Shown: positions 1 through 64,000 of the stretch, piece by piece
Position numbering within the stretch: position 1 is the first letter of the stretch
Layout: the number at the start of each line of letters is the position of its first letter
From: a virus
DNA: 64,000 nucleotides
IMG/VR virus record: IMGVR_UViG_3300018079_000012
Coordinates: 1 to 64,000 of that record
Strand: one strand, 5' to 3'
The notes under the pieces: generated by a model
Told to the model about the DNA's origin: nothing
The model's input: the letters and a program-made list of their open reading frames with translations, nothing else
Databases searched by the model: none
Position numbers and translations under genes: made by a program

Positions 1-215
1 CCAGACCGCAGGAGCCCTAATATCGTACGTGTCTTACCGGTCCCAGTATCGCCGTAGAACATGATCTTAATAGGATCGTCTTCACGTTTGTCCGACCGAT
101 ACAGCGTTACTTTGGACACCGGAGATGGTTTGATCGTAGAGTCGGTACGGACGGTGACTTTTGGGCCACTAGTCACCGGCAACGACTTCTCGGTTAGGTT
201 CAGTACTTCCGACAT
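1..215 (-). CDS. P-loop ATPase, N-terminal part (cut by window edge)
   Basis: Reading leftwards from an ATG at 215, the frame stays open to the window edge (71 residues). Residues about 48-66 are KIMFYGDTGTGKT followed by RTILGL, a clear Walker A motif at the start of a RecA/AAA-type ATPase fold. Phage proteins with this layout (disordered leader of about 45 residues, then a P-loop) are often Sak4-like recombination ATPases or other AAA_24-type ATPases; that assignment is inference because Walker B and the rest lie outside the window. The start codon overlaps the TAA stop of the next gene (TAATG in reverse), so the two are translationally coupled. Confidence 0.75.
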   Translation of the reverse strand, partial: MSEVLNLTEKSLPVTSGPKVTVRTDSTIKPSPVSKVTLYRSDKREDDPIKIMFYGDTGTGKTRTILGLLRS

Positions 216-451
216 TAGTGCTCCTTGATATCGACGCAGATTGTCTTACGCGGGACTTCCGATACGACTTTTGTACGCAGCTTCAAGTGTTCTAAGATAG
301 CTTTGTTCGTCTCTACAACACCAGGTATGTATTCCCCATATCCGTGGTGACTTTCGTACCCATGGACATACATTTTCAGAACGCGTACTTCATTGGTTAA
401 CTCGTGAACCCGGTCTGTCATCGCTAACCAATCTTTTCTATTAACAAACAT
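215..451 (-). CDS. Hypothetical protein, 78 aa
   Basis: Small soluble protein beginning MFVNRKDWLAM and probably helical in its first half (heptad-like Leu/Val spacing in residues 10-30). It sits 2 bases from the RNA ligase stop and overlaps the downstream ATPase start by one base, so it belongs to the same leftward operon. No family recognised. Confidence 0.65.
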   Translation of the reverse strand: MFVNRKDWLAMTDRVHELTNEVRVLKMYVHGYESHHGYGEYIPGVVETNKAILEHLKLRTKVVSEVPRKTICVDIKEH

Positions 452-453
452 CG

Positions 454-1440
454 CTACTCCTCTCTTCCGTGCGCTAAATCGTCTCGTAGTCTCGCGTCTT
501 CATCTATTACCGCCGGGTCGCGACTGGTTAATTGTTCGTTCATTAACAGCGACTTGTAGAACTCCGGCAAGCCTCTGCGTATCCCGCGTTCAATCTGCGG
601 CCAGCAGTGTTTCCATAACGTCTGCTCGATGTACTTAGATTCTTCTTCCAATACGTCGCGTGTTAGTTCCGTCAGCAACGCGGGTATATCGCGCATACTC
701 CCTTGGAGTTTACCGTCGTCACGTAAATGCTGGACGACTTTACTCCACCGCGCTTCAGTTCGTAACGCGATAACTAACTTCGCGATAACGTCGGAGTTCG
801 ACGGATTCGCCGATTTCCATTCCGCCGCGTGACGCTCCTTGAACTCCGCGCGGACGATTTTGGCGATTAACAATTTCCCATCTCGGCCAAATATATCACC
901 ATTCGCAGGCTTCAGTACGACACCTTCTATAGGACCGCCGAGGATAGATTCGTTCGTCAGAAGTTCGTTTAGCGTATCGGAGAAACCAGGAGTTGATATC
1001 TTGAATTCTCCGTAGTAAGGAATACACTGGAAATCGATACGCGCACACGCTCCCGGTTTCTCATTGACCGATAAGAATCGGCTCGGCGAAGCCTCGATAT
1101 CGAAGACGATAATATTCCCACGCGGGACGACACGGTACGCAAGTGTGGTATGTTTAGGCTTCGACAAGTACTCTCCGCGATACGTCCAACCGTCCACCAG
1201 TAAATCCTTCCTCGCGACTATCTCTTCTACCGCCTTCTTGAACATATGTCCGTCGGGAGCGGGTACTGGGACGATGGCACCGCGACTACGGACGTAGATA
1301 TCGTCACCGATGCGGCCGAACGATATCTGCGATCCGTCGATTTTCTCTTCAGCGATTACCGGGACGTTCAGTAATGGGTCTAGTTCTCTATGGCCAAGCG
1401 GCCAAATATGCGGGTAGCTAGATAAGCGTTCGTTGTCCAT
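454..1440 (-). CDS. RNA ligase (Rnl2-like nucleotidyltransferase)
   Basis: 328 aa. The signature motifs of the covalent nucleotidyltransferase superfamily occur in order: motif I EEKIDGS with the adenylated Lys33, motif III RGEYL, motif IIIa IVFDIEA, motif IV EGVVLK, and motif V AKIVRAEFKE. The length and the helical C-terminal part (residues 215-328) fit the T4 Rnl2/DRB0094-type RNA ligases rather than DNA ligases, which carry an OB fold. It would seal 3'-OH/5'-phosphate nicks in RNA, for example tRNA breaks made by host anticodon nucleases; no polynucleotide kinase/phosphatase partner is recognised in the window. Start: ATG at 1440 behind GAGAGGGG, directly downstream of an ECF-type promoter. 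Confidence 0.9.
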   Translation of the reverse strand: MDNERLSSYPHIWPLGHRELDPLLNVPVIAEEKIDGSQISFGRIGDDIYVRSRGAIVPVPAPDGHMFKKAVEEIVARKDLLVDGWTYRGEYLSKPKHTTLAYRVVPRGNIIVFDIEASPSRFLSVNEKPGACARIDFQCIPYYGEFKISTPGFSDTLNELLTNESILGGPIEGVVLKPANGDIFGRDGKLLIAKIVRAEFKERHAAEWKSANPSNSDVIAKLVIALRTEARWSKVVQHLRDDGKLQGSMRDIPALLTELTRDVLEEESKYIEQTLWKHCWPQIERGIRRGLPEFYKSLLMNEQLTSRDPAVIDEDARLRDDLAHGREE

Positions 1441-1450
1441 TTCCCCTCTC

Positions 1451-1485
1451 CTATATAAGACGTTCCCGACGGCCGGAAGGTTACA
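1451..1485 (-). promoter_or_regulatory. ECF-sigma-type promoter (copy 1 of 4)
   Basis: On the minus strand TGTAAC (1485-1480), then exactly 17 bases, then CGTC (1462-1459), then TTATATAG, then the ribosome-binding site and ATG of the RNA ligase. The same spacing and boxes recur at 8031-8057, 22130-22156 and 57031-57057. TGTAAC-N17-CGTC is the architecture known for ECF sigma factors such as B. subtilis SigX. The upstream box overlaps the TAA stop of the tiny membrane ORF 1481-1576. Confidence 0.75.
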
Positions 1486-1576
1486 CGTAGGCCTCAGGTC
1501 CGCTACCAGGTCCGGTACCTTTGACTACTAGATATACCAGGACTCCTAGAAGTACTATAAATAACAACCTACCCAC
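1481..1576 (-). CDS. Tiny single-pass membrane peptide, 31 aa
   Basis: GTG start at 1576 overlapping the end of the upstream gene (stop at 1569-1571). Residues 3-18 (RLLFIVLLGVLVYLVV) form one transmembrane helix, followed by a short Gly/Pro-rich tail. The stop codon lies inside the upstream box of the promoter at 1451-1485. It is one of five comparable hydrophobic peptides on the minus strand; no function is known. Confidence 0.5.
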   Translation of the reverse strand: MGRLLFIVLLGVLVYLVVKGTGPGSGPEAYV

Positions 1577-1988
1577 GATCTCCAGCACGTCTCAAAGCCT
1601 CCTCAGCGTATTGTTCAGCCTTCCTATACTTCTCCGCTTCTATTAACTCTCGGCTGATGTCCGCCTGTTCCTTAACGGACTCCGGCCAAGGTCCAGAGCC
1701 GTCCCGGTACCCGAGGCCCGAACAGGTCGTACAGGATCTCGGGTCATAGTTCCGGCCGCCGAGACAATCTGGGCAAGTCGTTTTCTCCAGCAACCGGTCT
1801 GCGTCGGCCGCTAGCGCGGAGTACTCCAGTAACTCGGGTGTCTCGCCGATGATCGCTTCCGATATCTGGCCGTCCTTGACGTACTTCCGGCCTTTGATAT
1901 TCCGGAGGTCCAGAGTCCGTGCGATCCACTCCGGCGTCCCGACGTATTCGAGGACGCGTAGAACTCGACACACTTTACTCATCGACAT
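1569..1988 (-). CDS. Hypothetical protein with DnaJ-like zinc motif, 139 aa
   Basis: Residues about 72-95 hold CPDCLGG and CTTCSGLGY, two CxxCxG motifs like one zinc centre of the DnaJ Cys-rich domain. The N-terminal 60 residues resemble a winged-helix-like segment (VLRVLEYVGTPEWIARTL). The C-terminal 35 residues are helical and charged. No J-domain is present. The start at 1988 overlaps the stop of the 50-aa gene upstream. A zinc-binding protein is likely; its function is unknown. Confidence 0.7.
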   Translation of the reverse strand: MSMSKVCRVLRVLEYVGTPEWIARTLDLRNIKGRKYVKDGQISEAIIGETPELLEYSALAADADRLLEKTTCPDCLGGRNYDPRSCTTCSGLGYRDGSGPWPESVKEQADISRELIEAEKYRKAEQYAEEALRRAGDRG

Positions 1989-2127
1989 TTAGTTTCTCCT
2001 CGCGCTTGTATCTATTGATAACACGACGAAGTCTGGCGATCTCGTCCAGCAGTTCCGTTCCGAGATCTCCGTCTATATATCCTTCAGCTACTAACTGCCG
2101 AAGATGCGCGTATCTTTGATAAGTCAT
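1975..2127 (-). CDS. Hypothetical protein, 50 aa
   Basis: Starts MTYQRYAHLRQ at 2127 behind a perfect GGGAGGAGAA ribosome-binding site. Short helical protein (ELLDEIARLRRVINRYKREE) with coiled-coil character. It overlaps both neighbours (ATGA-type overlap with the upstream stop at 2124; 14 bases with the downstream gene). Confidence 0.7.
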   Translation of the reverse strand: MTYQRYAHLRQLVAEGYIDGDLGTELLDEIARLRRVINRYKREEKLNVDE

Positions 2128-2285
2128 TTCTCCTCCCAAGCCCAATGTAAGATTATGAAATCTTCTAACGCTTCTTGGTCGTTGATATACGAAAATCCTT
2201 TACTCGCCGCGTATTCTTTAGACTGAGATATTGCGTCGGTTTCTGAAATTCGCACCAGTCCTCCGTATTCGTTATAGAGTAACAT
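2124..2285 (-). CDS. Hypothetical protein, 53 aa, starting just after tRNA-Leu
   Basis: Frame from ATG 2285 (MLLYNEYGGLVRISETDA...). A longer frame would start inside the tRNA gene, so the first ATG after the tRNA is preferred. Only seven bases separate the tRNA CCA from this ATG and no Shine-Dalgarno sequence is visible, so it may be read as a leaderless mRNA after tRNA 3' processing, or not be translated. It overlaps the next gene by 4 bases. No family recognised. Confidence 0.5.
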   Translation of the reverse strand: MLLYNEYGGLVRISETDAISQSKEYAASKGFSYINDQEALEDFIILHWAWEEK

Positions 2286-2292
2286 AAAATTC

Positions 2293-2382
2293 TGGTGGCT
2301 TAGGGATGATTCGAACATCCACACTCCGTTAGGAGGTAACCGGGTTTAAACCGGTCGCGTCTACCAATTCCGCCACTAAGCC
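2293..2382 (-). tRNA. tRNA-Leu (anticodon UAA)
   Basis: Class II tRNA with encoded CCA (2295-2293). Acceptor stem GGCTTAG/CTAAGCC; D-arm with the TGGCGGAATTGGTAGAC signature of bacterial tRNA-Leu; anticodon stem ACCGG/CCGGT with loop TTTAAAC giving UAA; variable arm with CTCC/GGAG stem; T-arm GGATG-TTCGAAT-CATCC. All stems pair perfectly. The 5' 54 bases overlap the 3' end of the phosphoesterase gene on the same strand. Confidence 0.95.
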
Positions 2383-2913
2383 CCGTTGGGCACGTTCCAA
2401 GATCTCGTCTAAATTCACCGGTGTGTAGTTCGTCCGTTCGACCGACACGTTTATATATCTCGGATCAGGATGTGGCATAACGTGCAAATTATCGCGGACA
2501 AAACCGGCGTGCGTATGCCCGTGTACGTTAAGCCGAAATCTACCGCCGAACTGGCACGGGTGAACCGGGATATGAGAACAAATCAAACCGTGCGCCGGGT
2601 AGATTTTATACGCCCGGACGTCCTCAAAGTATGGTGTGTAGTCTTTGAGCTTGAATATATCGTGATTCCCTCGTAGGAGAACTTTACGACCATTACACCG
2701 GCCGACCGTCGCTATCGACTTCTTTGCCATCGCTACGTCGCCGAGATGATAGACGCGGTCCGAAGACTTCACGACAGCATTCCAGCGTTCGATTATCGTC
2801 TCGTCCATTTCTTCGACGGACGTGAACGGCCGCAGTCGGCCTTCCGAATACGTGAAGGTAATAATATTCGCATGACCGAAGTGAGTGTCGGAGATAAACC
2901 AGACGTTGCGCAT
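2329..2913 (-). CDS. Calcineurin-like metallophosphoesterase, 194 aa
   Basis: Metal-binding motifs in order: SDTHFGH (DxH), HLGDVA (GD), RGNHD (GNHD), SHIPVHP and HGHTH (GHxH), as in phage and bacterial YfcE/SbcD-like phosphoesterases. The first residues MRNVWFISDTHFGH match the usual family start, fixing the ATG at 2911-2913, only 5 bases after the tRNA-Pro CCA and without a Shine-Dalgarno sequence. The last 17 or so codons run through the 5' part of the tRNA-Leu gene, so the natural C-terminus is partly tRNA-encoded. Confidence 0.88.
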   Translation of the reverse strand: MRNVWFISDTHFGHANIITFTYSEGRLRPFTSVEEMDETIIERWNAVVKSSDRVYHLGDVAMAKKSIATVGRCNGRKVLLRGNHDIFKLKDYTPYFEDVRAYKIYPAHGLICSHIPVHPCQFGGRFRLNVHGHTHAGFVRDNLHVMPHPDPRYINVSVERTNYTPVNLDEILERAQRGLVAELVDATGLNPVTS

Positions 2914-2918
2914 AAAGT

Positions 2919-2993
2919 TGGTCAGGGTGCTTCGGATCGAACGAAGGACAACTCGCTTCCAAAGCGAGGACTCTACCGCTGAGCTACACCCTG
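2919..2993 (-). tRNA. tRNA-Pro (anticodon UGG)
   Basis: 75 bases including CCA (2921-2919). Acceptor CAGGGTG/CACCCTG, D-arm GCTC/GAGT, anticodon arm CTCGC-TTTGGAA-GCGAG giving UGG, T-arm CTTCG-TTCGATC-CGAAG. The 5' end abuts the stop codon of the upstream gene (2994) and the 3' end is 5 bases from the phosphoesterase ATG. Confidence 0.95.
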
Positions 2994-3578
2994 CTACTCT
3001 AGGAATTTTCTGAGATCTCCTAGATTCACGTTAATATTCGTATCCACCACGCCTTGATCCGCTTGTATTTGTTTCGACGCATCTAACGCGAGTTTCTTTG
3101 TCATCGGATCGTCGGTCACGGCGCCTTCTAGGAGTAATTTGTTCAAGAATCCGGCACGCGTTTTCGCTCGGACGTCCGGTTCGAGATGATACACGTCCAT
3201 AAGAGCTTGAACACACTCGACGACATCACGGCGTCCTTTGAATATAGTGTACGGCAGACCGGACGTCTGTAACGCGGCGTCTTCGCGTACTATCCCAGAT
3301 TTCACTAACTCCAAGAACCGCTCGGCGACTACAGCGTTTGCCGACGATTTCTCCCGTAGCTCAGGCCCAGATCGTCCGGGACCGGAGATATCCGCGGCTG
3401 ATATAACGACGAAATTATCTCCCGGCGGGGCGTCTGGTAACGTCGGTGGGACTTCGGGGACTTCTTCTCCTTCATCACCGCGAAACTCGAAGCCGACCGG
3501 CGAGGGATCGGCGGGCGGGGTATCGTCTGGGATATCCAGGAGCGGGATGTCGGAGAAGGTTTGGTATTTACGTTTCAT
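2994..3578 (-). CDS. Hypothetical protein, 194 aa, possibly DNA-binding
   Basis: Pro/acidic-rich, probably disordered first 60 residues, then a compact C-terminal half (ERFLELVKSGIVREDAAL, GLPYTIFKGRRDVVECVQAL) with a possible helix-turn-helix, ending LGDLRKFLE. This disordered-then-HTH layout is reminiscent of small terminase or regulatory proteins, but no diagnostic motif is seen and it is far from the large terminase gene. The stop is adjacent to the tRNA-Pro 5' end; the start overlaps the upstream gene by 4 bases. Confidence 0.65.
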   Translation of the reverse strand: MKRKYQTFSDIPLLDIPDDTPPADPSPVGFEFRGDEGEEVPEVPPTLPDAPPGDNFVVISAADISGPGRSGPELREKSSANAVVAERFLELVKSGIVREDAALQTSGLPYTIFKGRRDVVECVQALMDVYHLEPDVRAKTRAGFLNKLLLEGAVTDDPMTKKLALDASKQIQADQGVVDTNINVNLGDLRKFLE

Positions 3579-3793
3579 CGTACGATCTCGTGCCCGTGCT
3601 CTACTACTATTTTACCTTCTTCAGTCATCAGAAATTGATCGATACACTGCGCGTGTAGAAACCCATCCCATTCTTCGCAGAAGTGCGTCACGCCGCCTAT
3701 TTCGTCGCAGTAGATACAGCGGTGCGGCAGGTCGTGGATCGAATAATATTCAACCCAACTTCCTTTGACCGGAAATATTCCACCACACGGCAT
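3575..3793 (-). CDS. Small zinc-finger-like protein, 72 aa
   Basis: CIYC (residues 25-28) followed by HFCEEW and AQC gives a CxxC...H/C...C arrangement likely to bind one zinc. It overlaps both neighbours (stop/start overlap at 3575-3578 and 1 base at 3793), so it is coupled in the operon. Unknown function. Confidence 0.65.
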   Translation of the reverse strand: MPCGGIFPVKGSWVEYYSIHDLPHRCIYCDEIGGVTHFCEEWDGFLHAQCIDQFLMTEEGKIVVEHGHEIVR

Positions 3794-4011
3794 TACGGTA
3801 ACATCCTATAAACCACCGATGATAGCGTCAAAGGCCCTTTTTCTATGAACTTCACTAGAAATTCTCCGGATGTTGTTTTAACTATTTGACAAGTAGTCTT
3901 TGCGATCTTGGGAGAAACTTTAACCAATTTACAAGTAGCCGTTGTGGTCTTTGGACTAAATTTAGCTAACGCCCCACCCGATACAGCGGCGAATAACTCT
4001 CTACGTGTCAT
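3793..4011 (-). CDS. Hypothetical protein with Tat-like N-terminus, 72 aa
   Basis: Begins MTRRELFAAVSGGALA, which resembles a twin-arginine signal sequence (RR followed by a hydrophobic stretch); the hydrophobic part is short. The middle holds an imperfect internal repeat (TTTATCKLVKVSPKIA / KTTCQIVKTTSGEF). Tightly coupled to both neighbours. Unknown function. Confidence 0.6.
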   Translation of the reverse strand: MTRRELFAAVSGGALAKFSPKTTTATCKLVKVSPKIAKTTCQIVKTTSGEFLVKFIEKGPLTLSSVVYRMLP

Positions 4012-4478
4012 AGAAACCTCACGTCTTCAGGGCCTACCTGACCGCCGAAGTTCGCCGTCAGAAAGCGAAGAACGTACTGATAGTAATCCGGGAACACCAG
4101 ACTGTTGTGAATAACTTTCCTGCCTCTCCTGATAACGGGCGCCGTCCACCGATATGTTCCGGACGCGAGTCGTAAGAATAGACAGCCGTCGAGTGCTTGT
4201 CCTAACAGACCTAATCTCTCGTGTCGTAACGCCCACGTCAGCGTGAAACGCAACAAACGACCGATACCGGCGTTTATCGACCGCAGGACTTGTGGGTTAG
4301 CTATCTCGACGCGGAATTCGCCGGACGCGAGATCGGTTAAATAACCGGGCGTCGGCGCGATTAACTCCACGTCCTCACGCTCCAGTAACGGAGGCGCGGG
4401 AGGTTTACGGAGATGGATCTCCGGCCACGGACGCGAGTCGCGTTCATATTCATGGTCCAGTAGACAAGGATCTTCCAT
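4008..4478 (-). CDS. Hypothetical protein, 156 aa
   Basis: Begins MEDPCLLDHEYERD; Pro-rich region at residues 25-45, then a folded-looking domain with a Leu-rich segment (GRLLRFTLTWALRHERLGLLGQ) and aromatic C-terminal part. No family recognised. ATGA-type overlap with the downstream gene, 1-base gap from the upstream stop. Confidence 0.65.
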   Translation of the reverse strand: MEDPCLLDHEYERDSRPWPEIHLRKPPAPPLLEREDVELIAPTPGYLTDLASGEFRVEIANPQVLRSINAGIGRLLRFTLTWALRHERLGLLGQALDGCLFLRLASGTYRWTAPVIRRGRKVIHNSLVFPDYYQYVLRFLTANFGGQVGPEDVRFL

Positions 4479-4721
4479 TTACTTCTTCTTATAAGATAAC
4501 GGCGGGCCGGAGACAATCTCCCAGCGTCCGATAACGCGGCCGTTTAGTAACGTTATATTCCCCCACTCGTCAAACTCATACGCCCCAGGTTCTAAAATTC
4601 CAACCATTGCGCGCCAGAGTTTCCGATAAGTAACCGGTCCGGTGAACGTCTTGGTCCAAGTTAACTTATCGCGTCCGACGTCGCGGAACTCAATAGTCGT
4701 CGGTGGTAAGCCTTTTTTCAC
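4479..4721 (-). CDS. Hypothetical protein, 80 aa (GTG start)
   Basis: The best start is GTG at 4721-4719, which overlaps the TGA stop of the nuclease gene as GTGA and has AGAGG about 7 bases upstream; a longer ATG-started frame from 4769 would overlap the nuclease by 52 bases. Beta-rich protein (TTIEFRDVG, TWTKTFTGPVTYRKLW) ending in KKK. No family recognised. Confidence 0.6.
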   Translation of the reverse strand: MKKGLPPTTIEFRDVGRDKLTWTKTFTGPVTYRKLWRAMVGILEPGAYEFDEWGNITLLNGRVIGRWEIVSGPPLSYKKK

Positions 4722-5515
4722 AGCGCTACCTCTAACTTCGGTAACCCGAACGCCTGCCGGTACGCGCACGCTATCCCGGCGTGTACTAAATTCCCGAAAC
4801 TTGTCTCGTCTGTTTCCTTCCGCTTCGCATCTACCAAATGCGACATCCGGAATTTCTCGTTACATAACATAAACGTCGTAGCGCCGGAATAAGAGAACGG
4901 TTTTAGTAGTACGGGTACCGCGCGCGGCATCGTTCCTGCGCGGCAGAACGTATCAAACTCGCAGATCCGGTTATAAGCACGGCACGCGAACGGTTTATTC
5001 TGCGGCCATATCTCGTGTTCTGATATCGCCGCACGAGATTCGTACAGAGATTCTAAAAATTCATCGGCTTCCCATCTGTTATCCTTGGGAACGTCAATCT
5101 CTATCTCGCGGACTTTGTGTTCTAACCGCGACACTCCTCGATACACGAATTTCTTAAGACCTAACGCCGCCGCAGTTATTCGCCACTGCCACGAGTCGAT
5201 TTGACGCTGCTGCCACTCGACGTCCAAGGAACCGGTGACGCGCGTCTTCCAGTCTATCCCGACGTTATCGAGCGCTGCATACACATCGCAGATACCTCGC
5301 GACCAGGTAGTATCGAACGGTAATTCTACCGCTGACACTCGATAGGTCGTGAGATCACGCGCGAGAAATCTGTCCGCGAGTACTCGCACGAGATCCTTAG
5401 CGTCTTCGTAATCGAAGTCCGGGATAAATGCGGACTTTTCGGATGCGAGGATTTCAGCGTCCACTAACGCCCAGTCTATATCGGGGATCAGTAATGACTC
5501 GTCAGTTTTCTTCAT
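4718..5515 (-). CDS. PD-(D/E)XK nuclease with permuted motif order
   Basis: 265 aa. Catalytic core residues visible: E64 (SAVE), GICDVY (D77) and GIDWKTR (D88, K90), followed by the Gln-containing helix QQRQIDSW (residues 102-109), as in RecB/Cas4-like nucleases. Cys178, 185 and 191 (CRA, ICEF, FCRAG) could join a Fe-S cluster. Unusually, the segment normally at the N-terminus of this family, the S-x-S...C...(K)FR helix pair and the F-G-x-x-V-H helix, is at the C-terminus here (FSYSGATTFMLC at 207-218; SFGNLVHAGI at 239-248). The fold thus appears circularly permuted. The neighbouring exonuclease suggests DNA recombination or processing. Confidence 0.8.
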   Translation of the reverse strand: MKKTDESLLIPDIDWALVDAEILASEKSAFIPDFDYEDAKDLVRVLADRFLARDLTTYRVSAVELPFDTTWSRGICDVYAALDNVGIDWKTRVTGSLDVEWQQRQIDSWQWRITAAALGLKKFVYRGVSRLEHKVREIEIDVPKDNRWEADEFLESLYESRAAISEHEIWPQNKPFACRAYNRICEFDTFCRAGTMPRAVPVLLKPFSYSGATTFMLCNEKFRMSHLVDAKRKETDETSFGNLVHAGIACAYRQAFGLPKLEVAL

Positions 5516-6054
5516 CCAATCGGCCCGCCAAACCGCAGTTTACGTAATATCTGTAACGCAGTTCGTGCTCCGTTTATCGCGCGGTGCGGTAGAGGTTCAG
5601 GATCGATGCCGAAATACGGAGCGAGGTTGACCATTGAGAGACTCTGTAACTCCGGCCGCATAATAAGCGCCATACTACATAAGTCTAAACGATGATAATC
5701 TACGTCGAGCGTACCTAACACCCATTCGGCTTCCATCAAAAAACCCCAGTCGAAAGTAACGTTCTGCGCGAGTATTGCGGTGTTCTTACCACCGAGGTAA
5801 AACTTAAACGCACCCCAAATATCGGATAGTCGTGGGGCATAGTCCCAATCGATAAGGTTATAACCGTTTACCTTAGCGGCTTCTGGTGTCACTGTCACTA
5901 ACGGACTTGGTTTAACTCGGGTTTCAAAACTGTCAACATCTTTCTCTTCTAACTCTGGCCAGCTAACCAGCACAGCACCGATCTCGATTATCTCGTCTTT
6001 GGCCGGATTTAGTCCAGTAGTCTCCAGATCTACAATCGCGAGTTTGTTTATCAT
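5512..6054 (-). CDS. DEDDh-type 3'-5' exonuclease homologue (RNase T/DnaQ fold)
   Basis: 180 aa. Exo I VDLETTG (D9, E11) and Exo II AQNVTFDWGFL are intact. In Exo III the pattern is HRAINGARTA; the family places the last metal-binding Asp five residues after the His (HRAxxDA), but here that position is Gly. Activity may therefore be lost or altered. The stop overlaps the start of the nuclease gene. Structural or regulatory roles are alternatives to proofreading, since the DNA polymerase has its own complete exonuclease domain. Confidence 0.85.
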   Translation of the reverse strand: MINKLAIVDLETTGLNPAKDEIIEIGAVLVSWPELEEKDVDSFETRVKPSPLVTVTPEAAKVNGYNLIDWDYAPRLSDIWGAFKFYLGGKNTAILAQNVTFDWGFLMEAEWVLGTLDVDYHRLDLCSMALIMRPELQSLSMVNLAPYFGIDPEPLPHRAINGARTALQILRKLRFGGPIG

Positions 6055-6055
6055 T

Positions 6056-6364
6056 TTACGCTCCTTGTACCACGCGTTTCACAACTACTGACCACGGTAA
6101 TCTAAACAACGGCCGATTCGTATACCGATCACGTACTGGACGCAGCATGTTTACCGTATGTAACCAGGACTGGAAATCCGGGATATCTATCGCATCGACT
6201 TTACCACAGTCTTGACACTTCACCGTCCCAATGCCATTAACCGGTGGTACATCGCCGTCCGGTGTCCATAACTTAGACGTGTCGAAACGAGTTCCCGAGT
6301 ACGCGGTAGGACGTAACCGGTGGTCGCACGGCGTTATTAACTTAGCGCCGGACTTAACCTTCAT
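6056..6364 (-). CDS. Hypothetical zinc-binding protein, 102 aa
   Basis: CDH (residues 13-15) and CQDCGK (around residue 50) could form a C-H-C-C zinc site. The rest has no recognised motif. It overlaps the start of nothing downstream (1-base gap to the exonuclease) and its own start overlaps the upstream stop by 11 bases. Confidence 0.65.
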   Translation of the reverse strand: MKVKSGAKLITPCDHRLRPTAYSGTRFDTSKLWTPDGDVPPVNGIGTVKCQDCGKVDAIDIPDFQSWLHTVNMLRPVRDRYTNRPLFRLPWSVVVKRVVQGA

Positions 6365-6545
6365 TGCATGCCTCTACGAATCTCGCACGGTCGAAAAGCG
6401 GATTAAACCCTGCGAGGACTTCCACGATTTCGTCCACGTCATCTAGCCACTGTCGAAGCCGACTGCCAGTATCAGGCTCGTAATCCGTTCCCGGCCGCGA
6501 GTTCGCTAACGCCTGTGCTAACGCTTCGAAGTGTTTTTTAGTCAT
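6354..6545 (-). CDS. Small conserved-looking phage protein, 63 aa
   Basis: Start chosen at ATG 6545 (MTKKHFEALAQALANSRP) because AAGGAGTGACGAT precedes it; an upstream in-frame extension lies in the 3' end of the next gene. MTKKHFE-type small helical proteins of unknown function are common in phage accessory operons (family knowledge, approximate). Confidence 0.7.
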   Translation of the reverse strand: MTKKHFEALAQALANSRPGTDYEPDTGSRLRQWLDDVDEIVEVLAGFNPLFDRARFVEACNEG

Positions 6546-6549
6546 ATCG

Positions 6550-6990
6550 TCACTCCTTATGCAGCACAATTATCTTCGCACACTCGATCCCTTCGTCCAG
6601 CGTCGTGCAAATATACCCGCAGCACGTATTAAGTATCGGGTGCGAGTGCAGGTTATCCGGTTCCATTACTAACACAATCGGTTTACGGAACGCGTCCGCC
6701 CAACCGACTTCTATCATCGTACCGATAGTGATCTTCGACGCGCCGAGAAGATTCACGAGCATCAAGTCGCACGTGTACACGTCGTTGCGGTCGCGTGTAG
6801 TGATGCCTTTCGCTGTAGCGAACGGGTGATGCTCATACGACTGGTTGATAACGCCGACAGACTTCAAGAATTCTTTCCCACGTAACGGCGAGATACTACC
6901 GGGTAACTTAGACGCGACGTACTCACGCCAGTCCGTACATTCGCCGAACGTCAGGCCGGAAATAGGACCAGAGAGGTAGATTTTACTCAT
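6550..6990 (-). CDS. Nucleoside 2-deoxyribosyltransferase-like protein, 146 aa
   Basis: Begins MSKIYLSGPISG, the typical nucleotide-binding start of the family; then WREYVASKL, SPLRGKEFL, TRDRNDVYTCDLMLVNLLGA and IGTMIEVGWADAFRKPIVLVME, which carry the conserved Asp and the Glu of the E-x-G/E-x-A active-site region. The family cleaves or transfers the deoxyribose N-glycosidic bond; in phages it is often near nucleotide-metabolism genes. ATG 6990 is preferred over GTG 6999 because AAGGAG lies 8 bases upstream. Confidence 0.8.
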   Translation of the reverse strand: MSKIYLSGPISGLTFGECTDWREYVASKLPGSISPLRGKEFLKSVGVINQSYEHHPFATAKGITTRDRNDVYTCDLMLVNLLGASKITIGTMIEVGWADAFRKPIVLVMEPDNLHSHPILNTCCGYICTTLDEGIECAKIIVLHKE

Positions 6991-7002
6991 ACGAGACACT
7001 CC

Positions 7003-7179
7003 TTACCGTAAATTATCCAACACCGGCGAATCATCCGCGCGTTTCCTGCACACTGAACAAAAGATCGTTATTTCAATCGGACTGTTCGGATCGCGTCGCA
7101 CGGTGCAAATCTGGAACGCGCCAATACCACGCGACGGCGTGCAATTAACAATGAATTCGTAGATTTGTTCAGGGGTCAT
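7003..7179 (-). CDS. Hypothetical protein, 58 aa
   Basis: ATG at 7179 (MTPEQIYEFIVNCTPSRGIG...), ends at TAA 7003-7005. Contains CSVCRKR, a single CxxC. It fills the gap between the deoxyribosyltransferase-like gene and the 76-aa gene, directly abutting the latter's stop. No family recognised. Confidence 0.55.
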   Translation of the reverse strand: MTPEQIYEFIVNCTPSRGIGAFQICTVRRDPNSPIEITIFCSVCRKRADDSPVLDNLR

Positions 7180-7410
7180 TCAGCAATACCAATCTAAGTT
7201 GTTATCCTCGTCTAAATAATCATTCAAGTGGAGAATCGCGCGGTACAGAAAATCTCGGACTGCGCAGCTTTCAGCATCTACCATTGCTTTTGCGAGTATA
7301 TGCACTGGACAATCTGGGGTAGAATACGACAAGTTGAAAATTTCCTCGCGGTTCGCTATGAGTTCAGGCGTCATATCGGCCGTCGCGGGCTCCGGTGTAC
7401 TCTTTCCCAT
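7180..7410 (-). CDS. Hypothetical protein, 76 aa
   Basis: Mostly helical, acidic protein (MTPELIANREEIFNLSYS, HILAKAMVDAESCAVRDF). ATG at 7410 has only a weak upstream GAGAAG; an internal ATG at codon 13 is an alternative start. It overlaps the 3' end of the upstream gene by 47 bases if the longer form is used. Confidence 0.6.
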   Translation of the reverse strand: MGKSTPEPATADMTPELIANREEIFNLSYSTPDCPVHILAKAMVDAESCAVRDFLYRAILHLNDYLDEDNNLDWYC

Positions 7411-7573
7411 CGTCTTCTCGCCATTTCGCGAGTTTCCCGTATACGCGGCGTTGATAGTCCTCTCCGCCGTCTACAGAAACACGTTTCCCTTCGGGACACG
7501 AACATGAGACAAAATCCCAGCGGGAACGTGAAACGATGTACTCGCCGCAGTTCAGACATGTAACAGCGTTCAT
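7364..7573 (-). CDS. Cys-containing conserved hypothetical protein, 69 aa
   Basis: From ATG 7573: MNAVTCLNCGEYIVSRSRWD, then SCSCPEGKRVSVDGG and YQRR. The combination CxxC, S-R-x-R-x-D-F, CxC and VSVDGGxDYxRR is a recurring small phage protein type of unknown function with a probable zinc site. Start overlaps the upstream 44-aa ORF stop (ATGA). Confidence 0.7.
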   Translation of the reverse strand: MNAVTCLNCGEYIVSRSRWDFVSCSCPEGKRVSVDGGEDYQRRVYGKLAKWREDDGKEYTGARDGRYDA

Positions 7574-7704
7574 ACGCGACGCTCGGGAACTTCGTCTGGA
7601 CGCCAGATCAACGTATTCTGAGCATACGAACCATCCGGGTACTCCCGAATACCTAATCTCCGTTCCCAATCCAAGAGATCCTGTGCGGACGCTGGTGACG
7701 TCAT
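7570..7704 (-). CDS. Hypothetical small protein, 44 aa
   Basis: ATG 7704: MTSPASAQDLLDWERRLGIR, with WRPDEVPERRV at the end. Amino-acid composition looks coding and the stop is coupled to the next start by ATGA, but no strong ribosome-binding site is visible. An alternative frame (TTG-started extension of the 69-aa gene) covers the same bases. Confidence 0.5.
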   Translation of the reverse strand: MTSPASAQDLLDWERRLGIREYPDGSYAQNTLIWRPDEVPERRV

Positions 7705-7711
7705 CCAATAG

Positions 7712-7990
7712 TTAATAGGTAGCATTAACATCTTCAACTTCCCTTAACTTCCTTTTCGCCACTTCTAACATATCGTGCATCTCAGCACCTAACGTCGGGT
7801 CTCTGTTGACCAACCGGCTCGCCTCGGGCGTCAGGGACCGGGAGACCGTCGATCCCAGGTTATGATCGAACTGGTACATCTGGAATCGGAGAGCCGGAGA
7901 CTCCGGCCCAGGTGGGAGGTAAGTGATTCTGACGCCCGAGGAGTCGATGACCGTTCGACTACCTAATAGGTCGCTTTGCGGTGTGGACAT
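7712..7990 (-). CDS. Hypothetical protein, 92 aa, first gene after ECF-type promoter
   Basis: Begins MSTPQSDLLGSRTVIDSSG; ends in a helical segment (AEMHDMLEVAKRKLREVED). No family recognised. Its upstream region holds promoter copy 2 and a GTCCG-TCAA-CGGAC hairpin in the leader. Confidence 0.65.
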   Translation of the reverse strand: MSTPQSDLLGSRTVIDSSGVRITYLPPGPESPALRFQMYQFDHNLGSTVSRSLTPEASRLVNRDPTLGAEMHDMLEVAKRKLREVEDVNATY

Positions 7991-8005
7991 AGTTTACTGT
8001 CTCCG

Positions 8006-8057
8006 GTCCGTTGACGGACTCTATATATAAGACGATGCAAGGGTCCGGTAGGTTACA
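8006..8057 (-). promoter_or_regulatory. ECF-sigma-type promoter (copy 2 of 4) with leader hairpin
   Basis: Minus strand: TGTAAC (8057-8052), 17 bases, CGTC (8034-8031), TTATATATAG, then a leader with the perfect hairpin GTCCG-TCAA-CGGAC (8019-8006) before the gene ending at 7712. Boxes and spacing are identical to copies 1, 3 and 4. Confidence 0.75.
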
Positions 8058-8161
8058 GGGAGAATTATTAAAGACCTGGTTCTGAGAACGTACTCTTCCG
8101 TACCCCACTACCCTTGACCAATGTACTTTCGACTACCTAATAAGTCGCCGGGGTGTAACCT

Positions 8162-8533
8162 TTAGTCGTCCCAGAACGTCCTTTCTGTATAGGCGAAAGG
8201 CCGAACGGAAAGCACGAGTTTACTCAATTTTTTGGGTCTTTCTTTTGTAATATTTAGCACGCCAATACGCCCTAGCTTCCTCCGGTGTCCGTTTACTCCG
8301 CCAACAGCGATAACTTCGGCACTTTTCGGTTTCCGCCACGGCGGACCGTTCTCATAGTACCGGCGTAGTTGTCCAGCATTGTGCCGCGCGCGGTTATCTC
8401 GGACCCACTGTCCGTAAATCGCTGAGGCGCATGGTTTGCAGTTGGAGCGAAGAACCGGATTTCCTTTGTACCGATATGCGATTGAGAATTCTGACAAAGG
8501 TTTAGTTAAATTACAATGTTTACAGATTTTCAT
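8162..8533 (-). CDS. HNH/endonuclease VII-like zinc-ribbon protein, 123 aa
   Basis: Begins MKICKHCNLTKPLSEF with a second pair NCKPCASAIYGQW: the CxxC...KPxxxF...CxxC start is typical of phage endonuclease VII/HNH-type zinc ribbons. The catalytic His-Asn part is not evident, so nuclease activity is uncertain. The start overlaps the upstream stop by 4 bases. Confidence 0.6.
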   Translation of the reverse strand: MKICKHCNLTKPLSEFSIAYRYKGNPVLRSNCKPCASAIYGQWVRDNRARHNAGQLRRYYENGPPWRKPKSAEVIAVGGVNGHRRKLGRIGVLNITKERPKKLSKLVLSVRPFAYTERTFWDD

Positions 8534-8895
8534 TTCCGAAGACCGTAGTTATGCTTTATCACTACGCCCAAACCCCCCGCCGCCGCGAAGTTTACGAAGG
8601 TAACCGAACGGTGTATCGACTGGTTGTTCTCGCGTAACTTTCTATTAGACCACCACAACCATCCCCCTAAAGCACCTGCTTTGATCGCTACTCCTCGATA
8701 ACCGAATCTTTGTCCTTTTCCAGTCAGGATCGGGTTAGCTTCCAACCGCCCCCAACTGGAATGGATGTCCAAGCTATTAGCTGCGATCAAGGCTACTTGG
8801 CTGATCCGGTACAATCGGTTTTTCTTACCCATCGCGAGATCTTTTGCTCCTAACACTGTTGCTAGCACTAGCCCTGCCGCTATTTTCAGTCGCAT
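8530..8895 (-). CDS. Membrane protein, 121 aa
   Basis: Hydrophobic segments at about residues 5-18, 30-44, 68-83 and 97-113 suggest three or four membrane spans. The pattern DIHSSWGRLEANPIL (residues 43-57) resembles the D-x-x-S...E-x-NP motif of small bacterial and phage membrane proteins of unknown function. Location: host inner membrane. Confidence 0.7.
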   Translation of the reverse strand: MRLKIAAGLVLATVLGAKDLAMGKKNRLYRISQVALIAANSLDIHSSWGRLEANPILTGKGQRFGYRGVAIKAGALGGWLWWSNRKLRENNQSIHRSVTFVNFAAAGGLGVVIKHNYGLRK

Positions 8896-8901
8896 AAGAT
8901 T

Positions 8902-9072
8902 CTACACTTCGTCCGACATACCGTAAACGAACTTTTCGGACTCTACCACATATTTCTTAAACCAAGGATCAACACCGGAGCATTTTGGACAGCGAACCGG
9001 AGCTTTAGCCGTACACCAACTAAAATTGCAACGCCAAATTCTTTTACACTTTGGACATTCATGCGACGTCAT
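8902..9072 (-). CDS. Zinc-ribbon protein with FVYGMS tail, 56 aa
   Basis: ATG 9072: MTSHECPKCKRIWRC, then RCPKCSGVDPWF, ending SEKFVYGMSDEV. Two CPKC knuckles form a likely zinc ribbon. It is a paralogue of the next gene (9087-9248): same CPxCKxIW start and same FVYG(M/V)SD end. Confidence 0.65.
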   Translation of the reverse strand: MTSHECPKCKRIWRCNFSWCTAKAPVRCPKCSGVDPWFKKYVVESEKFVYGMSDEV

Positions 9073-9086
9073 TGTTTACCATCCGC

Positions 9087-9248
9087 TTAGTCTGACACCC
9101 CATACACAAATTTTGGATTTCTGATAGTATAAGACTCTTTCGATCCGGAACACCTGGGGCAGCTCGTCTCGAAACTGATTTTACACATATACACACCACA
9201 AAGCCAAATCTTTTTACACTGCGGACATTTATGCTCTGCGTTCGGCAT
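9087..9248 (-). CDS. Zinc-ribbon protein with FVYGVSD tail, 53 aa
   Basis: ATG 9248 with AGGAGAGTAGT upstream: MPNAEHKCPQCKKIWLCGVY, then SCPRCSGS, ending PKFVYGVSD. Clear tandem paralogue of 8902-9072. A longer frame upstream overlaps the next gene and is not preferred. Confidence 0.7.
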   Translation of the reverse strand: MPNAEHKCPQCKKIWLCGVYMCKISFETSCPRCSGSKESYTIRNPKFVYGVSD

Positions 9249-9249
9249 A

Positions 9250-9495
9250 CTACTCTCCTTCCTCCGACATACCATAAACGAACGGCGGGTTATCCGAACG
9301 GCCCCAGATCGCGAAGCACGCAGAAACACCGTGCGCATGGTGTTGTCCAAAGTGTCCTTTTTCACGCGTACAGTGGACATTTATGTTCCGCTTGTAGTAC
9401 GCGTCTTCGGAATACCTGAAACACATAACCGACTCCGGCGAGGTTTTCTTTTCCGGGTATAGTTTACTGAAGTCCGCGCATTTAGACTGTATCAT
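9250..9495 (-). CDS. Cys/His-rich small protein (GHFGxHHAH domain), 81 aa
   Basis: ATG 9495: MIQSKCADF...; the core is HCTREKGHFGQHHAH followed by CFAIW, and the end is PFVYGMSEEGE. The core is shared with the N-terminus of the dikinase-like protein 12771-15161 (HCTELKGHFGPHHAH...CSRIW), and the last residues with the two zinc-ribbon genes downstream. Probably metal-binding; function unknown. Confidence 0.65.
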   Translation of the reverse strand: MIQSKCADFSKLYPEKKTSPESVMCFRYSEDAYYKRNINVHCTREKGHFGQHHAHGVSACFAIWGRSDNPPFVYGMSEEGE

Positions 9496-9503
9496 AATTC
9501 CTT

Positions 9504-10073
9504 CTAACACGCGCACGTGAAAAACGTCGTCTTCTTATCCTCGGGAACTTCGACGCCGGTTACACTTTCGTAATGGAACCAAAAGATATCGGGGATATAG
9601 AAACCCTCCCATTTTCCGCCGTCGCACAGGTATTCCCCGCTATCCAAAAAGTCTCGTGCGCCGGTCATTAGTTCGTTGTACGTAATATCCGCTTGTAGTT
9701 CGGCGAATTTTCTTAACCATTGCTCCGACGCGGAGCATTGAACCGTTTTAGGATCAACTTCGGACGTCGTGAACGCCGGATGCGTCCAGTCGTGTCGTAG
9801 CGACGTTATCGTGTTCGGGAGTAAAAACATCCAGAAGCGCTGGCCAGGTTCTAATCCTTCACTCGGTAAGAACGGGTCCACGATACCTACGGCGTCGTCC
9901 TTACCTTTCGCCGCGCGGACTTTATCGCTGCCCGGAGAAGTTAGCTTAATCCGTTCGCCAGGCCAAAGAAACTGTGGACCTACGACGACGACCGGCGCCA
10001 CAGCGATATGAATTGCGTCGCGAGAGACATCCGCGCCGACGGGGATAAGTTTTCCGATTCCTAAGTCTTGCAC
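9504..10073 (-). CDS. Conserved hypothetical protein, 189 aa (GTG start)
   Basis: GTG at 10073 is preferred because GAGGAGG lies 7-10 bases upstream. Motifs RDAIHIAVAPV, VGIVDPFL, GQRFWMFLLPNTITSLRHDWTHPAF are of a type recurring in environmental bacteria and phages (recollection, family unnamed). C-terminus ends TFFTCAC. No catalytic motif identified. Confidence 0.7.
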   Translation of the reverse strand: MQDLGIGKLIPVGADVSRDAIHIAVAPVVVVGPQFLWPGERIKLTSPGSDKVRAAKGKDDAVGIVDPFLPSEGLEPGQRFWMFLLPNTITSLRHDWTHPAFTTSEVDPKTVQCSASEQWLRKFAELQADITYNELMTGARDFLDSGEYLCDGGKWEGFYIPDIFWFHYESVTGVEVPEDKKTTFFTCAC

Positions 10074-10087
10074 GTTAGTTTTCCTCC

Positions 10088-10261
10088 TCAACAAGGACAG
10101 CGATAAGTCGTGTCATGTTCATCGTCGTCGAAGTCCGCTTCGTCGATCAGTTCGCGAAGTTCTTGGAGTTTAGCCGAGGAGACTATCGAGCTGTTGCCAC
10201 TTAGCTCTTCGGTGCTGTTCAACAACTCACGAATCACACGTTCTAATTTCGTCATCGTCAT
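10088..10261 (-). CDS. Hypothetical acidic protein, 57 aa
   Basis: ATG 10261: MTMTKLERVIRELLNSTEE, helical with the Asp-rich stretch DEADFDDDEHD, ending CPC. Lies between two genes with 1 base to the upstream stop. Too short for a family call. Confidence 0.6.
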   Translation of the reverse strand: MTMTKLERVIRELLNSTEELSGNSSIVSSAKLQELRELIDEADFDDDEHDTTYRCPC

Positions 10262-10501
10262 TTACCTCTTAAAGTCCGGCAAGAATACCAGTTCCGCTTG
10301 ATTAGCGTAATCGGCGTTACGAAAATCCAGCACTTTCTGTGCTTCCTCTCGCATCATTCTCACAGAATATTTACTATGGGTTCCGGCTTTATCAAACCAA
10401 AAGACATTGGGACATATCGTGCATCTAACCGCCCACACTGGGAGATCGGCGATGCGGAGGAACGGGAGTAGTGTTGTGCTGAATAACGTTCGTCGTGTCA
10501 T
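10262..10501 (-). CDS. Hypothetical protein with Tat-like start, 79 aa
   Basis: ATG 10501 behind TAGGAGAGTTAGA: MTRRTLFSTTLLPFLRIADL resembles a twin-arginine signal (RR plus hydrophobic stretch), like the gene at 3793-4011. Contains CTICPNVFWF (one CxxC). An in-frame extension upstream lacks a ribosome-binding site. Confidence 0.6.
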   Translation of the reverse strand: MTRRTLFSTTLLPFLRIADLPVWAVRCTICPNVFWFDKAGTHSKYSVRMMREEAQKVLDFRNADYANQAELVFLPDFKR

Positions 10502-10566
10502 TCTAACTCTCCTAATAACTTCTCCGCGAGTTTCCGCAATTCCTTTTGCTATCGATCTCATAAGCG

Positions 10567-10845
10567 CTACTTCTCCTTTGGTAACAAAGCAGCGCGTCGA
10601 AGTACTTGTAATGCGCCGCGCGGCGTTTTCGGTAGCTCGGTATCGAATAGCACCGTGAGTGACCGATGGTATTTATCGTACTTACTATCCGAGAAAACGT
10701 CGAACTGCGAACCAACCGAACGCCCGGCGAATACCGCTAAGGGACACGTTAAGCAATGTAACCCGCCGGTATAAAATCGGATCTTTCGGTTACCAACGTT
10801 CTTCTGTAACCATCGAACGAATGTGGAAAAGCGGTATAGTTTCAT
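10567..10845 (-). CDS. Hypothetical protein, 92 aa, downstream of structured RNA
   Basis: ATG 10845 behind AGGAGAGATTACA: MKLYRFSTFVRWLQKNVGNR. Contains LHCLTCPLAVF (one CxxC) and ends RRAALLPKEK. The approximately 340-base region upstream is non-coding and strongly structured, so the gene may be controlled by a leader RNA or follow an independent ncRNA. Confidence 0.65.
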   Translation of the reverse strand: MKLYRFSTFVRWLQKNVGNRKIRFYTGGLHCLTCPLAVFAGRSVGSQFDVFSDSKYDKYHRSLTVLFDTELPKTPRGALQVLRRAALLPKEK

Positions 10846-10861
10846 TGTAATCTCTCCTAAG

Positions 10862-11200
10862 ACCTTTTGTCGCGGCGTGCTGCTCGTGACACTATCCCCG
10901 GCATACGCCAGGGCACGGATTCGCACCGTGTCTTCCGCGATATTTGGGCCGAAAGGTCGCGTGCATGGCTCACGCTCGTTGCATCGCCCAGCTTGTCTTT
11001 CGACCTAGAGAACCGTTCCCGAAGGACTCTCTGTCTCCGCCAGACGCCGTGGCCTGGACTGGACGAAAAACCTTTCGACCGTGTGTTGGAAGTAACGACT
11101 CCACGTACTCCTGCTAAAGGCATATTTACTCACGCGAAGAAAACCCACGTCGTACGACGGTTAAACGCGTAGTAAGGATCTCTAACAGGAGTACGTCGAG
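10862..11200 (-). ncRNA. Highly structured intergenic RNA (unclassified)
   Basis: No credible protein frame on the minus strand. Stems seen (minus-strand RNA): ACGTACTCCTG/CAGGAGTACGT, 11 bp perfect (11196-11186 with 11113-11103), enclosing TTACT-ACGCG/CGCG T-AGTAA; GGTCGAAAGG/CCTTTCGGCC, 10 bp (11080-11071 with 10956-10947); a T-loop-capped hairpin CACGG-TGCGAAT-CCGTG (10930-10914) directly abutting CCCTGGC-GTAT-GCCGGGG (10913-10896). Several GNRA or UUCG-like loops also occur (TCGAAAGA, TCCTTCGGGA). It could be a leader of the 92-aa gene or a free ncRNA. No known class matched. Confidence 0.6.
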
Positions 11201-11203
11201 TCG

Positions 11204-11404
11204 CTACTGTATCTCTGGTCCATGATATGTCTTCTCGCTAGTCGTCCACTCGGGCTCTGGACACTCGCACTTCGCGTAATTCCGCCCGCATTTACGACAC
11301 ATTCGGTAGACAAAATGCGACGAACGTCCAAGCGTCGCGAGACGAGCGGCTAAGTCTTCACAAGTACACGTCGCAAGATCAGAGTTGCATTTCATACACC
11401 ACAT
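11204..11404 (-). CDS. Duplicated Cys-knuckle protein, 66 aa
   Basis: ATG 11404 with GAGG upstream. Two copies of a C-x2-C-x6-8-C-x-C unit: MWCMKCNSDLATCTCED and RMCRKCGRNYAKCECPE, so probably two small metal sites. The linker contains HFVYR, recalling the FVYG motif of the 8.9-9.5 kb proteins. Overlaps the 3' end of the phosphatase gene by 13 bases. Confidence 0.65.
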   Translation of the reverse strand: MWCMKCNSDLATCTCEDLAARLATLGRSSHFVYRMCRKCGRNYAKCECPEPEWTTSEKTYHGPEIQ

Positions 11405-12774
11405 TGTCCGACCTCTTCCTTCGTCGCCCGATGCGACACGCAGCAGAAACCGTCTTCGGTACATAGGTCGTCGGTAGAGATTATCTTTAACGGCAACGCA
11501 TGATACCATTTATTCCCGCACGGGCATTCGTGCCAGCACTCAAACGTATCGTTCGGATCTGAAGATTTATCGAGACACGAATCACATAGACCGTGCAAAG
11601 CACACGGCGCGTCTTTTGACTCTACAAAATGCGACCAGGCTTTTCCACAAGACAACGACGAGCAGAAATGCTGGCACAAGAACCCGTTAGGCGCGTCTTC
11701 AGATAAGACAATTTGACCGTCCATAGGTTTCTCGACCGCGCTTAACTTTACCTTATAACACAACTCGCACAAATCGCGACCGTCTTCTGATAACGTACAT
11801 GCGCTCGTGTTCGCTGGAATATCGTGCTTCCAAATCTCTCCACAAGGACAAGTATGTTCGCATAGAGCACCGATTATTCCCGTAGCGGTTCTCTTCGAGA
11901 AACACCTGCTGCATAAGTCCCTGTCTTTCTCCGGATACGTACATCCCGTCGTCGCCGCACTAACATCGTGTTGCCACTTATTCCCGCACGGGCATTCGTG
12001 CTGACAGTCTTTTCGTTCTCCTCTACCACTTGCGATATGAGAGTAAATCGTGCCGCTAGTAGCGTTATCGTCGTACTTCCAAGTCCTCGTGGCCGGGTCC
12101 CAAGCGGAATAATTATTGTTGAAACTAACCTTCATCGCCGGTACGTTATACTTCTCCGGTAACGGCCGTCCTAAGATCTCATATATCGCTTGGCGTTGCG
12201 AGAAAGACTCAACCGCTTCAGTGCAATATCTCTCTCGTAACGCCGAAATCGGATCGTCGATATCGGGTTCTAACTTCGCGATCAGCGACGCGACCAGAGT
12301 ACCTGTCCGCCCGTGTCCGCCTGTACAAAAGATCAGTAGTTTTCGACCTTCTGTCATCATCGTACTAAAGTAATCGACTATAACACGCCAAGTCTCCGGT
12401 TTCGGCACGTTGTAATCTTGCATGAGACAGTCGATTATATAGAGTGGTTTCAAGTACGAACCGCTGGGTAAATTACCGTTCAGCGAAACCACGATATCGA
12501 TCTTGTCGAGATCGGTGACGGTTATCGATTGCTCACTGCCCGCAAAGACGGTGTACACGCCGCATTTTATCGCAGTCGCAGCGTGCCGACATTTACCGAC
12601 AGAAGACCACCACTTTGTCTCCGGCTCCGGATTACAGATACCCCCGTCGAGGTGTTTTTCAGTAAGTATCTCGCTACGGTGATTCACATTGTCTCCTTTG
12701 ACATCGTCGCCAGAGTTCCATAGAGAAAAACTAATCCCGCGCCGCAGTTTCCTGTATGCTCGTGAAAGTTTCAT
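11392..12774 (-). CDS. Dual-specificity-type phosphatase fused to four Cys/His repeats
   Basis: 460 aa. Residues about 55-205 are a cysteine phosphatase domain: P-loop FCTGGHGRTGT with nucleophile Cys150 and Arg156 (C-x5-R) and an upstream DIVVSL strand. Residues 257-445 contain four repeats of CxHxCPCGxxWxH...C...CxxC (near 257, 305, 367 and 413; the third is slightly divergent). This is probably a tandem zinc-binding array for macromolecular contacts. ATG 12774 overlaps the dikinase-like gene stop (ATGA); a GTG at 12687 with AAAGGAG upstream is a good alternative start. Confidence 0.8.
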   Translation of the reverse strand: MKLSRAYRKLRRGISFSLWNSGDDVKGDNVNHRSEILTEKHLDGGICNPEPETKWWSSVGKCRHAATAIKCGVYTVFAGSEQSITVTDLDKIDIVVSLNGNLPSGSYLKPLYIIDCLMQDYNVPKPETWRVIVDYFSTMMTEGRKLLIFCTGGHGRTGTLVASLIAKLEPDIDDPISALRERYCTEAVESFSQRQAIYEILGRPLPEKYNVPAMKVSFNNNYSAWDPATRTWKYDDNATSGTIYSHIASGRGERKDCQHECPCGNKWQHDVSAATTGCTYPEKDRDLCSRCFSKRTATGIIGALCEHTCPCGEIWKHDIPANTSACTLSEDGRDLCELCYKVKLSAVEKPMDGQIVLSEDAPNGFLCQHFCSSLSCGKAWSHFVESKDAPCALHGLCDSCLDKSSDPNDTFECWHECPCGNKWYHALPLKIISTDDLCTEDGFCCVSHRATKEEVGQCGV

Positions 12775-15161
12775 TGATTTCGTCCACCATGGTCAAGTAA
12801 CTTACTCATTTCCGCGAATCCGGTCTCGGCTGTCTTCCAATCTGGAAAAACGGATGGGAGCACCATGATTTCGTCCGCATTGTCGTAAGACCCCTCTAAA
12901 GCGACTTCGGGCTCCGAGTTTTCCTTTTCAACCTCCGCCTCGGTGTCCGGACAGTCTATCGCAAAATGCCCAGTCTTTTCGCAATTACTACAGTAGTCGG
13001 CTTCGCCCGGATTTTCTCCTTCAAACTCCTCTTCTACTTCCGGCGTGTCTTCTTCGTCCTCTTCTTCTTCGTCTAGCGGCGCGGGAATAACCTCCGCCTC
13101 CGCCAAATCTGGATCTATTTCTTTTCGCGTTAGTAAATATGGCCAATACGCTGTGACCGGCAGCTTTTCGGTGCATTCGGATTCTGGCATCGCGTCACAG
13201 TATAATTCTATTTCTTTAAACGCTGGTGTCCCACACTTCTGCTTGTAATTTAGAACGCGTATGAGAGCGTCGTCCCCTCCTTGCAATCCGATAGTTAAAT
13301 TCGGACGTTTGTTAAACACTAAGCACGAATTGTGTTTTAGATTAAAAACCCCGTCCAGGAAGACAGAGTCATTTATCCGGCCTGTCATCCAAAGCAATAA
13401 ATGCTCTGAGATATACGCCCATTTTTTTCCGCCATAGCTACTGGACCAGGAGAAGTTCTTGAAAAACCCGTATACTACAGAGATCAAGTGCGTCTTAGCC
13501 GATTGAGATAAATCCATAGGAAACTTGCTCAAGTACGCATCCCGACTCAGTTTACCTTCGGCGGTGGGAGCAGCATTCGGTGCTAGTTTATTCAGTGTCC
13601 GTATTAGTTTTCGATAACGGATTCCATCTTCCCGCGACATATAACTCTTCATATGCCGAAGTTCCGCTATGCACGTGAGCCACAAATACGCGCTCATTAA
13701 CTCCGCGTACTCGGCGATCCGGCCGTTCTTATCCCCCGCTTCCCAGCGGTGATAAAAATCCAGCATCAACGAGACGACGTAGATATAACTCCCGTTGTAC
13801 TTTTCTACCAGCGGGTCACGAAGCGTCCGCGACGTCGCCGTCTTCACGACTTCTGGTACTACAAAGTCCTTTGGTAATACGAATATTTCGCCGGTCGCGC
13901 CACTAACGAGCGCTTTCTTCCGGCACTTCAGCAGAGCCGTCTTCAATTTGTAATAGTCGTCATCGGACACTAATAACGCCGGAAGTCCTAATTCTCTCGC
14001 TATAATCGCCGCGTGACACGTTGACGATCCGGTGTTTGTGAATATCGCTTTACTCTTTAACATCGACCGGTACATCTCAGGGGAGAACGATTTTAGGTAA
14101 CACGACTTATCGATATCCGATAATACCATCGACGAGGCCGCCCCAATCGACACGGCGTCAAACAGCTTTTCAGCTTCGGCCGGGACGTCGATTTTAACAC
14201 TGGGTTTCGCTAATTTTAACGCGCGGTGTTGCAAGAACCAAATGGTTAGCCCATCAATGGAAACTCCGCTATAGTTACTCTTCTGAGGAGCGAAAGTCGC
14301 GCACCATTCGACATCCGACGGTCCGAAGTTCTGGTGTATTTGCAATAAATGTTTGAGTAAATGTTTGAATCTTAAGTCAGTGTTCTCGACCCGCGTGCCA
14401 GTCGCTTCCCCATTAACCAGCTTCACTCCAGTTCCTTCCACTATTTCTATCGCGGGGTTAAACGACGGACTACTTGTGTTCGGGTCGGAAGTAAATGCGA
14501 CTCCGGACATCACTATATTTCTCGGGATTAGTTGTACGATAACTGCCGTTCCCGTGTCGGGGATATCGTTTGCTTCCCGGTACGCAACGGACTCCGGCGA
14601 GTTCCAAGACTCATATACTTCAACGACCGCCGCGCGTATCGCAGGAAGACCAGACACTGGTAAAATAGTCTTCATCATACCGGGCATACTGACCGGCGCC
14701 CCACTGCGAACAGACACGTCGCGCGTCAGTAAAAAGGACTCCGGTTCTATATCGAGAGGAAAACATACTTCGACCGGAGTCTTAGCTACGGAGAAGACCA
14801 CATAATTCGGGACGCGCAGTGAAAGTTCTGTTAACTTATGCAGTCCTGCTGCTTTTCCCCCGATCTTCGCTGGAGACAACGAACTGTCAGTGAAATAAAC
14901 GTGCGATACTCCGTCGTCGGAGACAATTAGACCGCTGGGATTATCAACAGCGGTTTCCGTTTTTTCGTCGATTTCATTCGGTGCCGACATCCAAATCCTG
15001 GAACACGAAGCGAAAGAGTGCGCGTGATGCGGTCCAAAATGACCTTTTAGTTCTGTGCAATGCCATTTATTATTGTCCCCCCAAAGACCGGCATAACAAA
15101 CGTCCGGTGAGGCTCCCAGAGTTGTAAACGGGTTCATTAGGTCGAAATTCTCGCACTTCAC
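12771..15161 (-). CDS. Pyruvate-phosphate-dikinase-like phosphotransferase with zinc domains
   Basis: 796 aa. Residues 1-58 are a Cys/His domain (HCTELKGHFGPHHAH...CSRIW) shared with the gene at 9250-9495. Residues 90-330 match the PPDK/PEP-synthase ATP-grasp (GGKAAGLHKL; SVRSGAPVSMPGMMKTIL; SGVAFTSDP). Residues 372-400 match the swivelling phosphohistidine domain (TNTGSSTCHAAIIARELG, catalytic His383). There is no PEP/pyruvate TIM barrel. Instead residues 450-690 form an unassigned domain (YGGKKWAYISEH, HNSCLVFNK), then an acidic linker and a CCHC zinc knuckle (CSNCEKTGHFAIDC, 724-737). It could transfer phosphate from ATP via His383 to an unknown acceptor, as rifampin phosphotransferases do. 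Confidence 0.8.
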   Translation of the reverse strand: MKCENFDLMNPFTTLGASPDVCYAGLWGDNNKWHCTELKGHFGPHHAHSFASCSRIWMSAPNEIDEKTETAVDNPSGLIVSDDGVSHVYFTDSSLSPAKIGGKAAGLHKLTELSLRVPNYVVFSVAKTPVEVCFPLDIEPESFLLTRDVSVRSGAPVSMPGMMKTILPVSGLPAIRAAVVEVYESWNSPESVAYREANDIPDTGTAVIVQLIPRNIVMSGVAFTSDPNTSSPSFNPAIEIVEGTGVKLVNGEATGTRVENTDLRFKHLLKHLLQIHQNFGPSDVEWCATFAPQKSNYSGVSIDGLTIWFLQHRALKLAKPSVKIDVPAEAEKLFDAVSIGAASSMVLSDIDKSCYLKSFSPEMYRSMLKSKAIFTNTGSSTCHAAIIARELGLPALLVSDDDYYKLKTALLKCRKKALVSGATGEIFVLPKDFVVPEVVKTATSRTLRDPLVEKYNGSYIYVVSLMLDFYHRWEAGDKNGRIAEYAELMSAYLWLTCIAELRHMKSYMSREDGIRYRKLIRTLNKLAPNAAPTAEGKLSRDAYLSKFPMDLSQSAKTHLISVVYGFFKNFSWSSSYGGKKWAYISEHLLLWMTGRINDSVFLDGVFNLKHNSCLVFNKRPNLTIGLQGGDDALIRVLNYKQKCGTPAFKEIELYCDAMPESECTEKLPVTAYWPYLLTRKEIDPDLAEAEVIPAPLDEEEEDEEDTPEVEEEFEGENPGEADYCSNCEKTGHFAIDCPDTEAEVEKENSEPEVALEGSYDNADEIMVLPSVFPDWKTAETGFAEMSKLLDHGGRNQ

Positions 15162-15727
15162 GCTTCGCCTCCGCCGGACTGCCGCCAGCCGTTCATCTCC
15201 GCTTCATGAATAACAGCGATGATTTTCTTGCAGAGCCAAAAACTTTCGTTCAACGCGACTCCGACGCCGGATTTACCTAATACAATCTCGTCGAATTTAC
15301 CCGATAATTCAGAGTACTTCTCGCGCTCAAAGTCCGTAATATCGTGCTTTAACGCGCGAAGGAACAATAAACGCATAGTATCCGCGACTACCGTCAGCAT
15401 CGGACCTATAGCGTTCTTGCGTTCTACTACTTTCGGTTCCCATTGCCGGATTAGCCGTTTCGTACGCGACGCCAATGACCAATACGTTTCATAGACCCAA
15501 ATACCGTCTGACTCAAAGACCAAGTGTGCGGACGCGGGCGGTGGTGACAGACCAACTAATAGAGAAGGAATTTTCTCACTTCGTAACTCGCGCGTCTCTG
15601 CCGGTAACGCCCGGAGTTTCGCTGTCCCGTCACTCCGGAACGCTACATGTATCTTATCTCCTTCTACGAACGGAGTCTCGGGACGGGAGAACGTTGTGTC
15701 GGCAAATGTTATGAATGAAGTAGTCAT
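15158..15727 (-). CDS. Hypothetical protein, 189 aa
   Basis: ATG 15727: MTTSFITFADTTFSRPETPF; beta-rich first half, helical second half (REKYSELSGKFDEIVLG). A GTG-started in-frame extension to 15760 exists; the upstream tiny ORF and weak ribosome-binding sites leave the start uncertain. Its stop overlaps the dikinase-like gene start, suggesting co-expression. No family recognised. Confidence 0.65.
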   Translation of the reverse strand: MTTSFITFADTTFSRPETPFVEGDKIHVAFRSDGTAKLRALPAETRELRSEKIPSLLVGLSPPPASAHLVFESDGIWVYETYWSLASRTKRLIRQWEPKVVERKNAIGPMLTVVADTMRLLFLRALKHDITDFEREKYSELSGKFDEIVLGKSGVGVALNESFWLCKKIIAVIHEAEMNGWRQSGGGEA

Positions 15728-15741
15728 TTCCAGATTTAACT

Positions 15742-15810
15742 TTACTCCCAGTAATCCCACACCACCAATACGACTAGAACTACGACTAACAACACGAGGA
15801 TATATAGCAA
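15742..15810 (-). CDS. Possible tiny hydrophobic peptide, 22 aa
   Basis: TTG start at 15810 behind AAAGGG: residues 2-17 are LYILVLLVVVLVVLVV, one transmembrane helix, then WDYWE. Lies in the gap upstream of the 189-aa gene. Very short and TTG-started, so uncertain. Confidence 0.35.
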   Translation of the reverse strand: MLYILVLLVVVLVVLVVWDYWE

Positions 15811-15965
15811 ACAGCCCTTTCGGGGTAAGTTAGAACTGCGGCCCAACGGGGTAGTCGGTGGTTTAAACGACCTACTCGACTCCCCGTTAGGGTAAATTTA
15901 GTTAACTGTTAACTCCCGTTTACAGGGGACCACGAGTCCCAGCGGGAATTTTTACTACCGCCGCA
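15811..15965 (-). other. Structured intergenic region
   Basis: No protein frame. Long imperfect hairpin (+ coordinates about 15841-15892): AACGGGG/CCCCGTT (7 bp) continued by CCC/GGG across a bulged A, with inner AGTCG/CGACT. A second hairpin GGGAC-CACGA-GTCCC lies near 15930. Between them is GTTAACTGTTAAC, a tandem GTTAAC. May be a terminator/attenuator or structured leader for the 15.7 kb gene; no U-run is seen. Confidence 0.45.
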
Positions 15966-16223
15966 CTACACGTGCGACAGTGACTTGGATGCTGCGGCAA
16001 TCGCCGACGCTAGATCGGCGACGTCGTAGACGATAAGCGAAAAGCGATTTCCTTCGCTCGACGGCCGTTTCCAGCAGTCCGACTTGAACTCCGGGACGCT
16101 GACTAGATCGTTTATCCTCGGTTCCAGTCGGACCCTGAACCCGCTGGTGAGTTCACGGAATCCCAGGCGCCCGAGCGGCGTCGTTAGGACTTCCGTGTAA
16201 GGTTTTCCTTCGGGACCTACCAT
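15966..16223 (-). CDS. Hypothetical protein, 85 aa
   Basis: MVGPEGKPYTEVLTTPLGRLG...; ends in an Ala-rich helix (DLASAIAAASKSLSHV). No family recognised; in the leftward operon, 4 bases from the upstream stop. Confidence 0.6.
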   Translation of the reverse strand: MVGPEGKPYTEVLTTPLGRLGFRELTSGFRVRLEPRINDLVSVPEFKSDCWKRPSSEGNRFSLIVYDVADLASAIAAASKSLSHV

Positions 16224-16227
16224 AGAT

Positions 16228-16443
16228 TTACCCTCCTTTCGGACATATCGTAAAGTCCTTCACAACTCCTTCGTGTCCACACTCGCAACACGTAATAGGA
16301 GAGGTATCTTCCCACGTCGTATCCCCGTGCGCCTCGGTACCGTCGTCCCAGATTTGGATCGTCGCTGTCATCTCAATAAGAAACGGTTCTTTGCTGTGAC
16401 AAACGGGACACGCGATTCCTTCGAGGCAGTTAGTGTTTGGCAT
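16228..16443 (-). CDS. Zinc-ribbon protein, 71 aa
   Basis: ATG 16443: MPNTNCLEGIACPVCHSKEP, then CCECGHEG and ICPKGG. CPxC...CxxCG gives a standard zinc ribbon. A longer upstream frame is not supported by a ribosome-binding site. Confidence 0.65.
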   Translation of the reverse strand: MPNTNCLEGIACPVCHSKEPFLIEMTATIQIWDDGTEAHGDTTWEDTSPITCCECGHEGVVKDFTICPKGG

Positions 16444-16451
16444 CGGAACTG

Positions 16452-16610
16452 TTAACAGTGCTGTCCGTCCAAAAGACACAATAGAACCGCGATCCATCCG
16501 GCGGTCGCTGCGCTGATACGAACGCACAACGCGCGTAAAAAGTCCATAATCTGTTTCTCTTTATCGTAGCGTCCGGCGTTGTAAATTTCAATCATCGCTT
16601 TCCGCGTCAT
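16452..16610 (-). CDS. Small protein with C-terminal hydrophobic helix, 52 aa
   Basis: ATG 16610: MTRKAMIEIYNAGRYDKEKQ, then a Leu/Ala-rich segment (ISAATAGWIAVLLCLL) that could span the membrane. Overlaps the upstream gene by 23 bases. No family recognised. Confidence 0.5.
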   Translation of the reverse strand: MTRKAMIEIYNAGRYDKEKQIMDFLRALCVRISAATAGWIAVLLCLLDGQHC

Positions 16611-16803
16611 CCCATTCCCCCGCTTTCCGATTCCACTTATACCCCCACTCCAGCATTTTGGAGTGCTCAGGATCGTCGCACCGGCAAGACCCGTCCGCGC
16701 GGTAGTGCATTGGGTCGAGAATATACCAAGGACAAAGAAGTACATCTGACTGTTGCAGAACAGTCTCGATTAGGCCGTTGGGTAGTTTTCTTTCGCTTTT
16801 CAT
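16588..16803 (-). CDS. Hypothetical protein, 71 aa
   Basis: MKSERKLPNGLIETVLQQSD..., with DPMHYRADGSCRCDDPEHSK (CxC and His, possible metal site) and KWNRKAGEWDDAESDD at the end. Overlaps both neighbours by a few bases, typical of this operon. Confidence 0.6.
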   Translation of the reverse strand: MKSERKLPNGLIETVLQQSDVLLCPWYILDPMHYRADGSCRCDDPEHSKMLEWGYKWNRKAGEWDDAESDD

Positions 16804-17015
16804 CCTGCACGCCCCAACTCTCGCAAATGATCCTCGATCATATGGAACTCGGCGACCGAAAAAGTTTTCATCGCACCGGCAAACGACCGCGCGGGTAATC
16901 GTTCTTCGCCGTTAAACTCACCACGATGTTCACGGGCCGCGTCTACGGCGCGCAGCAACGCGACTTCTAACTCTAATCGGTGCTTCAAGGCTGTGTAGGT
17001 GTGTTTAGACGTCAT
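16800..17015 (-). CDS. Hypothetical helical protein, 71 aa
   Basis: MTSKHTYTALKHRLELEVAL...; charged helices (LLRAVDAAREHRGEF, FHMIEDHLRELGRAG). ATGA-type overlap with the downstream gene. No family recognised. Confidence 0.6.
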   Translation of the reverse strand: MTSKHTYTALKHRLELEVALLRAVDAAREHRGEFNGEERLPARSFAGAMKTFSVAEFHMIEDHLRELGRAG

Positions 17016-17017
17016 TT

Positions 17018-17299
17018 TTACTCCTCTTCTACCGCGCCAAGGTGCGAGTCGTTCCGAGGTAATAGAAGCGAATACGGACGCAGAACCGGTTCTTCACTCC
17101 CACGAACTTGTGTCCGCACCATAATCGGTGGACGACAATCCACGTGCGGCGCGTAAATCTTCTCCGCCTCTCCACAATCCAACCGGAAGTGCGAGATCTC
17201 AATCCCACATAGGACGCACGTGTGTGAACAGTAATCGCGCGCCGTCGGCGATCCGTACCACAAACGACGTAATAGTTCGCGCCATCGTGCTCTTCTCAT
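17018..17299 (-). CDS. Hypothetical zinc-binding protein, 93 aa
   Basis: Arg-rich start (MRRARWRELLRRLWYG), then CSHTCVLCGIEISHF and DCGEAEK: CxxxCxxC(G) with further Cys suggests a zinc site. Ends in an acidic tail. Overlaps the upstream gene by 4 bases. Confidence 0.6.
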   Translation of the reverse strand: MRRARWRELLRRLWYGSPTARDYCSHTCVLCGIEISHFRLDCGEAEKIYAPHVDCRPPIMVRTQVRGSEEPVLRPYSLLLPRNDSHLGAVEEE

Positions 17300-17535
17300 T
17301 TCCGCGCCTCGTACATACCCGACCCAAGCATCTGCCGGATATGTTGGAAAATTTCTTCCAGCGTCTCACGGTCCGGTTCGTGTTCGTGCCAGCTATCTTT
17401 GCCCAACGCGTCTTTCCGGCGCACTTCTATCCCGTGGCGGTCTAGTAGACTGTTGCGTCCGGCGACGAACATGCGCTTAGCGTTCATCACAACGCGGTAG
17501 TGTTCCGTCTCAACCAACACAAATGGAGAATTCAT
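17296..17535 (-). CDS. Hypothetical protein, 79 aa
   Basis: ATG 17535 behind AAAGGA, overlapping the upstream TGA (ATGA): MNSPFVLVETEHYRVVMNAK. Mixed alpha/beta, ends with EEIFQHIRQMLGSGMYEARK. No family recognised. Confidence 0.6.
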   Translation of the reverse strand: MNSPFVLVETEHYRVVMNAKRMFVAGRNSLLDRHGIEVRRKDALGKDSWHEHEPDRETLEEIFQHIRQMLGSGMYEARK

Positions 17536-17936
17536 TTCCTTTCCTTCTCCTGTACACTTTCCCACGTCGCCCAGAACTCTTCACGCTTCTTCCGGTCCTT
17601 CGGGTGAATCTCGCGTACCGTGCGGGCTAGAGATAACAACTCTCCTCTGCGAACGTCGAAGACGTCAAGTAAACTGCAATTTGCGGCGCTGTGGAACGGC
17701 TCGCATCCTGGCCCCTTCTGCCTCGAAGAATTGTACAATTTTATTCCTGGCAGTCGTGTCCGCCAAGACCGTTTGGTAAAAAATACGATGCAACTTGTCT
17801 CCCCGCCGACTGGAAGGACGCCAAAACTTCCTATCTTTTCGACGGGCCGTCCGTCATCATTCGTCGGGAGTTTGTAATAGCGATAGTGTGTAAAATCCAC
17901 CTCGTATCGCCCGTTCCCGTTCTCAATTGTCGTCAT
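17532..17936 (-). CDS. Hypothetical protein, 134 aa
   Basis: MTTIENGNGRYEVDFTHYRY...; beta-rich with GGETSCIVFFTKRSW in the middle and a basic helical C-terminus (HPKDRKKREEFWATWES). No family recognised. Confidence 0.6.
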   Translation of the reverse strand: MTTIENGNGRYEVDFTHYRYYKLPTNDDGRPVEKIGSFGVLPVGGETSCIVFFTKRSWRTRLPGIKLYNSSRQKGPGCEPFHSAANCSLLDVFDVRRGELLSLARTVREIHPKDRKKREEFWATWESVQEKERK

Positions 17937-17976
17937 ATGGCTCTCCCTCGACGTACGCCGCGACTCGCCAAGTACT

Positions 17977-18195
17977 TTAACCCTCTGAGTTAGACGCCCA
18001 AATTAACCATGCGTCCAAGTACCAGTACCGAATACCGCCCCACGGGCTTTTGCTTCGCCACCACCGCTCGCAAAAACGTCCGTTCCACGGCCGCAAATTC
18101 AATCCTATGCAGATATGGTTCGCGGCTGTTACGGGTCGTCCGTACCACACATGAACGTGCGGATCGGGCCAACGAATATGTGCGGTGAATTTCAT
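17977..18195 (-). CDS. Hypothetical Trp-rich protein, 72 aa
   Basis: ATG 18195 behind TTTGGAGATAAA: MKFTAHIRWPDPHVHVWYG; about one residue in seven is Trp, with HVHVWY and RYWYLDAWLIW. A compact beta protein is likely. Function unknown. Confidence 0.6.
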   Translation of the reverse strand: MKFTAHIRWPDPHVHVWYGRPVTAANHICIGLNLRPWNGRFCERWWRSKSPWGGIRYWYLDAWLIWASNSEG

Positions 18196-18276
18196 TTTAT
18201 CTCCAAATCCGATGGCTCTCGGCAACCCACCAGCTTATGGAACTTGTGATTAACAAATGCTACGGCGGTTCCTTTT

Positions 18277-18522
18277 TTAAGCGACTCCTAAACAAGTCCA
18301 AGCGCCAGATCTTAGCGGCGTACCACCGTTCGCTTGAATCAGCGTAGCGTTCGCACGAAGTTTAACTATCTTATCGCAGACCGGTACGCCGCACGCTGTA
18401 CATCGGTACCGTACCTCTGTAGCCCCCGGCTTTTTAGCCAGCGAATTGTGTAATCGGCGACCGACGCCATAAATCGCGTCCTGTTGCGGCGAGTAACACG
18501 CGTGCGGTGCGATGATTGTCAT
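18277..18522 (-). CDS. Hypothetical zinc-site protein, 81 aa
   Basis: MTIIAPHACYSPQQDAIYGV..., with CTACGVPVCDK (CxxCxxxxC). Ends WTCLGVA. Immediately past the stop, another frame (from about 18287 to 18198) continues with coding-like composition but has no start codon; see findings. Confidence 0.6.
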   Translation of the reverse strand: MTIIAPHACYSPQQDAIYGVGRRLHNSLAKKPGATEVRYRCTACGVPVCDKIVKLRANATLIQANGGTPLRSGAWTCLGVA

Positions 18523-18527
18523 TTCGT

Positions 18528-18719
18528 TTATTCGCCTTTGAGCAATCGGGTGTACTGTTCTGCGCGGCGTCGATAATCTTGCGCGTCGTCTAATCTCCCG
18601 AATCTTTCACAGTATTCCGCTGAAGCCAGACAGTCTGCGTACCACTGTCGTAAAATAGACGGGCGCGCAGCAAACTCGTAAATGTGAAGTGGTTCTCCAA
18701 TCGTAGTCACGTATTTCAT
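18528..18719 (-). CDS. Hypothetical protein, 63 aa
   Basis: ATG 18719 behind AGGGAGGGACA: MKYVTTIGEPLHIYEFAARP; helical C-terminus with repeated Arg/Tyr (YCERFGRLDDAQDYRRRAEQ). An in-frame GTG-started extension to 18842 is possible but lacks a clear ribosome-binding site, leaving 18720-18858 otherwise without a supported gene. Confidence 0.65.
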   Translation of the reverse strand: MKYVTTIGEPLHIYEFAARPSILRQWYADCLASAEYCERFGRLDDAQDYRRRAEQYTRLLKGE

Positions 18720-18858
18720 TGTCCCTCCCTCTTTTTCCGTTTGACTCCGGAATAAGTAATAAAACTCACAACAGAACACGTCGCCACGCGAACACGCGGG
18801 CTGATTTCCTCGCACCTCTTTACCGCGCAAACCTCTCCGCACGGAAAACTACTTTACA

Positions 18859-19500
18859 CTACAAAGTACTTTTCTCCGCAGAGAGCTTCATTTGACAAAC
18901 TCGCCTCGCCCACTCTCCAGGGTCCGTAAAGGTAGTGTCACGGTCGAACGACGCGCTAAGGTGCGACGCGAGGCAAATGCGTTCGGAGATAACGCGGTGC
19001 TCCCGGGTGTCCAGAGGGACTGGTTTCACGCCTGCCGCGATTAGTTCGCGGACCGCTCGGACGTTAGCTCCGTTCGTCGATCCGACCGCAGGGACGTCAA
19101 GGACGTTATCGTCCAGCGCCACGTCCGGACGACGGAGTAACGGTGTCGCACGCGCCCGGTATAGTTCCTCGCGGCGTTTATCGGCGAGTTTGTCAAGGGT
19201 AGCAGAAACGCGGTGCGCGTGTGGGGCGGTAGATAACGCCGTTAGCGAGACGGCCGGTACAGGACGCCGCCGTGGATCGGCGGTCGCCGATACGGGCGAA
19301 CGTTGCGCGGCCAAGATACTCTTTACCTCGCGTTCGCGGGCTTGCCGAGCGGACAGCGTGGACAATGAGAAGCGCTGTTGCCGGGTAGGTGTGACTACTC
19401 GAACTTCTGCCGTCGCAGAGTCGGCCAGGCGCGCTTTTTGCAAGCGCTTTGCCTCGCGGCGAGCGACCGTCAAAGCTCGATATTTAGCACGTGTGAGCAT
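18859..19500 (-). CDS. Hypothetical basic protein, 213 aa
   Basis: Arg/Ala-rich helical protein (MLTRAKYRALTVARREAKRL; KLADKRREELYRARA), isoelectric point clearly basic. Possibly nucleic-acid-associated or a virion-internal protein, by composition only. Its start overlaps the tiny membrane ORF at 19484-19561. Confidence 0.6.
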   Translation of the reverse strand: MLTRAKYRALTVARREAKRLQKARLADSATAEVRVVTPTRQQRFSLSTLSARQAREREVKSILAAQRSPVSATADPRRRPVPAVSLTALSTAPHAHRVSATLDKLADKRREELYRARATPLLRRPDVALDDNVLDVPAVGSTNGANVRAVRELIAAGVKPVPLDTREHRVISERICLASHLSASFDRDTTFTDPGEWARRVCQMKLSAEKSTL

Positions 19501-19561
19501 CTAGCACCAATCTGGCGATCAGCAGCAGCCATAGGACGGCTAGACCGAATCGAACTGTCAT
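19484..19561 (-). CDS. Possible tiny membrane peptide, 25 aa
   Basis: ATG 19561 overlaps the stop of the upstream ORF (ATGA). Residues 5-20 (FGLAVLWLLLIARLVL) form one transmembrane helix, then DAHTC. Overlaps the next start by 17 bases. Translational coupling is the main support. Confidence 0.4.
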   Translation of the reverse strand: MTVRFGLAVLWLLLIARLVLDAHTC

Positions 19562-19818
19562 GCCTGAACTCGTCGGCCGGGTCCTGGGTGAGCCGCCTGG
19601 CTTCGCCGGTGCTGACCCAGTTGACGTTCGATTCCGGGCCGACGGGAGCCGGATCGCCTTCCGTTCCGAGAAGGAAGAAGTACTCGGTTGTATGCGGTTG
19701 CCAGAATGGTGACCGTATCTTGCTCAGCTATAGTGAGCGGTCGGTCAACCGGAAAGTCTAGATACAGATACACGCGCTCTAACTTTGCGAGCGCATATAT
19801 ACGGTCGTTACTCGTCAT
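19558..19818 (-). CDS. Hypothetical protein, 86 aa, possibly frame-disturbed
   Basis: ATG 19818: MTSNDRIYALAKLERVYLYL; the first 50 residues look like a normal protein, but the last 35 are Arg/Pro/Gly-rich, while the +1 frame of the same stretch reads EYFFLLGTEGDPAPVG... like ordinary protein. Either a frameshift is present or the two frames overlap. The ATGA coupling to 19561 supports the annotated end. Confidence 0.45.
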   Translation of the reverse strand: MTSNDRIYALAKLERVYLYLDFPVDRPLTIAEQDTVTILATAYNRVLLPSRNGRRSGSRRPGIERQLGQHRRSQAAHPGPGRRVQA

Positions 19819-19902
19819 AGATCGTATCTCCCCCCAGCGCATACGCGGCGCGCCCCCAAGCGGGTCTTAATCGACGCGGCGCTGGAACTGATACGAGGCT
19901 GT

Positions 19903-20313
19903 TTACTTCGCGGACTTCGCGGCGGGCGCTGTAGCTGGAGCGTCCATCGGCACCGCGAGCTCCTCGCCCACACTCGCTTGCATTGCCGTCAACGCACTCG
20001 CGCCGACGGTCGCCGTGAGCGTTATCGGAAACCGTTTCCCCCGATCTTCGGCGACCGGCCAGTCCGCTGGAATCGTGTACACGAAACTCACGGGCGAACC
20101 TTTCGCGGAGAGGAAAATCGGTTTCCCCTTGATCTTCGGCGTTTCCGACAGCGCCGTTTGTAGAACGTAATTCAGCGAGAGAGATTGTACAATCTCCAAT
20201 CTCCCGTCCATCGTCGCACGCAGGTACACGGACGCTTTGTCCGTTGCAAGGGTTTGCTTCCCGTTCCCCTGCGATAATTGCGTTAACGACGCAATTTGCG
20301 TCTTTTCAGCCAT
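19903..20313 (-). CDS. Hypothetical protein, 136 aa
   Basis: ATG 20313 behind AAGGAAAACGA: MAEKTQIASLTQLSQGNGKQ. Folded middle with LRATMDGRLEIVQSLSLNY and FPITLTATVGASAL, then an Ala/Pro-rich tail (APATAPAAKSAK). Last gene of the left minus-strand arm before the divergent region; such an abundant-looking small protein could be an early or DNA-binding protein, but no motif supports this. Confidence 0.65.
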   Translation of the reverse strand: MAEKTQIASLTQLSQGNGKQTLATDKASVYLRATMDGRLEIVQSLSLNYVLQTALSETPKIKGKPIFLSAKGSPVSFVYTIPADWPVAEDRGKRFPITLTATVGASALTAMQASVGEELAVPMDAPATAPAAKSAK

Positions 20314-20370
20314 TTCGTTTTCCTTGAGCAGAAAGTTAGGGACTCGATACGCGGGGGAAAGCGGGCGCAC

Positions 20371-20991
20371 CCAGGACAGTCCAACCAGCGTCCGAGTCCA
20401 TCTCTAGTATGCGCCGAGGTCCACTGAAAGTCAAGAGGTATTCTCACGTCCGCTCTAGGCTACTATGACCTGTAGTACAGACCGCTAACACCCGTGCACT
20501 AGTCTACTAGTGACTACACACTACTACTAACGATCACTACCTATACGCTACTACCTACTCACTACTACGCACTGCGGACTACCTATACACCGATACATAC
20601 ATAGCACGCATACATAGATATTAGTAGAATACGTATTACGGATACATAAGTATTACCAGAAGGTTCCGTAAGTCTTAGCCGGGGGTACAGACCCCTTGTA
20701 CTTAGGTAGCAGTGCGAGGTAAGTATGAGAACGCCGCCTTTTGGCGTTCTAACGTCGTGCGTGTTCCAGATAAAATTTTGGCGAAACATGACAGGTACTT
20801 GGCGGGCGACAACGCGACGCACGCGGGAGAGAAAAATTTCCTGAGAATTGGCGGCGGTCACTTGGCGCGGTTGGCGAAGGTTTATCATGGCCAGGTTAAC
20901 TAACGCGGCCGTGGGAATTCACCGCGAGGACGATTAGCCATCCCGACTGGTCCGACGCCTCCGGCTCCGGCAGCGGGCGGTAGAATTAAGT
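20371..20991. promoter_or_regulatory. Divergent intergenic region, CTA-rich
   Basis: About 620 bases between minus- and plus-strand arms. 20480-20640 is rich in CTA/ACT trinucleotides (CACTACTACTAACGATCACT-like runs). Hairpins: CACTAG-TCTA-CTAGTG near 20500, GGGG-TACAGA-CCCC near 20685, and AGAACGCC-GCCTTTT-GGCGTTCT (20728-20750). A -10-like TAGAAT lies at 20981-20986, just before the plus-strand gene at 20992. A 63-aa plus frame (20712-20903) crosses the hairpin and is not supported. Possible bidirectional control or replication origin; that is inference. Confidence 0.45.
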
Positions 20992-21477
20992 ATGGGAAGT
21001 AACGCGTTCATAGACGACCTGGAGAACTTCGCAGCGTCCGCCGGAGATAAACTCAAGAAGTTATTCAAAGTCCCGATTTATACTCCGGGACCAGAAGACC
21101 GCGCGGCTATAGAAGCCGGGCCGTTAACCGGTGATCCCGGTGGTCCGCTGCGGTCTACCTTAACTCCAGCCGCCTCTAACTTTTTTCGGCATTTGGTGCA
21201 ACAAGCGAGAGCCCTTAAAAAAGGCGGTATAGAAATTGGGAAAAATCTTCCTAAGGCGATGACTAAGGAGAAGGCGGGGGAATTGATAAAAGAACTTATG
21301 GAACACGGGTACGGAAACTCGGTACCCGGCCGCCCTGAGCGCATAATGCCTTTCTCTACAGCAAGTCGGTCTGCTAGAGTACAGAAAACTAGAATCCAAC
21401 CACCCGGAACCCAATCCAGTTGGGGATATTTAGAGATTCCGTGGGAAGCGCGAGATTGGGAAGATCTTCTAAAGTAA
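20992..21477 (+). CDS. Hypothetical protein, 161 aa
   Basis: MGSNAFIDDLENFAASAGDK...; N-terminal helix, Gly/Pro-rich linker (PLTGDPGGPLRSTL) and basic middle (KKGGIEIGKNLPKAMTKEK). First gene of the plus-strand arm; no strong Shine-Dalgarno before the ATG. Function unknown, perhaps a virion protein by position. Confidence 0.6.
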   Translation: MGSNAFIDDLENFAASAGDKLKKLFKVPIYTPGPEDRAAIEAGPLTGDPGGPLRSTLTPAASNFFRHLVQQARALKKGGIEIGKNLPKAMTKEKAGELIKELMEHGYGNSVPGRPERIMPFSTASRSARVQKTRIQPPGTQSSWGYLEIPWEARDWEDLLK

Positions 21478-21490
21478 CCGGGCGTCGTCG

Positions 21491-21694
21491 TTACTTCTCG
21501 CCTTCGTCTGACCGCATCAACTCTCCGACGTTCACTAGTGCTTTTACCCCCCACTCTTCGCCCATCTTCCACCCGCGCGCGAATCCTCTCTGCCAGCCAT
21601 AGTAAAACGCGCCGTACACGACGCCAGCTAACAGGATCGCGGCTAACGACGCTCCTTGTACAATCTGTTCGTAAGTAAAACTAACTACGTTCAT
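21491..21694 (-). CDS. Single-pass membrane protein, 67 aa
   Basis: MNVVSFTYEQIVQGASLAAI...; residues 15-34 are hydrophobic (ASLAAILLAGVVYGAFYYGW), followed by a basic/acidic helix. ATG 21694 has CGGAG upstream. Lies on the minus strand between plus-strand genes, downstream of the HNH gene and sharing its promoter (copy 3). Confidence 0.6.
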   Translation of the reverse strand: MNVVSFTYEQIVQGASLAAILLAGVVYGAFYYGWQRGFARGWKMGEEWGVKALVNVGELMRSDEGEK

Positions 21695-22097
21695 AACGTC
21701 TCCGTTTCGGAAATGGTATCCGTCCGGCCAGAACGGCCTTCCAGTATAACTTTTGCTTCTTTGTCCGCTGCGCCCGTGTCTTCTTCCGGTGACACGGGAT
21801 ACACAAGGTCTGGTAATTCGTCAACTCGTCTTGAAGCTCGGGATGTGAGTGTCTCGGCAATATATGATCTGCGTCCCACCATGTCAACCGGTTCTGCTGA
21901 TCCAAAGTCAACCGGTAGCTACGGAACCCCGGCCAACGACGGCATCTCGGTCGTTTTGGGTCCGATTTCCAAGTCTTCCATTCCTCTCGTAAAGCGACAG
22001 TATCTAAACCGCAACTCGCACATATCCCTGCATCTCGTTGAAACAGAAAGTCTTTAACTTCCTTCCATCTCGTCCAGTCTTTGGTCTTGGCTATCAA
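21681..22097 (-). CDS. HNH endonuclease, 138 aa
   Basis: CASCG (residues 26-30), the catalytic WDADHILPRHSH (HNH first His), LTNYQTLCIPCHRKKT (Asn, CxxC, His). Basic C-terminus. Freestanding homing-type nuclease. The start is TTG 22097 behind CAGAGGTAAAG. Located on the opposite strand to the virion genes and preceded by ECF-type promoter copy 3, forming a self-contained island with 21491-21694. Confidence 0.85.
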   Translation of the reverse strand: MIAKTKDWTRWKEVKDFLFQRDAGICASCGLDTVALREEWKTWKSDPKRPRCRRWPGFRSYRLTLDQQNRLTWWDADHILPRHSHPELQDELTNYQTLCIPCHRKKTRAQRTKKQKLYWKAVLAGRIPFPKRRRYERS

Positions 22098-22120
22098 CTT
22101 TACCTCTGAGGAAGTTCCTC

Positions 22121-22156
22121 TATATAACTGACGTACCCGAGACTCAAAGGGTTACA
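22121..22156 (-). promoter_or_regulatory. ECF-sigma-type promoter (copy 3 of 4)
   Basis: Minus strand: TGTAAC (22156-22151), 17 bases, CGTC (22133-22130), then AGTTATATAG and a GAGGAACTTCCTC palindrome in the leader of the HNH gene. The 22157-22239 stretch beyond it holds no gene. Confidence 0.75.
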
Positions 22157-22239
22157 TTTATTTAGTAGACCGAGGGAATCTAGCTAACACTCGACGTTTA
22201 CAGGACTTCTAGTGTGATAGTAGATATAGGAGAACGATT

Positions 22240-22851
22240 ATGGCTAAACTTCCCGGTGCGACGATTCAGGCAAGTGTGTACGGTATTACCGACTCGGTGT
22301 TCAACGATCACATGCGTCTGGAGACTACGCACGATGGTAAACAGGTGAAACTGAACTCGCGCGACTTCTCGCAAGCGACTGGCGACAGCATCGCGTTTAA
22401 CGCCGTTCCTAACCAGATCGTCACTACGACCGGCGAAGTATTCGGTGGCCAGATCAAACCTAGGATCGCCGATGCTATCTCGGCGTCGGCTTGTAGCGGT
22501 CTTGGGATCGACTCAGAACTTAAAGGCACTGGGGCGACCACGGTAACCAGCGACCTGCGCGGGATTAACATGTACCTCGGCGCCGCTGCTGCTGCCCATG
22601 TAATCGGCGGCGACGTCGTAGCGTTCCGGACCCGCGCGGAAGTCTCAACTAACCCGACCGGCCATATCGTTCTTCACAAAGTCGTTCAGCACGAAGGATC
22701 GCAGGGCTGGGATGCGTTCGTGAAGTTCAGCGAAGCGCTCGGTACGCACTCGATGACGACCAATGCAGATAAGACTGCGAACGCGAAGTCCGGGACGATT
22801 AAAGTTATCGCGAACAACACCGAGTACCATATTCAGTTGTATGCCGCTTAG
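22240..22851 (+). CDS. Putative virion structural protein, 203 aa
   Basis: MAKLPGATIQASVYGITDSV...; Gly/Ala/Thr-rich beta protein (CSGLGIDSELKGTGATTVTS; AAAAAHVIGGDVVAFRTRAE). Preceded by TATAGGAGAACGATT. Position and composition suggest a capsid decoration or fibre-type protein; no specific family recognised. Confidence 0.65.
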   Translation: MAKLPGATIQASVYGITDSVFNDHMRLETTHDGKQVKLNSRDFSQATGDSIAFNAVPNQIVTTTGEVFGGQIKPRIADAISASACSGLGIDSELKGTGATTVTSDLRGINMYLGAAAAAHVIGGDVVAFRTRAEVSTNPTGHIVLHKVVQHEGSQGWDAFVKFSEALGTHSMTTNADKTANAKSGTIKVIANNTEYHIQLYAA

Positions 22852-22859
22852 GAGATCGC

Positions 22860-23459
22860 GTGCCGCACATTGACGGAGTAAATGTTCCAGAACAGTTCGT
22901 CCGGCATCGCGTTAACGCGACAACTCTGGGCGCGTCCAAGACGATTACGGGTGCGACGAACGCTAATCCTATCGTCATTACATCCGTCGCGCACGGCTTT
23001 GCTAACGGCGATGTAATCATCGTCGGCAGCGTCGGCGGAAACACAGCGGCTAACGGCTGGCGGAAAGTCGCGAACAAAACTGCCGATACGTTCGAATTAA
23101 ATTACCTGGACGGAACTAGCGTCGCGGGGAACGGTGCATATACGGCGGGAGGGTCAGCACAATCGGTAGTATCGGCGACTACAGCGGTTGTATCGACCCG
23201 CGATATCTGGGTTACGAAGGTTCGTTTAGCGAACACGACCGGCGCCGCTATCACTTTCAATCTCTATGACAATCTCGATGGCGGCTCAACGCCTTCTGGA
23301 CCGAACCTACGTTACGCCGCTGTTTCAATCGCCGCGAATTCAGTGAGTTTAGAGTCTCTGAAGTCTCCCGAGCGGTTGGAACAAGGAGCAGTTATATTCG
23401 CTTCTGCTACCGGGTTGCAAGTCACCATTGAGGGTTGGCGGAAACCGAATTTCACATAG
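22860..23459 (+). CDS. Virion protein with FCCH-type beta domain, 199 aa
   Basis: GTG start at 22860. Residues 30-95 read TITGATNANPIVITSVAHGF, then ANGDVIIVGSVGG...GWRKVANKTADTFEL, matching the short beta domain often annotated as ubiquitin-activating-enzyme FCCH-like in phage tail and fibre proteins. The C-terminal half is a jelly-roll-like beta region (TFNLYDNLDG). Probably an appendage protein. Confidence 0.7.
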   Translation: MPHIDGVNVPEQFVRHRVNATTLGASKTITGATNANPIVITSVAHGFANGDVIIVGSVGGNTAANGWRKVANKTADTFELNYLDGTSVAGNGAYTAGGSAQSVVSATTAVVSTRDIWVTKVRLANTTGAAITFNLYDNLDGGSTPSGPNLRYAAVSIAANSVSLESLKSPERLEQGAVIFASATGLQVTIEGWRKPNFT

Positions 23460-23466
23460 GTAATTC

Positions 23467-23886
23467 ATGGCCGCAACGTTTGAATATCTTGCTGGAATGA
23501 TCGATGGGGAAGGTTGTATAGCTCTCTATCGTAAAAAGGACAAGAAGGCGCTGCGCGGTTTTACTTATTGTCCCTACTTAAAAATCGCGAGTAAGGATAA
23601 ATGGTTTCTAGAGGAACTCGGCCAAGTTTATGGAGGCCGCGTCGGAAAGGGTGGGAGAGGTTTTACAGGTACTCAAATTTGGCAACTTTGGTTTACCGCG
23701 AGTGAAATACGAGAACTTCTTCCAAAAGTACTACCACACTTGATTTTGAAGAAACAAGAAGCCGCGCTTCTTCTGGATGCCTTAGAAATTACAAAGTGGC
23801 ATCGAAGTAGTGATTATGATGACTCGACCTTAGATGGAGTTGTCTCGGCCCTAAAAATCCTGAAAGTCGATAGGAGGCCAGCATGA
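23467..23886 (+). CDS. LAGLIDADG-type homing endonuclease, 139 aa
   Basis: Begins AATFEYLAGMIDGEGCIALY, one clear LAGLIDADG motif with the catalytic acidic residue, followed by typical beta (KIASKDKWFLEELGQVYGG, TQIWQLWFTASE) and helix segments. A single-motif protein would act as a homodimer. Freestanding between two virion genes; its stop overlaps the next start by 4 bases. Probably mobile. Confidence 0.85.
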   Translation: MAATFEYLAGMIDGEGCIALYRKKDKKALRGFTYCPYLKIASKDKWFLEELGQVYGGRVGKGGRGFTGTQIWQLWFTASEIRELLPKVLPHLILKKQEAALLLDALEITKWHRSSDYDDSTLDGVVSALKILKVDRRPA

Positions 23887-24413
23887 GCGCGACCTTCGAG
23901 TGGGACGAGTCTAATGGCGCCGGTGAAACGGTAACTCACGCGCGTACCGAAGTTAACTGGAAGAACATAGACGATTCGACGACCGCATACTCCTCGTCGT
24001 CTATCGCCGCCGGTAACAACTCGTTCAGTAAATGGCAGAACGCGCATTTCACTGGCACGTTTAACTCGATCTCAGCCGGACTTATCGCGCACACGGCTGG
24101 AGCGTTCGGCGCTGGTCTAACTCTTAAAGGCCAACCGGCGATGACAGTGGACGCGGATCGGCTTGCGTACACCACTCCCGGAACAGCGGCTTTAGGAACT
24201 CTGACCTTCGACGAGACCCCCGTTATCGCTATCGGTTCTGGACGCGCGGTTTTCTTCGGAGCGACTGGACCGGCGGCCGCTGGAAAAGCCGCGAGCACAA
24301 CCTCTAATCCTGCGTACACGAATTATATGACCACTCAGTTACAGACTACCGGATCGGCCGGTGCGGGCGATACTGCGACGGCGACGCGGACATTGCAATT
24401 TGACGAGAATTAG
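23883..24413 (+). CDS. Putative virion structural protein, 176 aa
   Basis: MSATFEWDESNGAGETVTHA...; Gly/Ala/Thr-rich, likely beta (GRAVFFGATGPAAAGKAAST, TATATRTLQFDEN). Same compositional class as 22240-22851. No family recognised. Confidence 0.65.
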   Translation: MSATFEWDESNGAGETVTHARTEVNWKNIDDSTTAYSSSSIAAGNNSFSKWQNAHFTGTFNSISAGLIAHTAGAFGAGLTLKGQPAMTVDADRLAYTTPGTAALGTLTFDETPVIAIGSGRAVFFGATGPAAAGKAASTTSNPAYTNYMTTQLQTTGSAGAGDTATATRTLQFDEN

Positions 24414-24415
24414 AT

Positions 24416-24643
24416 ATGAGACACCTCTACTGTGCGTCGTGCCAAAAATCTATGGAACACGACACGAAGATCGATAAGAACGGCGAACTTATATGCACTT
24501 GTTTGTGCGGCAGATTCCTGAAGTTCTCAGACGCGACTTTTGCCGACCCGCCTCAACCTAAGCAATCCAATGCTCCTCGACAATCCCATGTCCCAGACAT
24601 TCCAGTTAAAGTATCTTTTTGGCGTTCATTATTCCGACGGTAG
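24416..24643 (+). CDS. Small zinc-ribbon protein, 75 aa
   Basis: MRHLYCASCQKSMEHD, then CTCLCGRF: CxxC...CxCxCG gives a probable zinc ribbon; Pro-rich linker and basic end (FWRSLFRR). The last 56 bases overlap the start of the next gene. Confidence 0.6.
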   Translation: MRHLYCASCQKSMEHDTKIDKNGELICTCLCGRFLKFSDATFADPPQPKQSNAPRQSHVPDIPVKVSFWRSLFRR

Positions 24644-24989
24644 CGAGTTTTTCCAAACTCCCGACGACGTTTCTGCGACCGATCCAATCCGGTCGGCGTT
24701 CTACGACGTAGACCTGGACCGCGTCGAGTTGTTCCAATTAGAAGGCGACGGTCACAAGTATCTAGTCGATCTCCGCGACGGACATTTCGAGATAGACGGG
24801 TTGCCGTTTATCGCGGGCGATCCTAGAGTTCAACCTATCGGACAAGAACTTCGCCTCGTTTACTTCCGGCGTCATCGCGAATCTCAGCACAGCGACGGTA
24901 CCACGTCCAGCGCGCCTGTTGAATATCATTTTGGCTGGCAGTTCACCGTAGACGGGAAGAATTATCAGCAGACGTTAGCAGTAACGTAA
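24588..24989 (+). CDS. Hypothetical protein, 133 aa
   Basis: ATG 24588 (MSQTFQLKYLFGVHYSDGSE) is preferred over upstream in-frame ATGs. Beta-rich with repeated aromatic/acidic strands (HYSDGSEF, HKYLVDLRDGHFEIDG). No family recognised. Likely structural by context. Confidence 0.6.
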   Translation: MSQTFQLKYLFGVHYSDGSEFFQTPDDVSATDPIRSAFYDVDLDRVELFQLEGDGHKYLVDLRDGHFEIDGLPFIAGDPRVQPIGQELRLVYFRRHRESQHSDGTTSSAPVEYHFGWQFTVDGKNYQQTLAVT

Positions 24990-24992
24990 TGT

Positions 24993-26246
24993 GTGACTAG
25001 AAGACGAAGGATACGAGGAAAAGCAAGAATAGTTCACATGGCCGCTCCTACATATTTCGGTTCCGCTAGCAATCCGGCTGATAACGGTACTGGTGCGGAA
25101 CCAGTAACTCTCCCAGTTACTCCACCTGTCAGCATGGTCTCTGGCGATTTGGTCTTGTTAATCGGCCAAATGCAAGTCACAACAGCGGGACAGATCACAT
25201 TATCCGCTCAGGGCGGACAGAGTTGGAGCGCGGCGTCCGTAGTAACCGGCGCCAACGATCAAGTAATGGCCTTGTTCTGGTGCCAGTTCGACGGCACTTG
25301 GGATACAAATCCTTCTTTGGCTTTTGCAGCGGCGGGCGGTACCCAACCCTGTACTGCGATCATGCACGTGTTCCGACCCGCCACAGTAGGTACTTGGGCG
25401 CAGGACACCGCTATCGCAGGAGGCGCTGAAGCGTCGGCATCTCCGGTTGTTATCAGTGGGATAACCCCTGTCAATCAAGGAAACGTCGTACTAGCGGGCT
25501 GGATGATCCCGAACGTCAGTACATGGGGAACGTTGGCGGGTACAGGGTGGGTGGTTACAGGAGCGGCCCAGTATCGGAATACTTCCGGGTCTGACCAGTC
25601 CGCTAGCTTCGCTCACCAATTACAGAACGCGGCCGCCCCGACTACCGATGTTTCCAAAGTCCCATCGACCGCCGCTGCCGGTATATCCTTCACGATGGCT
25701 TGGTCTACTTACACAAAGACGACTAAGACTCAGACCGGCGTAGCGCGGATTACAGTCACCACTACTAAAACACAAACCGGTAAAGCCCGTATCCAAGTTA
25801 CTGTTACTCAGACGCAGACAGGGAAAGCCAGAATTACAGTAACCACGACGCAAACGATAACGGGTAAAGCACGTATACAGAAAACCGTTACACAAATTCA
25901 AACTGGCGTCACTAGAATTCAGAAAACGGTCGTCCAAACTCAGACTGGCGTCGCAAATATCACTACCGGCGTACAAACGACTAAGACGCAGACGGGGAGA
26001 GCTCGTATTCAGAAGACCGTTGTACAAACGCAGTCAGGAGTCGCGAGAATTACCGTCGTGACACTACGAACGCAGATGGGGAAAGCTAATATCCTAGGTA
26101 CGACGACCCGGACGCAGACTGGAGTCGCGCGTATCGGAGGCGACGAAGAGCCTTGGGTAACGACGTTAAAAACTATCGTGATCTTCGACAGTCCGATTGC
26201 GTTGTATAAAATTATTTGTCCTCCACGGACTTTACCGCCAGTTTAA
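24993..26246 (+). CDS. Tandem-repeat virion protein (TQTGKARI repeats), 417 aa
   Basis: Residues about 20-240 form a globular beta domain (AAPTYFGSASNPADNGTGAE; MVSGDLVLLIGQM; SPVVISGITP) of a type frequent in phage appendages. Residues about 243-388 contain ten tandem repeats of 13-16 residues, consensus KTQTGKARI(Q/T)VTVT. Codons differ between repeats, so the array is old. The GTG start adds RRRRIRGKARI, itself like one degenerate repeat; ATG 25038 is an alternative start. C-terminus ends in a short hydrophobic/Pro segment. Confidence 0.7.
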   Translation: MTRRRRIRGKARIVHMAAPTYFGSASNPADNGTGAEPVTLPVTPPVSMVSGDLVLLIGQMQVTTAGQITLSAQGGQSWSAASVVTGANDQVMALFWCQFDGTWDTNPSLAFAAAGGTQPCTAIMHVFRPATVGTWAQDTAIAGGAEASASPVVISGITPVNQGNVVLAGWMIPNVSTWGTLAGTGWVVTGAAQYRNTSGSDQSASFAHQLQNAAAPTTDVSKVPSTAAAGISFTMAWSTYTKTTKTQTGVARITVTTTKTQTGKARIQVTVTQTQTGKARITVTTTQTITGKARIQKTVTQIQTGVTRIQKTVVQTQTGVANITTGVQTTKTQTGRARIQKTVVQTQSGVARITVVTLRTQMGKANILGTTTRTQTGVARIGGDEEPWVTTLKTIVIFDSPIALYKIICPPRTLPPV

Positions 26247-26258
26247 GAACGAGGTGTT

Positions 26259-26528
26259 ATGCCAATCACAATAGAAATTCTGTCTCAACGGGAACGAGAT
26301 ATAGAATCGCGTCTCGACCAGCTACGCGCTGACTACAACGCTTACTTCGGCGCTTTGCAAGAAGTTAAATCGTGGACAGCGCTGCTCCGGTCAGAGGACG
26401 TTCCAGTAGCGACGGTGCGACTGGAAGATCTGACAGCGGCGTTGTCTCAGAATCCTGCGGTTCTAAACCTAGACGCTCTATCGTCGCCTGAGACTCCTCC
26501 GACGCCCGTTGAAAATCTTCCGGACTGA
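26259..26528 (+). CDS. Hypothetical coiled-coil protein, 89 aa
   Basis: MPITIEILSQRERDIESRLD...; residues 8-40 are heptad-like. Pro/Thr-rich end. Preceded by GAGGTGTT. Its 3' 164 bases overlap a minus-strand gene (26365-26820) in antisense. Confidence 0.6.
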   Translation: MPITIEILSQRERDIESRLDQLRADYNAYFGALQEVKSWTALLRSEDVPVATVRLEDLTAALSQNPAVLNLDALSSPETPPTPVENLPD

Positions 26529-26820
26529 CCTTCGGGTCCGGTAAATGCTTCCAGTCTTTCCTCGCGACTATACGCCAGATCTGCTGGCGAGTTATCATCA
26601 CGTCTCGCGAGTGCCGGAGCGTCAATAACGACGAGAAGTTCCGGGATAGATCGGCTGTCGAGAACCCCAGCATATACCCCGCGCGTATCCCACCGACATC
26701 GTCGGCCGTTAACTTAGAGGTCTGTACTCGTTCGCCACGTCTAGTCGCCGGTAACCTCCGAATCTTCTTCTGTTTCTTCATCGTGTCCAGCAGTTGATCT
26801 AACTTATGTCTCGGTCTCAT
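26365..26820 (-). CDS. Putative helix-turn-helix DNA-binding protein, 151 aa
   Basis: ATG 26820 behind GAGGAGATTT. Residues about 38-90: TADDVGGIRAGYMLGFSTAD...ITRQQIWRIVARKDWKHLP, a helix-turn-helix arrangement of the type found in phage proteins linked to HNH endonucleases (IRxGY...S...I..I...WKH). Minus strand within the virion arm, so possibly a mobile or regulatory insertion. The C-terminal 55 codons are antisense to 26259-26528. Confidence 0.65.
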   Translation of the reverse strand: MRPRHKLDQLLDTMKKQKKIRRLPATRRGERVQTSKLTADDVGGIRAGYMLGFSTADLSRNFSSLLTLRHSRDVMITRQQIWRIVARKDWKHLPDPKVSPEDFQRASEESQATIERLGLEPQDSETTPLSDLPVAPSLLERPLTGAALSTI

Positions 26821-26901
26821 AAATCTCCTCTACGTAAACTATACCACTTTGCAAGTCGGTGCGGCCGTGAAGTACATTGAACTTAGGAAAGGAAAACAAA
26901 C

Positions 26902-27141
26902 ATGGCTATCGGTTTTGCTCTTAATCTCACTCTCGGCGCAGGCGTTTATACTCCGGCCGCACAGCGTTCGGCGGCTGGTAATTTAACTATGGCGGCTGGT
27001 GGAACTGCGTTGACCATCCCGTGGGTCACGAACAACATGGAAGCGACTCCAGCGACCGCTACCGCGAACCTGAAAGTCGCGATTCAAGCGGGTGTCGCGG
27101 CGGTACTGAACAGTCTCGCGGCGTCTGGCGTCCCGACTTAG
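26902..27141 (+). CDS. Putative small virion protein, 79 aa
   Basis: MAIGFALNLTLGAGVYTPAA...; Ala/Gly/Thr-rich with AAGGTALTIPWVTNN. Ribosome-binding site AGGAAAGG. The upstream gap (26821-26901) carries TTGCAA and TACATT boxes that could be a promoter. Function unknown. Confidence 0.6.
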   Translation: MAIGFALNLTLGAGVYTPAAQRSAAGNLTMAAGGTALTIPWVTNNMEATPATATANLKVAIQAGVAAVLNSLAASGVPT

Positions 27142-27159
27142 GCGCGTCGGTATGGTATA

Positions 27160-27385
27160 GTTAACTGTAGGGGAGATAGCCCGTTAGGGCAATGACCTCT
27201 TCCTATTTACGGCGTCGCTGGGCAAACGTATTTCCCTTTTTCGGCGCTGTTTGTCCCCAGTCGCTCTGGGGCTTTCCTCGCGAGAGGCGCGGTTAACCTG
27301 CTTCGGCAGGCCGCGTTCGGAAGGCTTCTGCTCCGTTGTCTGCCTTAGTGAGAACGGGCTATTTTCTCTCCCGTACCTCCCCTGT
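27160..27385 (+). ncRNA. Highly structured intergenic RNA (unclassified)
   Basis: About 215 bases without a protein frame, closed by ATAGCCCGTT/AACGGGCTAT (27176-27185 with 27353-27362) plus AGGGGAG/CTCCCCT (27169-27175 with 27376-27382). Inside: GGGCAAAC/GTTTGTCC (8 bp with one GU), CCCCAG-TCGCT-CTGGGG, CCTC-GCGA-GAGG (GNRA loop), CGCGG...CCTGC-TTCG-GCAGG-CCGCG (UUCG loop with a TTAA bulge), and AAGGC/GCCTT. Preceded by TATGGTATAG and followed by TATAAT (27385-27390). A multi-branched RNA within the virion arm; no known class matched. Confidence 0.6.
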
Positions 27386-27410
27386 ATAATCTAAGTAGAG
27401 AGGAAGACCT

Positions 27411-28277
27411 GTGCCTATCCAAATTCCTAGCGGTACAATCCGCGATACACTTACCGCAGCCGCGACGACTAAAACTCTCCTCTGCGACTTTATCAAAGAC
27501 GAAGTAGTCGCCGCCGGGTGGACGGTTGCCAGCGGGGCGTCTGGCGCCTGGGTCTTGGACTCCGCTATCTTCAACGCGAATCAGATTAGGATCACCGTAG
27601 ACAATTTGGGAACGAACTGCGCGAGAGTGCAGTGTAAGAAAGTTAACGATACCCAAGCGCAGACGAACTTCATGTTCGTGTTACCGGGCGTCGCGTGGCG
27701 CCAGATTTCGTACAACCAGCAGTTTTTCCTGTTCGTACCGGGCACCGAAGTCGCGCGAGGTAACGTTATGGTATCGGCGTTGTACACACCGAGTGATATC
27801 CTTGGAAGTCCGACACCGAACGCTATTGCCATAAGTAACGCGATCTCAGATACCGACGCGACGAATAGATTCAGTTTTCGCAGTATTCCTCACGCGGGAT
27901 CGGGAGGGATGTCCGGTACTGTCTATTGTAATTACAACGGGACGTTCTGGAACGCGATTAACTCAGTTGGTATTGGATGGCCGCAGATCAGCATCCCGAG
28001 AGGCGACGGAAATAACGCAGTCGCACAGTTAGGCTGTCAGACTTACAAAGATGGATCTAAGCTCGTTACCGAACCGCTGGTCGGGTTTGGAAATACGGGG
28101 CAAGGAGACGTTGCCGAAGTCGCCGGTCAGCTATGGGGAATGTTTATCACCAGCGAAGTAAGGGCGCTAGATACCACTATAACTTTTAACGGCCGGACTT
28201 ATAGGACAGTCGGAGTTTACAGCGCTGCATCGAATCCGTCGCGCGGTATCGGATCGCTTATGGCGTTGGTCGCTTAG
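27411..28277 (+). CDS. Putative virion structural protein, 288 aa (GTG start)
   Basis: MPIQIPSGTIRDTLTAAATT..., GTG 27411 behind AGAGGAAG with a -10-like TATAAT at 27385-27390. Mixed beta protein (GAWVLDSAIFNANQIRITVD; GTVYCNYNGTFWNAINSVG; NGRTYRTVGVYSAAS). Probably a head or tail accessory protein; no family recognised. Confidence 0.65.
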   Translation: MPIQIPSGTIRDTLTAAATTKTLLCDFIKDEVVAAGWTVASGASGAWVLDSAIFNANQIRITVDNLGTNCARVQCKKVNDTQAQTNFMFVLPGVAWRQISYNQQFFLFVPGTEVARGNVMVSALYTPSDILGSPTPNAIAISNAISDTDATNRFSFRSIPHAGSGGMSGTVYCNYNGTFWNAINSVGIGWPQISIPRGDGNNAVAQLGCQTYKDGSKLVTEPLVGFGNTGQGDVAEVAGQLWGMFITSEVRALDTTITFNGRTYRTVGVYSAASNPSRGIGSLMALVA

Positions 28278-28922
28278 ATGTTACTGACTAAAACTACTAT
28301 TCGGCAGCAGGATGTAATCGACGTCCTCGGCGTTCCTCACGCGCAAACGTACGTGGACGGCGGGATAACTGGACGCGGATCGACGATATTCATGTCCACG
28401 CGCTGCTTGATTACTTACGCTGGTATCGGAGACACAACCGGCAGCGTATTAGTACCCGTACCGTGCGCGTGCTCAACGCCGCCTATCTTCGCCGATCCCC
28501 CGTTACCGCCGGTCTGGCCGTATCCGGTGGGAGCCGTTTATCAAAGGGAGCATTGGTCCATGGACGTACAGATGATTCGGATTGACACTAAGGTAATCGA
28601 CTTTGTCGCGTACAACGGCGACGGGACAGTGATGGACTTGACCGGAGCGACGATACGGTTCACCGCCAAATGGGATTACTTCGACGCGGACGCGGACGCA
28701 GTGATAAAACTGGACAACGCGATACTTACCGGGATTACGGTTACCGCCCCGGCAACGGCCGGTGTGGGAGTCGTGACTATTCCAAAAACCGCGACAAGTT
28801 CGCTTCCGAAACACCGGTCGGATTTAGTCTACGATATCAAAGTTAAGAAAGCGGATACTACAGAGCATACAACAGCGCGCGGCCGATTCGTCGTTCTCCC
28901 TAACTCGACTGAGACTATCTAA
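28278..28922 (+). CDS. BppU-like baseplate/appendage protein, 214 aa
   Basis: Second half, DLTGATIRFTAKWDYFDAD...GVGVVTIPKTATSSL...LVYDIKVKKADTTEHTTARG, resembles the N-terminal beta domain of phage baseplate upper proteins (BppU-like: DLTGATVRF...Y.W...). The first half (residues 1-90) is unique, with paired Cys and Pro. Start directly follows the upstream stop. Confidence 0.65.
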   Translation: MLLTKTTIRQQDVIDVLGVPHAQTYVDGGITGRGSTIFMSTRCLITYAGIGDTTGSVLVPVPCACSTPPIFADPPLPPVWPYPVGAVYQREHWSMDVQMIRIDTKVIDFVAYNGDGTVMDLTGATIRFTAKWDYFDADADAVIKLDNAILTGITVTAPATAGVGVVTIPKTATSSLPKHRSDLVYDIKVKKADTTEHTTARGRFVVLPNSTETI

Positions 28923-28924
28923 CG

Positions 28925-29092
28925 ATGGCGACTATTACTTTAACTGACGCGACACCGCTAACGGAACAAGGGATTTGCGAATCTGTTATTATGAACCCGC
29001 TGGAACCTTGGATGCGTTTGTCTCACTCCGATCCGATCTTCTTAATTACTCCGTCAAACCCAGAGATGTCTATGGAGATTTGCGATTCATGA
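28925..29092 (+). CDS. Hypothetical protein, 55 aa
   Basis: ATG 28925: MATITLTDATPLTEQGICES...; ends EMSMEICDS. Stop overlaps the next start (ATGA). No family recognised; may be a small head-tail or regulatory protein by position before the terminase. Confidence 0.55.
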   Translation: MATITLTDATPLTEQGICESVIMNPLEPWMRLSHSDPIFLITPSNPEMSMEICDS

Positions 29093-29250
29093 TCATATGT
29101 GGAACGGTAGACGACTCGTATGACCCAGACGAAGTATGGGAGGCTTTGGAATCCTGGTACACACTGAGGAACTATGCTAACCAAATCTGCAATCGACAAA
29201 TGGCGCCAGAACCGCTGGCGGGCGCGGACAGATCTGATCTGGTTGTGTAA
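29089..29250 (+). CDS. Hypothetical protein, 53 aa
   Basis: ATG 29089 overlaps the previous stop (ATGA): MIICGTVDDSYDPDEVWEAL; a longer in-frame start at 28975 would lie within the previous gene. Last 77 bases overlap the terminase start. Possibly a truncated small-terminase-region protein; not assignable. Confidence 0.5.
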   Translation: MIICGTVDDSYDPDEVWEALESWYTLRNYANQICNRQMAPEPLAGADRSDLVV

Positions 29251-30988
29251 CGAGGTTCTGAGTTACCCCGACGTTAGCTGGAAAGTCCAAGGGCCGTTTA
29301 TCAATAAACTCCAGAAGTTCCCGACGCCCGAGGACTACGAACAAGCAGAAAAGCACGACCGGTTCGACGGGAAAAAGTGGACGTACCGGCCGCTGACTCC
29401 GATGTACGAGTTGCCCGGCGGCCGTAGAGTTCTAATCCTTGACCCTCGCTCGTTCTTGAAAACCACCTCCAACGTAATCGCGCACACGATACAATGGATT
29501 TTGAACTACCCGGACGTCACGTTATTAGTGGTTCAAGCGACTACTAAGAAAGCACACGACTTCCTGCGCGAAGTAAAAGGCAAGTTCCAGGTAAATCCGT
29601 ATCTGCGCGCGTTGTTCCCCGAGCACTGTCCAGAGGAAAAATACGCTCTGGACTGGGGGACGCAGGCTGAATTCGTCACAGAAGCACGTACACGCGGTTA
29701 TGCGCCGAAAGAAGCGACGGTTATGACCGCTTCTATTGACTCAGGAACCGCCGGTTACCACTTTGACGTGATGAAATTCTCCGATATCGTCGAAGAGAAT
29801 AACTCGCGCACGGTAGATCAGAACTTATCGGTCATCCGGTCGTTCTACGTGATGGAGAATTTGCTAGTCCGGCCCGATAGCTGGATGGATGTCGAGGGAA
29901 CTACGTATCATTACGCCGATTTGTACACGGATCTGATGGAAACAGAGACTAAAAAGGTCAAAGAAGAGAGAACCTGGTCGATTCATGTTCGCGGTTGCTA
30001 CAAACGCCGAGACCCAGAGACGAAATTGGAGCAAAAAGACTTCTACCCGGAGACTTTGGACTGGCCATATATAGTGGATGAGGAAAAACCGGCGCCGAAA
30101 GACGAGGAAAGCCCGGATTTCCGCCGCCAGTCGTGGTGGCCAGAGCGTTTTCCGACTGAGGTACTCGAATTACGTCGTCTGCACCCGATTCAGAGCGTTT
30201 TATTCTCCTCGCAGATGCTCAACAAGCCCAAAGAATCGGTACACTCGGCTTTTCCGTGGGACGCGAAGAAAGGTTACCCGAGAATCATCCCTCGCGACGT
30301 GTTTCAACGCAATGTTCGAGTCGCTTATTACGACGTGACAGTCGATACCGCCGATACAACCGGTCCACGGTCGGATTACACCGCTATGGTCGCTGGCGGC
30401 TGGTCTGATTCCGGCGTTTTGTACATCGTCGAAATCGTCCGTGCCAGACTCGACCAAGATCAGATGATAAACGAGATTCTGCGGCTGAATCGGAAGTACA
30501 AACCGGAACACGTGAAGATCGAGAAGACTCCTTATGTCCGAGGGATGGAACCCGCGCTTCGCAGAATCATCGATATACGCCGCGAGTACGTGCCGATAGA
30601 GTTGATCCCGCGCGATACACAGATCTCCAAAGAAGAACGGATACTGCGAACCTTGTCACCGTGGTACAAGCGGAAGGAGATCGTTTTCGTTGACGACTGC
30701 GGACATTTGGACGAAGTACAGGAAGAAATGACGAAGTTCCCGAATAACCGGTTCGACGATGTCCTAGACGCAATGTCCGATTTGTTTCAAGGTAAAGAAT
30801 GGTTCGGCCGCGAGACCGTTCGCCGGGGTCCTCGTGGTCAGGTACCGGAGGAATGGCTGAAGTCGAAATGGCAACGGGCCGCCGAATCCGCTTGGGAACG
30901 CACGATGGGATTCGAAGACGATACGTCGATTATCCGGCCGGGTGTCCAGACGTCGCCGTACTACCGGAACGTAACCGGTTACAGCTAG
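29174..30988 (+). CDS. terL: Terminase large subunit, 604 aa
   Basis: Packages DNA into proheads. ATPase part: DPRSFLKTTSNVIAHTIQWI (residues about 91-110) is an atypical Walker A-like region (R-S-F-L-K-T-T) as in many phage terminases, followed by VTLLVVQATTKKA. Nuclease part: YYDVTVDTADTTGPRSDYTA (residues about 378-397; first Asp of the RNase H-like site) and NNRFDDVLDAMSD (Asp near residue 530). N-terminus RWRARTDLIWLCNEVLSYPD is typical. Directly upstream of the portal. Confidence 0.92.
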   Translation: MLTKSAIDKWRQNRWRARTDLIWLCNEVLSYPDVSWKVQGPFINKLQKFPTPEDYEQAEKHDRFDGKKWTYRPLTPMYELPGGRRVLILDPRSFLKTTSNVIAHTIQWILNYPDVTLLVVQATTKKAHDFLREVKGKFQVNPYLRALFPEHCPEEKYALDWGTQAEFVTEARTRGYAPKEATVMTASIDSGTAGYHFDVMKFSDIVEENNSRTVDQNLSVIRSFYVMENLLVRPDSWMDVEGTTYHYADLYTDLMETETKKVKEERTWSIHVRGCYKRRDPETKLEQKDFYPETLDWPYIVDEEKPAPKDEESPDFRRQSWWPERFPTEVLELRRLHPIQSVLFSSQMLNKPKESVHSAFPWDAKKGYPRIIPRDVFQRNVRVAYYDVTVDTADTTGPRSDYTAMVAGGWSDSGVLYIVEIVRARLDQDQMINEILRLNRKYKPEHVKIEKTPYVRGMEPALRRIIDIRREYVPIELIPRDTQISKEERILRTLSPWYKRKEIVFVDDCGHLDEVQEEMTKFPNNRFDDVLDAMSDLFQGKEWFGRETVRRGPRGQVPEEWLKSKWQRAAESAWERTMGFEDDTSIIRPGVQTSPYYRNVTGYS

Positions 30989-31014
30989 TATAATTTACTT
31001 AGGGGAAGATCTCT

Positions 31015-33327
31015 GTGCTGGAACTAGCACCGCCTAATTTACCGGAAGCGAACTTAGAAGCCGACGATATCCGAATGCTTGAGGAAGCGGTTAACGATTC
31101 TCAAGCATTAACGATGGTCAATCAGTCGTTCTACAGTTACGAGCAGTACCGGTCGAATAATCACGATCGCCGGTGGACGAACGCAGACGGGTTGTTCACA
31201 GCCTGGGTCCCGACTAAGGTATGGGAAGGTACTAATGTTCCTAGAGCGAGTTTGCCGGTTCCATTAACGTTCTACCATATCGAAACAATGCTCCCGACCG
31301 TGCTGTCCGCGTTATTTGCGAACGGAAACGACGATTGGTTCCAAGTAGAAGCACCAGAGGACGCAGATCCCGAAGCGGCGCGCGCTCAAAAAGGCGTTCT
31401 CCGTTACGCGGTGGAAGACGCGAACGTCGAGTCCGGGAGATCGGGGAAGTCTGAGATCGGGTTGGCGGTCCAGAATATCCTTCAGTACGGGAACGGGTTC
31501 ATACACTTAGAGTACAACTCGAATCTTGGAATCCCTACTCCGTCTTGGTTAGACATCCGCGACGTGTACATAGATCCAAGCTGTGCGACGCCGAATATAG
31601 ACGATTCTAGAAGCATCGTGATTCGTAAAACGATACCGATTGAAGATCTGGACTCTATGCGCGGGGCGGGGGTGAAAATCCCGTCGCGGTCGATACTGGC
31701 GTATCTCTCGCGTAACGCTCCGAATACAATCGGAGACACGACTAAGCAAGTACAGGAAGCCGTTCGCGGAGTACAATACTCGCCGCCGGAGCACCGGCAC
31801 TCGCCGGTTCCTAGCCAGCGAGAAGTCGAAGTTCTCATTTACTACACGAAGTCCAGAATCATCTGGGTCATTAACCGCGTCTGGGTAGCCGTGAACCGCG
31901 ACAATCCGTACGGGTTTATCCCAGTCTGCTCGGCGCCGTGTTATATTTATCCCGGACGGTTTTACGCGTTAAGCGTCCCTGACGTACTGGAAGGATATCA
32001 ACGGTATATCGAGGATCTGCTGAATAAACGCTTGGACCACTTGAGTCTGACTGTCAACCCGCCTCGCGCGTTCAAACGAGGCGCGTATCTGACGCCGTCG
32101 CAGCAACGCTGGTATCCGTCGGCGACTTATCCAGTAGAAAACCCGGACACCGATATCGCGTTGTTAACTCCGCAAGGCTCGACGGACGACGTGTATCGCG
32201 ATATACAGTTCATCGATATTCTCTCGGAGAAAACCGATGGTCTAAACTCTATGGCGATGGGCGTTCCTCGCGGAGGAAACGTCAACCGGACGAAAGGCGG
32301 TGTGCAAGCGCAACTAGGATCTAGCAACGACCGGACGTCTTATATCATCGATAACATCGAGCAATATATGATCGTTCCGATGTTGTACAAGATGCAGAAG
32401 ATGATCCAAGTTCACTCGTCGGACGACCGTTTACTCCCAGTTAGTTCTCCGGACGGTCAAGGTACTGCTCAAGCGTCTAACTTCCAAGCGCCGGTTCGCT
32501 TCCGGATGCTCGCGGCGTCTCGCGTGCGTACGCGGCAGGAAATCGGCGCTATGTTCCCGTTTATCACTCAGTACTTATTGTCCGGACCATTTATGTCCGA
32601 GTTAGGGAAAACCGGTCAAACGGTGGACTTTGGCGAGTTGGTACAAATGATGCAGGACGCGACCGGGCTAGGACGGATGTACCGATTCGTCCGTCCGCTG
32701 ACCGACGAAGAGAAACAAGCGATGCAACAGCCGCCGCCGGAAGTCCAAGCTGAGCAGCAACGAGCGCAGCAAGACGCACAGGTCAGGTTACAGATGGGTC
32801 AGATGAAAGCGCAATCGGAAGAGAAAAAGGTCCAAGGCGCGATTCAACAGGAGATTATAAAGAAATCGCCAACCCCGCCAGACCCATCTGAGCAACAGTC
32901 GCAAATGATGAAGTTAGCGATTGAACAGCAACTCGCGCAGATCAAGATGCAGGTGGAGCAGCAGAAGTTGGAGATCATGCGGCAGAAGGCCGAAATGGAC
33001 GCGGAGTCCGCGAGAATGAAGATTCAGCACGAACAAGTACTCGCGCAGTTGAAGTTAGTTAACCAACAACGCTCGGCGGAACAGGAATTCTCGCTCGAAG
33101 GTCTGCGCGGACAGATGAAAGCGCAACGAACGGCGCAGGACGTCGAGATGTCTCGGGTACAATCGCAGAACGACCTGGCGGTGAACGCAGCGAAGTCGTC
33201 GCAAGATCTCCAGTCGTCTCGCGAGAAATCTAAGATACAGAATGAGAATCTACGGGCGTCTGGTAGAGCGAAGGCGGCGGCCGGGATGAACAAGACACGC
33301 GCGTCGGCGCGAGCTAAGAAGGAGTAG
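31015..33327 (+). CDS. Portal protein, 770 aa (GTG start)
   Basis: Forms the DNA entry ring of the prohead. Large portal of the podovirus type: EEAVNDSQALTMVNQSFYSY start, conserved core VWEGTNVPRASLPVPLTFYH, QNILQYGNGFIHLEYN, RSIVIRKTIPIEDL and PVCSAPCYIYPGRFYALSVP. Residues about 560-770 are a Gln/Lys-rich coiled-coil tail (QQRAQQDAQVRLQMGQMKAQ), longer than in most portals. GTG 31015 follows GGGGAAG, and TATAAT (30989-30994) forms the -10 of a probable promoter between terminase and portal. Confidence 0.9.
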   Translation: MLELAPPNLPEANLEADDIRMLEEAVNDSQALTMVNQSFYSYEQYRSNNHDRRWTNADGLFTAWVPTKVWEGTNVPRASLPVPLTFYHIETMLPTVLSALFANGNDDWFQVEAPEDADPEAARAQKGVLRYAVEDANVESGRSGKSEIGLAVQNILQYGNGFIHLEYNSNLGIPTPSWLDIRDVYIDPSCATPNIDDSRSIVIRKTIPIEDLDSMRGAGVKIPSRSILAYLSRNAPNTIGDTTKQVQEAVRGVQYSPPEHRHSPVPSQREVEVLIYYTKSRIIWVINRVWVAVNRDNPYGFIPVCSAPCYIYPGRFYALSVPDVLEGYQRYIEDLLNKRLDHLSLTVNPPRAFKRGAYLTPSQQRWYPSATYPVENPDTDIALLTPQGSTDDVYRDIQFIDILSEKTDGLNSMAMGVPRGGNVNRTKGGVQAQLGSSNDRTSYIIDNIEQYMIVPMLYKMQKMIQVHSSDDRLLPVSSPDGQGTAQASNFQAPVRFRMLAASRVRTRQEIGAMFPFITQYLLSGPFMSELGKTGQTVDFGELVQMMQDATGLGRMYRFVRPLTDEEKQAMQQPPPEVQAEQQRAQQDAQVRLQMGQMKAQSEEKKVQGAIQQEIIKKSPTPPDPSEQQSQMMKLAIEQQLAQIKMQVEQQKLEIMRQKAEMDAESARMKIQHEQVLAQLKLVNQQRSAEQEFSLEGLRGQMKAQRTAQDVEMSRVQSQNDLAVNAAKSSQDLQSSREKSKIQNENLRASGRAKAAAGMNKTRASARAKKE

Positions 33328-33339
33328 TTGAGGGGACAT

Positions 33340-33690
33340 ATGAACGCACCGATTTCGGCGAAAGATCTAGGGCTGATAGCGAATCTGATTTACGATAAAG
33401 GCTATATGCTTCTGATGGATTATATGCAGTCAGTGTTAGATGGACATATGGAGCGGTTATCCGATCCTTCGTTGTCCGCCGAGGACTCTTTGAGGCAATT
33501 GCAACACTGGCGCGCGTTACGAGAAGTTTATGCGAATTTAGTTAATCAACCGCAGTACTACGCGCAGCAGGCCGCGATAACTCCGGACGAGGACACGACA
33601 GAAGCGCTTATGATCCGGACGAATACGGGATATCAAAGTCCACCGGCCGAGAGTCGCATAGAGTATACTTTAGTTAAGGAGAGTGTATGA
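33340..33690 (+). CDS. Hypothetical head-region protein, 116 aa
   Basis: ATG 33340 behind GAGGGGA: MNAPISAKDLGLIANLIYDK; helical (YMLLMDYMQSVLDGHMERL). Sits between portal and scaffold and overlaps the scaffold start by 4 bases. Likely a head-assembly accessory protein, by position. Confidence 0.65.
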   Translation: MNAPISAKDLGLIANLIYDKGYMLLMDYMQSVLDGHMERLSDPSLSAEDSLRQLQHWRALREVYANLVNQPQYYAQQAAITPDEDTTEALMIRTNTGYQSPPAESRIEYTLVKESV

Positions 33691-34481
33691 GCACCACACC
33701 GAACCCTTTGAACACAGTCTCAGAGGATGATTTTTACGCATATCTACGAGGGGAAGCTAAGAAAGCGTTAGACGAGGAACGAAGAGCGGCCGCCGCCGCA
33801 GACGCGAACCGAGGCGTGACGCCAGTGTTATCTGCGGTAGAACCCGATACACCAGAGCCGGTTAAGCTGAAAATCTTTGGTCAGGATCGGGAATTCAAAG
33901 ACGTCGGCGAGGTTTCTGGAGCGATTGAGAAATTAGTGAACGAGTACCAAGCGGTAGTCGCTCGCGCGGCACAAGCGCCGCCGGTCGTCGAACCGACTAC
34001 GGAAGAGCCGAAAGTCGATCTCGACGAATTCGTGAACCGGATTCAGAAAGACCCATCGGACGCTATCGACTTCGCGTTCAAATCCAAATACGGCGTCGGG
34101 ATGGAGTATTTGTTGAATCAAGCGCGAAGGACCGAAGAAATCGAAGGCGCGTTAGTCGCGATTCAGTTTAAGGAAATGAACGAAGATTACCAAGCGAACC
34201 CGGCGAATACTCAGATATTGAACGGGATACGAGGTAATCTAGGACTACCGTTTTCCGTCCAAGGTCTGAATGCTGCGTACGCGGTCGGTAAACAGTACGG
34301 GTATTTCCAGCCGACGGGCGCTCAGGGAAACAGAGCGCCTTCGTTACCGCCTCCGCCGCCAAGTATCAACTTTAACCGAGGCGGAAGTACACCGTCGCAG
34401 TCCGAAGATCTAATCTCTATGGTTGAGAATATGTCGGCGGATAAAGCAGCGGAGTTTGTAAATCGGATGTTCCAAAGGTAA
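33687..34481 (+). CDS. Scaffold-like protein, 264 aa
   Basis: Acidic, helical, Ala/Glu/Pro-rich protein (FYAYLRGEAKKALDEERRAA; EPDTPEPVKLKIFGQDREFK) immediately upstream of the capsid gene, ending in a small helical domain (ISMVENMSADKAAEFVNRMF). Order portal-scaffold-capsid and composition match podovirus scaffolds; no sequence signature exists for the family. Confidence 0.7.
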   Translation: MSTTPNPLNTVSEDDFYAYLRGEAKKALDEERRAAAAADANRGVTPVLSAVEPDTPEPVKLKIFGQDREFKDVGEVSGAIEKLVNEYQAVVARAAQAPPVVEPTTEEPKVDLDEFVNRIQKDPSDAIDFAFKSKYGVGMEYLLNQARRTEEIEGALVAIQFKEMNEDYQANPANTQILNGIRGNLGLPFSVQGLNAAYAVGKQYGYFQPTGAQGNRAPSLPPPPPSINFNRGGSTPSQSEDLISMVENMSADKAAEFVNRMFQR

Positions 34482-34674
34482 TCGTACTTTGCAGATGTCC
34501 ACTAATTCTTCACGAATACGACCCGCGCGAGACAACGAGCCTCGCGTTCCTCAAGTACTACCCCTCCTTGGGAAAGGCGTTAATCTCCGACCTATGAGCC
34601 CCGGACTTAACGCCTTGGCGTCGTGTTATGATATTATTCAGTTAGGGAAAGAAGAAGGAATTTAAGAGGTAAAC
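34482..34674 (+). promoter_or_regulatory. Structured leader and promoter region of the capsid gene
   Basis: Non-coding. Paired segments: CGCGAG/CTCGCG (34526-34531 with 34541-34546), enclosed by GTACTT/AAGTAC; then GGCGTTAA/TTAACGCC (34576-34583 with 34607-34614) with inner TCCG/CGGA. TTATGATATTATTC near 34627 is a -10-like sequence, followed by TTAGGGAAAGAAGAAGGA before the capsid ATG. May insulate or stabilise the capsid mRNA. Confidence 0.5.
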
Positions 34675-35676
34675 ATGTCTTATTCGCCTGCCGCAAATTT
34701 AACAACGTCCGCGACCTTACCGCATTTACAAGCTCTCGTTTACAGGAAGAAAGCTCTCGACCGGCTTCAGAAGAAGTATGTCTTCGACATGTTCTGTATG
34801 AAGGATATTTTGGAGCGGCAGTCCGGGATGACCGTGCAGTGGTTCCGTTACTCGAACCTGACGACTATTCAGGCGCCGACGACTGAAGGCACAATCGGTA
34901 CGTCGCTGTCGCCGAGTTCTCGGATCGTGCAGGCGACGATGTCGCAGTTCTCGAACTTCATCAACTTCTCCGATTTACTCTCGGAGACCGGTATTGATCC
35001 GGTTGCGCAGTCGTACTCCGAGTTACTCGGGCAGCAAGGCGGGTTGCTGGTGGACACTGTGACCCGGAACGTTCTGGACGCGGAAGTAGCTTCGGTGACT
35101 CAGGCGTTGCTGTCCGGTACTACGATTAAATCGGCCGACGTGAAAGCGTCGCGGCATATTTTGCAGAACGCCGACGTGAAGCCGATGGACGACGGGTATT
35201 TCTGGATGGTGATGTCGCCGTTCGTGTCGTTTGATTTCCTGAACGATCCTACGGCTGTTGGCGTCGCCGATATCTACAAGTACAACACGAACATTCCGAG
35301 TTCTCCGTTCGTGAAGCTGGAAGACCGTGGCGAAGTTATTACTTACGGTGGCGTGAAGGTGTTTGAATCGACTAACGTTAAGACTCTATCCGGGCCGAAT
35401 CGGTATCACACGTACGTCGCTGGTAAGAACGGTATCGGAGCCGTGGATCTGGAAGGTCGCGGACCGACGCGCGTGAAGGACCCGACGAAGCAGCGGTTTA
35501 ACGTCCGCGTCGTACCGGGCGGGCAGGACGCGCTGACTATCGCAGATCCGGAAGGCGTGATCGGTGGAGCGGTTAGTTACAACGTCAAGTTCGCGGTCGT
35601 GATTCTGGAAGGTCCGGCGGGTATAGGTGGTTCTTACCGATTTCGCATCCTAATTCCGCAATCGACTTTAGGATGA
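34675..35676 (+). CDS. Major capsid protein (N4-gp56-like), 333 aa
   Basis: MSYSPAANLTTSATLPHLQA...; the conserved segments of the N4-gp56 capsid family are visible: KYVFDMFCMKDILERQSGMT, TTEGTIGTSLSPSSRI, SFSNFINFSDLLSETGID-type strand, SELLGQQGGLLVDTVTRNVL and DGYFWMVMSP. Forms the icosahedral head shell. Strong leader upstream and a rho-independent terminator 23 bases downstream suit a highly expressed single gene. Confidence 0.92.
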   Translation: MSYSPAANLTTSATLPHLQALVYRKKALDRLQKKYVFDMFCMKDILERQSGMTVQWFRYSNLTTIQAPTTEGTIGTSLSPSSRIVQATMSQFSNFINFSDLLSETGIDPVAQSYSELLGQQGGLLVDTVTRNVLDAEVASVTQALLSGTTIKSADVKASRHILQNADVKPMDDGYFWMVMSPFVSFDFLNDPTAVGVADIYKYNTNIPSSPFVKLEDRGEVITYGGVKVFESTNVKTLSGPNRYHTYVAGKNGIGAVDLEGRGPTRVKDPTKQRFNVRVVPGGQDALTIADPEGVIGGAVSYNVKFAVVILEGPAGIGGSYRFRILIPQSTLG

Positions 35677-35698
35677 CGCTTTGCACTTCAGAGTTTCA

Positions 35699-35730
35699 AG
35701 AGTCGGAACATTAAAACTCCGGCTCTTTTT
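35699..35730 (+). terminator. Rho-independent terminator after the capsid gene
   Basis: AGAGTCGGA / TCCGGCTCT, 9 bp stem with one GU and a 10-base loop, followed by five T. Twenty-two bases after the capsid stop. Confidence 0.85.
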
Positions 35731-35745
35731 GTATTCGGGCTTTTT

Positions 35746-36381
35746 ATGCAATCATATCCTAACCGCAGACGAGAAAAGTCTGTAGAAGCATACTACAAAA
35801 ATCCTAAGTATTGTATACAGTGTAACATAATGCTGATGATACGTGGAAAGGAAAGCGTATCGACTCGAAAAAAGCACAATTTTTGTAGTTTCGTTTGTGT
35901 TGGTACTTATACACGTGCTCGTCATGCCGGGCATGATGTACCAGACTTGGTGCCACACATACCTACGTATAAGCGTGAAAACTTTAATATCAAACTGAAT
36001 ACGTCGCCATTCAAGACAAAGGGCGAGACGAAAGAACAGATCATTCGACAGCACGCTCGTAAGGTCTTTCGCGCGAAACATGGAGATAAAGCTCCCTGCG
36101 TCGCTTGTGGATACGACCGATATGTTGACGTCTGTCACGTAAAACCTATCCGTGATTTTCCAGACGACACAAAACTTTTTGAGATCAACACTAATACTAA
36201 CTTAGTCGGACTCTGCCCGACTCACCACTGGGAATTCGACAATGGGATACTAGTATTAGGAGAAGACGAAATGTCGGTGCGGGGACCCGAGGTGGGAGGT
36301 CCGGTTCATGTCCGAGACTGCGCGGTGGGTCCGATTCCTACCCCCGCTACCAAACTCCTAGTTTCGGTTGAGGTTTCCTAA
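35746..36381 (+). CDS. HNH endonuclease, 211 aa
   Basis: Two zinc-binding halves: YCIQCNIMLM...FCSFVC near residues 22-50, and the HNH core APCVACGYDRYVDVCHVKPI, then LVGLCPTHHWEFDNG (residues about 115-167), with His/His-Asn spacing typical of phage homing HNH proteins. The last 40 or so residues (from MSVRGPEVGG) are unlike an HNH and look like a read-on into formerly non-coding or other-gene DNA. A/T-richer than its neighbours. Sits behind the capsid terminator; its stop overlaps the next ATG. Confidence 0.85.
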   Translation: MQSYPNRRREKSVEAYYKNPKYCIQCNIMLMIRGKESVSTRKKHNFCSFVCVGTYTRARHAGHDVPDLVPHIPTYKRENFNIKLNTSPFKTKGETKEQIIRQHARKVFRAKHGDKAPCVACGYDRYVDVCHVKPIRDFPDDTKLFEINTNTNLVGLCPTHHWEFDNGILVLGEDEMSVRGPEVGGPVHVRDCAVGPIPTPATKLLVSVEVS

Positions 36382-36785
36382 TGGCAATTCCACGAGTCGG
36401 ACGGTTCTCCCAGGACGCGACGCTCTCGTGGACCGACTCAAGTTTATTTAACGGCTTCATACTCGTCGGTATAGTCCCTCCTACGTCCGGCGGTACCGAC
36501 TGGGCGCAGTTATCGATCAGCGATTACTACCCGCCGCAGCGCGTGCCGGTGTTCGCGCGCGTACCGATTACATTAGGAAAATACAACTCCGTCGCCGGGT
36601 TGTTCTTTACCGCAGACCTAGAACCCCCGAATACCCGATACGTCTGTTGGTTCTATGACTCTACCGGCCGTCAAATCGCCGGTCCGTCGGCGCAGTTCCA
36701 AGTGACTACCGACCCATTCACACCACCGACCCCGACGTTGACTGTACCGTCGGTAGGATCTGTGAATCCGACTCCGGATACATAA
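36381..36785 (+). CDS. Putative tail/appendage protein, 134 aa
   Basis: MAIPRVGRFSQDATLSWTDS...; beta-rich domain (FILVGIVPPTSGGTDWAQLS; GLFFTADLEPPNTRYVCWFY) with a Pro/Thr-rich C-terminal tail. Resembles small phage fibre or spike accessory proteins; family unnamed. Confidence 0.6.
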   Translation: MAIPRVGRFSQDATLSWTDSSLFNGFILVGIVPPTSGGTDWAQLSISDYYPPQRVPVFARVPITLGKYNSVAGLFFTADLEPPNTRYVCWFYDSTGRQIAGPSAQFQVTTDPFTPPTPTLTVPSVGSVNPTPDT

Positions 36786-37019
36786 ATGACAATGACGATT
36801 CAATATGTTATTTGCTCCGGACTCGCGTTCGCCGTTTTGCAAAACTCGTTACCGGCGGATTCGTTGTTACATCTCGCGTCGTCTTTCGGTCTCGGCGGCG
36901 TCATGTTCTATTTTTATCGCCGCGACGTTGTCGGCGTCCGCGATAACTACGAGAAAATAATCAAGGATAATACGGAAGCGATTACAAAACTAACGACGTT
37001 GATTGAACGGAAAAGTTAA
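36786..37019 (+). CDS. Holin-like membrane protein, 77 aa
   Basis: Hydrophobic N-terminus (IQYVICSGLAFAVLQ) and second hydrophobic segment (LASSFGLGGVMFYFYRRD), then a charged coiled coil ending IERKS. Length and layout fit small phage holins; no endolysin is recognised next to it, so the role is inference. Overlaps nothing; the next gene starts 2 bases after its stop. Confidence 0.6.
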   Translation: MTMTIQYVICSGLAFAVLQNSLPADSLLHLASSFGLGGVMFYFYRRDVVGVRDNYEKIIKDNTEAITKLTTLIERKS

Positions 37020-37020
37020 T

Positions 37021-37665
37021 ATGCTTGTTAAGGATTCAGAGGCTATCGAAAAAGCTCGGAAGTTAGCTAAACTAGAAGCGTACCGGGAGATGATCGAAAA
37101 CTGGGCGCGGTTAGAAGCGGCGAACTGTCAGTATTTGCTTGACGAACGAACAGACCCGACGTTTATACCCGGACGTATTGGGACGCCTATGACGCACGAA
37201 GAGTTAGAGCGAAAAGTCCGCCGATTAGTCCCTGGGATGCAATTTATCTACGGACCATTGACCGAGGTAAAAGGTACGAAGAAAATGGCGCTGACCGGCG
37301 CTGATGGAGCGGAGATCTGGTCGTGCGTTTACAACACCGGGATGCTTCCGGAACGGTCGATTATGGCACGCGTGTCGAAGGACGTCTTAGATACGTCGAA
37401 AGCGACGTTTTGCCGAGCCGACCTGCCGAAGTACGAATTTGTACCGGGCGAGGGATATAGGTGGGACGATAGTACTCCGGCGCCCGGTTTCAAGCGAGTA
37501 GACCTGCCGTACAAAGAGATCCGGCGAGGTTGGCGGACCGTACTCTTGCGTCTGATCGTGGAAAACGTAGTCAGCGTCGATGCGATAGAGCGCGTTTTCC
37601 ACTCCGACAACACACCGAACTGGCAGCAGCATACTGGGAAGAAAGATCACCGGTTGCCTTGGTAG
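37021..37665 (+). CDS. Conserved hypothetical protein, 214 aa
   Basis: ATG 37021: MLVKDSEAIEKARKLAKLEA; helical N-terminus, then a folded domain (PGRIGTPMTHEELERKVRRL; ADLPKYEFVPGEGYRWDD; GFKRVDLPYKEIRRGWRTVL) and HSDNTPNWQQHTGKKDHRLP at the end. The pattern recurs in phage and prophage virion modules to my recollection, without known function. Confidence 0.65.
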   Translation: MLVKDSEAIEKARKLAKLEAYREMIENWARLEAANCQYLLDERTDPTFIPGRIGTPMTHEELERKVRRLVPGMQFIYGPLTEVKGTKKMALTGADGAEIWSCVYNTGMLPERSIMARVSKDVLDTSKATFCRADLPKYEFVPGEGYRWDDSTPAPGFKRVDLPYKEIRRGWRTVLLRLIVENVVSVDAIERVFHSDNTPNWQQHTGKKDHRLPW

Positions 37666-37693
37666 CCGGGGTAAAATTAGTTGAGGAGATAGT

Positions 37694-38065
37694 ATGGCTG
37701 AAATGAAGAACATCGAGTCCGCACCTGCTGGAGTTCCTGGAAACGAAGACATCCAACGTCGTTTAGCTTTGTTACAACTCAAGAAATTGGAGAAAGAGGT
37801 AACGGACGAAGCTGAGCACCAGGAGCAGTTGAAAAACTTCCGGCTGATGAACGCGTTGGACGCGAAACGGAAGGAAGAAGAGAAACAGATGACGCAGCTT
37901 ATGTGTAATCATCTGAAACCGAATAACGCGTCCGCTGTGGTTGGGTACCGCAGTCATCAACACGTCGAGCAGTGGATTTGCCAGAACTGTTTCAAAGAAT
38001 GGTTCGGCGCCGACGTTCCTCCGATGTTACGCCCGGCGCGGGAAAAAGTTGGCGGACCGTTGTAA
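37694..38065 (+). CDS. Coiled-coil zinc-motif protein, 123 aa
   Basis: Residues 20-65 are a charged coiled coil (LALLQLKKLEKEVTDEAEHQ); residues 71-105 carry CNH and ICQNCFKEWF, a probable C-H-C-C zinc site. Ribosome-binding site GAGGAG; a -10-like TAAAAT at 37672-37677 suggests a promoter. Confidence 0.65.
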   Translation: MAEMKNIESAPAGVPGNEDIQRRLALLQLKKLEKEVTDEAEHQEQLKNFRLMNALDAKRKEEEKQMTQLMCNHLKPNNASAVVGYRSHQHVEQWICQNCFKEWFGADVPPMLRPAREKVGGPL

Positions 38066-38075
38066 GGAGTTATAG

Positions 38076-38774
38076 ATGGCCGCTCTCTATCGCCCATCCG
38101 CTGCCTTCGACTTCGTGAAAACGATGGTGAAGAATCTTCCGCTCGAAGACGTTGGACCAGCGATTCTCGACCGCGTGAATAAAATCATGTGGATGGTGGC
38201 GCCGTGGCGATGGTCGTTAGGCGCGATGACCGAGATAACATTGACCACCAATACGCAGGATTATCCTATCGCCGCACTTCCTGCGGACTTTCTGTATCTA
38301 ATCGACGCATATATCACGGAAGGAGAACAGACACGGCCGATTACCGTTGTCCCGATTCTGCCGACGTTGGTTGGGACAAAAGGCTTCCCGAATAAAGTAG
38401 CTGTTACCGGCACGGCCGGGATGGCGGGGACAGCGCGATTTGCGCCCCGGCCTGGGACCGTCGTCACCCCGACTCCAAAGGTATATATGTTGTACAAGAA
38501 AACCGCGCCGACGATTAAGAACAGTAATCAGTCTACGGCCGGAGTTCTGGTAATGGACGACGAGTGGTTCTGGGTGTACGAGTCCGGCGTACTCTGGATG
38601 TCTTACGCGTACGCAGACGATCAACGAGCGGGATCAGTGACGACTGATGCACAGGGACGTGCACAGTTCACGGCTCAACGCGGGGTATTTGAGGCGAATC
38701 TCGCGATTATGAAGACACGCGAGAAGATACCGGATATTAGTTTGTTCCCGACAACGCAGGTGGCGGAGAAGTAG
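38076..38774 (+). CDS. Head-tail connector-type protein, 232 aa
   Basis: Helical start (FDFVKTMVKNLPLEDVGPAI), conserved-looking RVNKIMWMVAPWRWSLGAMT, then beta strands (ITLTTNTQDYPIAALPADFL). This helix-W-beta layout is typical of phage neck/connector proteins that plug the portal; a related layout is seen in the next gene (NEIWNSWDWREAL). Assignment by architecture. Confidence 0.65.
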   Translation: MAALYRPSAAFDFVKTMVKNLPLEDVGPAILDRVNKIMWMVAPWRWSLGAMTEITLTTNTQDYPIAALPADFLYLIDAYITEGEQTRPITVVPILPTLVGTKGFPNKVAVTGTAGMAGTARFAPRPGTVVTPTPKVYMLYKKTAPTIKNSNQSTAGVLVMDDEWFWVYESGVLWMSYAYADDQRAGSVTTDAQGRAQFTAQRGVFEANLAIMKTREKIPDISLFPTTQVAEK

Positions 38775-38788
38775 ACGGATAGCTGAAC

Positions 38789-39532
38789 ATGAAAACCTAC
38801 ACCTTCCTCGACGCTTGGAACATCGCGCGTAAACAAGTCACTTCGGCGACAGAAGCCGATCACGCGGCGATAGTCTGTAACCTCGCGTTGAACGAGATCT
38901 GGAATTCATGGGACTGGCGAGAGGCGTTGGACGACTTGCCGCCGTTCTATCTAATCCCATCCGAACAGGACCACGGAGCGCCCGCAGTGGTTATCCCGAC
39001 GGACTTCATGGGACTCCGAGAAGCGTTCTTGATCTGTACAAACTCCGAACCGGCGTATCGGCAGGAGTTAGAAGTAATTAAAGACCTCCGGTTGATCCAC
39101 GGACGGCAAATCCCTCATGCGATAGGCTATGAACCGTCGAAGAACGTGTTCCGATTGTTCCCGCGCGTACCTGATTCGTTTACTCCACCGCACTACATGG
39201 TAGACGGGATTTATAAGAAACGCCCGACTAAAATAACGTCAGACAACCTCTCGACTCCGTTACCGTTCGACGACGTGTTTTTGAGTGTATCCGTTGAAGC
39301 TATCAAATGGGCCGGGATGCGGATCGGGGGAGATCCGCGCGCCGGTGAAGTCCAGATCCGTCAGAACGGGCAACGCGTATACACCGGTCAGTACGCGATT
39401 ATGAAAGAGCGGATCGAGGAAATGGCGCAGACAGAGGCCGTGGATCTTGGTAACCCAGTTATCGCTCCACGGGAAGCGTACCCGAGGACGCGGGGCGGGG
39501 GAAGTGGGACGTCGGGAGTATATTGGTATTAG
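38789..39532 (+). CDS. Neck/connector-type protein, 247 aa
   Basis: MKTYTFLDAWNIARKQVTSA...LNEIWNSWDWREALDDLPPFYLIPSEQD...VVIPTDFMGLREAFLI: same layout as the preceding gene, suggesting distant paralogy. C-terminus GGGSGTSGVYWY. Likely a head-completion or tail-attachment protein. Confidence 0.65.
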   Translation: MKTYTFLDAWNIARKQVTSATEADHAAIVCNLALNEIWNSWDWREALDDLPPFYLIPSEQDHGAPAVVIPTDFMGLREAFLICTNSEPAYRQELEVIKDLRLIHGRQIPHAIGYEPSKNVFRLFPRVPDSFTPPHYMVDGIYKKRPTKITSDNLSTPLPFDDVFLSVSVEAIKWAGMRIGGDPRAGEVQIRQNGQRVYTGQYAIMKERIEEMAQTEAVDLGNPVIAPREAYPRTRGGGSGTSGVYWY

Positions 39533-39541
39533 AGGTGAGTC

Positions 39542-39784
39542 ATGCCGCACGGAGTATATGAGAGGCCGAGATTGATAGAGAACCCCGACGGAAAGATTGT
39601 CGATATGGACAAAGAGTGCCGCGAGGAACAGATGAAGTGTGAGAAGAAGTTACGGAAGCACGGGCTGTGGGCGGGTGACGAAGAGATCGAGTCGTATCAC
39701 TATAAATCTGTGCATATTATCTTCCCCGGCGACGATCCCGAGGCCGGTTACGAGAACTCCAATCCTCACAAAGGCCGGTACTAA
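39542..39784 (+). CDS. Hypothetical protein, 80 aa
   Basis: MPHGVYERPRLIENPDGKIV...; highly charged (KECREEQMKCEKKLRKHG). Preceded by AGAGGTGAG. No family recognised. Confidence 0.6.
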   Translation: MPHGVYERPRLIENPDGKIVDMDKECREEQMKCEKKLRKHGLWAGDEEIESYHYKSVHIIFPGDDPEAGYENSNPHKGRY

Positions 39785-39886
39785 ATGCCCGCTAAGGTAC
39801 TGAAGGGGTTCCGACCGCCTAAGAAACGCCGTCCAGTAAAGTCAGACGTGGAGAAACCGAAGGAAGAAGGTAGTGCCGCTAAATAA
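39785..39886 (+). CDS. Hypothetical basic protein, 33 aa
   Basis: ATG 39785 directly after the preceding TAA: MPAKVLKGFRPPKKRRPVKS...EEGSAAK. Lys/Arg/Pro-rich. Its 3' end overlaps the GTG of the next gene. Confidence 0.5.
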   Translation: MPAKVLKGFRPPKKRRPVKSDVEKPKEEGSAAK

Positions 39887-40049
39887 ATACTTCGGCGGGC
39901 ACGGGGACGTAGTCATGGCTGGGATGCGTAAAAAGTATGGTAAACGCGCAGAATCGGTGTTCTACGCAACGGCTAACGCTAAGCACCAGACGCCGAAGGA
40001 AAGATCCGGGCAATCTGAATTATCTCGCCCGCGCCGGAAACGCCGATAA
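39873..40049 (+). CDS. Small conserved-type phage protein, 58 aa (GTG start)
   Basis: GTG 39873 behind AAGGAAGAAG: MPLNKYFGGHGDVVMAGMRK, then KYGKRAESVFYATANAK and a basic tail. The (K)YGxxxxxxVFYATAN motif is common in very small phage virion-region proteins of unknown function. Confidence 0.6.
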   Translation: MPLNKYFGGHGDVVMAGMRKKYGKRAESVFYATANAKHQTPKERSGQSELSRPRRKRR

Positions 40050-40114
40050 GCACTTTGCACACTCGTCGTCTGTCCTCGCCGATAAGCGATAATATATAGA
40101 GAAGGAGAGTTAAT

Positions 40115-40474
40115 ATGGCTTTAGAACCTGGAGCATTTGTAAATGTTTTTAGCGGTAACCGCGTACACGTCGAAGGTCCCGGTAGTGGGCCAGTTGTGGT
40201 AGCGTCATCGAGTGATGTTAACGCTCCCAACGCCGCTCAAGTTGCGTTTGTCGTCAAGCAACTTGCCGCTGCTCGTGTGAAGATCGAACACGCTGGTTGG
40301 AACCCTGTGCCGTGGGTCCGGAAGTTCCGACCTCAGACGCAAGAGGAAGCGATTGCGTTACTAGGACTCGCGCATGATCTGATGGACCCGGAACTGAGTC
40401 CGACCGATCTGGAGAATCTCTCCCGCGACGTTATTCGAGAGAACAAAGTTGCTAAGTTCTTCATGTTCGTTTAA
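40115..40474 (+). CDS. Hypothetical protein, 119 aa
   Basis: MALEPGAFVNVFSGNRVHVE...; possible N-terminal beta part then a helical part (LAAARVKIEHAGWNPVPWVR; EEAIALLGLAHDLMDPELSP). GATAATATATAG (40088-40099) upstream is a probable promoter -10, followed by GAAGGAGAG. An 11-base direct repeat (CGCCGATAAGC, 40041 and 40078) flanks this leader. Confidence 0.6.
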   Translation: MALEPGAFVNVFSGNRVHVEGPGSGPVVVASSSDVNAPNAAQVAFVVKQLAAARVKIEHAGWNPVPWVRKFRPQTQEEAIALLGLAHDLMDPELSPTDLENLSRDVIRENKVAKFFMFV

Positions 40475-40482
40475 GGATCTTT

Positions 40483-40794
40483 ATGCCAGAAGTTAAACCG
40501 ACCGACGAAAGTTTGATGGAGAAAATCCGGGCGTTTCTGTTCGCGCGTAAGGCGTTGGAAGACGCTGCTGGGACGTCGAAGCCGAAGTCTACCGGTGGAC
40601 CGCTGGTACAAGACAACTCGTACTTGAAGAAACAGATCGCGTTACAAGAGGAGCGGAAGAAAAAGAGCACTGCTATTCCTATCATTCCTGCGCCTCCTCC
40701 TCAACCTCCGGTCGCCGGTTTACAGGAATTATCGAAACCACGAGCGAAGAAGAAACTAACTATCGGCCGTATTACACAACCGAAGGAAGAGTAA
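40483..40794 (+). CDS. Hypothetical protein with Pro-rich linker, 103 aa
   Basis: Charged helices (SLMEKIRAFLFARKALEDAA; KKQIALQEERKKKS) followed by IIPAPPPQPPVAG and a basic end (KPRAKKKLTIGRITQPKEE). Probably disordered in part. No family recognised. Confidence 0.6.
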   Translation: MPEVKPTDESLMEKIRAFLFARKALEDAAGTSKPKSTGGPLVQDNSYLKKQIALQEERKKKSTAIPIIPAPPPQPPVAGLQELSKPRAKKKLTIGRITQPKEE

Positions 40795-40798
40795 ACAC

Positions 40799-41482
40799 AT
40801 GACCTCTTGGACCAGTCCTTTTCAGCAGCAACCTCGCCAGCAGAACGGCGGGGTAATAGAAGGACCTCCGCCAGAGTGGAATCCCGGCGGCGGAGGGATT
40901 GCGGGTCCTCTACCAAGCGGGACTCCGGGGAGTAATTATTTAGCTGGAGCTGGGACTAGGTTTGAGGGTCCTCCTCCGGGATGGAACCCAGGCGGATCGC
41001 TCCCCGTTAGAGAAGGTCCTCCACCGGAGTGGTCGGCTAAAATGAATCCGGCGATGTCGGTTCTATCCGGAACGTCTCCGAGTTTCACAAGGTCATCGAT
41101 TGCTAAACGGGCGCCAGTACGACGGCCGCCGATAAGTAAGCCCTCTGTTTCGCGTCCAGGTGTACTAACTAAACCTCCGATCATGAAGAATAATCCGATG
41201 ATGGAGCTTGCGGGGAATAAATTCCTTAGCACTCCGTTTTCCGGTGGTGGCGGATCGCCGGTTATAGAAGGACCACCGCCCGGTTGGAACCCAGGTGGAA
41301 CGCCAGCGCCAGTAATTGAAGGCCCCCCTTCGGATTGGAGCCCGAGTGGTACATGGTCGCCGCAGAACCAAGCATTTATGCAAGTCGGCGGTAACAATGG
41401 AACCTTAGGGAATTTCGCTGGAGCGAATGGGCCTGCCGGACAGCAATTTCCCGGTGGCGCTTTAGGATATTGGGGCGGATAA
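40799..41482 (+). CDS. Repeat protein with EGPPPxWNPGG motifs, 227 aa
   Basis: Five copies of a short linear motif: EGPPPEWNPGG, EGPPPGWNPGG, EGPPPEWSAK, EGPPPGWNPGG and EGPPSDWSPSG, separated by Gly/Pro/Ser spacers; the protein looks largely disordered. Two positions combine to PPPxW, a possible peptide-binding motif. Followed by the Gly/Gln-rich protein 41484-42896; perhaps both are virion-internal or assembly proteins. Confidence 0.65.
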   Translation: MTSWTSPFQQQPRQQNGGVIEGPPPEWNPGGGGIAGPLPSGTPGSNYLAGAGTRFEGPPPGWNPGGSLPVREGPPPEWSAKMNPAMSVLSGTSPSFTRSSIAKRAPVRRPPISKPSVSRPGVLTKPPIMKNNPMMELAGNKFLSTPFSGGGGSPVIEGPPPGWNPGGTPAPVIEGPPSDWSPSGTWSPQNQAFMQVGGNNGTLGNFAGANGPAGQQFPGGALGYWGG

Positions 41483-41483
41483 C

Positions 41484-42896
41484 ATGCCTGACGCGAATGG
41501 TTTTTGGACAGCGGCGGAACAAGCGGGGTATCGAGGCGCCGGTGACGGTGGAGAAGCGCCCGGTACGACCGACGAACAACGGCAAGCGACACGGGAACAG
41601 ACGTACGGGACACAGACGTACACCGATCCGACTGGAAAAGCCGTGCGAGGCTGGGAAGGTTCGTGGCAGGCTGATCCGTTAGCCGGAGCAGCGGGCGGAA
41701 GTCTGTGGATGCCTGGTGAAGCCGGTAGGGATTGGGGTACCGGATCGGCGTCCCGCGCGAATCCCGCCGGGATGTCTACGTTTCTCCGCGATATAGCGCC
41801 CGATACATTTGGCGCGAACACAAATATCCAGAATATCCTCGGTGGTCGCGGGTTGTACGGCGGTATGTATAATCCGGGCGGCGAATCACCGGCGGGGAAT
41901 GCGAATCTCTCACGTCCGATCCCGTCGCGTAGTCGGGCGCGCGCGGGATTACCAGCGGACACTAATATGGCGGCGGCATCAGCTAACGCTGCACAACAGC
42001 AAGGGAATCAATTGTCTCCCGAGGCTTACCAGAACTTCCAGAACTGGTTCCAAGGCCGGACGAACTGGGAGCCGGGGTCGGGAATGGTCGATACGACAAG
42101 TACGGCTCCATTTGACCCGCGTACCGGGCAATCGACCGGTGGTCCAGTTAGCTTCGGTGATCTGTACCAAGGTCAGGGTGTCGGACCGCCAGTGGTCGGG
42201 CGTCAAGGTCAATCATTCTTACCGGGATATCAGAACCTAGGTATCGGGTACAACACTCAACTAATGCAATCTAATCCCGGTCTGTTTATGGCCGAACTGC
42301 AACAGCAGCAGCTACAGAACCCCCGGCAGACCGTCTCAGGTACGCCAAGTCCATGGTTGCCTCCTCAGCTAACGGGCGGTCAGGCTATGAGTAACCCGGC
42401 CCCGGCCGCATATGCTCAGCAAGGGATACATCAGGGTCCAGGAGCATTCAGAGGTCCAGGAGGCGGTCAAGGACCAGGGATGGGTCCAGGAGGTCAGCCA
42501 GCCGGTCCTATGGGTCCGGGCCAAGGACCTCAACCGGGTCACCAAGGCGGACCGAGTGGCCAAAGTCAAGCTGGCAGTCAGCAGCAGCAGATGCTAATGA
42601 ATTTCCTGTCTCAACTATTCGGCGGTGGTCAAGGTATGGGCGGAGGTTCGCCGTTCGGGAATCCCCTTAGCTTTGGCGGCCAAGGCGGACAACAAATGCA
42701 AGGCGTCGCGCAGTTACTCGCGTTTATTCAATCTCTACGCGGACAATTCGGCGGAGTCGGCCAATTCCAGCAACGTCCGCCAGCACGAGGTAATATATTT
42801 AGCGGACGCGGCGCTGGAAGTTATTTGTATCCGGCCGGATACGGACCTGCTCAGTCCCCGCGCGCTCCGGACGGCGGTCCTGCTTGGGGTCAGTAA
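41484..42896 (+). CDS. Gly/Pro/Gln-rich virion-type protein, 470 aa
   Basis: N-terminal 250 residues are Gly/Ala/Asn-rich but aperiodic (SPEAYQNFQNWFQGRTNWEP); residues about 305-365 are collagen-like (GPGGGQGPGMGPGGQPAGPM), followed by QQQQMLMNFLSQLFGGGQGM. Likely disordered and possibly carried in the virion. The ATG lies 2 bases after the preceding TAA. Confidence 0.6.
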   Translation: MPDANGFWTAAEQAGYRGAGDGGEAPGTTDEQRQATREQTYGTQTYTDPTGKAVRGWEGSWQADPLAGAAGGSLWMPGEAGRDWGTGSASRANPAGMSTFLRDIAPDTFGANTNIQNILGGRGLYGGMYNPGGESPAGNANLSRPIPSRSRARAGLPADTNMAAASANAAQQQGNQLSPEAYQNFQNWFQGRTNWEPGSGMVDTTSTAPFDPRTGQSTGGPVSFGDLYQGQGVGPPVVGRQGQSFLPGYQNLGIGYNTQLMQSNPGLFMAELQQQQLQNPRQTVSGTPSPWLPPQLTGGQAMSNPAPAAYAQQGIHQGPGAFRGPGGGQGPGMGPGGQPAGPMGPGQGPQPGHQGGPSGQSQAGSQQQQMLMNFLSQLFGGGQGMGGGSPFGNPLSFGGQGGQQMQGVAQLLAFIQSLRGQFGGVGQFQQRPPARGNIFSGRGAGSYLYPAGYGPAQSPRAPDGGPAWGQ

Positions 42897-42919
42897 ACCT
42901 TTAACGAAAGGGGGGTCCG

Positions 42920-45247
42920 TTGGCGTTCGTCACTCAACTCGACGCATTAGAGTTTACCTCGCTGGAGTTTCCTTATGACCGGATCACTAACGAACTAGAA
43001 GACTCACCGCCGCGTTTAGTCGATGGGCAAAATGTATATGTAATGCTCGGCGGGAAGCTGGCGAAACGTCCTGGTACATTAGAGATCGGGACTAACACGT
43101 CGGTAAACACACGCCGGGTCACTCGTACCTGGGAAGTAGAGACACTCGCGACTCCGCCGTTGATATTTATCCTCGCATCGGTGTACGATTCCGTTATCAG
43201 CAAATACCGGATGGAGTACATACGGCCGGACGCCGCAACACCAGCCTGGACGACACTTGGAGCGTTACGGGATATACACGAGAGCGTTTACCCGCACGAA
43301 GTCGTAGTGTCACGAGGTCTCGCGTATATTAAGGGTTTCCCGTCGGCGACAGGAGATAAACTCGGTTCTGTCGTATTCGATGCGTCCACAGGGACCCCTA
43401 TCGTCCGTCCATGGGGTTTACTTCCGCCTACCTCTCCAGCAGCAGCAGTAGGAGCTATAACACGTTTGTCCGCCGCGATAAACGCCGTCACCACGACTAT
43501 TCCCGTAGTCACCGACACTGGATTCCCAGCGGTTCCATTTATCATCCAAGTCGAGTTTGAACAAATGCAAGTTACCGCCGGTTTACCGGGAGTTTCGTGG
43601 ACAGCGACTCGCGGGTTTAACGGGACGGTCGCGGCGATTCACGATAAAGACGTACCGGTGTTATGGAGAAACTGGTCGGCGTCCGATCATCAAGTAGACG
43701 TGAGTTTGTTCTGGCGTTACTCATATGTTAAGAAATCCGTTACTGGTCAGTACTCGTCGCGCGCGCCATTACAAACCAATCCCGATAAACTCCCGTCACA
43801 AACCGGTCCGTTCTTCGATCTGATCCCGAAGTTAACTATCACTGGGGACGCCGATACTACTAACGTTCCGTCGTTAGTCGTTATGCGTTCCGAAGACGGC
43901 GGCGGTGCGTTGTATGAACTACGAACGTACACGAACACGGGCGCCGGATCGATTACCGTGGAAGATAAATTCTTGGAGTCAGGCGCGGCAGGTGGAACTT
44001 TTAACGATCCTACGCCGGACGAAGTTTTAAACCGAGGGCTTCGGTCACCGACGGAGATCGGAAATAACCCTCCGCCGACTGTCACCGGTACGTTAGTCGT
44101 CGGTACCGACGCGGTGAAACGTTCTACTCCTGTCGAACCGTACTCCGGACGTCTGTGGTTTGCGATTGATAATATTTTGTTCTTTAGTGGTCAGGAAGAA
44201 ATACTTCTCGGCGTCCCAGAAGAATGTTGGGACTACTCCGCAACCGGCCGGTTCTTCCGGTTCCCGACGCAGATCACTAATATCAAAGCTACTAACGACG
44301 CGTTGTATGTGTTCACTATATCTGGCGCGACGTACCAAGTTACCGGGACGAACACCGCGACGTTTAACTACCGGCCGTTATTCGATAACGTCGGGGCGCC
44401 ATACGGACAACCAGCGGCGATAACACGCTTCGGCGGGACGATTGCGATGCTGACACACGATCTTCGCGTGGTACTGATTGAAAACGACCAGTACTTGACG
44501 ATCTCCGATCCGTTATTCACGGATCTAGTGGACGCCGCTAACGCCGGAGCGCGGTTCGAGATCGAGTATTTTGGGGATCTAGAGAAGGAATGGCTAGTAG
44601 TCGCGGCGCACAACGACGCCGATACGACGCTTAGTAAGCAATGGATTTATGACATCAAACTCTCAGAGAAAAATAAACGGCACTTCTGGTCGCCGCCATG
44701 GAAGATTCGCTCGACCGCGATGTTCTCGTACCGGATCGCGGAAGGATCGTCGCAGCGGAGACTCTGTTTCTTCGTCTGGGACCAGACTGCGACGACTGGA
44801 CGTTTGGTGCGGATCGACCCAACGGGGCGAACAGGAACCGACCCTCATCCGGAGACTGGTGTTGCAACGGGTTACTTCGTGGATTCTCGGACTAATTTGT
44901 TCCGAGTACCTCCGGGGAACCACGTGAATTCTCTGCGGCAGCCCGCTAGCGTTCCAGTCGCGTACGACGTCCGGATGGACCGGATGCAATTCACAGGTAT
45001 AACTGAGATGCCCGATCAAGATCCGTTAGTGTACTACTACTGGGACGACTTCGGGAACGATCCTATACAGACTAAACCGCGAGAAGAACCCGCTCGACGC
45101 GCGCAAAGCACCGGGTACCGGACGATGATATTCCCGATCTATACAACTGGCCAGCGGATATCTGTGCAGATCCGGAAACTTGCTAGTAAGGATCTTATGC
45201 AGATCTTAAATTTAACGGTCGTCTTCGCGCCGAACAGCGGGACGTAG
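42920..45247 (+). CDS. Large tail tube/stabilisation-type protein, 775 aa
   Basis: TTG start at 42920 behind AAAGGGGGG. Beta-propeller-like repeats of strands throughout: NELEDSPPRLVDGQNVYVML, LFWRYSYVKKSV, YEPYSGRLWFAIDNILFFSG-type, TKQWIYDIKLSEKNKRHFWS. The N-terminal DSPPRxxDGQNVYV...R.G.LE pattern is typical of podovirus tail tubular/stabilisation proteins. Length is in the family range. Confidence 0.7.
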   Translation: MAFVTQLDALEFTSLEFPYDRITNELEDSPPRLVDGQNVYVMLGGKLAKRPGTLEIGTNTSVNTRRVTRTWEVETLATPPLIFILASVYDSVISKYRMEYIRPDAATPAWTTLGALRDIHESVYPHEVVVSRGLAYIKGFPSATGDKLGSVVFDASTGTPIVRPWGLLPPTSPAAAVGAITRLSAAINAVTTTIPVVTDTGFPAVPFIIQVEFEQMQVTAGLPGVSWTATRGFNGTVAAIHDKDVPVLWRNWSASDHQVDVSLFWRYSYVKKSVTGQYSSRAPLQTNPDKLPSQTGPFFDLIPKLTITGDADTTNVPSLVVMRSEDGGGALYELRTYTNTGAGSITVEDKFLESGAAGGTFNDPTPDEVLNRGLRSPTEIGNNPPPTVTGTLVVGTDAVKRSTPVEPYSGRLWFAIDNILFFSGQEEILLGVPEECWDYSATGRFFRFPTQITNIKATNDALYVFTISGATYQVTGTNTATFNYRPLFDNVGAPYGQPAAITRFGGTIAMLTHDLRVVLIENDQYLTISDPLFTDLVDAANAGARFEIEYFGDLEKEWLVVAAHNDADTTLSKQWIYDIKLSEKNKRHFWSPPWKIRSTAMFSYRIAEGSSQRRLCFFVWDQTATTGRLVRIDPTGRTGTDPHPETGVATGYFVDSRTNLFRVPPGNHVNSLRQPASVPVAYDVRMDRMQFTGITEMPDQDPLVYYYWDDFGNDPIQTKPREEPARRAQSTGYRTMIFPIYTTGQRISVQIRKLASKDLMQILNLTVVFAPNSGT

Positions 45248-45251
45248 AGAT

Positions 45252-45527
45252 ATGCGAGCGGTAACCCTATTTCTGCTATTTTTCTTGACGCCAGAAGTCC
45301 TGCGCGCGCCAGAGAACGATTTTATCCGTCGTGTCGCGGCGTTCGAACGAGTTTGGGTCAAATTCATTAACCGGGTAGCGGGGTGTCCAGAAGGCCGGGT
45401 ATTGATAGATCCGGCGTCGGAGTGCCGACCGGCCGTCGGTTTGATAGACTACAGGCTATATAGACAGTCTTGTTTGAAAGCCTCTGACCTATACAAATTC
45501 CCAGCGGACGTGTGCCGTGCCGAATAG
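45252..45527 (+). CDS. Secreted small protein, 91 aa
   Basis: N-terminal signal-type sequence MRAVTLFLLFFLTPEVLRA with cleavage likely after LRA. The mature part has four Cys (GCPEG, ECRPA, SCLKA, VCRAE), possibly two disulfides, pointing to an extracytoplasmic site or a virion surface. Overlaps the next gene's GTG start by 11 bases. Confidence 0.6.
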   Translation: MRAVTLFLLFFLTPEVLRAPENDFIRRVAAFERVWVKFINRVAGCPEGRVLIDPASECRPAVGLIDYRLYRQSCLKASDLYKFPADVCRAE

Positions 45528-46773
45528 TTATAAATCTCTGTCGGAGATAACTGGGAGAGTGAATCGGATCAACTCCGACTCGACCTTTGTGACCGAGATC
45601 GCGGTTAACCAATTAGGATCGGCGGAAGGAAGTCTGCTGCCGCCGAAGCAGAAAGGTCAATTCCGGGTCCCGTTCGTGACCGGTTTGCGAGTCCTGAAAC
45701 GCCGGACGTATTTGGCGGGCACGGAGTTTACTCTGACGTGGCAGGAGCCCGAAGGGCTCACGAACATCGCTCATTACAATGTTTATGTCACTGGGTTGTT
45801 AGATAATAACAAAACTCCCCAAGGTCCGAGTACAGTACAACGTTCTCCTGCCGTAATCCGGTTAGTCAGCGGGTCGTTATCGCGGATATCGTTTATCGTT
45901 CAGACGCAGTTAAAGAACGGGATGGTTAGTGATCTGCGCGAGTCACCGACGGTTAGCTCCGAGACATTAGTCGCCGGTTTTGTGACCTCCGATCTTAACG
46001 GTATCGGTACGACTGGACAATTACTGACTTGGAACAGCACGGTCGCGACGTTGATCGGACCGGGAGCGGTTAACGAGATATTGACGGGCGACGGCGCGGC
46101 GATCCCGGTGTTCCGAAGCCGGACGACTCTGGATTTAGTGGAAGGCCGGAGTAATCTGACGACGGCGGATCGGTTAGTACTGGTCTCCTCGTCTGGAGTC
46201 GTTAAACAACTCGGGAGTCTTGGGACTACGACGACCGTACTGCACGGTAATGCCGCCGGATCTCCGTCGTTCGGCGCCGTGTCGCTGACCGCCGACGTAA
46301 CTGGGACCCTACCGGTCGCGAACGGCGGGACCGGTTCTACTAGCTTCACCGTTGGGTCAATAGTGTTCTCAAATGGAACTATTCTGACCCAGGACAACGC
46401 CGGGTTATTCTATGACGACGCGACGGACCGATTAGGAGTCGGGACTATAACGCCGAAGTCCACGTTGGAATCCGGCGGGTCGTTTGGTCTGAAGGTTAAA
46501 TCGATAGTCGTCGGCGATTCGCCGTATACCGCTGCGTCGGAGACTGTGATCCTCGCGAACGCTACCGGCGGGAATATCACCGTTAACTTACCCGCTTTGT
46601 CGGGAGTCGCCGGACGCATATATAATGTGAAGAAAACCGACTCGTCGGCGAATACTGTGACGCTGGACGGCAGTGGAGCAGAGACTATTGATGGCGCTGC
46701 GACCCAAGTTCTGACGACACAGTACCAAAGTCTTATGATTTTCGCTGGTCCGTCAGAGTGGAGTGTTATCTAA
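45517..46773 (+). CDS. Tail fibre-type protein, 418 aa (GTG start)
   Basis: N-terminal part with FN3-like strands (AGTEFTLTWQEPEGLTNIAH, YNVYVTGLLD); centre with the classic fibre segment LTADVTGTLPVANGGTGSTS (residues about 250-270) and FYDDATDRLGVGTITPKSTL; C-terminal trimeric-type beta region (NITVNLPALSGVAGRIYNVK). GTG 45517. Likely receptor-binding or attachment fibre. Confidence 0.75.
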   Translation: MPNSYKSLSEITGRVNRINSDSTFVTEIAVNQLGSAEGSLLPPKQKGQFRVPFVTGLRVLKRRTYLAGTEFTLTWQEPEGLTNIAHYNVYVTGLLDNNKTPQGPSTVQRSPAVIRLVSGSLSRISFIVQTQLKNGMVSDLRESPTVSSETLVAGFVTSDLNGIGTTGQLLTWNSTVATLIGPGAVNEILTGDGAAIPVFRSRTTLDLVEGRSNLTTADRLVLVSSSGVVKQLGSLGTTTTVLHGNAAGSPSFGAVSLTADVTGTLPVANGGTGSTSFTVGSIVFSNGTILTQDNAGLFYDDATDRLGVGTITPKSTLESGGSFGLKVKSIVVGDSPYTAASETVILANATGGNITVNLPALSGVAGRIYNVKKTDSSANTVTLDGSGAETIDGAATQVLTTQYQSLMIFAGPSEWSVI

Positions 46774-47183
46774 TGAGTTATACATCGTTCGTACGATCCT
46801 ATGCGCCGCAAGCGTTATCTACGTCGGCCGTGGACTTGACAGCCAACGGACTCACGAACATAGTGAATGAAACGGAAGCCGGGGTGCTGCACGCCGTTGG
46901 AGTCGCGATAAACACCGTCGTCCTTACCACCGCGACTGTAAACGTCGAGATCCAAGTAGATGGCGGTAGTACAGTTTCTATACCGTTGTTCGCGGCGTCC
47001 GCTTCGTTCTCGGCGTCTTGGAAAGCGTTAACTGGATCTGGAGTATCGGGGGTTAACGATTTTCGTACGCTGATTTTAAATGCGCCGTATACAACGTCTC
47101 TCCGCGTCGGGATAAACGTAACGACGGCAGCCGGGGTTACGGGGAATTTGCAGGCTACGGTACTTCGATCTAAGCGTGTTTAA
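46773..47183 (+). CDS. Fibre-associated protein, 136 aa
   Basis: ATG 46773 overlaps the preceding TAA (TAATG): MSYTSFVRSYAPQALSTSAV. Beta-rich Thr/Val/Ala protein (NTVVLTTATVNVEIQVDGGS). Probably a fibre accessory or chaperone-like virion protein; family unnamed. Confidence 0.6.
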   Translation: MSYTSFVRSYAPQALSTSAVDLTANGLTNIVNETEAGVLHAVGVAINTVVLTTATVNVEIQVDGGSTVSIPLFAASASFSASWKALTGSGVSGVNDFRTLILNAPYTTSLRVGINVTTAAGVTGNLQATVLRSKRV

Positions 47184-47252
47184 CGACTGCAAAGTACGAT
47201 ACCTAATCCTTAACAAACGCGGTAAAATAGAGAAGAAGAAGAGTTTCCGAAC

Positions 47253-48956
47253 ATGCCACAAGGGATACCAGAAGGGATTTCCGGATCGCTAGGTGCTATC
47301 CTAGACGGGATAGCTAACGGTAACAACGATCAGTGGATGAAAGCCGCCGCGATCCAGATGTTGGATTATGCCCGTCAAATGGGGCAGATTTCACTGGAAC
47401 GGTATAACGAGTTAGCAGGCCCATTACGGCAAACTCTAGCAACCCAACAAGGAACAGTCGGCGGATATCTATGGGGCGGCGGAGAAGATGGCGGCGCCGG
47501 TCAAATCCCACAGTTCGGGGATCAGATGCAGCAGCAGGGCGCTGGGATACTGGATCTCTTCCGGAACCTCGGCGAGTACACTACGCCGCAGATGCAACAG
47601 GCGTACGAACAGATGTTCGGGTTGAATCAAGGCGCCGCGCGAACCGGAGATCTCGCGGGGCAAGTCTTCGCTGGCGGCGGCTGGTCGCCGTTCGGTCAAC
47701 GCGTGTTAGACCGCGCTATGGATATGGGCGAGGGCCAAGGCTGGCAGTTAGGTCAATTAGCGACGACCGGCGGAGATTTACTCGGACAATTCGGCCGGAA
47801 TCAGTTGACCAGCGGAATACAGGACAGAGCGCTGGCTGGTCTCGCGGGACAAGGTCGTACCGGAGGGATAGATGCTCTTTCGGGCGCGGGACAGAGTACT
47901 CTCGGCGGGATATTTGGGGTCGGAGGTTTGACTCCTACTGGCGCGGTAGGCGAGGGAGTAGGTCTGCAACAGCTACTTGAAGGCGGGAGAACGCCGCAGA
48001 CCCAGTATCTCGCGGACGTCGGAGCGACACAGGCCGGGCAGGAACCGTTGTTACCGATGGACGAAGCGTTGAACTTCGCCCGGCAGGAAGCGGCTCGGAA
48101 TGTCTCCGGACAACGCGAAGGCGCTATGCGCCAGATATTCGCGCGCGGTGGCGGACCAGCGGCGTTATCGCAAGGCGGAATGGGCGGGACGCAAGCGGCC
48201 GGAGTCGCGGAATTCGCCGATTACGCATTAGAAGCCGAGTCCGCTGCGATCCGAGATGCTTTGATGAAGCAACAGGGATTACAATTGCAACGACAAGAAC
48301 AAGGTACATCGATGTCGTTGAACGCGTTAGATCAGGAACGCGGCCGGATGCAGGTCGGATCATCGTTACTTGGGAACCTAGAAGACGTCGCGTCCCGGCG
48401 GTTCGGAACCGGTGCGAGTATGATGACCGATGCCGAGCGTATCGCGGCGCAGCGCGAGTTAGGTCTCGGCGGTCTGGGAATAGATTCTGGACAACTAGAG
48501 AACGCCCGGATGGGGACCGGCGGGAATTTGATGGATATTTACAATCGCTACCGACTCGGCGGATTGACGTTAGGTCAACAAGGGCTGGAAGGAATGAACC
48601 GATATGCGTTAGGCGCCGGTGGCCTTCAGAACAATCTGACTGGGACACAAAGCGCGAATCTCAATAATATCCTGAATAACATTCTCCAAGGCGGACAATT
48701 AGCTACGAATCGAGCAACGGGGATCTCTGGAGCGCAGAACACCGCATTCGGGAATCAGAATCAGTTGTACGGGCATTTACTGAACGCTTTGTCCAATACT
48801 TATAACCCGATGGCATCGATGGCTAACACAGCATTCGGCGGGTTCACGAATTCCGCGAACTTCAACCCGTTCACGCAGTACACTACGGCCCCGAGCCAAC
48901 GTGGGAATATAGCCAGTGGAGCCGGTCAGATAATTGGTATGATACCAGGGTTATAA
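47253..48956 (+). CDS. Large Gly/Gln-rich virion protein (ejection type), 567 aa
   Basis: Begins MPQGIPEGISGSLGAILDGI; Gly/Gln/Ala-rich helical repeats of the form (Q)GLG/LAGxxR (ALAGLAGQGRTGGIDALSGA). Position, size and composition match podovirus ejection/internal virion proteins that enter the host with the DNA. TAAAAT (47223-47228) with AGAAGAAGAAGAG before the ATG is a probable promoter and ribosome-binding site. Confidence 0.65.
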   Translation: MPQGIPEGISGSLGAILDGIANGNNDQWMKAAAIQMLDYARQMGQISLERYNELAGPLRQTLATQQGTVGGYLWGGGEDGGAGQIPQFGDQMQQQGAGILDLFRNLGEYTTPQMQQAYEQMFGLNQGAARTGDLAGQVFAGGGWSPFGQRVLDRAMDMGEGQGWQLGQLATTGGDLLGQFGRNQLTSGIQDRALAGLAGQGRTGGIDALSGAGQSTLGGIFGVGGLTPTGAVGEGVGLQQLLEGGRTPQTQYLADVGATQAGQEPLLPMDEALNFARQEAARNVSGQREGAMRQIFARGGGPAALSQGGMGGTQAAGVAEFADYALEAESAAIRDALMKQQGLQLQRQEQGTSMSLNALDQERGRMQVGSSLLGNLEDVASRRFGTGASMMTDAERIAAQRELGLGGLGIDSGQLENARMGTGGNLMDIYNRYRLGGLTLGQQGLEGMNRYALGAGGLQNNLTGTQSANLNNILNNILQGGQLATNRATGISGAQNTAFGNQNQLYGHLLNALSNTYNPMASMANTAFGGFTNSANFNPFTQYTTAPSQRGNIASGAGQIIGMIPGL

Positions 48957-48959
48957 AAT

Positions 48960-50567
48960 ATGCCAGACGAGACTCAAGACGATCTTTACGAACAGTTCGT
49001 TCGCGATACGATCCAAGCGACGCCGGAGAAGAAGGTCGAAGAACGTCTGAAGAAGTTATTCGGTGATAAGTGGAAAGGTTCGTCCGGGCGTCAGAAAGTT
49101 AACCGAGTCGCGGATTTCTTCGCCCAAGTGCTGGCCGGAGAAAAAGTCGGACAAGCATCAAAAACTCGTCAACGCGCGTTGGAAGAGTACAAGACAGTCG
49201 CGCCGACGTTACAGCGAGAATCGGCGGTTATGTCAGCCGAAGACCGCGCTCGTATGTCCCAAGAAACCGCTCGTGAACGTAATGAGATCGCGCGTATAAG
49301 CGCGAAAGCCTTGGAGTTTAAGAATCAATCGCACTCTTTGTACGAGCAAGGCGCATTAGCTATACAACAAGGAAATTTGCAGTTAGCACAGGAGAAGTTT
49401 GCCGAGGCAAAACGAGTACAAGAAGAACACGGACCGAAGTTATCGAATCTTTTTGAGACGTCGGAGTATATGCGACGTCTAGAAGCGACCGATCCAGCCA
49501 AAGCTAAAGCGTTACGCGATAGTTTCATCGATTTATCAGGAATTCAAATGATAACTCGGGGCGGTGGAAGTCAAGGCGGGACGACGGTTACATCTGGACA
49601 ACAGTTTCTTCCGCCGGTACAAGATCGTCAAGGGAAGTGGCATTTCTTCAAAGCGGACAGGGAAAGTACCTCCGTTAGAACCCCTAGCAGCGGCGGAAAT
49701 ATCGCGGAAAAACTGCAACTGCTAGAACAAATGAAACAGCTCGGCCCGTACCAAGGAGGGGTTGGGCAACAAACGCCTCAAGCAGCGCCGCAACAGGCAC
49801 CAACGTTACCTATGGGTCCGCAGCAACCGATGCAAGCGCCCGGACCGCAAGGCGTTCTACAACAAATGATCCGGCCACCAGCGCCTATAGGTCCGCAACA
49901 GTCTCAAGCCGGACCCGGACCCGCGCGCGGTGTCCGTGAAGTTATGACTCTGCCTGAGGAATTTTCGCGTACTACACAAGAAACACAAGGTAAGAACTTA
50001 GCAGCGGACCGCGAGATGCGAATCTCCGGACTCGCACGATCTCTACCGGGCTGGTACGCATCTGGCGCATTAGACGACTTCGTTGGGACGCCGGAAGGGT
50101 GGGCAGAAGGACTTAGAAAGAAATTCGGTACGAGTAACGAAGAGATCCAGACTCTCGACTGGGTCGTGACTAAAGGTGTGCCTTCGGAAGTCAATGAGTC
50201 GTCGGGTTTGCAGTTCTCTATAAAAGAAGTAGAAATGGCACAACGATACTGGCCGAATATCACCGATCATCCGAGATCGATTATGCAACGGATGAATATG
50301 ATTAACTTCTCGGTTCAGGGTAACCGATATATGCGAGAACTCGGGTTGACACCGCGACAACGCGATCTATTAGCTGGCGAATGGTTCAAGGAAATGGCTG
50401 CGCAGTCGAAGCGTATAACCTCGATGTCCGAGACCGCGCGCGGAACTACTAACTGGAAGAACGCCGTACCGACTAACGTCGATATGGACCCGAGGATAGT
50501 AGTGGCTAAAGCGTTACGGAAGGCTAGATCCGCGAATCCTTCCGAGTTTCCTTTGAGGAATAGATAA
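48960..50567 (+). CDS. Large virion protein (ejection type), 535 aa
   Basis: Charged helical N-terminal half (FVRDTIQATPEKKVEERLKK; LQRESAVMSAEDRARMSQET), a Pro/Gln-rich centre (QAPTLPMGPQQPMQAPGPQG) and a structured C-terminal part (RYWPNITDHPRSIMQRMNMI). Follows the 567-aa protein by 3 bases; likely part of the same ejectosome. Confidence 0.65.
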   Translation: MPDETQDDLYEQFVRDTIQATPEKKVEERLKKLFGDKWKGSSGRQKVNRVADFFAQVLAGEKVGQASKTRQRALEEYKTVAPTLQRESAVMSAEDRARMSQETARERNEIARISAKALEFKNQSHSLYEQGALAIQQGNLQLAQEKFAEAKRVQEEHGPKLSNLFETSEYMRRLEATDPAKAKALRDSFIDLSGIQMITRGGGSQGGTTVTSGQQFLPPVQDRQGKWHFFKADRESTSVRTPSSGGNIAEKLQLLEQMKQLGPYQGGVGQQTPQAAPQQAPTLPMGPQQPMQAPGPQGVLQQMIRPPAPIGPQQSQAGPGPARGVREVMTLPEEFSRTTQETQGKNLAADREMRISGLARSLPGWYASGALDDFVGTPEGWAEGLRKKFGTSNEEIQTLDWVVTKGVPSEVNESSGLQFSIKEVEMAQRYWPNITDHPRSIMQRMNMINFSVQGNRYMRELGLTPRQRDLLAGEWFKEMAAQSKRITSMSETARGTTNWKNAVPTNVDMDPRIVVAKALRKARSANPSEFPLRNR

Positions 50568-50568
50568 C

Positions 50569-52575
50569 GTGCCCCAAACTCCACAAAAACGAGAACGCGA
50601 CGAGTTAGACGAGATACTCGATAAGTATGGCGCGACTGAAGATCCTCGTGACCGAGAGGCGGTACGGAAGGTATACAAAGAAGACATAGGGAAAGCTGCG
50701 TCGCCGACAGTATTCCGGAAGCCTGGAGAAGAAGACTCGGATACCGGTGCTGGCGGTGGGATACGCGCTAAGACCGCTGAAGATATGATTAAGGAGTTTG
50801 TCTCGCGCGGGTTAGACGTGGCCGCAGGTGCGGTTGGAGGACCAACGTCGGCAGGAGTCGCGGCCCTCGCTCCTGAAGTCATGCGTATGTTATTCTCGTC
50901 ACAGAAACCGCCAGAGTACACGTCGCCCGAGAACGCCGCGTCGCTAACTTCTCTCCTGACTAACCTCGCGACTAAAGCGTCGCCGTTAGGACGAGCGACA
51001 GGTCCAGCGCCGTTAATCCTGAAAGGAATGATAGAAGGTGCGGCGCCCGGAGCCGCTTACGTCGCGGAGTCAGAACGCGAAGGACAACCGTTAACTGGCG
51101 CTTCGAAGGCGTTTGCACTAGGATTCCCTACGGCTATGGGGGGTATTGGCGGCCAAGTAGGCGCGAGTACGTACAAACGCGCGACTAAAGGTCCGGCGGC
51201 ATTATCGACGCAAGGTCCGGAGCGTGTAATGTCCGGCGAGTTAATGGAACAAGTACTTCCGGCGGTCACTGAAGCGCGTACGATGCTGGAGAGTTTGGAG
51301 AAACGTTCTAAAATCGCGTCTGGCGGATTCCAACGCTTGAAAGATCTGAAGTCTGAGGCCGCTGCGAATTTACCGGGAACGCAACAGACTCAAAACGCCG
51401 CTGCTGGATCGGCACAGTTAGCAGAATCTTCATTGGCGACAGCGCGGCAACAGAGAGACCTATTACGCGCGCAGTTAGTCGATACTAAGCGAGATCTGAA
51501 GTTATTACCGGTAGAAGAGAAGAAGTTAAAGTCCGAGTACGCAGGACTAGAAGGTTCGAATCCCGCATCTATGACCGAACGAGCCAAGAATTCCCGACGG
51601 ATGCAGAAGATCGGAGAACGCCTAGGACAGATCGACGAAGAGAAAGCGACTTTGATCTCCAGGTCGGCGGAGTTAGAGAAACGAGTTATGGCTACGACGC
51701 CACAGATAGAACAATTGCAGACGGCGGCGAGGTCAGCACGGAGTACTTCCAAAATCGCGCTGGAGAACTGGGAGACGATCAAGAACAACGACGCGGCGAT
51801 TACGTCAGTCGTCGGCGATATTGACGCGCGGACTGGCTGGAAGTACGCGACTCTCAGCGCAGAAGATAAAACTTTGATCCGAAAGATGGCGTCGGAGTCT
51901 CCAAACGCTATGATCGATACTACGATTGGTGCTGCTATGTCCGGTAGAGTTAAAGCCGGAGAAGAACCGGCGCTGAACTGGGTTAGATCGATGAACAGAG
52001 TTCTTAACGACGATGAAAAGTCCGCGATGCGTACGATAGTCGCGAAACGCCTAGTCGGAGAAGCATACGACCAAACGAGTGCGAAATTCGGTTCGTTCGG
52101 GGTTACTAAAGGCAGCGAGGGCGCATTTACTCCCAGCGGTTTATCACGTATCGGTGAGACCGCGACGAACGAATTATTCGACTCGCCGAACGCTTACAAG
52201 AATCTTATGGCGTTGTCTCGAAATCTGCACGAGGCTAATAAGCCCGGTCTCAAGTTAGCTTGGTTCGGTAAAGGTGGTACGTTGCTCGGCGGCATGGCGA
52301 TGTTCTTTTGGGGCGCGCGGTTCGCCGGACAGAACCCCGGTTTATTCGGTGGTGCGGCAGCAGCCGGGGCGTTGATCGCCGGTAAAATCGGGTGGGATAA
52401 GTTCGTCGATGCCGTAGTTAGGAAAGCGCACGCGGACCCCAGTAAAGCGTTGTTCCAGTCTCTAGAGAACCGAATGCTTATGCCCGCGAAGGGCGTTACC
52501 GGATCGACGTTAGGCCAAGCGGTCGCGGAGCCGATGGTTCGTGCGAAAACTCGTCAAGAACCCGTCGTTCAGTAG
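50569..52575 (+). CDS. Large virion protein with hydrophobic end, 668 aa (GTG start)
   Basis: Long central coiled coil (EKRSKIASGGFQRLKDLKSE; LLRAQLVDTKRDLKLLPVEE; MTERAKNSRRMQKIGERLGQ) and a C-terminal hydrophobic/Gly segment (GTLLGGMAMFFWGARFAG...GAAAAGALIAGKIGW) that could enter the membrane. Third of three giant helical proteins at the end of the virion arm, probably ejected to form a channel. Convergent with the minus-strand replication arm (stop 52575, next stop 52576). Confidence 0.65.
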   Translation: MPQTPQKRERDELDEILDKYGATEDPRDREAVRKVYKEDIGKAASPTVFRKPGEEDSDTGAGGGIRAKTAEDMIKEFVSRGLDVAAGAVGGPTSAGVAALAPEVMRMLFSSQKPPEYTSPENAASLTSLLTNLATKASPLGRATGPAPLILKGMIEGAAPGAAYVAESEREGQPLTGASKAFALGFPTAMGGIGGQVGASTYKRATKGPAALSTQGPERVMSGELMEQVLPAVTEARTMLESLEKRSKIASGGFQRLKDLKSEAAANLPGTQQTQNAAAGSAQLAESSLATARQQRDLLRAQLVDTKRDLKLLPVEEKKLKSEYAGLEGSNPASMTERAKNSRRMQKIGERLGQIDEEKATLISRSAELEKRVMATTPQIEQLQTAARSARSTSKIALENWETIKNNDAAITSVVGDIDARTGWKYATLSAEDKTLIRKMASESPNAMIDTTIGAAMSGRVKAGEEPALNWVRSMNRVLNDDEKSAMRTIVAKRLVGEAYDQTSAKFGSFGVTKGSEGAFTPSGLSRIGETATNELFDSPNAYKNLMALSRNLHEANKPGLKLAWFGKGGTLLGGMAMFFWGARFAGQNPGLFGGAAAAGALIAGKIGWDKFVDAVVRKAHADPSKALFQSLENRMLMPAKGVTGSTLGQAVAEPMVRAKTRQEPVVQ

Positions 52576-53415
52576 TCACCCTGCTATCACGCCCTGATCG
52601 ACTTCTTTCTCGAATCTCACACGGAGATCGTTGAGTTGATTGACTGTGAAAATCAATTCTCGAACTGGAGCTTCTCCGTGCCGCGATATCCACCGCGTTC
52701 TAATCCGCCACGCTTCGTGTGAACAGCCCGACATCTGCGGTAAACGCATCATCGTGGCCAGCGTATCCATATCTCCGTACCAGTTCGACGAACCTCGGAA
52801 GTTGTACGGATCTAAACGGTCGAACGTCCACCGAGGGTCACGCGACGGTTTGCCAAAGTGGTGCGAGATTATCACCGATAGATCTAGATCCCTATAGTCC
52901 GAGATCAGATGATCGATATTCAAGAGTAGACGGGCGATCTCGGTATTCGAATTCTCGTCCGAGGTATGGAACTTACTAATCGGGTCCAGGATTAGAACGT
53001 TCGGCCGGACTTGATCGACTAGACGCGCGATAATACCGCGTCCCTCTGGAGTATCAAACTTCATCTCCGGGTGCTTCGACGACCACCAGAGGTTTTCGGC
53101 GAGACATTCGACCGGGTGACCGGCGAAGATTTTCCGCGCGCGCGCTTGCAGACCGTACGCGCCGAGTTCTTGGTCGAGAAGCAGAACACGCGCGGGATCG
53201 CGGACGGAGAACTTCGGGTAACCGAAGGGAACGTCGGCGGACGACAGCGCGCGCGCGAGTTCTAGGACTAACAACGACTTCCCGATCTTCGCTTCTCCAC
53301 CGAACATCAGTTTCCCCGACCGTGGGAGTACCGATGGATATATCCAGCACGGGGTATCTGGGATCGGCGCCGCGATCAGATCAGAGAGTGAACGTGCGAC
53401 TAACGGGTTATCCAT
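52576..53415 (-). CDS. RepA/AAA_25-like ATPase, 279 aa
   Basis: Walker A GGEAKIGKSLLVLELARAL (residues about 37-55), Walker B-type VLILDPISKF and sensor motif SVIISHHFGK, as in RepA/RSF1010-type hexameric ATPases and phage replication helicases. ATG 53415 (MDNPLVARSLSDL) is preferred over 53433; it overlaps the upstream gene by 8 bases. Probable replicative helicase or helicase-loader role next to the polymerase operon. Confidence 0.8.
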   Translation of the reverse strand: MDNPLVARSLSDLIAAPIPDTPCWIYPSVLPRSGKLMFGGEAKIGKSLLVLELARALSSADVPFGYPKFSVRDPARVLLLDQELGAYGLQARARKIFAGHPVECLAENLWWSSKHPEMKFDTPEGRGIIARLVDQVRPNVLILDPISKFHTSDENSNTEIARLLLNIDHLISDYRDLDLSVIISHHFGKPSRDPRWTFDRLDPYNFRGSSNWYGDMDTLATMMRLPQMSGCSHEAWRIRTRWISRHGEAPVRELIFTVNQLNDLRVRFEKEVDQGVIAG

Positions 53416-53761
53416 TCGCCGTCGTGGTATCAACGGACGACGGGTTCACCCGAGGACGTAATAAGGAACTTAGGAAGTCTTTGGCTTTGTCTAGCTTCGA
53501 GGGTTCCGGTGGAATAGGAATAATCTCTTCTAGACGACTCCCGACCGACTCATTCTCCGGAGTCCTTAACGACTGTTTCGCCGCGACCATTGCGAGGGCA
53601 GCGAAATAACACCAGTCCGCAGATTCCAACGACGGACCGTAATGGAATAGATCCTCTACAAAGCGATTAAAAGTAACAGGGTTATTTGCTGCCAACATAT
53701 CACTGTGCTGCTCAACAACCTCGGCTAAGATATTCGAGTCTAGTTTATCGTACTCAGGCAT
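53408..53761 (-). CDS. Hypothetical protein, 117 aa
   Basis: MPEYDKLDSNILAEVVEQHS...; helical; possibly a replication accessory by position. No family recognised. Confidence 0.6.
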   Translation of the reverse strand: MPEYDKLDSNILAEVVEQHSDMLAANNPVTFNRFVEDLFHYGPSLESADWCYFAALAMVAAKQSLRTPENESVGSRLEEIIPIPPEPSKLDKAKDFLSSLLRPRVNPSSVDTTTANG

Positions 53762-53770
53762 ACAGCTCCT

Positions 53771-54172
53771 TTATTTCTTCCGTTTCCGACTTCGGCGGAA
53801 TTTCACTCCCGCTAAATCCATAGTCTTCTCCCAGAGGTCGGGCGGAATACCGCGAACCTCTAAATCGAACCCGCCATCGCCAGACCAGAACGCCTCGGCT
53901 TTCGGCGCCAGTAGATTCTTAGCTTTCACTAGATGTTTAACTTCGCCCAACTTCATCCAACACAATCGACCGGAGTCGAAGTACAGATGGCCGTTTTTTC
54001 CTGGTAAATAGGAATCGCCACACTCGTCTAATAACAACGTCGTTCGGTACTTAGCTGCAAACTCCTCTTCCGACCTCGGAATACGGTCGGCGGGTACTTG
54101 ACGTTTCCTAGAAGGCGTTATTTTGCTCGATCCCTTGGAAGCCATTGCAGACAAAGCAGTTAGAGATTTCAT
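53771..54172 (-). CDS. Hypothetical basic protein, 133 aa
   Basis: Basic ends (KITPSRKRQ; FRRSRKRKK) around a globular middle (YRTTLLLDECGDSYLPGKNG). Ends 10 bases before the next gene. Internal ATG at codon 10 is an alternative start. A DNA-binding accessory is possible by charge only. Confidence 0.55.
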   Translation of the reverse strand: MKSLTALSAMASKGSSKITPSRKRQVPADRIPRSEEEFAAKYRTTLLLDECGDSYLPGKNGHLYFDSGRLCWMKLGEVKHLVKAKNLLAPKAEAFWSGDGGFDLEVRGIPPDLWEKTMDLAGVKFRRSRKRKK

Positions 54173-54195
54173 AGGTTTTGTTTGTTTTCAACAAC

Positions 54196-54417
54196 TTACG
54201 AAATTGTCTCGTCGTTGTCCAGGAGCGGGTCTACGAACACACCATCTTCATACCGGCGCCAAGGAGCTTTCCCACGGTCGGCGAAGTGTTGTTCTTGGCA
54301 TCCGCCGTAGGTCAAATGACCCTCTAACGACGCGAGGTTATGGAAGCCTTCGGAGCAGTAACGGCAGATCCAATTTTCATATCTGGACGTCGGGAGTGTA
54401 TCTTCGTAGTCAGACAT
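54196..54417 (-). CDS. C2H2-like zinc-finger protein, 73 aa
   Basis: ICRYCSEGFHNLASLEGHLT, then YGGC and EQHF: CxxC-(x12)-H...C/H spacing like a classical zinc finger. Likely zinc-binding; may contact DNA. Stop overlaps nothing; 1 base from the next stop. Confidence 0.6.
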   Translation of the reverse strand: MSDYEDTLPTSRYENWICRYCSEGFHNLASLEGHLTYGGCQEQHFADRGKAPWRRYEDGVFVDPLLDNDETIS

Positions 54418-54801
54418 TTAGATCTCCTTGTTCTTAGCTTTCAGCACTTCGAAAAGATACCCAGAGGCATTAAAGATCACCGCACAGAGACTCTCTTCCA
54501 GGTCTTCCGTCTCCGGTACCCCACGATGCGCCTTCCACCATGCCATCAGGTGCCGAACAGCGGACTTCATGTATGCGTTCCTTGGAATACCTTTCTGCCA
54601 ATTATCCCCGTCGCGCAGATTGCCGTCGGATTGTACCCGGTGTTTATGAAGGTACTGTGCGTACCGTTCGAGAACTGCTGGCGACAGGAACGCTTCATAA
54701 TCTAGCTTCCCGATTTCAGCGTTCCGAGTCGCGCCTGTGTCGAATTTTCTAACTCCGGGACGTTCACACGGAGGTAGATCCTCTGCGCTTAGAGTTAGCA
54801 T
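54418..54801 (-). CDS. dATP/dGTP diphosphohydrolase-like protein (DUF5664 type), 127 aa
   Basis: FDTGATRNAEIGKLDYEAFL (residues about 20-39), LERYAQYLHKHRVQSDG, DNWQKGIP and VRHLMAWWKAHRG follow the motif order of the phage/bacterial DUF5664 dATP/dGTP diphosphohydrolase family (GATR...GK.DY...SP; DNWxKG; RH). Would trim purine dNTP pools or act in modified-nucleotide pathways. Family call from recollection. Confidence 0.7.
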   Translation of the reverse strand: MLTLSAEDLPPCERPGVRKFDTGATRNAEIGKLDYEAFLSPAVLERYAQYLHKHRVQSDGNLRDGDNWQKGIPRNAYMKSAVRHLMAWWKAHRGVPETEDLEESLCAVIFNASGYLFEVLKAKNKEI

Positions 54802-54804
54802 CGT

Positions 54805-55038
54805 CTACGTCTCCTTCATACTAAAAAGATAATACACTAACGGCATAATCTTCGTCGGCCACGTGTGCCAAGACAAATCTTGATTCTTTGAGAATTTGTT
54901 CGTCCTTTTCAACGCTTTTCGTGCGGCGACGAGAGTGGGAAACACGGTTATGTTGTCTCCAAAGTACAACAAGTGCTTCTCAACATCCTTATTCCAAAAT
55001 AACTCCAACGGTCCTTCTTCTCTACAAACTACGAACAT
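54805..55038 (-). CDS. Hypothetical protein, 77 aa
   Basis: MFVVCREEGPLELFWNKDVE..., with LVAARKALKRTNKFSKNQ. No family recognised; ends 3 bases before the next gene's start. Confidence 0.6.
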   Translation of the reverse strand: MFVVCREEGPLELFWNKDVEKHLLYFGDNITVFPTLVAARKALKRTNKFSKNQDLSWHTWPTKIMPLVYYLFSMKET

Positions 55039-55039
55039 A

Positions 55040-55882
55040 CTATTTCTCCTTTCCGTAACGTTTTCCGTTAACCGTGAATTGCGATCTGTTGATAACTACG
55101 ACTTGATCGGTAAATTCGCCGTCCGGCCAGAACCATCCATATAGAAACCCGTGCATAAAGTTCGACGGTGCGAATTTGGTGTAGTATGGGTCGCGCGAGG
55201 CCAGTGCAGGTACTATTATACCGGTGTGATAGTCTTGCTTATCAACCGGTGATTTCAGAGTAAACGCGTCGTAGGTATGTACATGACCAGCGCGGATGTT
55301 CTTGTTGTACGCCGTAACCAGAGTACGCGCAGGCGACTTGTACTGTTGACTCTTGAGAATCACGTCGCCGTGAACGAAGTATAGTTTTCCCCTCTTCGTG
55401 CCATAGGACAGTTGGTACATTTCTCCTTGTGATACAGTCTCGGCCCATTGGCCCTTCAAGTATGACTGCGGCTCCACCATCCCTTCAAGACCTGGATTCT
55501 CGTCTACTAACCCGTGTATCCAAGCCTCATGATTTCCGTCCATCCAAATCGTCCGGGGGATTTTGATAAGCGTATTTCCGAATAAGTCTTGGAACTTGTC
55601 GAGTTCGTTCTTCAACCGGAAACCTTCTACGAGACGCGGTTTGCCTTTCAACCAATGACTCACCGGCCCGCAGTTGATCTGGTCACCGCCGAGGATTAAA
55701 ACGTCCGGAGCGAAGTCGTTAACAAAATCCAACGTCGCGTGGATCGCCGGTTCGTTATGCGTCGGCCGCTTTACTAGCTCCCCGCCGACCCTCGCCCACT
55801 CCCAGCCGACGTGGATATCGAATAACGCGACGAAGCGTGTAGCGGTGGACGACAGCGGTTCCTTACGTACAGACTTGGACAT
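55040..55882 (-). CDS. Calcineurin-like metallophosphoesterase, 280 aa
   Basis: Motifs FDIHVG (DxH), LGGDQINC (GGD), MDGNHEAW (GNHE), FVHGDVI and RAGHVHTYD (GHVH) are all present in order. Longer than the 2.3-2.9 kb phosphoesterase and of the phage exonuclease/phosphatase type. Substrate unknown; located in the replication arm, so DNA-end processing is plausible. Confidence 0.85.
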   Translation of the reverse strand: MSKSVRKEPLSSTATRFVALFDIHVGWEWARVGGELVKRPTHNEPAIHATLDFVNDFAPDVLILGGDQINCGPVSHWLKGKPRLVEGFRLKNELDKFQDLFGNTLIKIPRTIWMDGNHEAWIHGLVDENPGLEGMVEPQSYLKGQWAETVSQGEMYQLSYGTKRGKLYFVHGDVILKSQQYKSPARTLVTAYNKNIRAGHVHTYDAFTLKSPVDKQDYHTGIIVPALASRDPYYTKFAPSNFMHGFLYGWFWPDGEFTDQVVVINRSQFTVNGKRYGKEK

Positions 55883-55895
55883 GTAGACTCCTTAA

Positions 55896-56486
55896 CTACT
55901 TTTTAACACGTGGCGCCGAATTCACAATCGATGAGAACCAATCGGTGATATTCGCCGCCGTCCGAAAGATAAACGACATATACCCGATCATGACTCGTTG
56001 CTGCGAGGGGTCTGGCGACTTAGCGATATCGCTGGGACACATGACGGACTCTGGCGTCATCGAGAGCAGATTTTTACCGCTGGGGTTTTCATAAACCAGA
56101 AACTCTCCGGTACTTGCGCGTAGCTCGAACTTCCGGTTCTCCGTCGTAATCGTAGTCTTATCGCAGATCCGCCCGCCGAGGTTCGTTAACTCCCGAACGG
56201 CGGTCCACAGTCTCGCTTGAGTAGCGATTTGGGTCACTGGAGCAACGTCTTTAGCCGATATCGCGCGTTCGCCGGACTTGGATTTCCGCGTTACTATCTC
56301 TCTCTCGAAGTCTACCGTGTACTCAGCGTCCGAACCGACGATCTTTTCATCCTCGTCGTGGAGAACAGTTTCCCACGTGAACAACTGAGACTCGGCTTCC
56401 GATAGGGTCACGTGGTCGATGCCTAAATGTGTATCGGCAGCGATAAGTATCCCGAACAGTGTTAACGGTATCAATAATCTACGCAT
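55896..56486 (-). CDS. Secreted/periplasmic hypothetical protein, 196 aa
   Basis: Signal-type N-terminus MRRLLIPLTLFGILIAADTH; mature part mixed alpha/beta with KTTITTENRKFELRASTGEF and TPESVMCPSDIAKSPDPSQQ. An exported phage protein outside the lysis module may act in superinfection exclusion or host interaction; no family recognised. Confidence 0.6.
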   Translation of the reverse strand: MRRLLIPLTLFGILIAADTHLGIDHVTLSEAESQLFTWETVLHDEDEKIVGSDAEYTVDFEREIVTRKSKSGERAISAKDVAPVTQIATQARLWTAVRELTNLGGRICDKTTITTENRKFELRASTGEFLVYENPSGKNLLSMTPESVMCPSDIAKSPDPSQQRVMIGYMSFIFRTAANITDWFSSIVNSAPRVKK

Positions 56487-56490
56487 CTCG

Positions 56491-57003
56491 TTACTTCTCC
56501 TTCACGTCGTCGGTTAACTTCAGATCGACGAGTACTTGACGAACTAGATCACTGGCACCGGCCAGCATATTCGCGTCTTCACCGCCGACTTCTTTGATCG
56601 AATCTTGCACCGCGAGACCGGACGCGAGAAAGATCAGAACTAATTCTTCCGGACGCAGCAAACCTTCTTCAACGTGCGAATTAACCTCATCGACCATCGC
56701 TTTGACATACCCGGACAATCGGAACAACCGCTTCCGAGGCATCTCGGCGCCGAGTGTCGCGGGCCGTAACGCGGCGATAACCGCGTTATTCAAGTACGTT
56801 TTTATCTCGCGCGACGAGAATAGGTCGTTGGCTTTCTTTTTAACTTGCATGGGATCATCGGTCTCCAGCGGACTTCCGCCCTCTTGGGACGCAGTTGGGA
56901 GCAGGAACTCCCGGATATCTCGGACCACCGCCTCTGCGCCCCAAAGTTGGGTACGGGGGAATCTTGGCCAGCGTAAATAGTAACGACGATAACGTGATGG
57001 CAT
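56491..57003 (-). CDS. Hypothetical protein, 170 aa, under ECF-type promoter
   Basis: Basic start (MPSRYRRYYLRWPRFPRTQL), then helical domain (MQVKKKANDLFSSREIKTYL; EELVLIFLASGLAVQDSIKE). First gene downstream of promoter copy 4. No family recognised. Confidence 0.6.
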   Translation of the reverse strand: MPSRYRRYYLRWPRFPRTQLWGAEAVVRDIREFLLPTASQEGGSPLETDDPMQVKKKANDLFSSREIKTYLNNAVIAALRPATLGAEMPRKRLFRLSGYVKAMVDEVNSHVEEGLLRPEELVLIFLASGLAVQDSIKEVGGEDANMLAGASDLVRQVLVDLKLTDDVKEK

Positions 57004-57020
57004 TCGGCATTACCGTCTCC

Positions 57021-57057
57021 CTATATATTAGACGACGCGGCGGGGACAGAAGTTACA
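57021..57057 (-). promoter_or_regulatory. ECF-sigma-type promoter (copy 4 of 4)
   Basis: Minus strand: TGTAAC (57057-57052), 17 bases, CGTC (57034-57031), TAATATATAG, then GGAGACGGTA and the ATG at 57003. The element overlaps the 3' end of the gene 57021-57344, whose TAG stop is the last TAG of the box. Confidence 0.75.
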
Positions 57058-57344
57058 GGGGTCAGATAAGTAATTGTCTTAATCAGTACCTTGGGGACGG
57101 CCAGCGTCCGCCGGTAACCCGCTACTTCGTTCGGTGCGGTGGCGTAACGTTCAAACCCGAGAACTAACCACTCTTCGGACTCGACGACTACGTACCCAAC
57201 GTCGTAGTTGAGTAAACCGGTCTTCCGAAGTTCCCCGATACGAGAGTAGCCAGAGTCGAACTCCGCGTCGATCCAAGAGATCTCGACCATCGGCGGGACG
57301 GGCATTGGTTCTTCAAGAAGAAGGTTTTCTATTTCTATAGTCAT
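57021..57344 (-). CDS. Hypothetical protein, 107 aa
   Basis: MTIEIENLLLEEPMPVPPMV...; beta-rich with VGYVVVESEEWLVLGFERYA. Its last 12 codons coincide with promoter copy 4. The start overlaps the upstream stop by 4 bases. Confidence 0.6.
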   Translation of the reverse strand: MTIEIENLLLEEPMPVPPMVEISWIDAEFDSGYSRIGELRKTGLLNYDVGYVVVESEEWLVLGFERYATAPNEVAGYRRTLAVPKVLIKTITYLTPVTSVPAASSNI

Positions 57345-57562
57345 TTAATCCATCCGATCCGGTGACGCCAGCCATATTTACCGAAGACACCACCATAGTC
57401 ACCTAGAGAATCATAAAATACAGTGTGGTCAGCCTCGTCCAGTAACTCAAACATTTTATCGAACGCCTCAAGTAGTAACTCGGCTTCCGATGGTTTCAGA
57501 CCTTCCGTTAACATATGGATATTCAGTAGTCGATGTATCTTCAGGCCTTTTCTATTCACCAT
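57341..57562 (-). CDS. Hypothetical protein, 73 aa
   Basis: ATG 57562: MVNRKGLKIHRLLNIHMLTE; helical (LKPSEAELLLEAFDKMFELL) with an aromatic tail. In-frame ATG 57580 is an alternative that overlaps the next gene further. No family recognised. Confidence 0.55.
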   Translation of the reverse strand: MVNRKGLKIHRLLNIHMLTEGLKPSEAELLLEAFDKMFELLDEADHTVFYDSLGDYGGVFGKYGWRHRIGWIK

Positions 57563-57758
57563 AAACCTCCTGAACCGCATATTTATAATGCTGCAACTCT
57601 CTCGCCGCCGGGTTACATTCGCAGTCTACTATCCACATGAAAGACTGGAGTAGATTAGCGGCCGCTAGGACACGCTGTAAAGCTACCTCAGACGCCTCGT
57701 GCCGCTTGGACCAGGCCTGTGCGAGTTCTTTGAGTTCTTGTAGTTTTAGTCCTGTCAT
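57552..57758 (-). CDS. Hypothetical helical protein, 68 aa
   Basis: MTGLKLQELKELAQAWSKRH...; two helices (ALQRVLAAANLLQSFMWIV). Its start overlaps the stop of the tiny membrane ORF (ATGA), its stop overlaps the next start. No family recognised. Confidence 0.6.
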   Translation of the reverse strand: MTGLKLQELKELAQAWSKRHEASEVALQRVLAAANLLQSFMWIVDCECNPAARELQHYKYAVQEVYGE

Positions 57759-57859
57759 GGTAGTTCTCCTACTAGAATTCCAAAAAGTAGAATGGAGTCT
57801 ATTAGAAACGCTATAAGCAATAGCGCTATCAGCGTAACTACTGCGTTATCTTCCGACAT
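57755..57859 (-). CDS. Tiny membrane protein, 34 aa
   Basis: ATG 57859: MSEDNAVVTLIALLLIAFLI, then DSILLFGILVGELP. Residues 7-30 are continuous hydrophobic, one long or two short spans. Coupled to the next gene by ATGA and overlapping the upstream zinc gene by 14 bases. One of five tiny hydrophobic ORFs of the minus strand. Confidence 0.5.
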   Translation of the reverse strand: MSEDNAVVTLIALLLIAFLIDSILLFGILVGELP

Positions 57860-58016
57860 ATGCACCTTCTCGACGTAAAACTTCATCGACTAACTGAGAT
57901 TTCAATAAATCTTCAAAGTCCTTTGGTTCCCCTGCCATCTGCCAACAGTCGAAGCACAATCTGTACTTTGCTTTCCACAAGCCGTCTATTGAACGACGGC
58001 AAGCCGCGCATGTCAT
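57846..58016 (-). CDS. Zinc-binding protein, 56 aa
   Basis: ATG 58016 overlaps the polymerase stop (ATGA): MTCAACRRSIDGLWKAKYRL, CFDCWQMAGEP: CxxC...CxxC zinc site. A longer upstream frame inside the polymerase gene is not preferred. Confidence 0.65.
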   Translation of the reverse strand: MTCAACRRSIDGLWKAKYRLCFDCWQMAGEPKDFEDLLKSQLVDEVLRREGAYVGR

Positions 58017-61000
58017 TGGAGCACCAAAGGATTCTTGTCCGCCGCGTTCATCGCTTCCAGCCAATTCTCACCGAGCCCCGCGTCTACGGGACAAGAGAAG
58101 CCCGGTAATCTCCATGTCTCTTCTTGCATAAGTCCGATAAACTCCCCGCAGCGTTTATCCGGCCACTCGCGCGGGAGTTCATATACTAACTCGTCGTGTA
58201 CCTGAAGGATCGGTACATATCCAGTTTCCCTACGGTATCGGAGCATAACCGCCTGTACGTGGTCGGCGGAAACGCCTTGCCCGTACGCCGCAAGGACAAT
58301 TTTAGAGTCTTCTTCCATCGACCGCGTTAAAGCTGTCTCCTCACGAAACGGTCCGATAAGACGAATGAACCGCCCGGTCGGATATTTGACGTACCGACGG
58401 GCTTCGAATTCGGCTAACACTTTCTTCTGCCAGGCCCGGATCTGCGGGAAAGCGGCGAAGTAAACGTCCTCTTGGATTTCGAGGGCTTTTTTACGAGATC
58501 CAAACGATTCGTCTCCAAATAACATGTTGGCGAGATGTTTTCCAGTAAAAGCGACAACGCCGCCCGCAAAGGGCCAGTCTTTGTATACACGAAGGGCACC
58601 CGCCAGTATTGCGGATTTGACATAACTAGACTCCAGATCTTGTGACGTTACGACCTTCAAACCCATCCCGTAATTCGAATTACCGGAAACCATAACCCGG
58701 TCTTTATACCGGATCATGAAGTAGCCTGTCGAAGTCGAGAAGCAATACACCTTGCCAGAGAACGGACGTGTAAAGCGGTCCGCAGATCCCACACACATAT
58801 TTCGTCGTTTATTAAACGACACGGTGTATACGAAACAACCCTTTCCGAATCCCCGACACTGCGCGCCTCGCACTAATGCTTGAGTTCCAGACAAATGCGC
58901 AATGGTTTGAACCCATACTGCATTAGAGTAATTCGTTGTTCGGTACACTCGGGAATTAGGATATGTACTGCCATCCCACTTAGGTAACTCCGCTAAGAAA
59001 ACCTCCCGCTGTCTTTGCGTCAGTTTCAGGAGTTCCGAAGTAAAGTTCTTCTGTTTTGTTCCGTCTAGTAATGGAGAAGACCATTTTACGTATCCTGCTC
59101 TACCATGTGGTTTGTGGTCAGAACAAGGCTTCAGTTTGCACGAAAACAAGGACTCCATACGCTCGATTTTCCGAGTTTTTATAAAGTGGAACTTTACGTT
59201 ACCCCATTTGTCTACACTTCCATCAGCCTGTACCGCAACCGCTTGCATAACCTCGCGGTCGGAATAGACCGGTCCGGGCGTAATAAGAACGCCAGAGGTC
59301 GCTAAGTAATCTTCGTTCTCTAAAGAGTCTATTCTGACTTTGTCTACATGCAGATACCGTTTCTTGCCCCAATTAGACCGTCGTATCTTAGGCAGTCCGT
59401 GTTCAGGTGTCCCTTCTATTGAGGCAGAACGTCCGTGTAATACATGAGTCGGACCTGTATAATCATACTCGTGGTACTTTTCTGGCGTCTCAAAGAAAAT
59501 CCCATACGTCTCGTCCCAGACTGCGATCTCTTGCCCGGACCACTTAGATATATCGATCCAGCCATTAGATGTTAGTACCTCATGTCCGGCTGCGACACAG
59601 CCGTGCGACGTGATCTTCGCTAAGTCTCTCGGTTTCTTACCGCCTAACTCTGCGGCTTTATCGAATTTCCCCTCGGAGTTCTGAACTAACCATGTGAACA
59701 AATCCTTTGGGAAATCGCGGATGTCAAATCCTGCTAAATACATAATGCAGCGGGCTTCGAGCTGCTTGTAATCCGCTCGGCATAGCCGGAAATCCTGGCT
59801 ACGCGGTATAATCGCCGCCCGCGCTTGTTTTCCTAACCCATATTTCTGGAAATTATGCGCGTTCGGAGAAGAAGAAGATAAACGTCCTAACGACGAGCCG
59901 GTCGTATTGAACCGCGAGTGTAGAAATACACCTTCCGACTCTTCGGTCAAATGCTTCTTACCGAACCACGCTTCGGTACCCTTACCGCCTTCCTTGGACT
60001 TCCAGAGGTCTAACACCCCCGACTCTAACTCCGTTAACGGCGCCTCGGATAGTTGTTCTGCGACTTCGTTCGGTTTGTCGATAATCGAATACTTCCGGCC
60101 GATCTTTAGCATCTCGTCGCGGAGAGTGTTTTTCTGCGTATCTTTGAGCCGCAGACCACGTTCCTGCATCCAGGTTTTAACTTGCAACGAGCTACGGGGG
60201 TTAAATCGCCGATTAGCTTCGGGGAATAGTGCGTCTTGGAGATTTGAGATCCGCAAGTTCAACGCTTCGACCGTCGGTATATGAACGCGCATACCGCGTT
60301 CGCGCATTACTTCGCAGAGGTCGGTTAACTCTAGTAACTCACGGCGGAAGGTTATTGGGACCTTCATCCGGTCGAGTTCCTTGCTGTTCTCAACGTGAAC
60401 TTTGAGTCCGGCCCAAGAATCTACACCGTTATAACCCCAGATGTTATGCGTCGGGCAAGGATATTGGCCGGAGCAGTACTGACGCCAACAAGACTTCCAG
60501 TTCGGGACGTCTGTGACTAACGATGTAGCGGACCATAAGTTCATGAAGCCGAGAGAACCGGGATCGTCGTCTTCCTCGCGGTACGCGATTTTACATAGAT
60601 GCTGATTCGCGAGATAGTGTGTGAGCATCGCGTCTTCCCAGAAGTCCAGCGACGACGGGCACCCGGCGTTATCGAGGATCTTTTTGTCCGCAGAGATCGA
60701 GGAGTACCCGACGAGAGCGATATTATGACGTTTAGAAAAGTCTATGGCGTATTCGGCGAGCCGTTTGTCCCAACCGACCGACGCGGCTTCCCGGAGATTC
60801 GCGACGCCGAGGACGCTCGGACGTCCGGTGTCGGAGAATTCTAGATCTATCCCGAGACCTTCTGGTCCAGCGGCTTCTACTACACGTCGGAACGCGTCTG
60901 GGGTCCTATGTACCGGCGGGTATTCATCGGAAATCTCGTCGGACGACTTATGACTAGAGAACAACCCGTACTGAAGTTTAGCGTCCGGGAGAACGATTTG

Positions 61001-61018
61001 GAATTTACGCCGTGCCAC
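58013..61018 (-). CDS. DNA polymerase I-type (family A) with intein, 1001 aa
   Basis: N-terminal 3'-5' exonuclease with GIDLEFSDTG (Exo I), GYSSISADKKIL, FWEDAMLTHYLAN and YNGVDSW (Exo III). Polymerase domain: motif A LCRADYKQLEARCIMYLAG, motif B RDLAKITSHG/SNYGMG, motif C ILQVHDELVYELP. A 307-residue intein (residues 474-780) splits motif B; the spliced product would be 694 aa. At the position of E. coli Phe762 (AKxxxFG) this enzyme has His (AKITSHG). It copies the phage genome; 58016 and 61005 genes flank it with overlaps. Confidence 0.92.
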   Translation of the reverse strand: MARRKFQIVLPDAKLQYGLFSSHKSSDEISDEYPPVHRTPDAFRRVVEAAGPEGLGIDLEFSDTGRPSVLGVANLREAASVGWDKRLAEYAIDFSKRHNIALVGYSSISADKKILDNAGCPSSLDFWEDAMLTHYLANQHLCKIAYREEDDDPGSLGFMNLWSATSLVTDVPNWKSCWRQYCSGQYPCPTHNIWGYNGVDSWAGLKVHVENSKELDRMKVPITFRRELLELTDLCEVMRERGMRVHIPTVEALNLRISNLQDALFPEANRRFNPRSSLQVKTWMQERGLRLKDTQKNTLRDEMLKIGRKYSIIDKPNEVAEQLSEAPLTELESGVLDLWKSKEGGKGTEAWFGKKHLTEESEGVFLHSRFNTTGSSLGRLSSSSPNAHNFQKYGLGKQARAAIIPRSQDFRLCRADYKQLEARCIMYLAGFDIRDFPKDLFTWLVQNSEGKFDKAAELGGKKPRDLAKITSHGCVAAGHEVLTSNGWIDISKWSGQEIAVWDETYGIFFETPEKYHEYDYTGPTHVLHGRSASIEGTPEHGLPKIRRSNWGKKRYLHVDKVRIDSLENEDYLATSGVLITPGPVYSDREVMQAVAVQADGSVDKWGNVKFHFIKTRKIERMESLFSCKLKPCSDHKPHGRAGYVKWSSPLLDGTKQKNFTSELLKLTQRQREVFLAELPKWDGSTYPNSRVYRTTNYSNAVWVQTIAHLSGTQALVRGAQCRGFGKGCFVYTVSFNKRRNMCVGSADRFTRPFSGKVYCFSTSTGYFMIRYKDRVMVSGNSNYGMGLKVVTSQDLESSYVKSAILAGALRVYKDWPFAGGVVAFTGKHLANMLFGDESFGSRKKALEIQEDVYFAAFPQIRAWQKKVLAEFEARRYVKYPTGRFIRLIGPFREETALTRSMEEDSKIVLAAYGQGVSADHVQAVMLRYRRETGYVPILQVHDELVYELPREWPDKRCGEFIGLMQEETWRLPGFSCPVDAGLGENWLEAMNAADKNPLVLQ
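58679..59599 (-). other. Intein within DNA polymerase motif B, 307 aa
   Basis: Begins with Cys (HG|CVAAGHEVLTSNGW) and Hint block A/B features (SASIEGTPEHGLPKI, His in EGTPEH), and ends YFMIRYKDRVMVSGN|S, with Asn followed by Ser of the C-extein; the penultimate residue is Gly instead of the usual His. Central part contains AVAVQADGSVDKWGNVKF and FLAELPKWDGSTY, which look like degenerate LAGLIDADG repeats of a homing endonuclease. Splicing restores AKITSHGSNYGMG. Confidence 0.85.
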
Positions 61019-61187
61019 ACAGCCTCTTGTACATAGTATTTAGCTCTTCGTCGGACATGTAGTACAACTCTTTAAGATGAATCTTAATTGTTGCCCAAGG
61101 CGCAGTCACGATATAGGTACCTTCACCAACCTCGACGGCTTCTGCAAACATTATGTCACGCGCCGCTCGGATTTCTTCTAAAGTCAT
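61005..61187 (-). CDS. Hypothetical protein, 60 aa
   Basis: MTLEEIRAARDIMFAEAVEV...; ends MYKRLCGTA. Overlaps the polymerase start by 14 bases and the glycosylase stop by 1 base. No family recognised. Confidence 0.6.
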   Translation of the reverse strand: MTLEEIRAARDIMFAEAVEVGEGTYIVTAPWATIKIHLKELYYMSDEELNTMYKRLCGTA

Positions 61188-61927
61188 TAGAATAACATTA
61201 ACGGTTCAACTAACTTCTTCACAGACTTCTTTCTTCGCCACGACGCCGGAGTCACAGGTCTAAAGTTTTTCAGAACACTCGTCGTCGGCGATATTAACTT
61301 CCGTTCCGTCCGCAGACTCCCGGCAAAATAATGCCCGCGCCAATAACTCACACCCCCAATGCCTTCAATAGCGGGTAAAACCAACGCCGCAGCTTTATCG
61401 CCGCACAGTACGCAGACCCGGTAACCCTTCTCCATAAACCGCGCGGCTTTCTCAAAGTCCCGGCGGACAAGGAAGAAGTACGCGTTTTCGCGCAGTACGG
61501 CGGCTGGATGTAAAGTAATAACAAAGAGATTAGGATCCCAGTCAGCGATCCCGCCGGGAGCCAAATTCCCTCTTTGGTCACCATGATACCAGTCGTACTG
61601 GCGGCAGACTTGCTCGGCTTTCTTCCGCGTAGGGCCGTTAGGATATTCATTTTCCTCTCCCCGGCACCGGATACAATTGTCCAAGATAACGTCGTCGCGT
61701 TCCAATCCTAACGGCCGCAGAAAAGCGTGGAACATTAGGTCTCCGGACATACCGACGAGCGGTGTACGTTTGAGAGCTTCGTTCTCGCCGGGTGCTTCCA
61801 GTAAACACGCGAACTTAGGATATTTAGGGACCCAACCGGGGACGAAACTGTGTGACGACGAGGACCACGGACATAACGCGCAGAGCGAAGGCTTACTGAG
61901 GACGCCGAGGATAGGAAAGGTCGTCAT
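61187..61927 (-). CDS. Uracil-DNA glycosylase (Fe-S family 4/5 type), 246 aa
   Basis: CALCPWSS and later CIRCRG...CRQYD supply the Fe-S cysteines; motif 1 region LLEAPGENEALKRTPLVGMSG matches the G-E-x-P-G-E/PG...G..F..AG(S)G-type nucleotide pocket of family 4 enzymes; ITLHPAAVLR is the second active-site motif. Excises uracil from DNA; in phages possibly linked to uracil-containing or modified genomes or replication fidelity. Confidence 0.8.
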   Translation of the reverse strand: MTTFPILGVLSKPSLCALCPWSSSSHSFVPGWVPKYPKFACLLEAPGENEALKRTPLVGMSGDLMFHAFLRPLGLERDDVILDNCIRCRGEENEYPNGPTRKKAEQVCRQYDWYHGDQRGNLAPGGIADWDPNLFVITLHPAAVLRENAYFFLVRRDFEKAARFMEKGYRVCVLCGDKAAALVLPAIEGIGGVSYWRGHYFAGSLRTERKLISPTTSVLKNFRPVTPASWRRKKSVKKLVEPLMLF

Positions 61928-61945
61928 TAGATATAACTAGGGAGT

Positions 61946-62032
61946 GAGACGCTGGAAGTTGTAGTCCGGCTTAACAAGCTAAGGGCCGGTGTCTACTCCC
62001 CCGTTTATTCCCCTAAATATTCACGGCGTCTC
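61946..62032 (-). other. Long intergenic hairpin structure
   Basis: GAGACGC/GCGTCTC (62032-62026 with 61952-61946) encloses GTAG...CTAC and CCGG(CC)CTTA-GCTTGT-TAAGCCGG. Non-coding region between the glycosylase gene and the split tRNA; could be a processing or transcription-control structure. No U-run. Confidence 0.45.
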
Positions 62033-62044
62033 CCATAACTCTAG

Positions 62045-62533
62045 TGGGCCATTCGGGAGTTGAACCACGAATTTGGCGCTTATAAGATACCGGCTTCTAC
62101 TTCAGCATGACAATTACTACATAACATGTCACACTTCCTCAATTCCTTTAGGACAATTTTCCAATTCTTAGAGTATGCTAAAGAAAGAGAAAACATCTTC
62201 GAGGCTTTATTCCTATGATGAAATTCCAAAGCCTTTATACAACGTGAGTAACCACACTTTTGGCACTTTCCACCTTTTGTTTCGACCATCTTCTTCTTTA
62301 TCAAATCCCTACGGGATCTGTTGTATACCACCGCGCGTTTCTTACGTGATGTATATACTATGCAGGGAAGAGGTCTTGTATTGTACTTGCCGAATGGGGA
62401 ACATACTAAGCAGTACTTTCGGTTTCTAAGAAATCTTACTTTGCCTTTTATGACAACCCTACGTGGAAAACTTGAGTTACAGTTTTGACAAAACATTAAA
62501 TGCGCCCGCTCTAGTCCGTTGAGCTAATGGCCC
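62045..62533 (-). tRNA. Split tRNA gene (Ile-type, anticodon loop interrupted by HNH ORF)
   Basis: 5' half at 62533-62499: acceptor GGGCCAT, D-arm GCTC/GAGC with AACGGACTA loop, anticodon stem GGCGC, then ATT. 3' half at 62086-62045: ATAA, GCGCC, variable loop, T-arm around TTCAACT, acceptor ATGGCCC, discriminator A. Stems GGCGC/GCGCC and GGGCCAT/ATGGCCC pair perfectly. Joined after ATT the loop would read ATTATAA (anticodon UAU, Ile). The T-stem has one bulged T (TCG-T-GG against CCCGA) and no CCA is encoded. The approximately 415-base insertion is nearly all HNH ORF. Confidence 0.7.
62080..62496 (-). CDS. HNH endonuclease inside a tRNA gene, 138 aa
   Basis: N-terminal zinc part MFCQNCNSSFPRR...YCLVCSPFGKY; HNH core GGKCQKCGYSRCIKALEFHH and CDMLCSNCHAEVE. 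Start ATG 62496 lies 5 bases after the tRNA anticodon stem and the TAA stop is in the tRNA loop, so the ORF fills the whole insertion, leaving no room for a separate group I intron core. A/T-rich compared with neighbours. A mobile gene by type. Confidence 0.85.
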   Translation of the reverse strand: MFCQNCNSSFPRRVVIKGKVRFLRNRKYCLVCSPFGKYNTRPLPCIVYTSRKKRAVVYNRSRRDLIKKKMVETKGGKCQKCGYSRCIKALEFHHRNKASKMFSLSLAYSKNWKIVLKELRKCDMLCSNCHAEVEAGIL

Positions 62534-62534
62534 G

Positions 62535-62712
62535 AAGATCATAAAAGTGGCCGCGTTTGTCCCCCACGCGTTTAACGAGAACCTAGGGGTCGTTCTCGCA
62601 CCACTCTAACGCCCGCCGACTTGTAGTCAGCGAACGTTACTGGCTGGGTCTTTAAGCCGCCCCATTTAACTCCACCCTGGTCCGCGCGGAGCACCCCTGA
62701 CTACTAGCCGAT
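62535..62712 (-). other. Structured intergenic region next to the split tRNA
   Basis: Minus-strand hairpins: TAACGTTCGCTGA/TCGGCGGGCGTTA, a 13-bp stem (three GU) with loop CTACAAG; GAGAAC/GTTCTC; CGCGT/ACGCG; and CTCCGCGCGGACC. No protein frame. Might be an ncRNA or part of a tRNA precursor transcript. Confidence 0.4.
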
Positions 62713-63315
62713 TTACACTTCGAACGTCATCACGTATCGAGCCGGATCGGCCGCCGCTTTCTTAGCGAATCTCTCTGCGTCCGTCTTCGTCGCGGGGAAG
62801 AAGTACCCCACGTCGTAGAAGCGTGTCAGGGCGCCCGTGTCGCGGTCTTTCTTTTGCTGCATAACATACCCGAATATAGCACCGGGCTCAGGTGGGTCGG
62901 CCGACGCGTTTCCTTCGGAGTACTTCATAAACCGGTCCGCGAGTAACCGCTCAACTCCGTCCGGCGATTTATCGGCGAGCGAAATCAACTCATCCGATAA
63001 CGTCAGATAACGCTCATCGGCAGATTCGTCACTGCCAACGAACGCGCGTAACGCTGGTGTTTGATCCGACGCGACGTTCTTAGAAAAAACGAACATCGGG
63101 CCTTTCTCCAGCGAATTAGGGTCGAAATTCTCCACCAGCCAATCCGGCCGGTACATGAAGTTGTATTTCGTTGAACGACCGGCTTGGATAGCTTGGATCT
63201 GTACGTTAGTCATCACGTAACCAGCGGGCGACAACTTCGTCGGTCCGACAGACGCAACGCGACCGATGCAGACTAAATCCGGCTGCTCGGGAATATCAGG
63301 TGCTTTGAACGGCAT
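62713..63315 (-). CDS. Hypothetical protein, 200 aa (possible ssDNA-binding type)
   Basis: Begins MPFKAPDIPEQPDLVCIGRV...; first 90 residues are beta-rich (PAGYVMTNVQIQAIQAGRST, KYNFMYRPDWLVENF), compatible with an OB fold; second half is helical. Location in the replication arm would fit a single-stranded DNA-binding protein, but no diagnostic motif is seen and the Phe-rich acidic tail of SSB is absent. Confidence 0.6.
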   Translation of the reverse strand: MPFKAPDIPEQPDLVCIGRVASVGPTKLSPAGYVMTNVQIQAIQAGRSTKYNFMYRPDWLVENFDPNSLEKGPMFVFSKNVASDQTPALRAFVGSDESADERYLTLSDELISLADKSPDGVERLLADRFMKYSEGNASADPPEPGAIFGYVMQQKKDRDTGALTRFYDVGYFFPATKTDAERFAKKAAADPARYVMTFEV

Positions 63316-63352
63316 TACTATCTCCTTTGTTTCGATTTTCAGCGAACGTGAC

Positions 63353-63724
63353 CTACTGTATTACTACGGGCTTAATCCCTTCCTTCTGCCCATCGAGAAT
63401 AGCCCGTATTTGAGTTACCATCTCGGCGCCCATAACTACCATGACGCCCACGATCTCCGGTTTAATCATCTCCGGGATTTTGAACTCCGACGCTACGAAT
63501 ATAACATCGTGCGGCGACGTGATCCAGCCGTATTTGGGGGTACTGGCGAGAAAAGTAACGACGCCGTTGACCGTCTTGTACATCTCGTTCATCAACTCCG
63601 CCCATAGTTGCTCGGCGGTCTTCGGCGGAGAAGCGGGATCGACGGTGACACTTTCTCCTACCGTGCCTTCCGGAGTCGGAGTAGTGTTAATTTCTCCCGG
63701 TACTGGTGCGTCAGTCTGTTCCAT
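63353..63724 (-). CDS. Hypothetical protein, 123 aa
   Basis: Thr/Pro/Glu-rich disordered N-terminus (NTTPTPEGTVGESVTVDPA), then helical C-terminal domain with hydrophobic VGVMVVMGAEMVTQI. No family recognised. Confidence 0.6.
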   Translation of the reverse strand: MEQTDAPVPGEINTTPTPEGTVGESVTVDPASPPKTAEQLWAELMNEMYKTVNGVVTFLASTPKYGWITSPHDVIFVASEFKIPEMIKPEIVGVMVVMGAEMVTQIRAILDGQKEGIKPVVIQ

Positions 63725-63726
63725 AA

Positions 63727-63870
63727 CTATTCCTTAAGTCTCGATGACTTTAAATAAAGCGCCAGTAGCACAAAATAGGTGCCCCAAGCAGGCTCTCCAG
63801 TATACACAGAAACAGCAGCGCCTGCTAAAGAACTAATTTCTAGAAGTGCTAATATTATTACCCACAGCAT
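63727..63870 (-). CDS. Small membrane protein, 47 aa
   Basis: ATG 63870 behind AGGAGCCTGTG: MLWVIILALLEISSLAGAAV, then FVLLALYLKSSRLKE. Two hydrophobic helices with a short polar loop. ATG overlaps the stop of the partial gene upstream (TGATG). Possibly holin-like by size, but out of lysis context. Confidence 0.6.
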   Translation of the reverse strand: MLWVIILALLEISSLAGAAVSVYTGEPAWGTYFVLLALYLKSSRLKE

Positions 63871-64000
63871 CACAGGCTCCTTTTCTTCGACAACATCGCC
63901 CACAGCACCGCCATATCTGCGGGCATTTCAGCGGGTAACTTAACTCCGCGCGACTTTGCCGTCTGAGAATCTGACGGCGCTGTACAGTACAAGAACTCCG
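63870..64000 (-). CDS. C-terminal end of a partial gene (cut by window edge)
   Basis: Open frame from the right edge to TGA 63870-63872: last 43 residues, EFLYCTAPSDSQTAKSRGVK, then LPAEMPADMAVLWAML and SKKRSL. Frame and composition look coding. Identity cannot be told from this fragment. Confidence 0.6.
   Translation of the reverse strand, partial: EFLYCTAPSDSQTAKSRGVKLPAEMPADMAVLWAMLSKKRSL

What the first reader, a model, noticed from the sequence alone, without database searches (positions are those of the whole stretch)
62045..62533. tRNA anticodon loop opened by an HNH ORF that fills the entire insertion
Two halves of one tRNA flank an approximately 415-base insertion; acceptor and anticodon stems pair perfectly across it. 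The insertion is essentially the HNH coding frame itself (start 5 bases after the anticodon stem, stop inside the loop), leaving no room for a typical group I intron core outside the ORF. Either the tRNA is spliced by an unknown or ORF-overlapping intron, or it is a freshly broken gene whose HNH targets the anticodon loop. The bulged T-stem base and missing CCA hint at decay, while the intact stems hint at function.
Basis: partly seen in the sequence, partly recalled or inferred. Interest (0 to 1): 0.7.

Follow-up and report, generated by a model that had tools for sequence, protein, structure and literature searches.

The report
HNH nuclease gene splitting phage tRNA
In this phage a small selfish DNA-cutting-enzyme gene sits exactly inside the anticodon loop of a transfer-RNA gene with no self-splicing intron around it, so the tRNA is most likely broken; relatives of the enzyme live beside, inside introns of, and occasionally directly inside other tRNA genes, which makes the tRNA anticodon loop its likely target.

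Summary
On the minus strand at 62042-62533, two halves of one AUA-decoding tRNA-Ile (acceptor stem 7/7, anticodon stem 5/5) flank an insert that is essentially a 138-codon HNH gene. Its stop codon, TAA, is U36-A37-A38 of the anticodon loop. None of 300 shuffled windows reproduces this.

No group I, group II or other known ribozyme is detectable, even at E<10. The same search finds group I cores in all 8 HNH-bearing tRNA introns tested.

Relatives settle the kind. In bacterial genomes most homologs (56 of 76) lie in tRNA anticodon-loop introns. In viral contigs they are free-standing in tRNA arrays. The window protein carries the N-terminal zinc ribbon seen only in free-standing members, so it probably did not arise by an intron losing its core. 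A second viral contig (L274) has a tRNA-Asn split the same way, with its anticodon stem destroyed; two others have the HNH stop abutting a 3' tRNA half.

Best reading: a free-standing HNH homing endonuclease homed without an intron into its probable target and broke the tRNA. The T-stem bulge and CCA changed to CTA agree. Cleavage specificity and loss of the tRNA are inferred. New variant of a known kind.

The parts
62500..62533 (-). 5' half of a tRNA gene: acceptor GGGCCAT, D-arm, anticodon-stem strand GGCGC, loop A32 T33
   Evidence: the same 5' half occurs in intact viral-contig tRNAs, 13 of 18 of them with anticodon CAT
62080..62496 (-). HNH endonuclease ORF, 138 aa: N-terminal zinc ribbon (CxxC...RKYCxxCSPFG), C-terminal HNH domain; stop TAA lies in the anticodon loop (U36 A37 A38)
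   Evidence: PHROG 2255 HNH endonuclease E=1.9e-30; invariant family residues kept; GC 0.38, lowest in the window
62045..62084 (-). 3' half of the same tRNA: loop T34-A38, anticodon-stem strand GCGCC, variable loop AAAT, T-arm with a one-base bulge, acceptor ATGGCCC, discriminator A
62042..62044 (-). CTA where CCA is expected; the window's tRNA-Leu and tRNA-Pro and the sister phage's tRNA-Ala and tRNA-Tyr carry CCA

Best explanation
A free-standing HNH homing-endonuclease gene, of a family that lives in phage tRNA arrays, has inserted itself without any ribozyme into the anticodon loop of a phage tRNA gene that read AUA (tRNA-Ile; original anticodon UAU or CAU). The insert is only the reading frame; the tRNA's own bases U36-A37-A38 supply its stop codon. 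Shown: the insertion, intact acceptor and anticodon stems, absence of a detectable ribozyme, the family's tRNA association, and a second split tRNA. Inferred: the enzyme cuts (or nicks) intact tRNA genes at or near the anticodon loop; double-strand-break repair copies the gene into the cut (intronless homing); insertion destroys the site and so protects the carrier; the tRNA is no longer made and is decaying.
For: (1) Two tRNA halves pair across an insert filled by the ORF. (2) No Rfam group I/II match to E=10, while all 8 HNH-bearing tRNA introns tested match RF00028 at E<=1.7e-7. There the core starts near the ORF's 3' end and runs about 200 nt beyond it; here nothing lies between the stop and the 3' half. 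(3) Family: of 121 viral clusters at 80% identity, 105 lie within 300 nt of a tRNA and 63 directly upstream of one, 39 overlapping it; 56 of 76 genome homologs are inside tRNA introns, only 1 of 157 viral ones. (4) All 28 homologs with the zinc-ribbon motif are free-standing, none of 58 intron-encoded ones has it; the tree groups the window protein with free-standing viral members. (5) L274: tRNA-Asn acceptor TGGTGAG 1240-1246 / CTCACCA 1870-1876, HNH in between, stop TAA in the anticodon loop, 5' anticodon strand lost, no ribozyme; L281 and L001 have an HNH stop against a 3' tRNA half. (6) T-stem bulge and CTA for CCA. (7) GC 0.38.
Against: Acceptor and anticodon stems are perfect, which fits a recent insertion but also selection for function. 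The phage uses AUA heavily (13 per 1000 codons), so the tRNA might still be wanted. No relative with the same tRNA uninterrupted at this locus was found: the sister phage has tRNA-Ala(TGC) there and no HNH. Cleavage of the anticodon region has not been tested.
Confidence: 0.77

Rival explanations
1. Degenerate group I intron: the tRNA once held an HNH-bearing group I intron and deletion removed the ribozyme core, leaving only the ORF.
For: Intron-encoded homologs start just after the 5' splice site of tRNA introns in the same loop, so removing the roughly 200-nt core would give this layout.
Against: The window HNH has the zinc ribbon found in no intron-encoded homolog and groups with free-standing viral members. 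The deletion would have had to stop exactly at the anticodon loop. L274, L281 and L001 show HNH stops at the same place without core remnants.
Confidence: 0.1
2. A functional spliced tRNA: the insert is removed by an unrecognised self-splicing RNA hidden in the ORF, or by host or phage enzymes.
For: Perfect acceptor and anticodon stems; heavy AUA use; the phage encodes an RNA ligase (454-1440); the minimum-energy fold brings the stems together across the insert.
Against: No known ribozyme at E<10. No bulge-helix-bulge register with four Watson-Crick pairs; the one register with four pairs reaches them only by counting G-U pairs and leaves a stop-reading anticodon. The T-stem needs a bulge and CCA is CTA. 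The analogous L274 insertion has lost the anticodon stem.
Confidence: 0.07
3. Chance tRNA look-alikes or an assembly chimera around an ordinary free-standing HNH gene.
For: Single virus record from a sequence collection; ARAGORN intron mode makes some spurious calls (27 in 300 shuffles).
Against: None of those 27 has an ORF filling the insert. The 5' half matches intact viral-contig tRNAs with the same acceptor pairing. L274, L281 and L001 show similar junctions in other contigs.
Confidence: 0.04

Closest known systems
Phage T4/T6 SegB, free-standing GIY-YIG homing endonuclease of the tRNA array (PMC2988022, PMC13096335)
   Same: Free-standing nuclease gene in a phage tRNA array; its cleavage sites were mapped within tRNA genes
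   Different: Another nuclease family (GIY-YIG); located between tRNA genes, not inside one
[quoted passage not shown]
   Same: Nuclease specificity for a tRNA anticodon region; gene located in the anticodon loop
   Different: Carried by a group I intron; here there is no ribozyme
HNH-bearing group I introns in bacterial tRNA-Asn and tRNA-Thr genes
   Same: Homologous HNH domain, same loop of the tRNA, ORF starts just after the 5' exon
   Different: About 500-710-nt introns with a group I core; HNH lacks the N-terminal zinc ribbon
Free-standing HNH genes of PHROG 2255 in phage tRNA arrays
   Same: Same family, zinc ribbon in several, gene ends abut or overlap tRNA genes
   Different: Nearly all leave the neighbouring tRNA intact
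Phage Aeh1 mobE insertion in nrdA (gene in pieces; recalled from the literature, not read here)
   Same: Free-standing HNH homing gene inserted inside a conserved gene without an intron
   Different: Protein gene whose halves still work together; here a tRNA with decay marks

Membership tests
HNH endonuclease (PHROG 2255) | Sequence match and conserved HNH/zinc residues | tested here: met
   E=1.9e-30; invariant columns kept, including H92, H93, C77, C80, C125, C128, H129
HNH endonuclease (PHROG 2255) | DNA cleavage activity | not testable with these tools
   No assay; Pfam gave no match at E<0.001
Free-standing (intronless) homing endonuclease | Gene not carried by a self-splicing element | tested here: met
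   No ribozyme at E<10; positive controls found
Free-standing (intronless) homing endonuclease | Moves into alleles lacking it by cutting them | not testable with these tools
   Optional presence is seen (sister phage lacks the gene); cutting not testable
Group I intron | Catalytic core | tested here: not met
   insert is the ORF plus 5 nt
Archaeal bulge-helix-bulge tRNA intron | Two 3-nt bulges 4 bp apart at the exon junctions | tested here: not met
   Best register reaches four pairs only by counting G-U pairs, and would leave anticodon UUA
Functional tRNA-Ile | Regular T-arm and 3' CCA or a maturable 3' end | tested here: not met
   T-stem needs a bulge; CTA for CCA
Functional tRNA-Ile | Mature joined RNA in the cell | not testable with these tools
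   Needs RNA data

The most novel reading that the evidence does not exclude
The tRNA is still made: a protein-coding insert is cut out of the anticodon loop after position 33 and the halves are rejoined, perhaps by the RNA ligase this phage encodes, which would be a bacterial-virus tRNA intron with no ribozyme.
Probability: 0.05. Interest if true: 0.88.

Novelty: new variant of a known kind. Interest (0 to 1): 0.5.

Why it matters
One HNH family is found in three states: free-standing beside phage tRNAs, inside group I introns in bacterial tRNA anticodon loops, and, here and in L274, directly inside a viral tRNA gene with no intron. That is close to what collaborative homing, the proposed joining of a free-standing endonuclease pre-adapted to the site with an endonuclease-free intron (PMC2988022), would need. 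It makes the order of events testable and gives a simple assay: does the free-standing enzyme cut tRNA anticodon loops? It also suggests how such nucleases can break phage tRNA genes. The searches made here in the held open-access library found no report of an HNH gene inserted directly in a tRNA.

Tried and rejected
Same-anticodon tRNAs flanking free-standing HNH genes (a duplication model): 5 of 46 against 20 of 271 background, dropped. Preference of free-standing members for U36 (ANN-reading) tRNAs: not significant in the first sample (24/42 against 166/340) and significant in the enlarged one (45/63 against 283/614, p=9e-5; Asn 27/63, p=2e-10), but part of that sample was fetched with an Asn/Thr-intron-derived query, so only suggestive. 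Loss of a catalytic His at the C-terminus (HxxxE): rejected, relatives also have E or A there. An empty-site search with the joined 74-nt tRNA in phage records gave only a distant tRNA-Asn. The sister phage's tRNA-Ala at the equivalent place is not the same tRNA. A solved structure by sequence: none. A brute-force junction scan for split tRNAs was noisy; after filtering it pointed to L001 and L281, whose 5' halves are unclear, and L274 came from the T-loop distance scan.

Full report
Observation. The window is a 64 kb stretch of a 64,559-bp virus record. It encodes a terminase, portal and major head protein, so it is a tailed phage. ARAGORN finds tRNA-Leu and tRNA-Pro in normal mode and, in intron mode, exactly one more: tRNA-Ile(tat) on the minus strand at 62044-62533 with a 415-nt insert after position 33. 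The acceptor stem (GGGCCAT/ATGGCCC) and anticodon stem (GGCGC/GCGCC) are perfect; the D-arm is regular. The T-stem pairs only with a one-base bulge. The 3' end reads CTA instead of CCA, whereas the window's tRNA-Leu and tRNA-Pro and the sister phage's tRNA-Ala and tRNA-Tyr carry CCA. The HNH ORF begins 5 nt after the anticodon stem, and its TAA stop is U36-A37-A38 of the loop. In 300 shuffled windows ARAGORN made 27 intron-tRNA calls, none with an ORF filling the insert.

Which tRNA. Inserting anywhere between positions 33 and 35 rebuilds a UAU loop. The same 5' half occurs in 18 viral contigs; in 13 of them the intact tRNA has anticodon CAT, in the others GAT, TGC or CTT. The broken gene therefore read AUA, as tRNA-Ile(UAU) or a CAU tRNA altered at position 34. 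AUA is 13 of 1000 codons here and 10 of 1000 in the sister phage, which has no tRNA-Ile.

Is it an intron? cmscan of the region with permissive filters finds no group I, group II or other credible ribozyme at E<10. The positive control is strong: all eight HNH-bearing tRNA introns tested match RF00028 at E<=1.7e-7 (L112, L120, L138, L171; L114, L116, L144; L290). In those introns the core begins near the end of the ORF and continues about 200 nt past the stop; here the 3' tRNA half begins at the stop. Two ARAGORN 'introns' without an HNH (L037, L042) did not match Rfam, so the control is not perfect for every ARAGORN call. No bulge-helix-bulge site with four Watson-Crick central pairs exists at any register.

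Relatives of the HNH. The protein matches PHROG 2255 HNH endonuclease. In one-genome-per-species bacterial assemblies, 56 of 76 distinct homologs sit inside ARAGORN tRNA introns, mostly tRNA-Asn(GUU) and tRNA-Thr, 52 of 58 in tRNAs with U36. In viral contigs 139 of 157 distinct homologs lie within 300 nt of a tRNA gene but only one is inside a tRNA intron (L290, with a group I core). After clustering at 80%, 63 of 121 viral members lie directly upstream of a tRNA and 39 overlap it. All 28 homologs with the RKxCxxCSP zinc-ribbon motif are free-standing and none of 58 intron-encoded ones has it; the window protein has it, and its nearest neighbours in the tree are the free-standing, tRNA-adjacent L050 and L070 (deeper nodes are poorly supported). 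The insert is thus more likely a free-standing gene that jumped in than an intron that lost its core.

Further cases. L274 carries a tRNA-Asn whose acceptor strands TGGTGAG (1240-1246) and CTCACCA (1870-1876) pair perfectly around an HNH gene. That HNH also stops with TAA in the anticodon loop, immediately before the 3' anticodon-stem strand CCGAT. The 5' anticodon strand has been lost, so this tRNA is dead. L281 and L001 have an HNH stop directly against a 3' tRNA half, with a doubtful or decayed 5' half. No group I core is found in L274, L281 or L001. Insertion of this family at the anticodon loop without an intron therefore seems to have happened more than once, and in L274 it clearly cost the tRNA.

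The locus. The closest relative found (L025, 81% identity in the neighbouring protein) has tRNA-Ala(TGC) and tRNA-Tyr between the same two genes and no HNH. It is not a strict empty site.

Mechanism. Intronless homing by free-standing endonucleases is established in T4 (PMC2988022, PMC3984707), and the T6 SegB enzyme of a tRNA array cuts within tRNA genes (PMC13096335). I infer that this HNH cuts or nicks tRNA anticodon arms and is copied into the break; inside the loop it destroys its own site. Shown: anatomy, lack of ribozyme, family association, L274. Inferred: cutting, homing, loss of tRNA function.

Limits. IMG/VR scans stop at the best 80 hits, so the counts are samples; the genome-contig counts rest on a single scan. 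The U36/Asn preference of free-standing members is sample-dependent. No RNA or biochemical data were available.

Noticed in passing
window 58013-61018 (-): The family A DNA polymerase looks to be interrupted by an intein-like stretch (starts CVAAGHEVLTSNGW, ends VMVSGNSNYG), between the two parts of the DNA_pol_A match; recognised by eye, no intein profile was run.
   Followed up: no
window 454-1440 (-): RNA ligase (PF09414, phrog_548), of interest because tRNA repair at the anticodon loop is a known phage trick.
   Followed up: partly
window 61927-62043 (-) and 62534-62716 (-); L025 4948-5132 and 4574-4871: Intergenic stretches flanking the tRNA share blocks (GAGACRCCGTGAATAT...GGGGAATAAACGGGG...CGTCTCACTCCC; GGAGTTAAAYGGG) with the sister phage and may be unnamed structured RNAs; no Rfam match.
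   Followed up: partly
L054 1658-1959; L290 1434-2053: tRNA-Thr genes with group I introns in viral contigs (76.6 and 70 bits), whereas a 2014 review (PMC3984707) knew phage introns only in protein genes.
   Followed up: partly
L037 651-932, L038 1497-1778, L042 1538-1818: tRNA-Asn with a roughly 210-nt insert in related contigs; L037 and L042 were tested with Rfam and gave no group I match.
   Followed up: no
L050 1848-2258, L032, L017: HNH reading frames run through neighbouring tRNA genes: in L050 the only in-frame ATG upstream lies in a tRNA-Ile D-loop, and in L032 the frame ends in a tRNA-Asn anticodon loop.
   Followed up: partly
L274 1888-1966: Proteo-phage-1 RNA (RF03044, 58.7 bits) lies directly after the split tRNA-Asn.
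   Followed up: no
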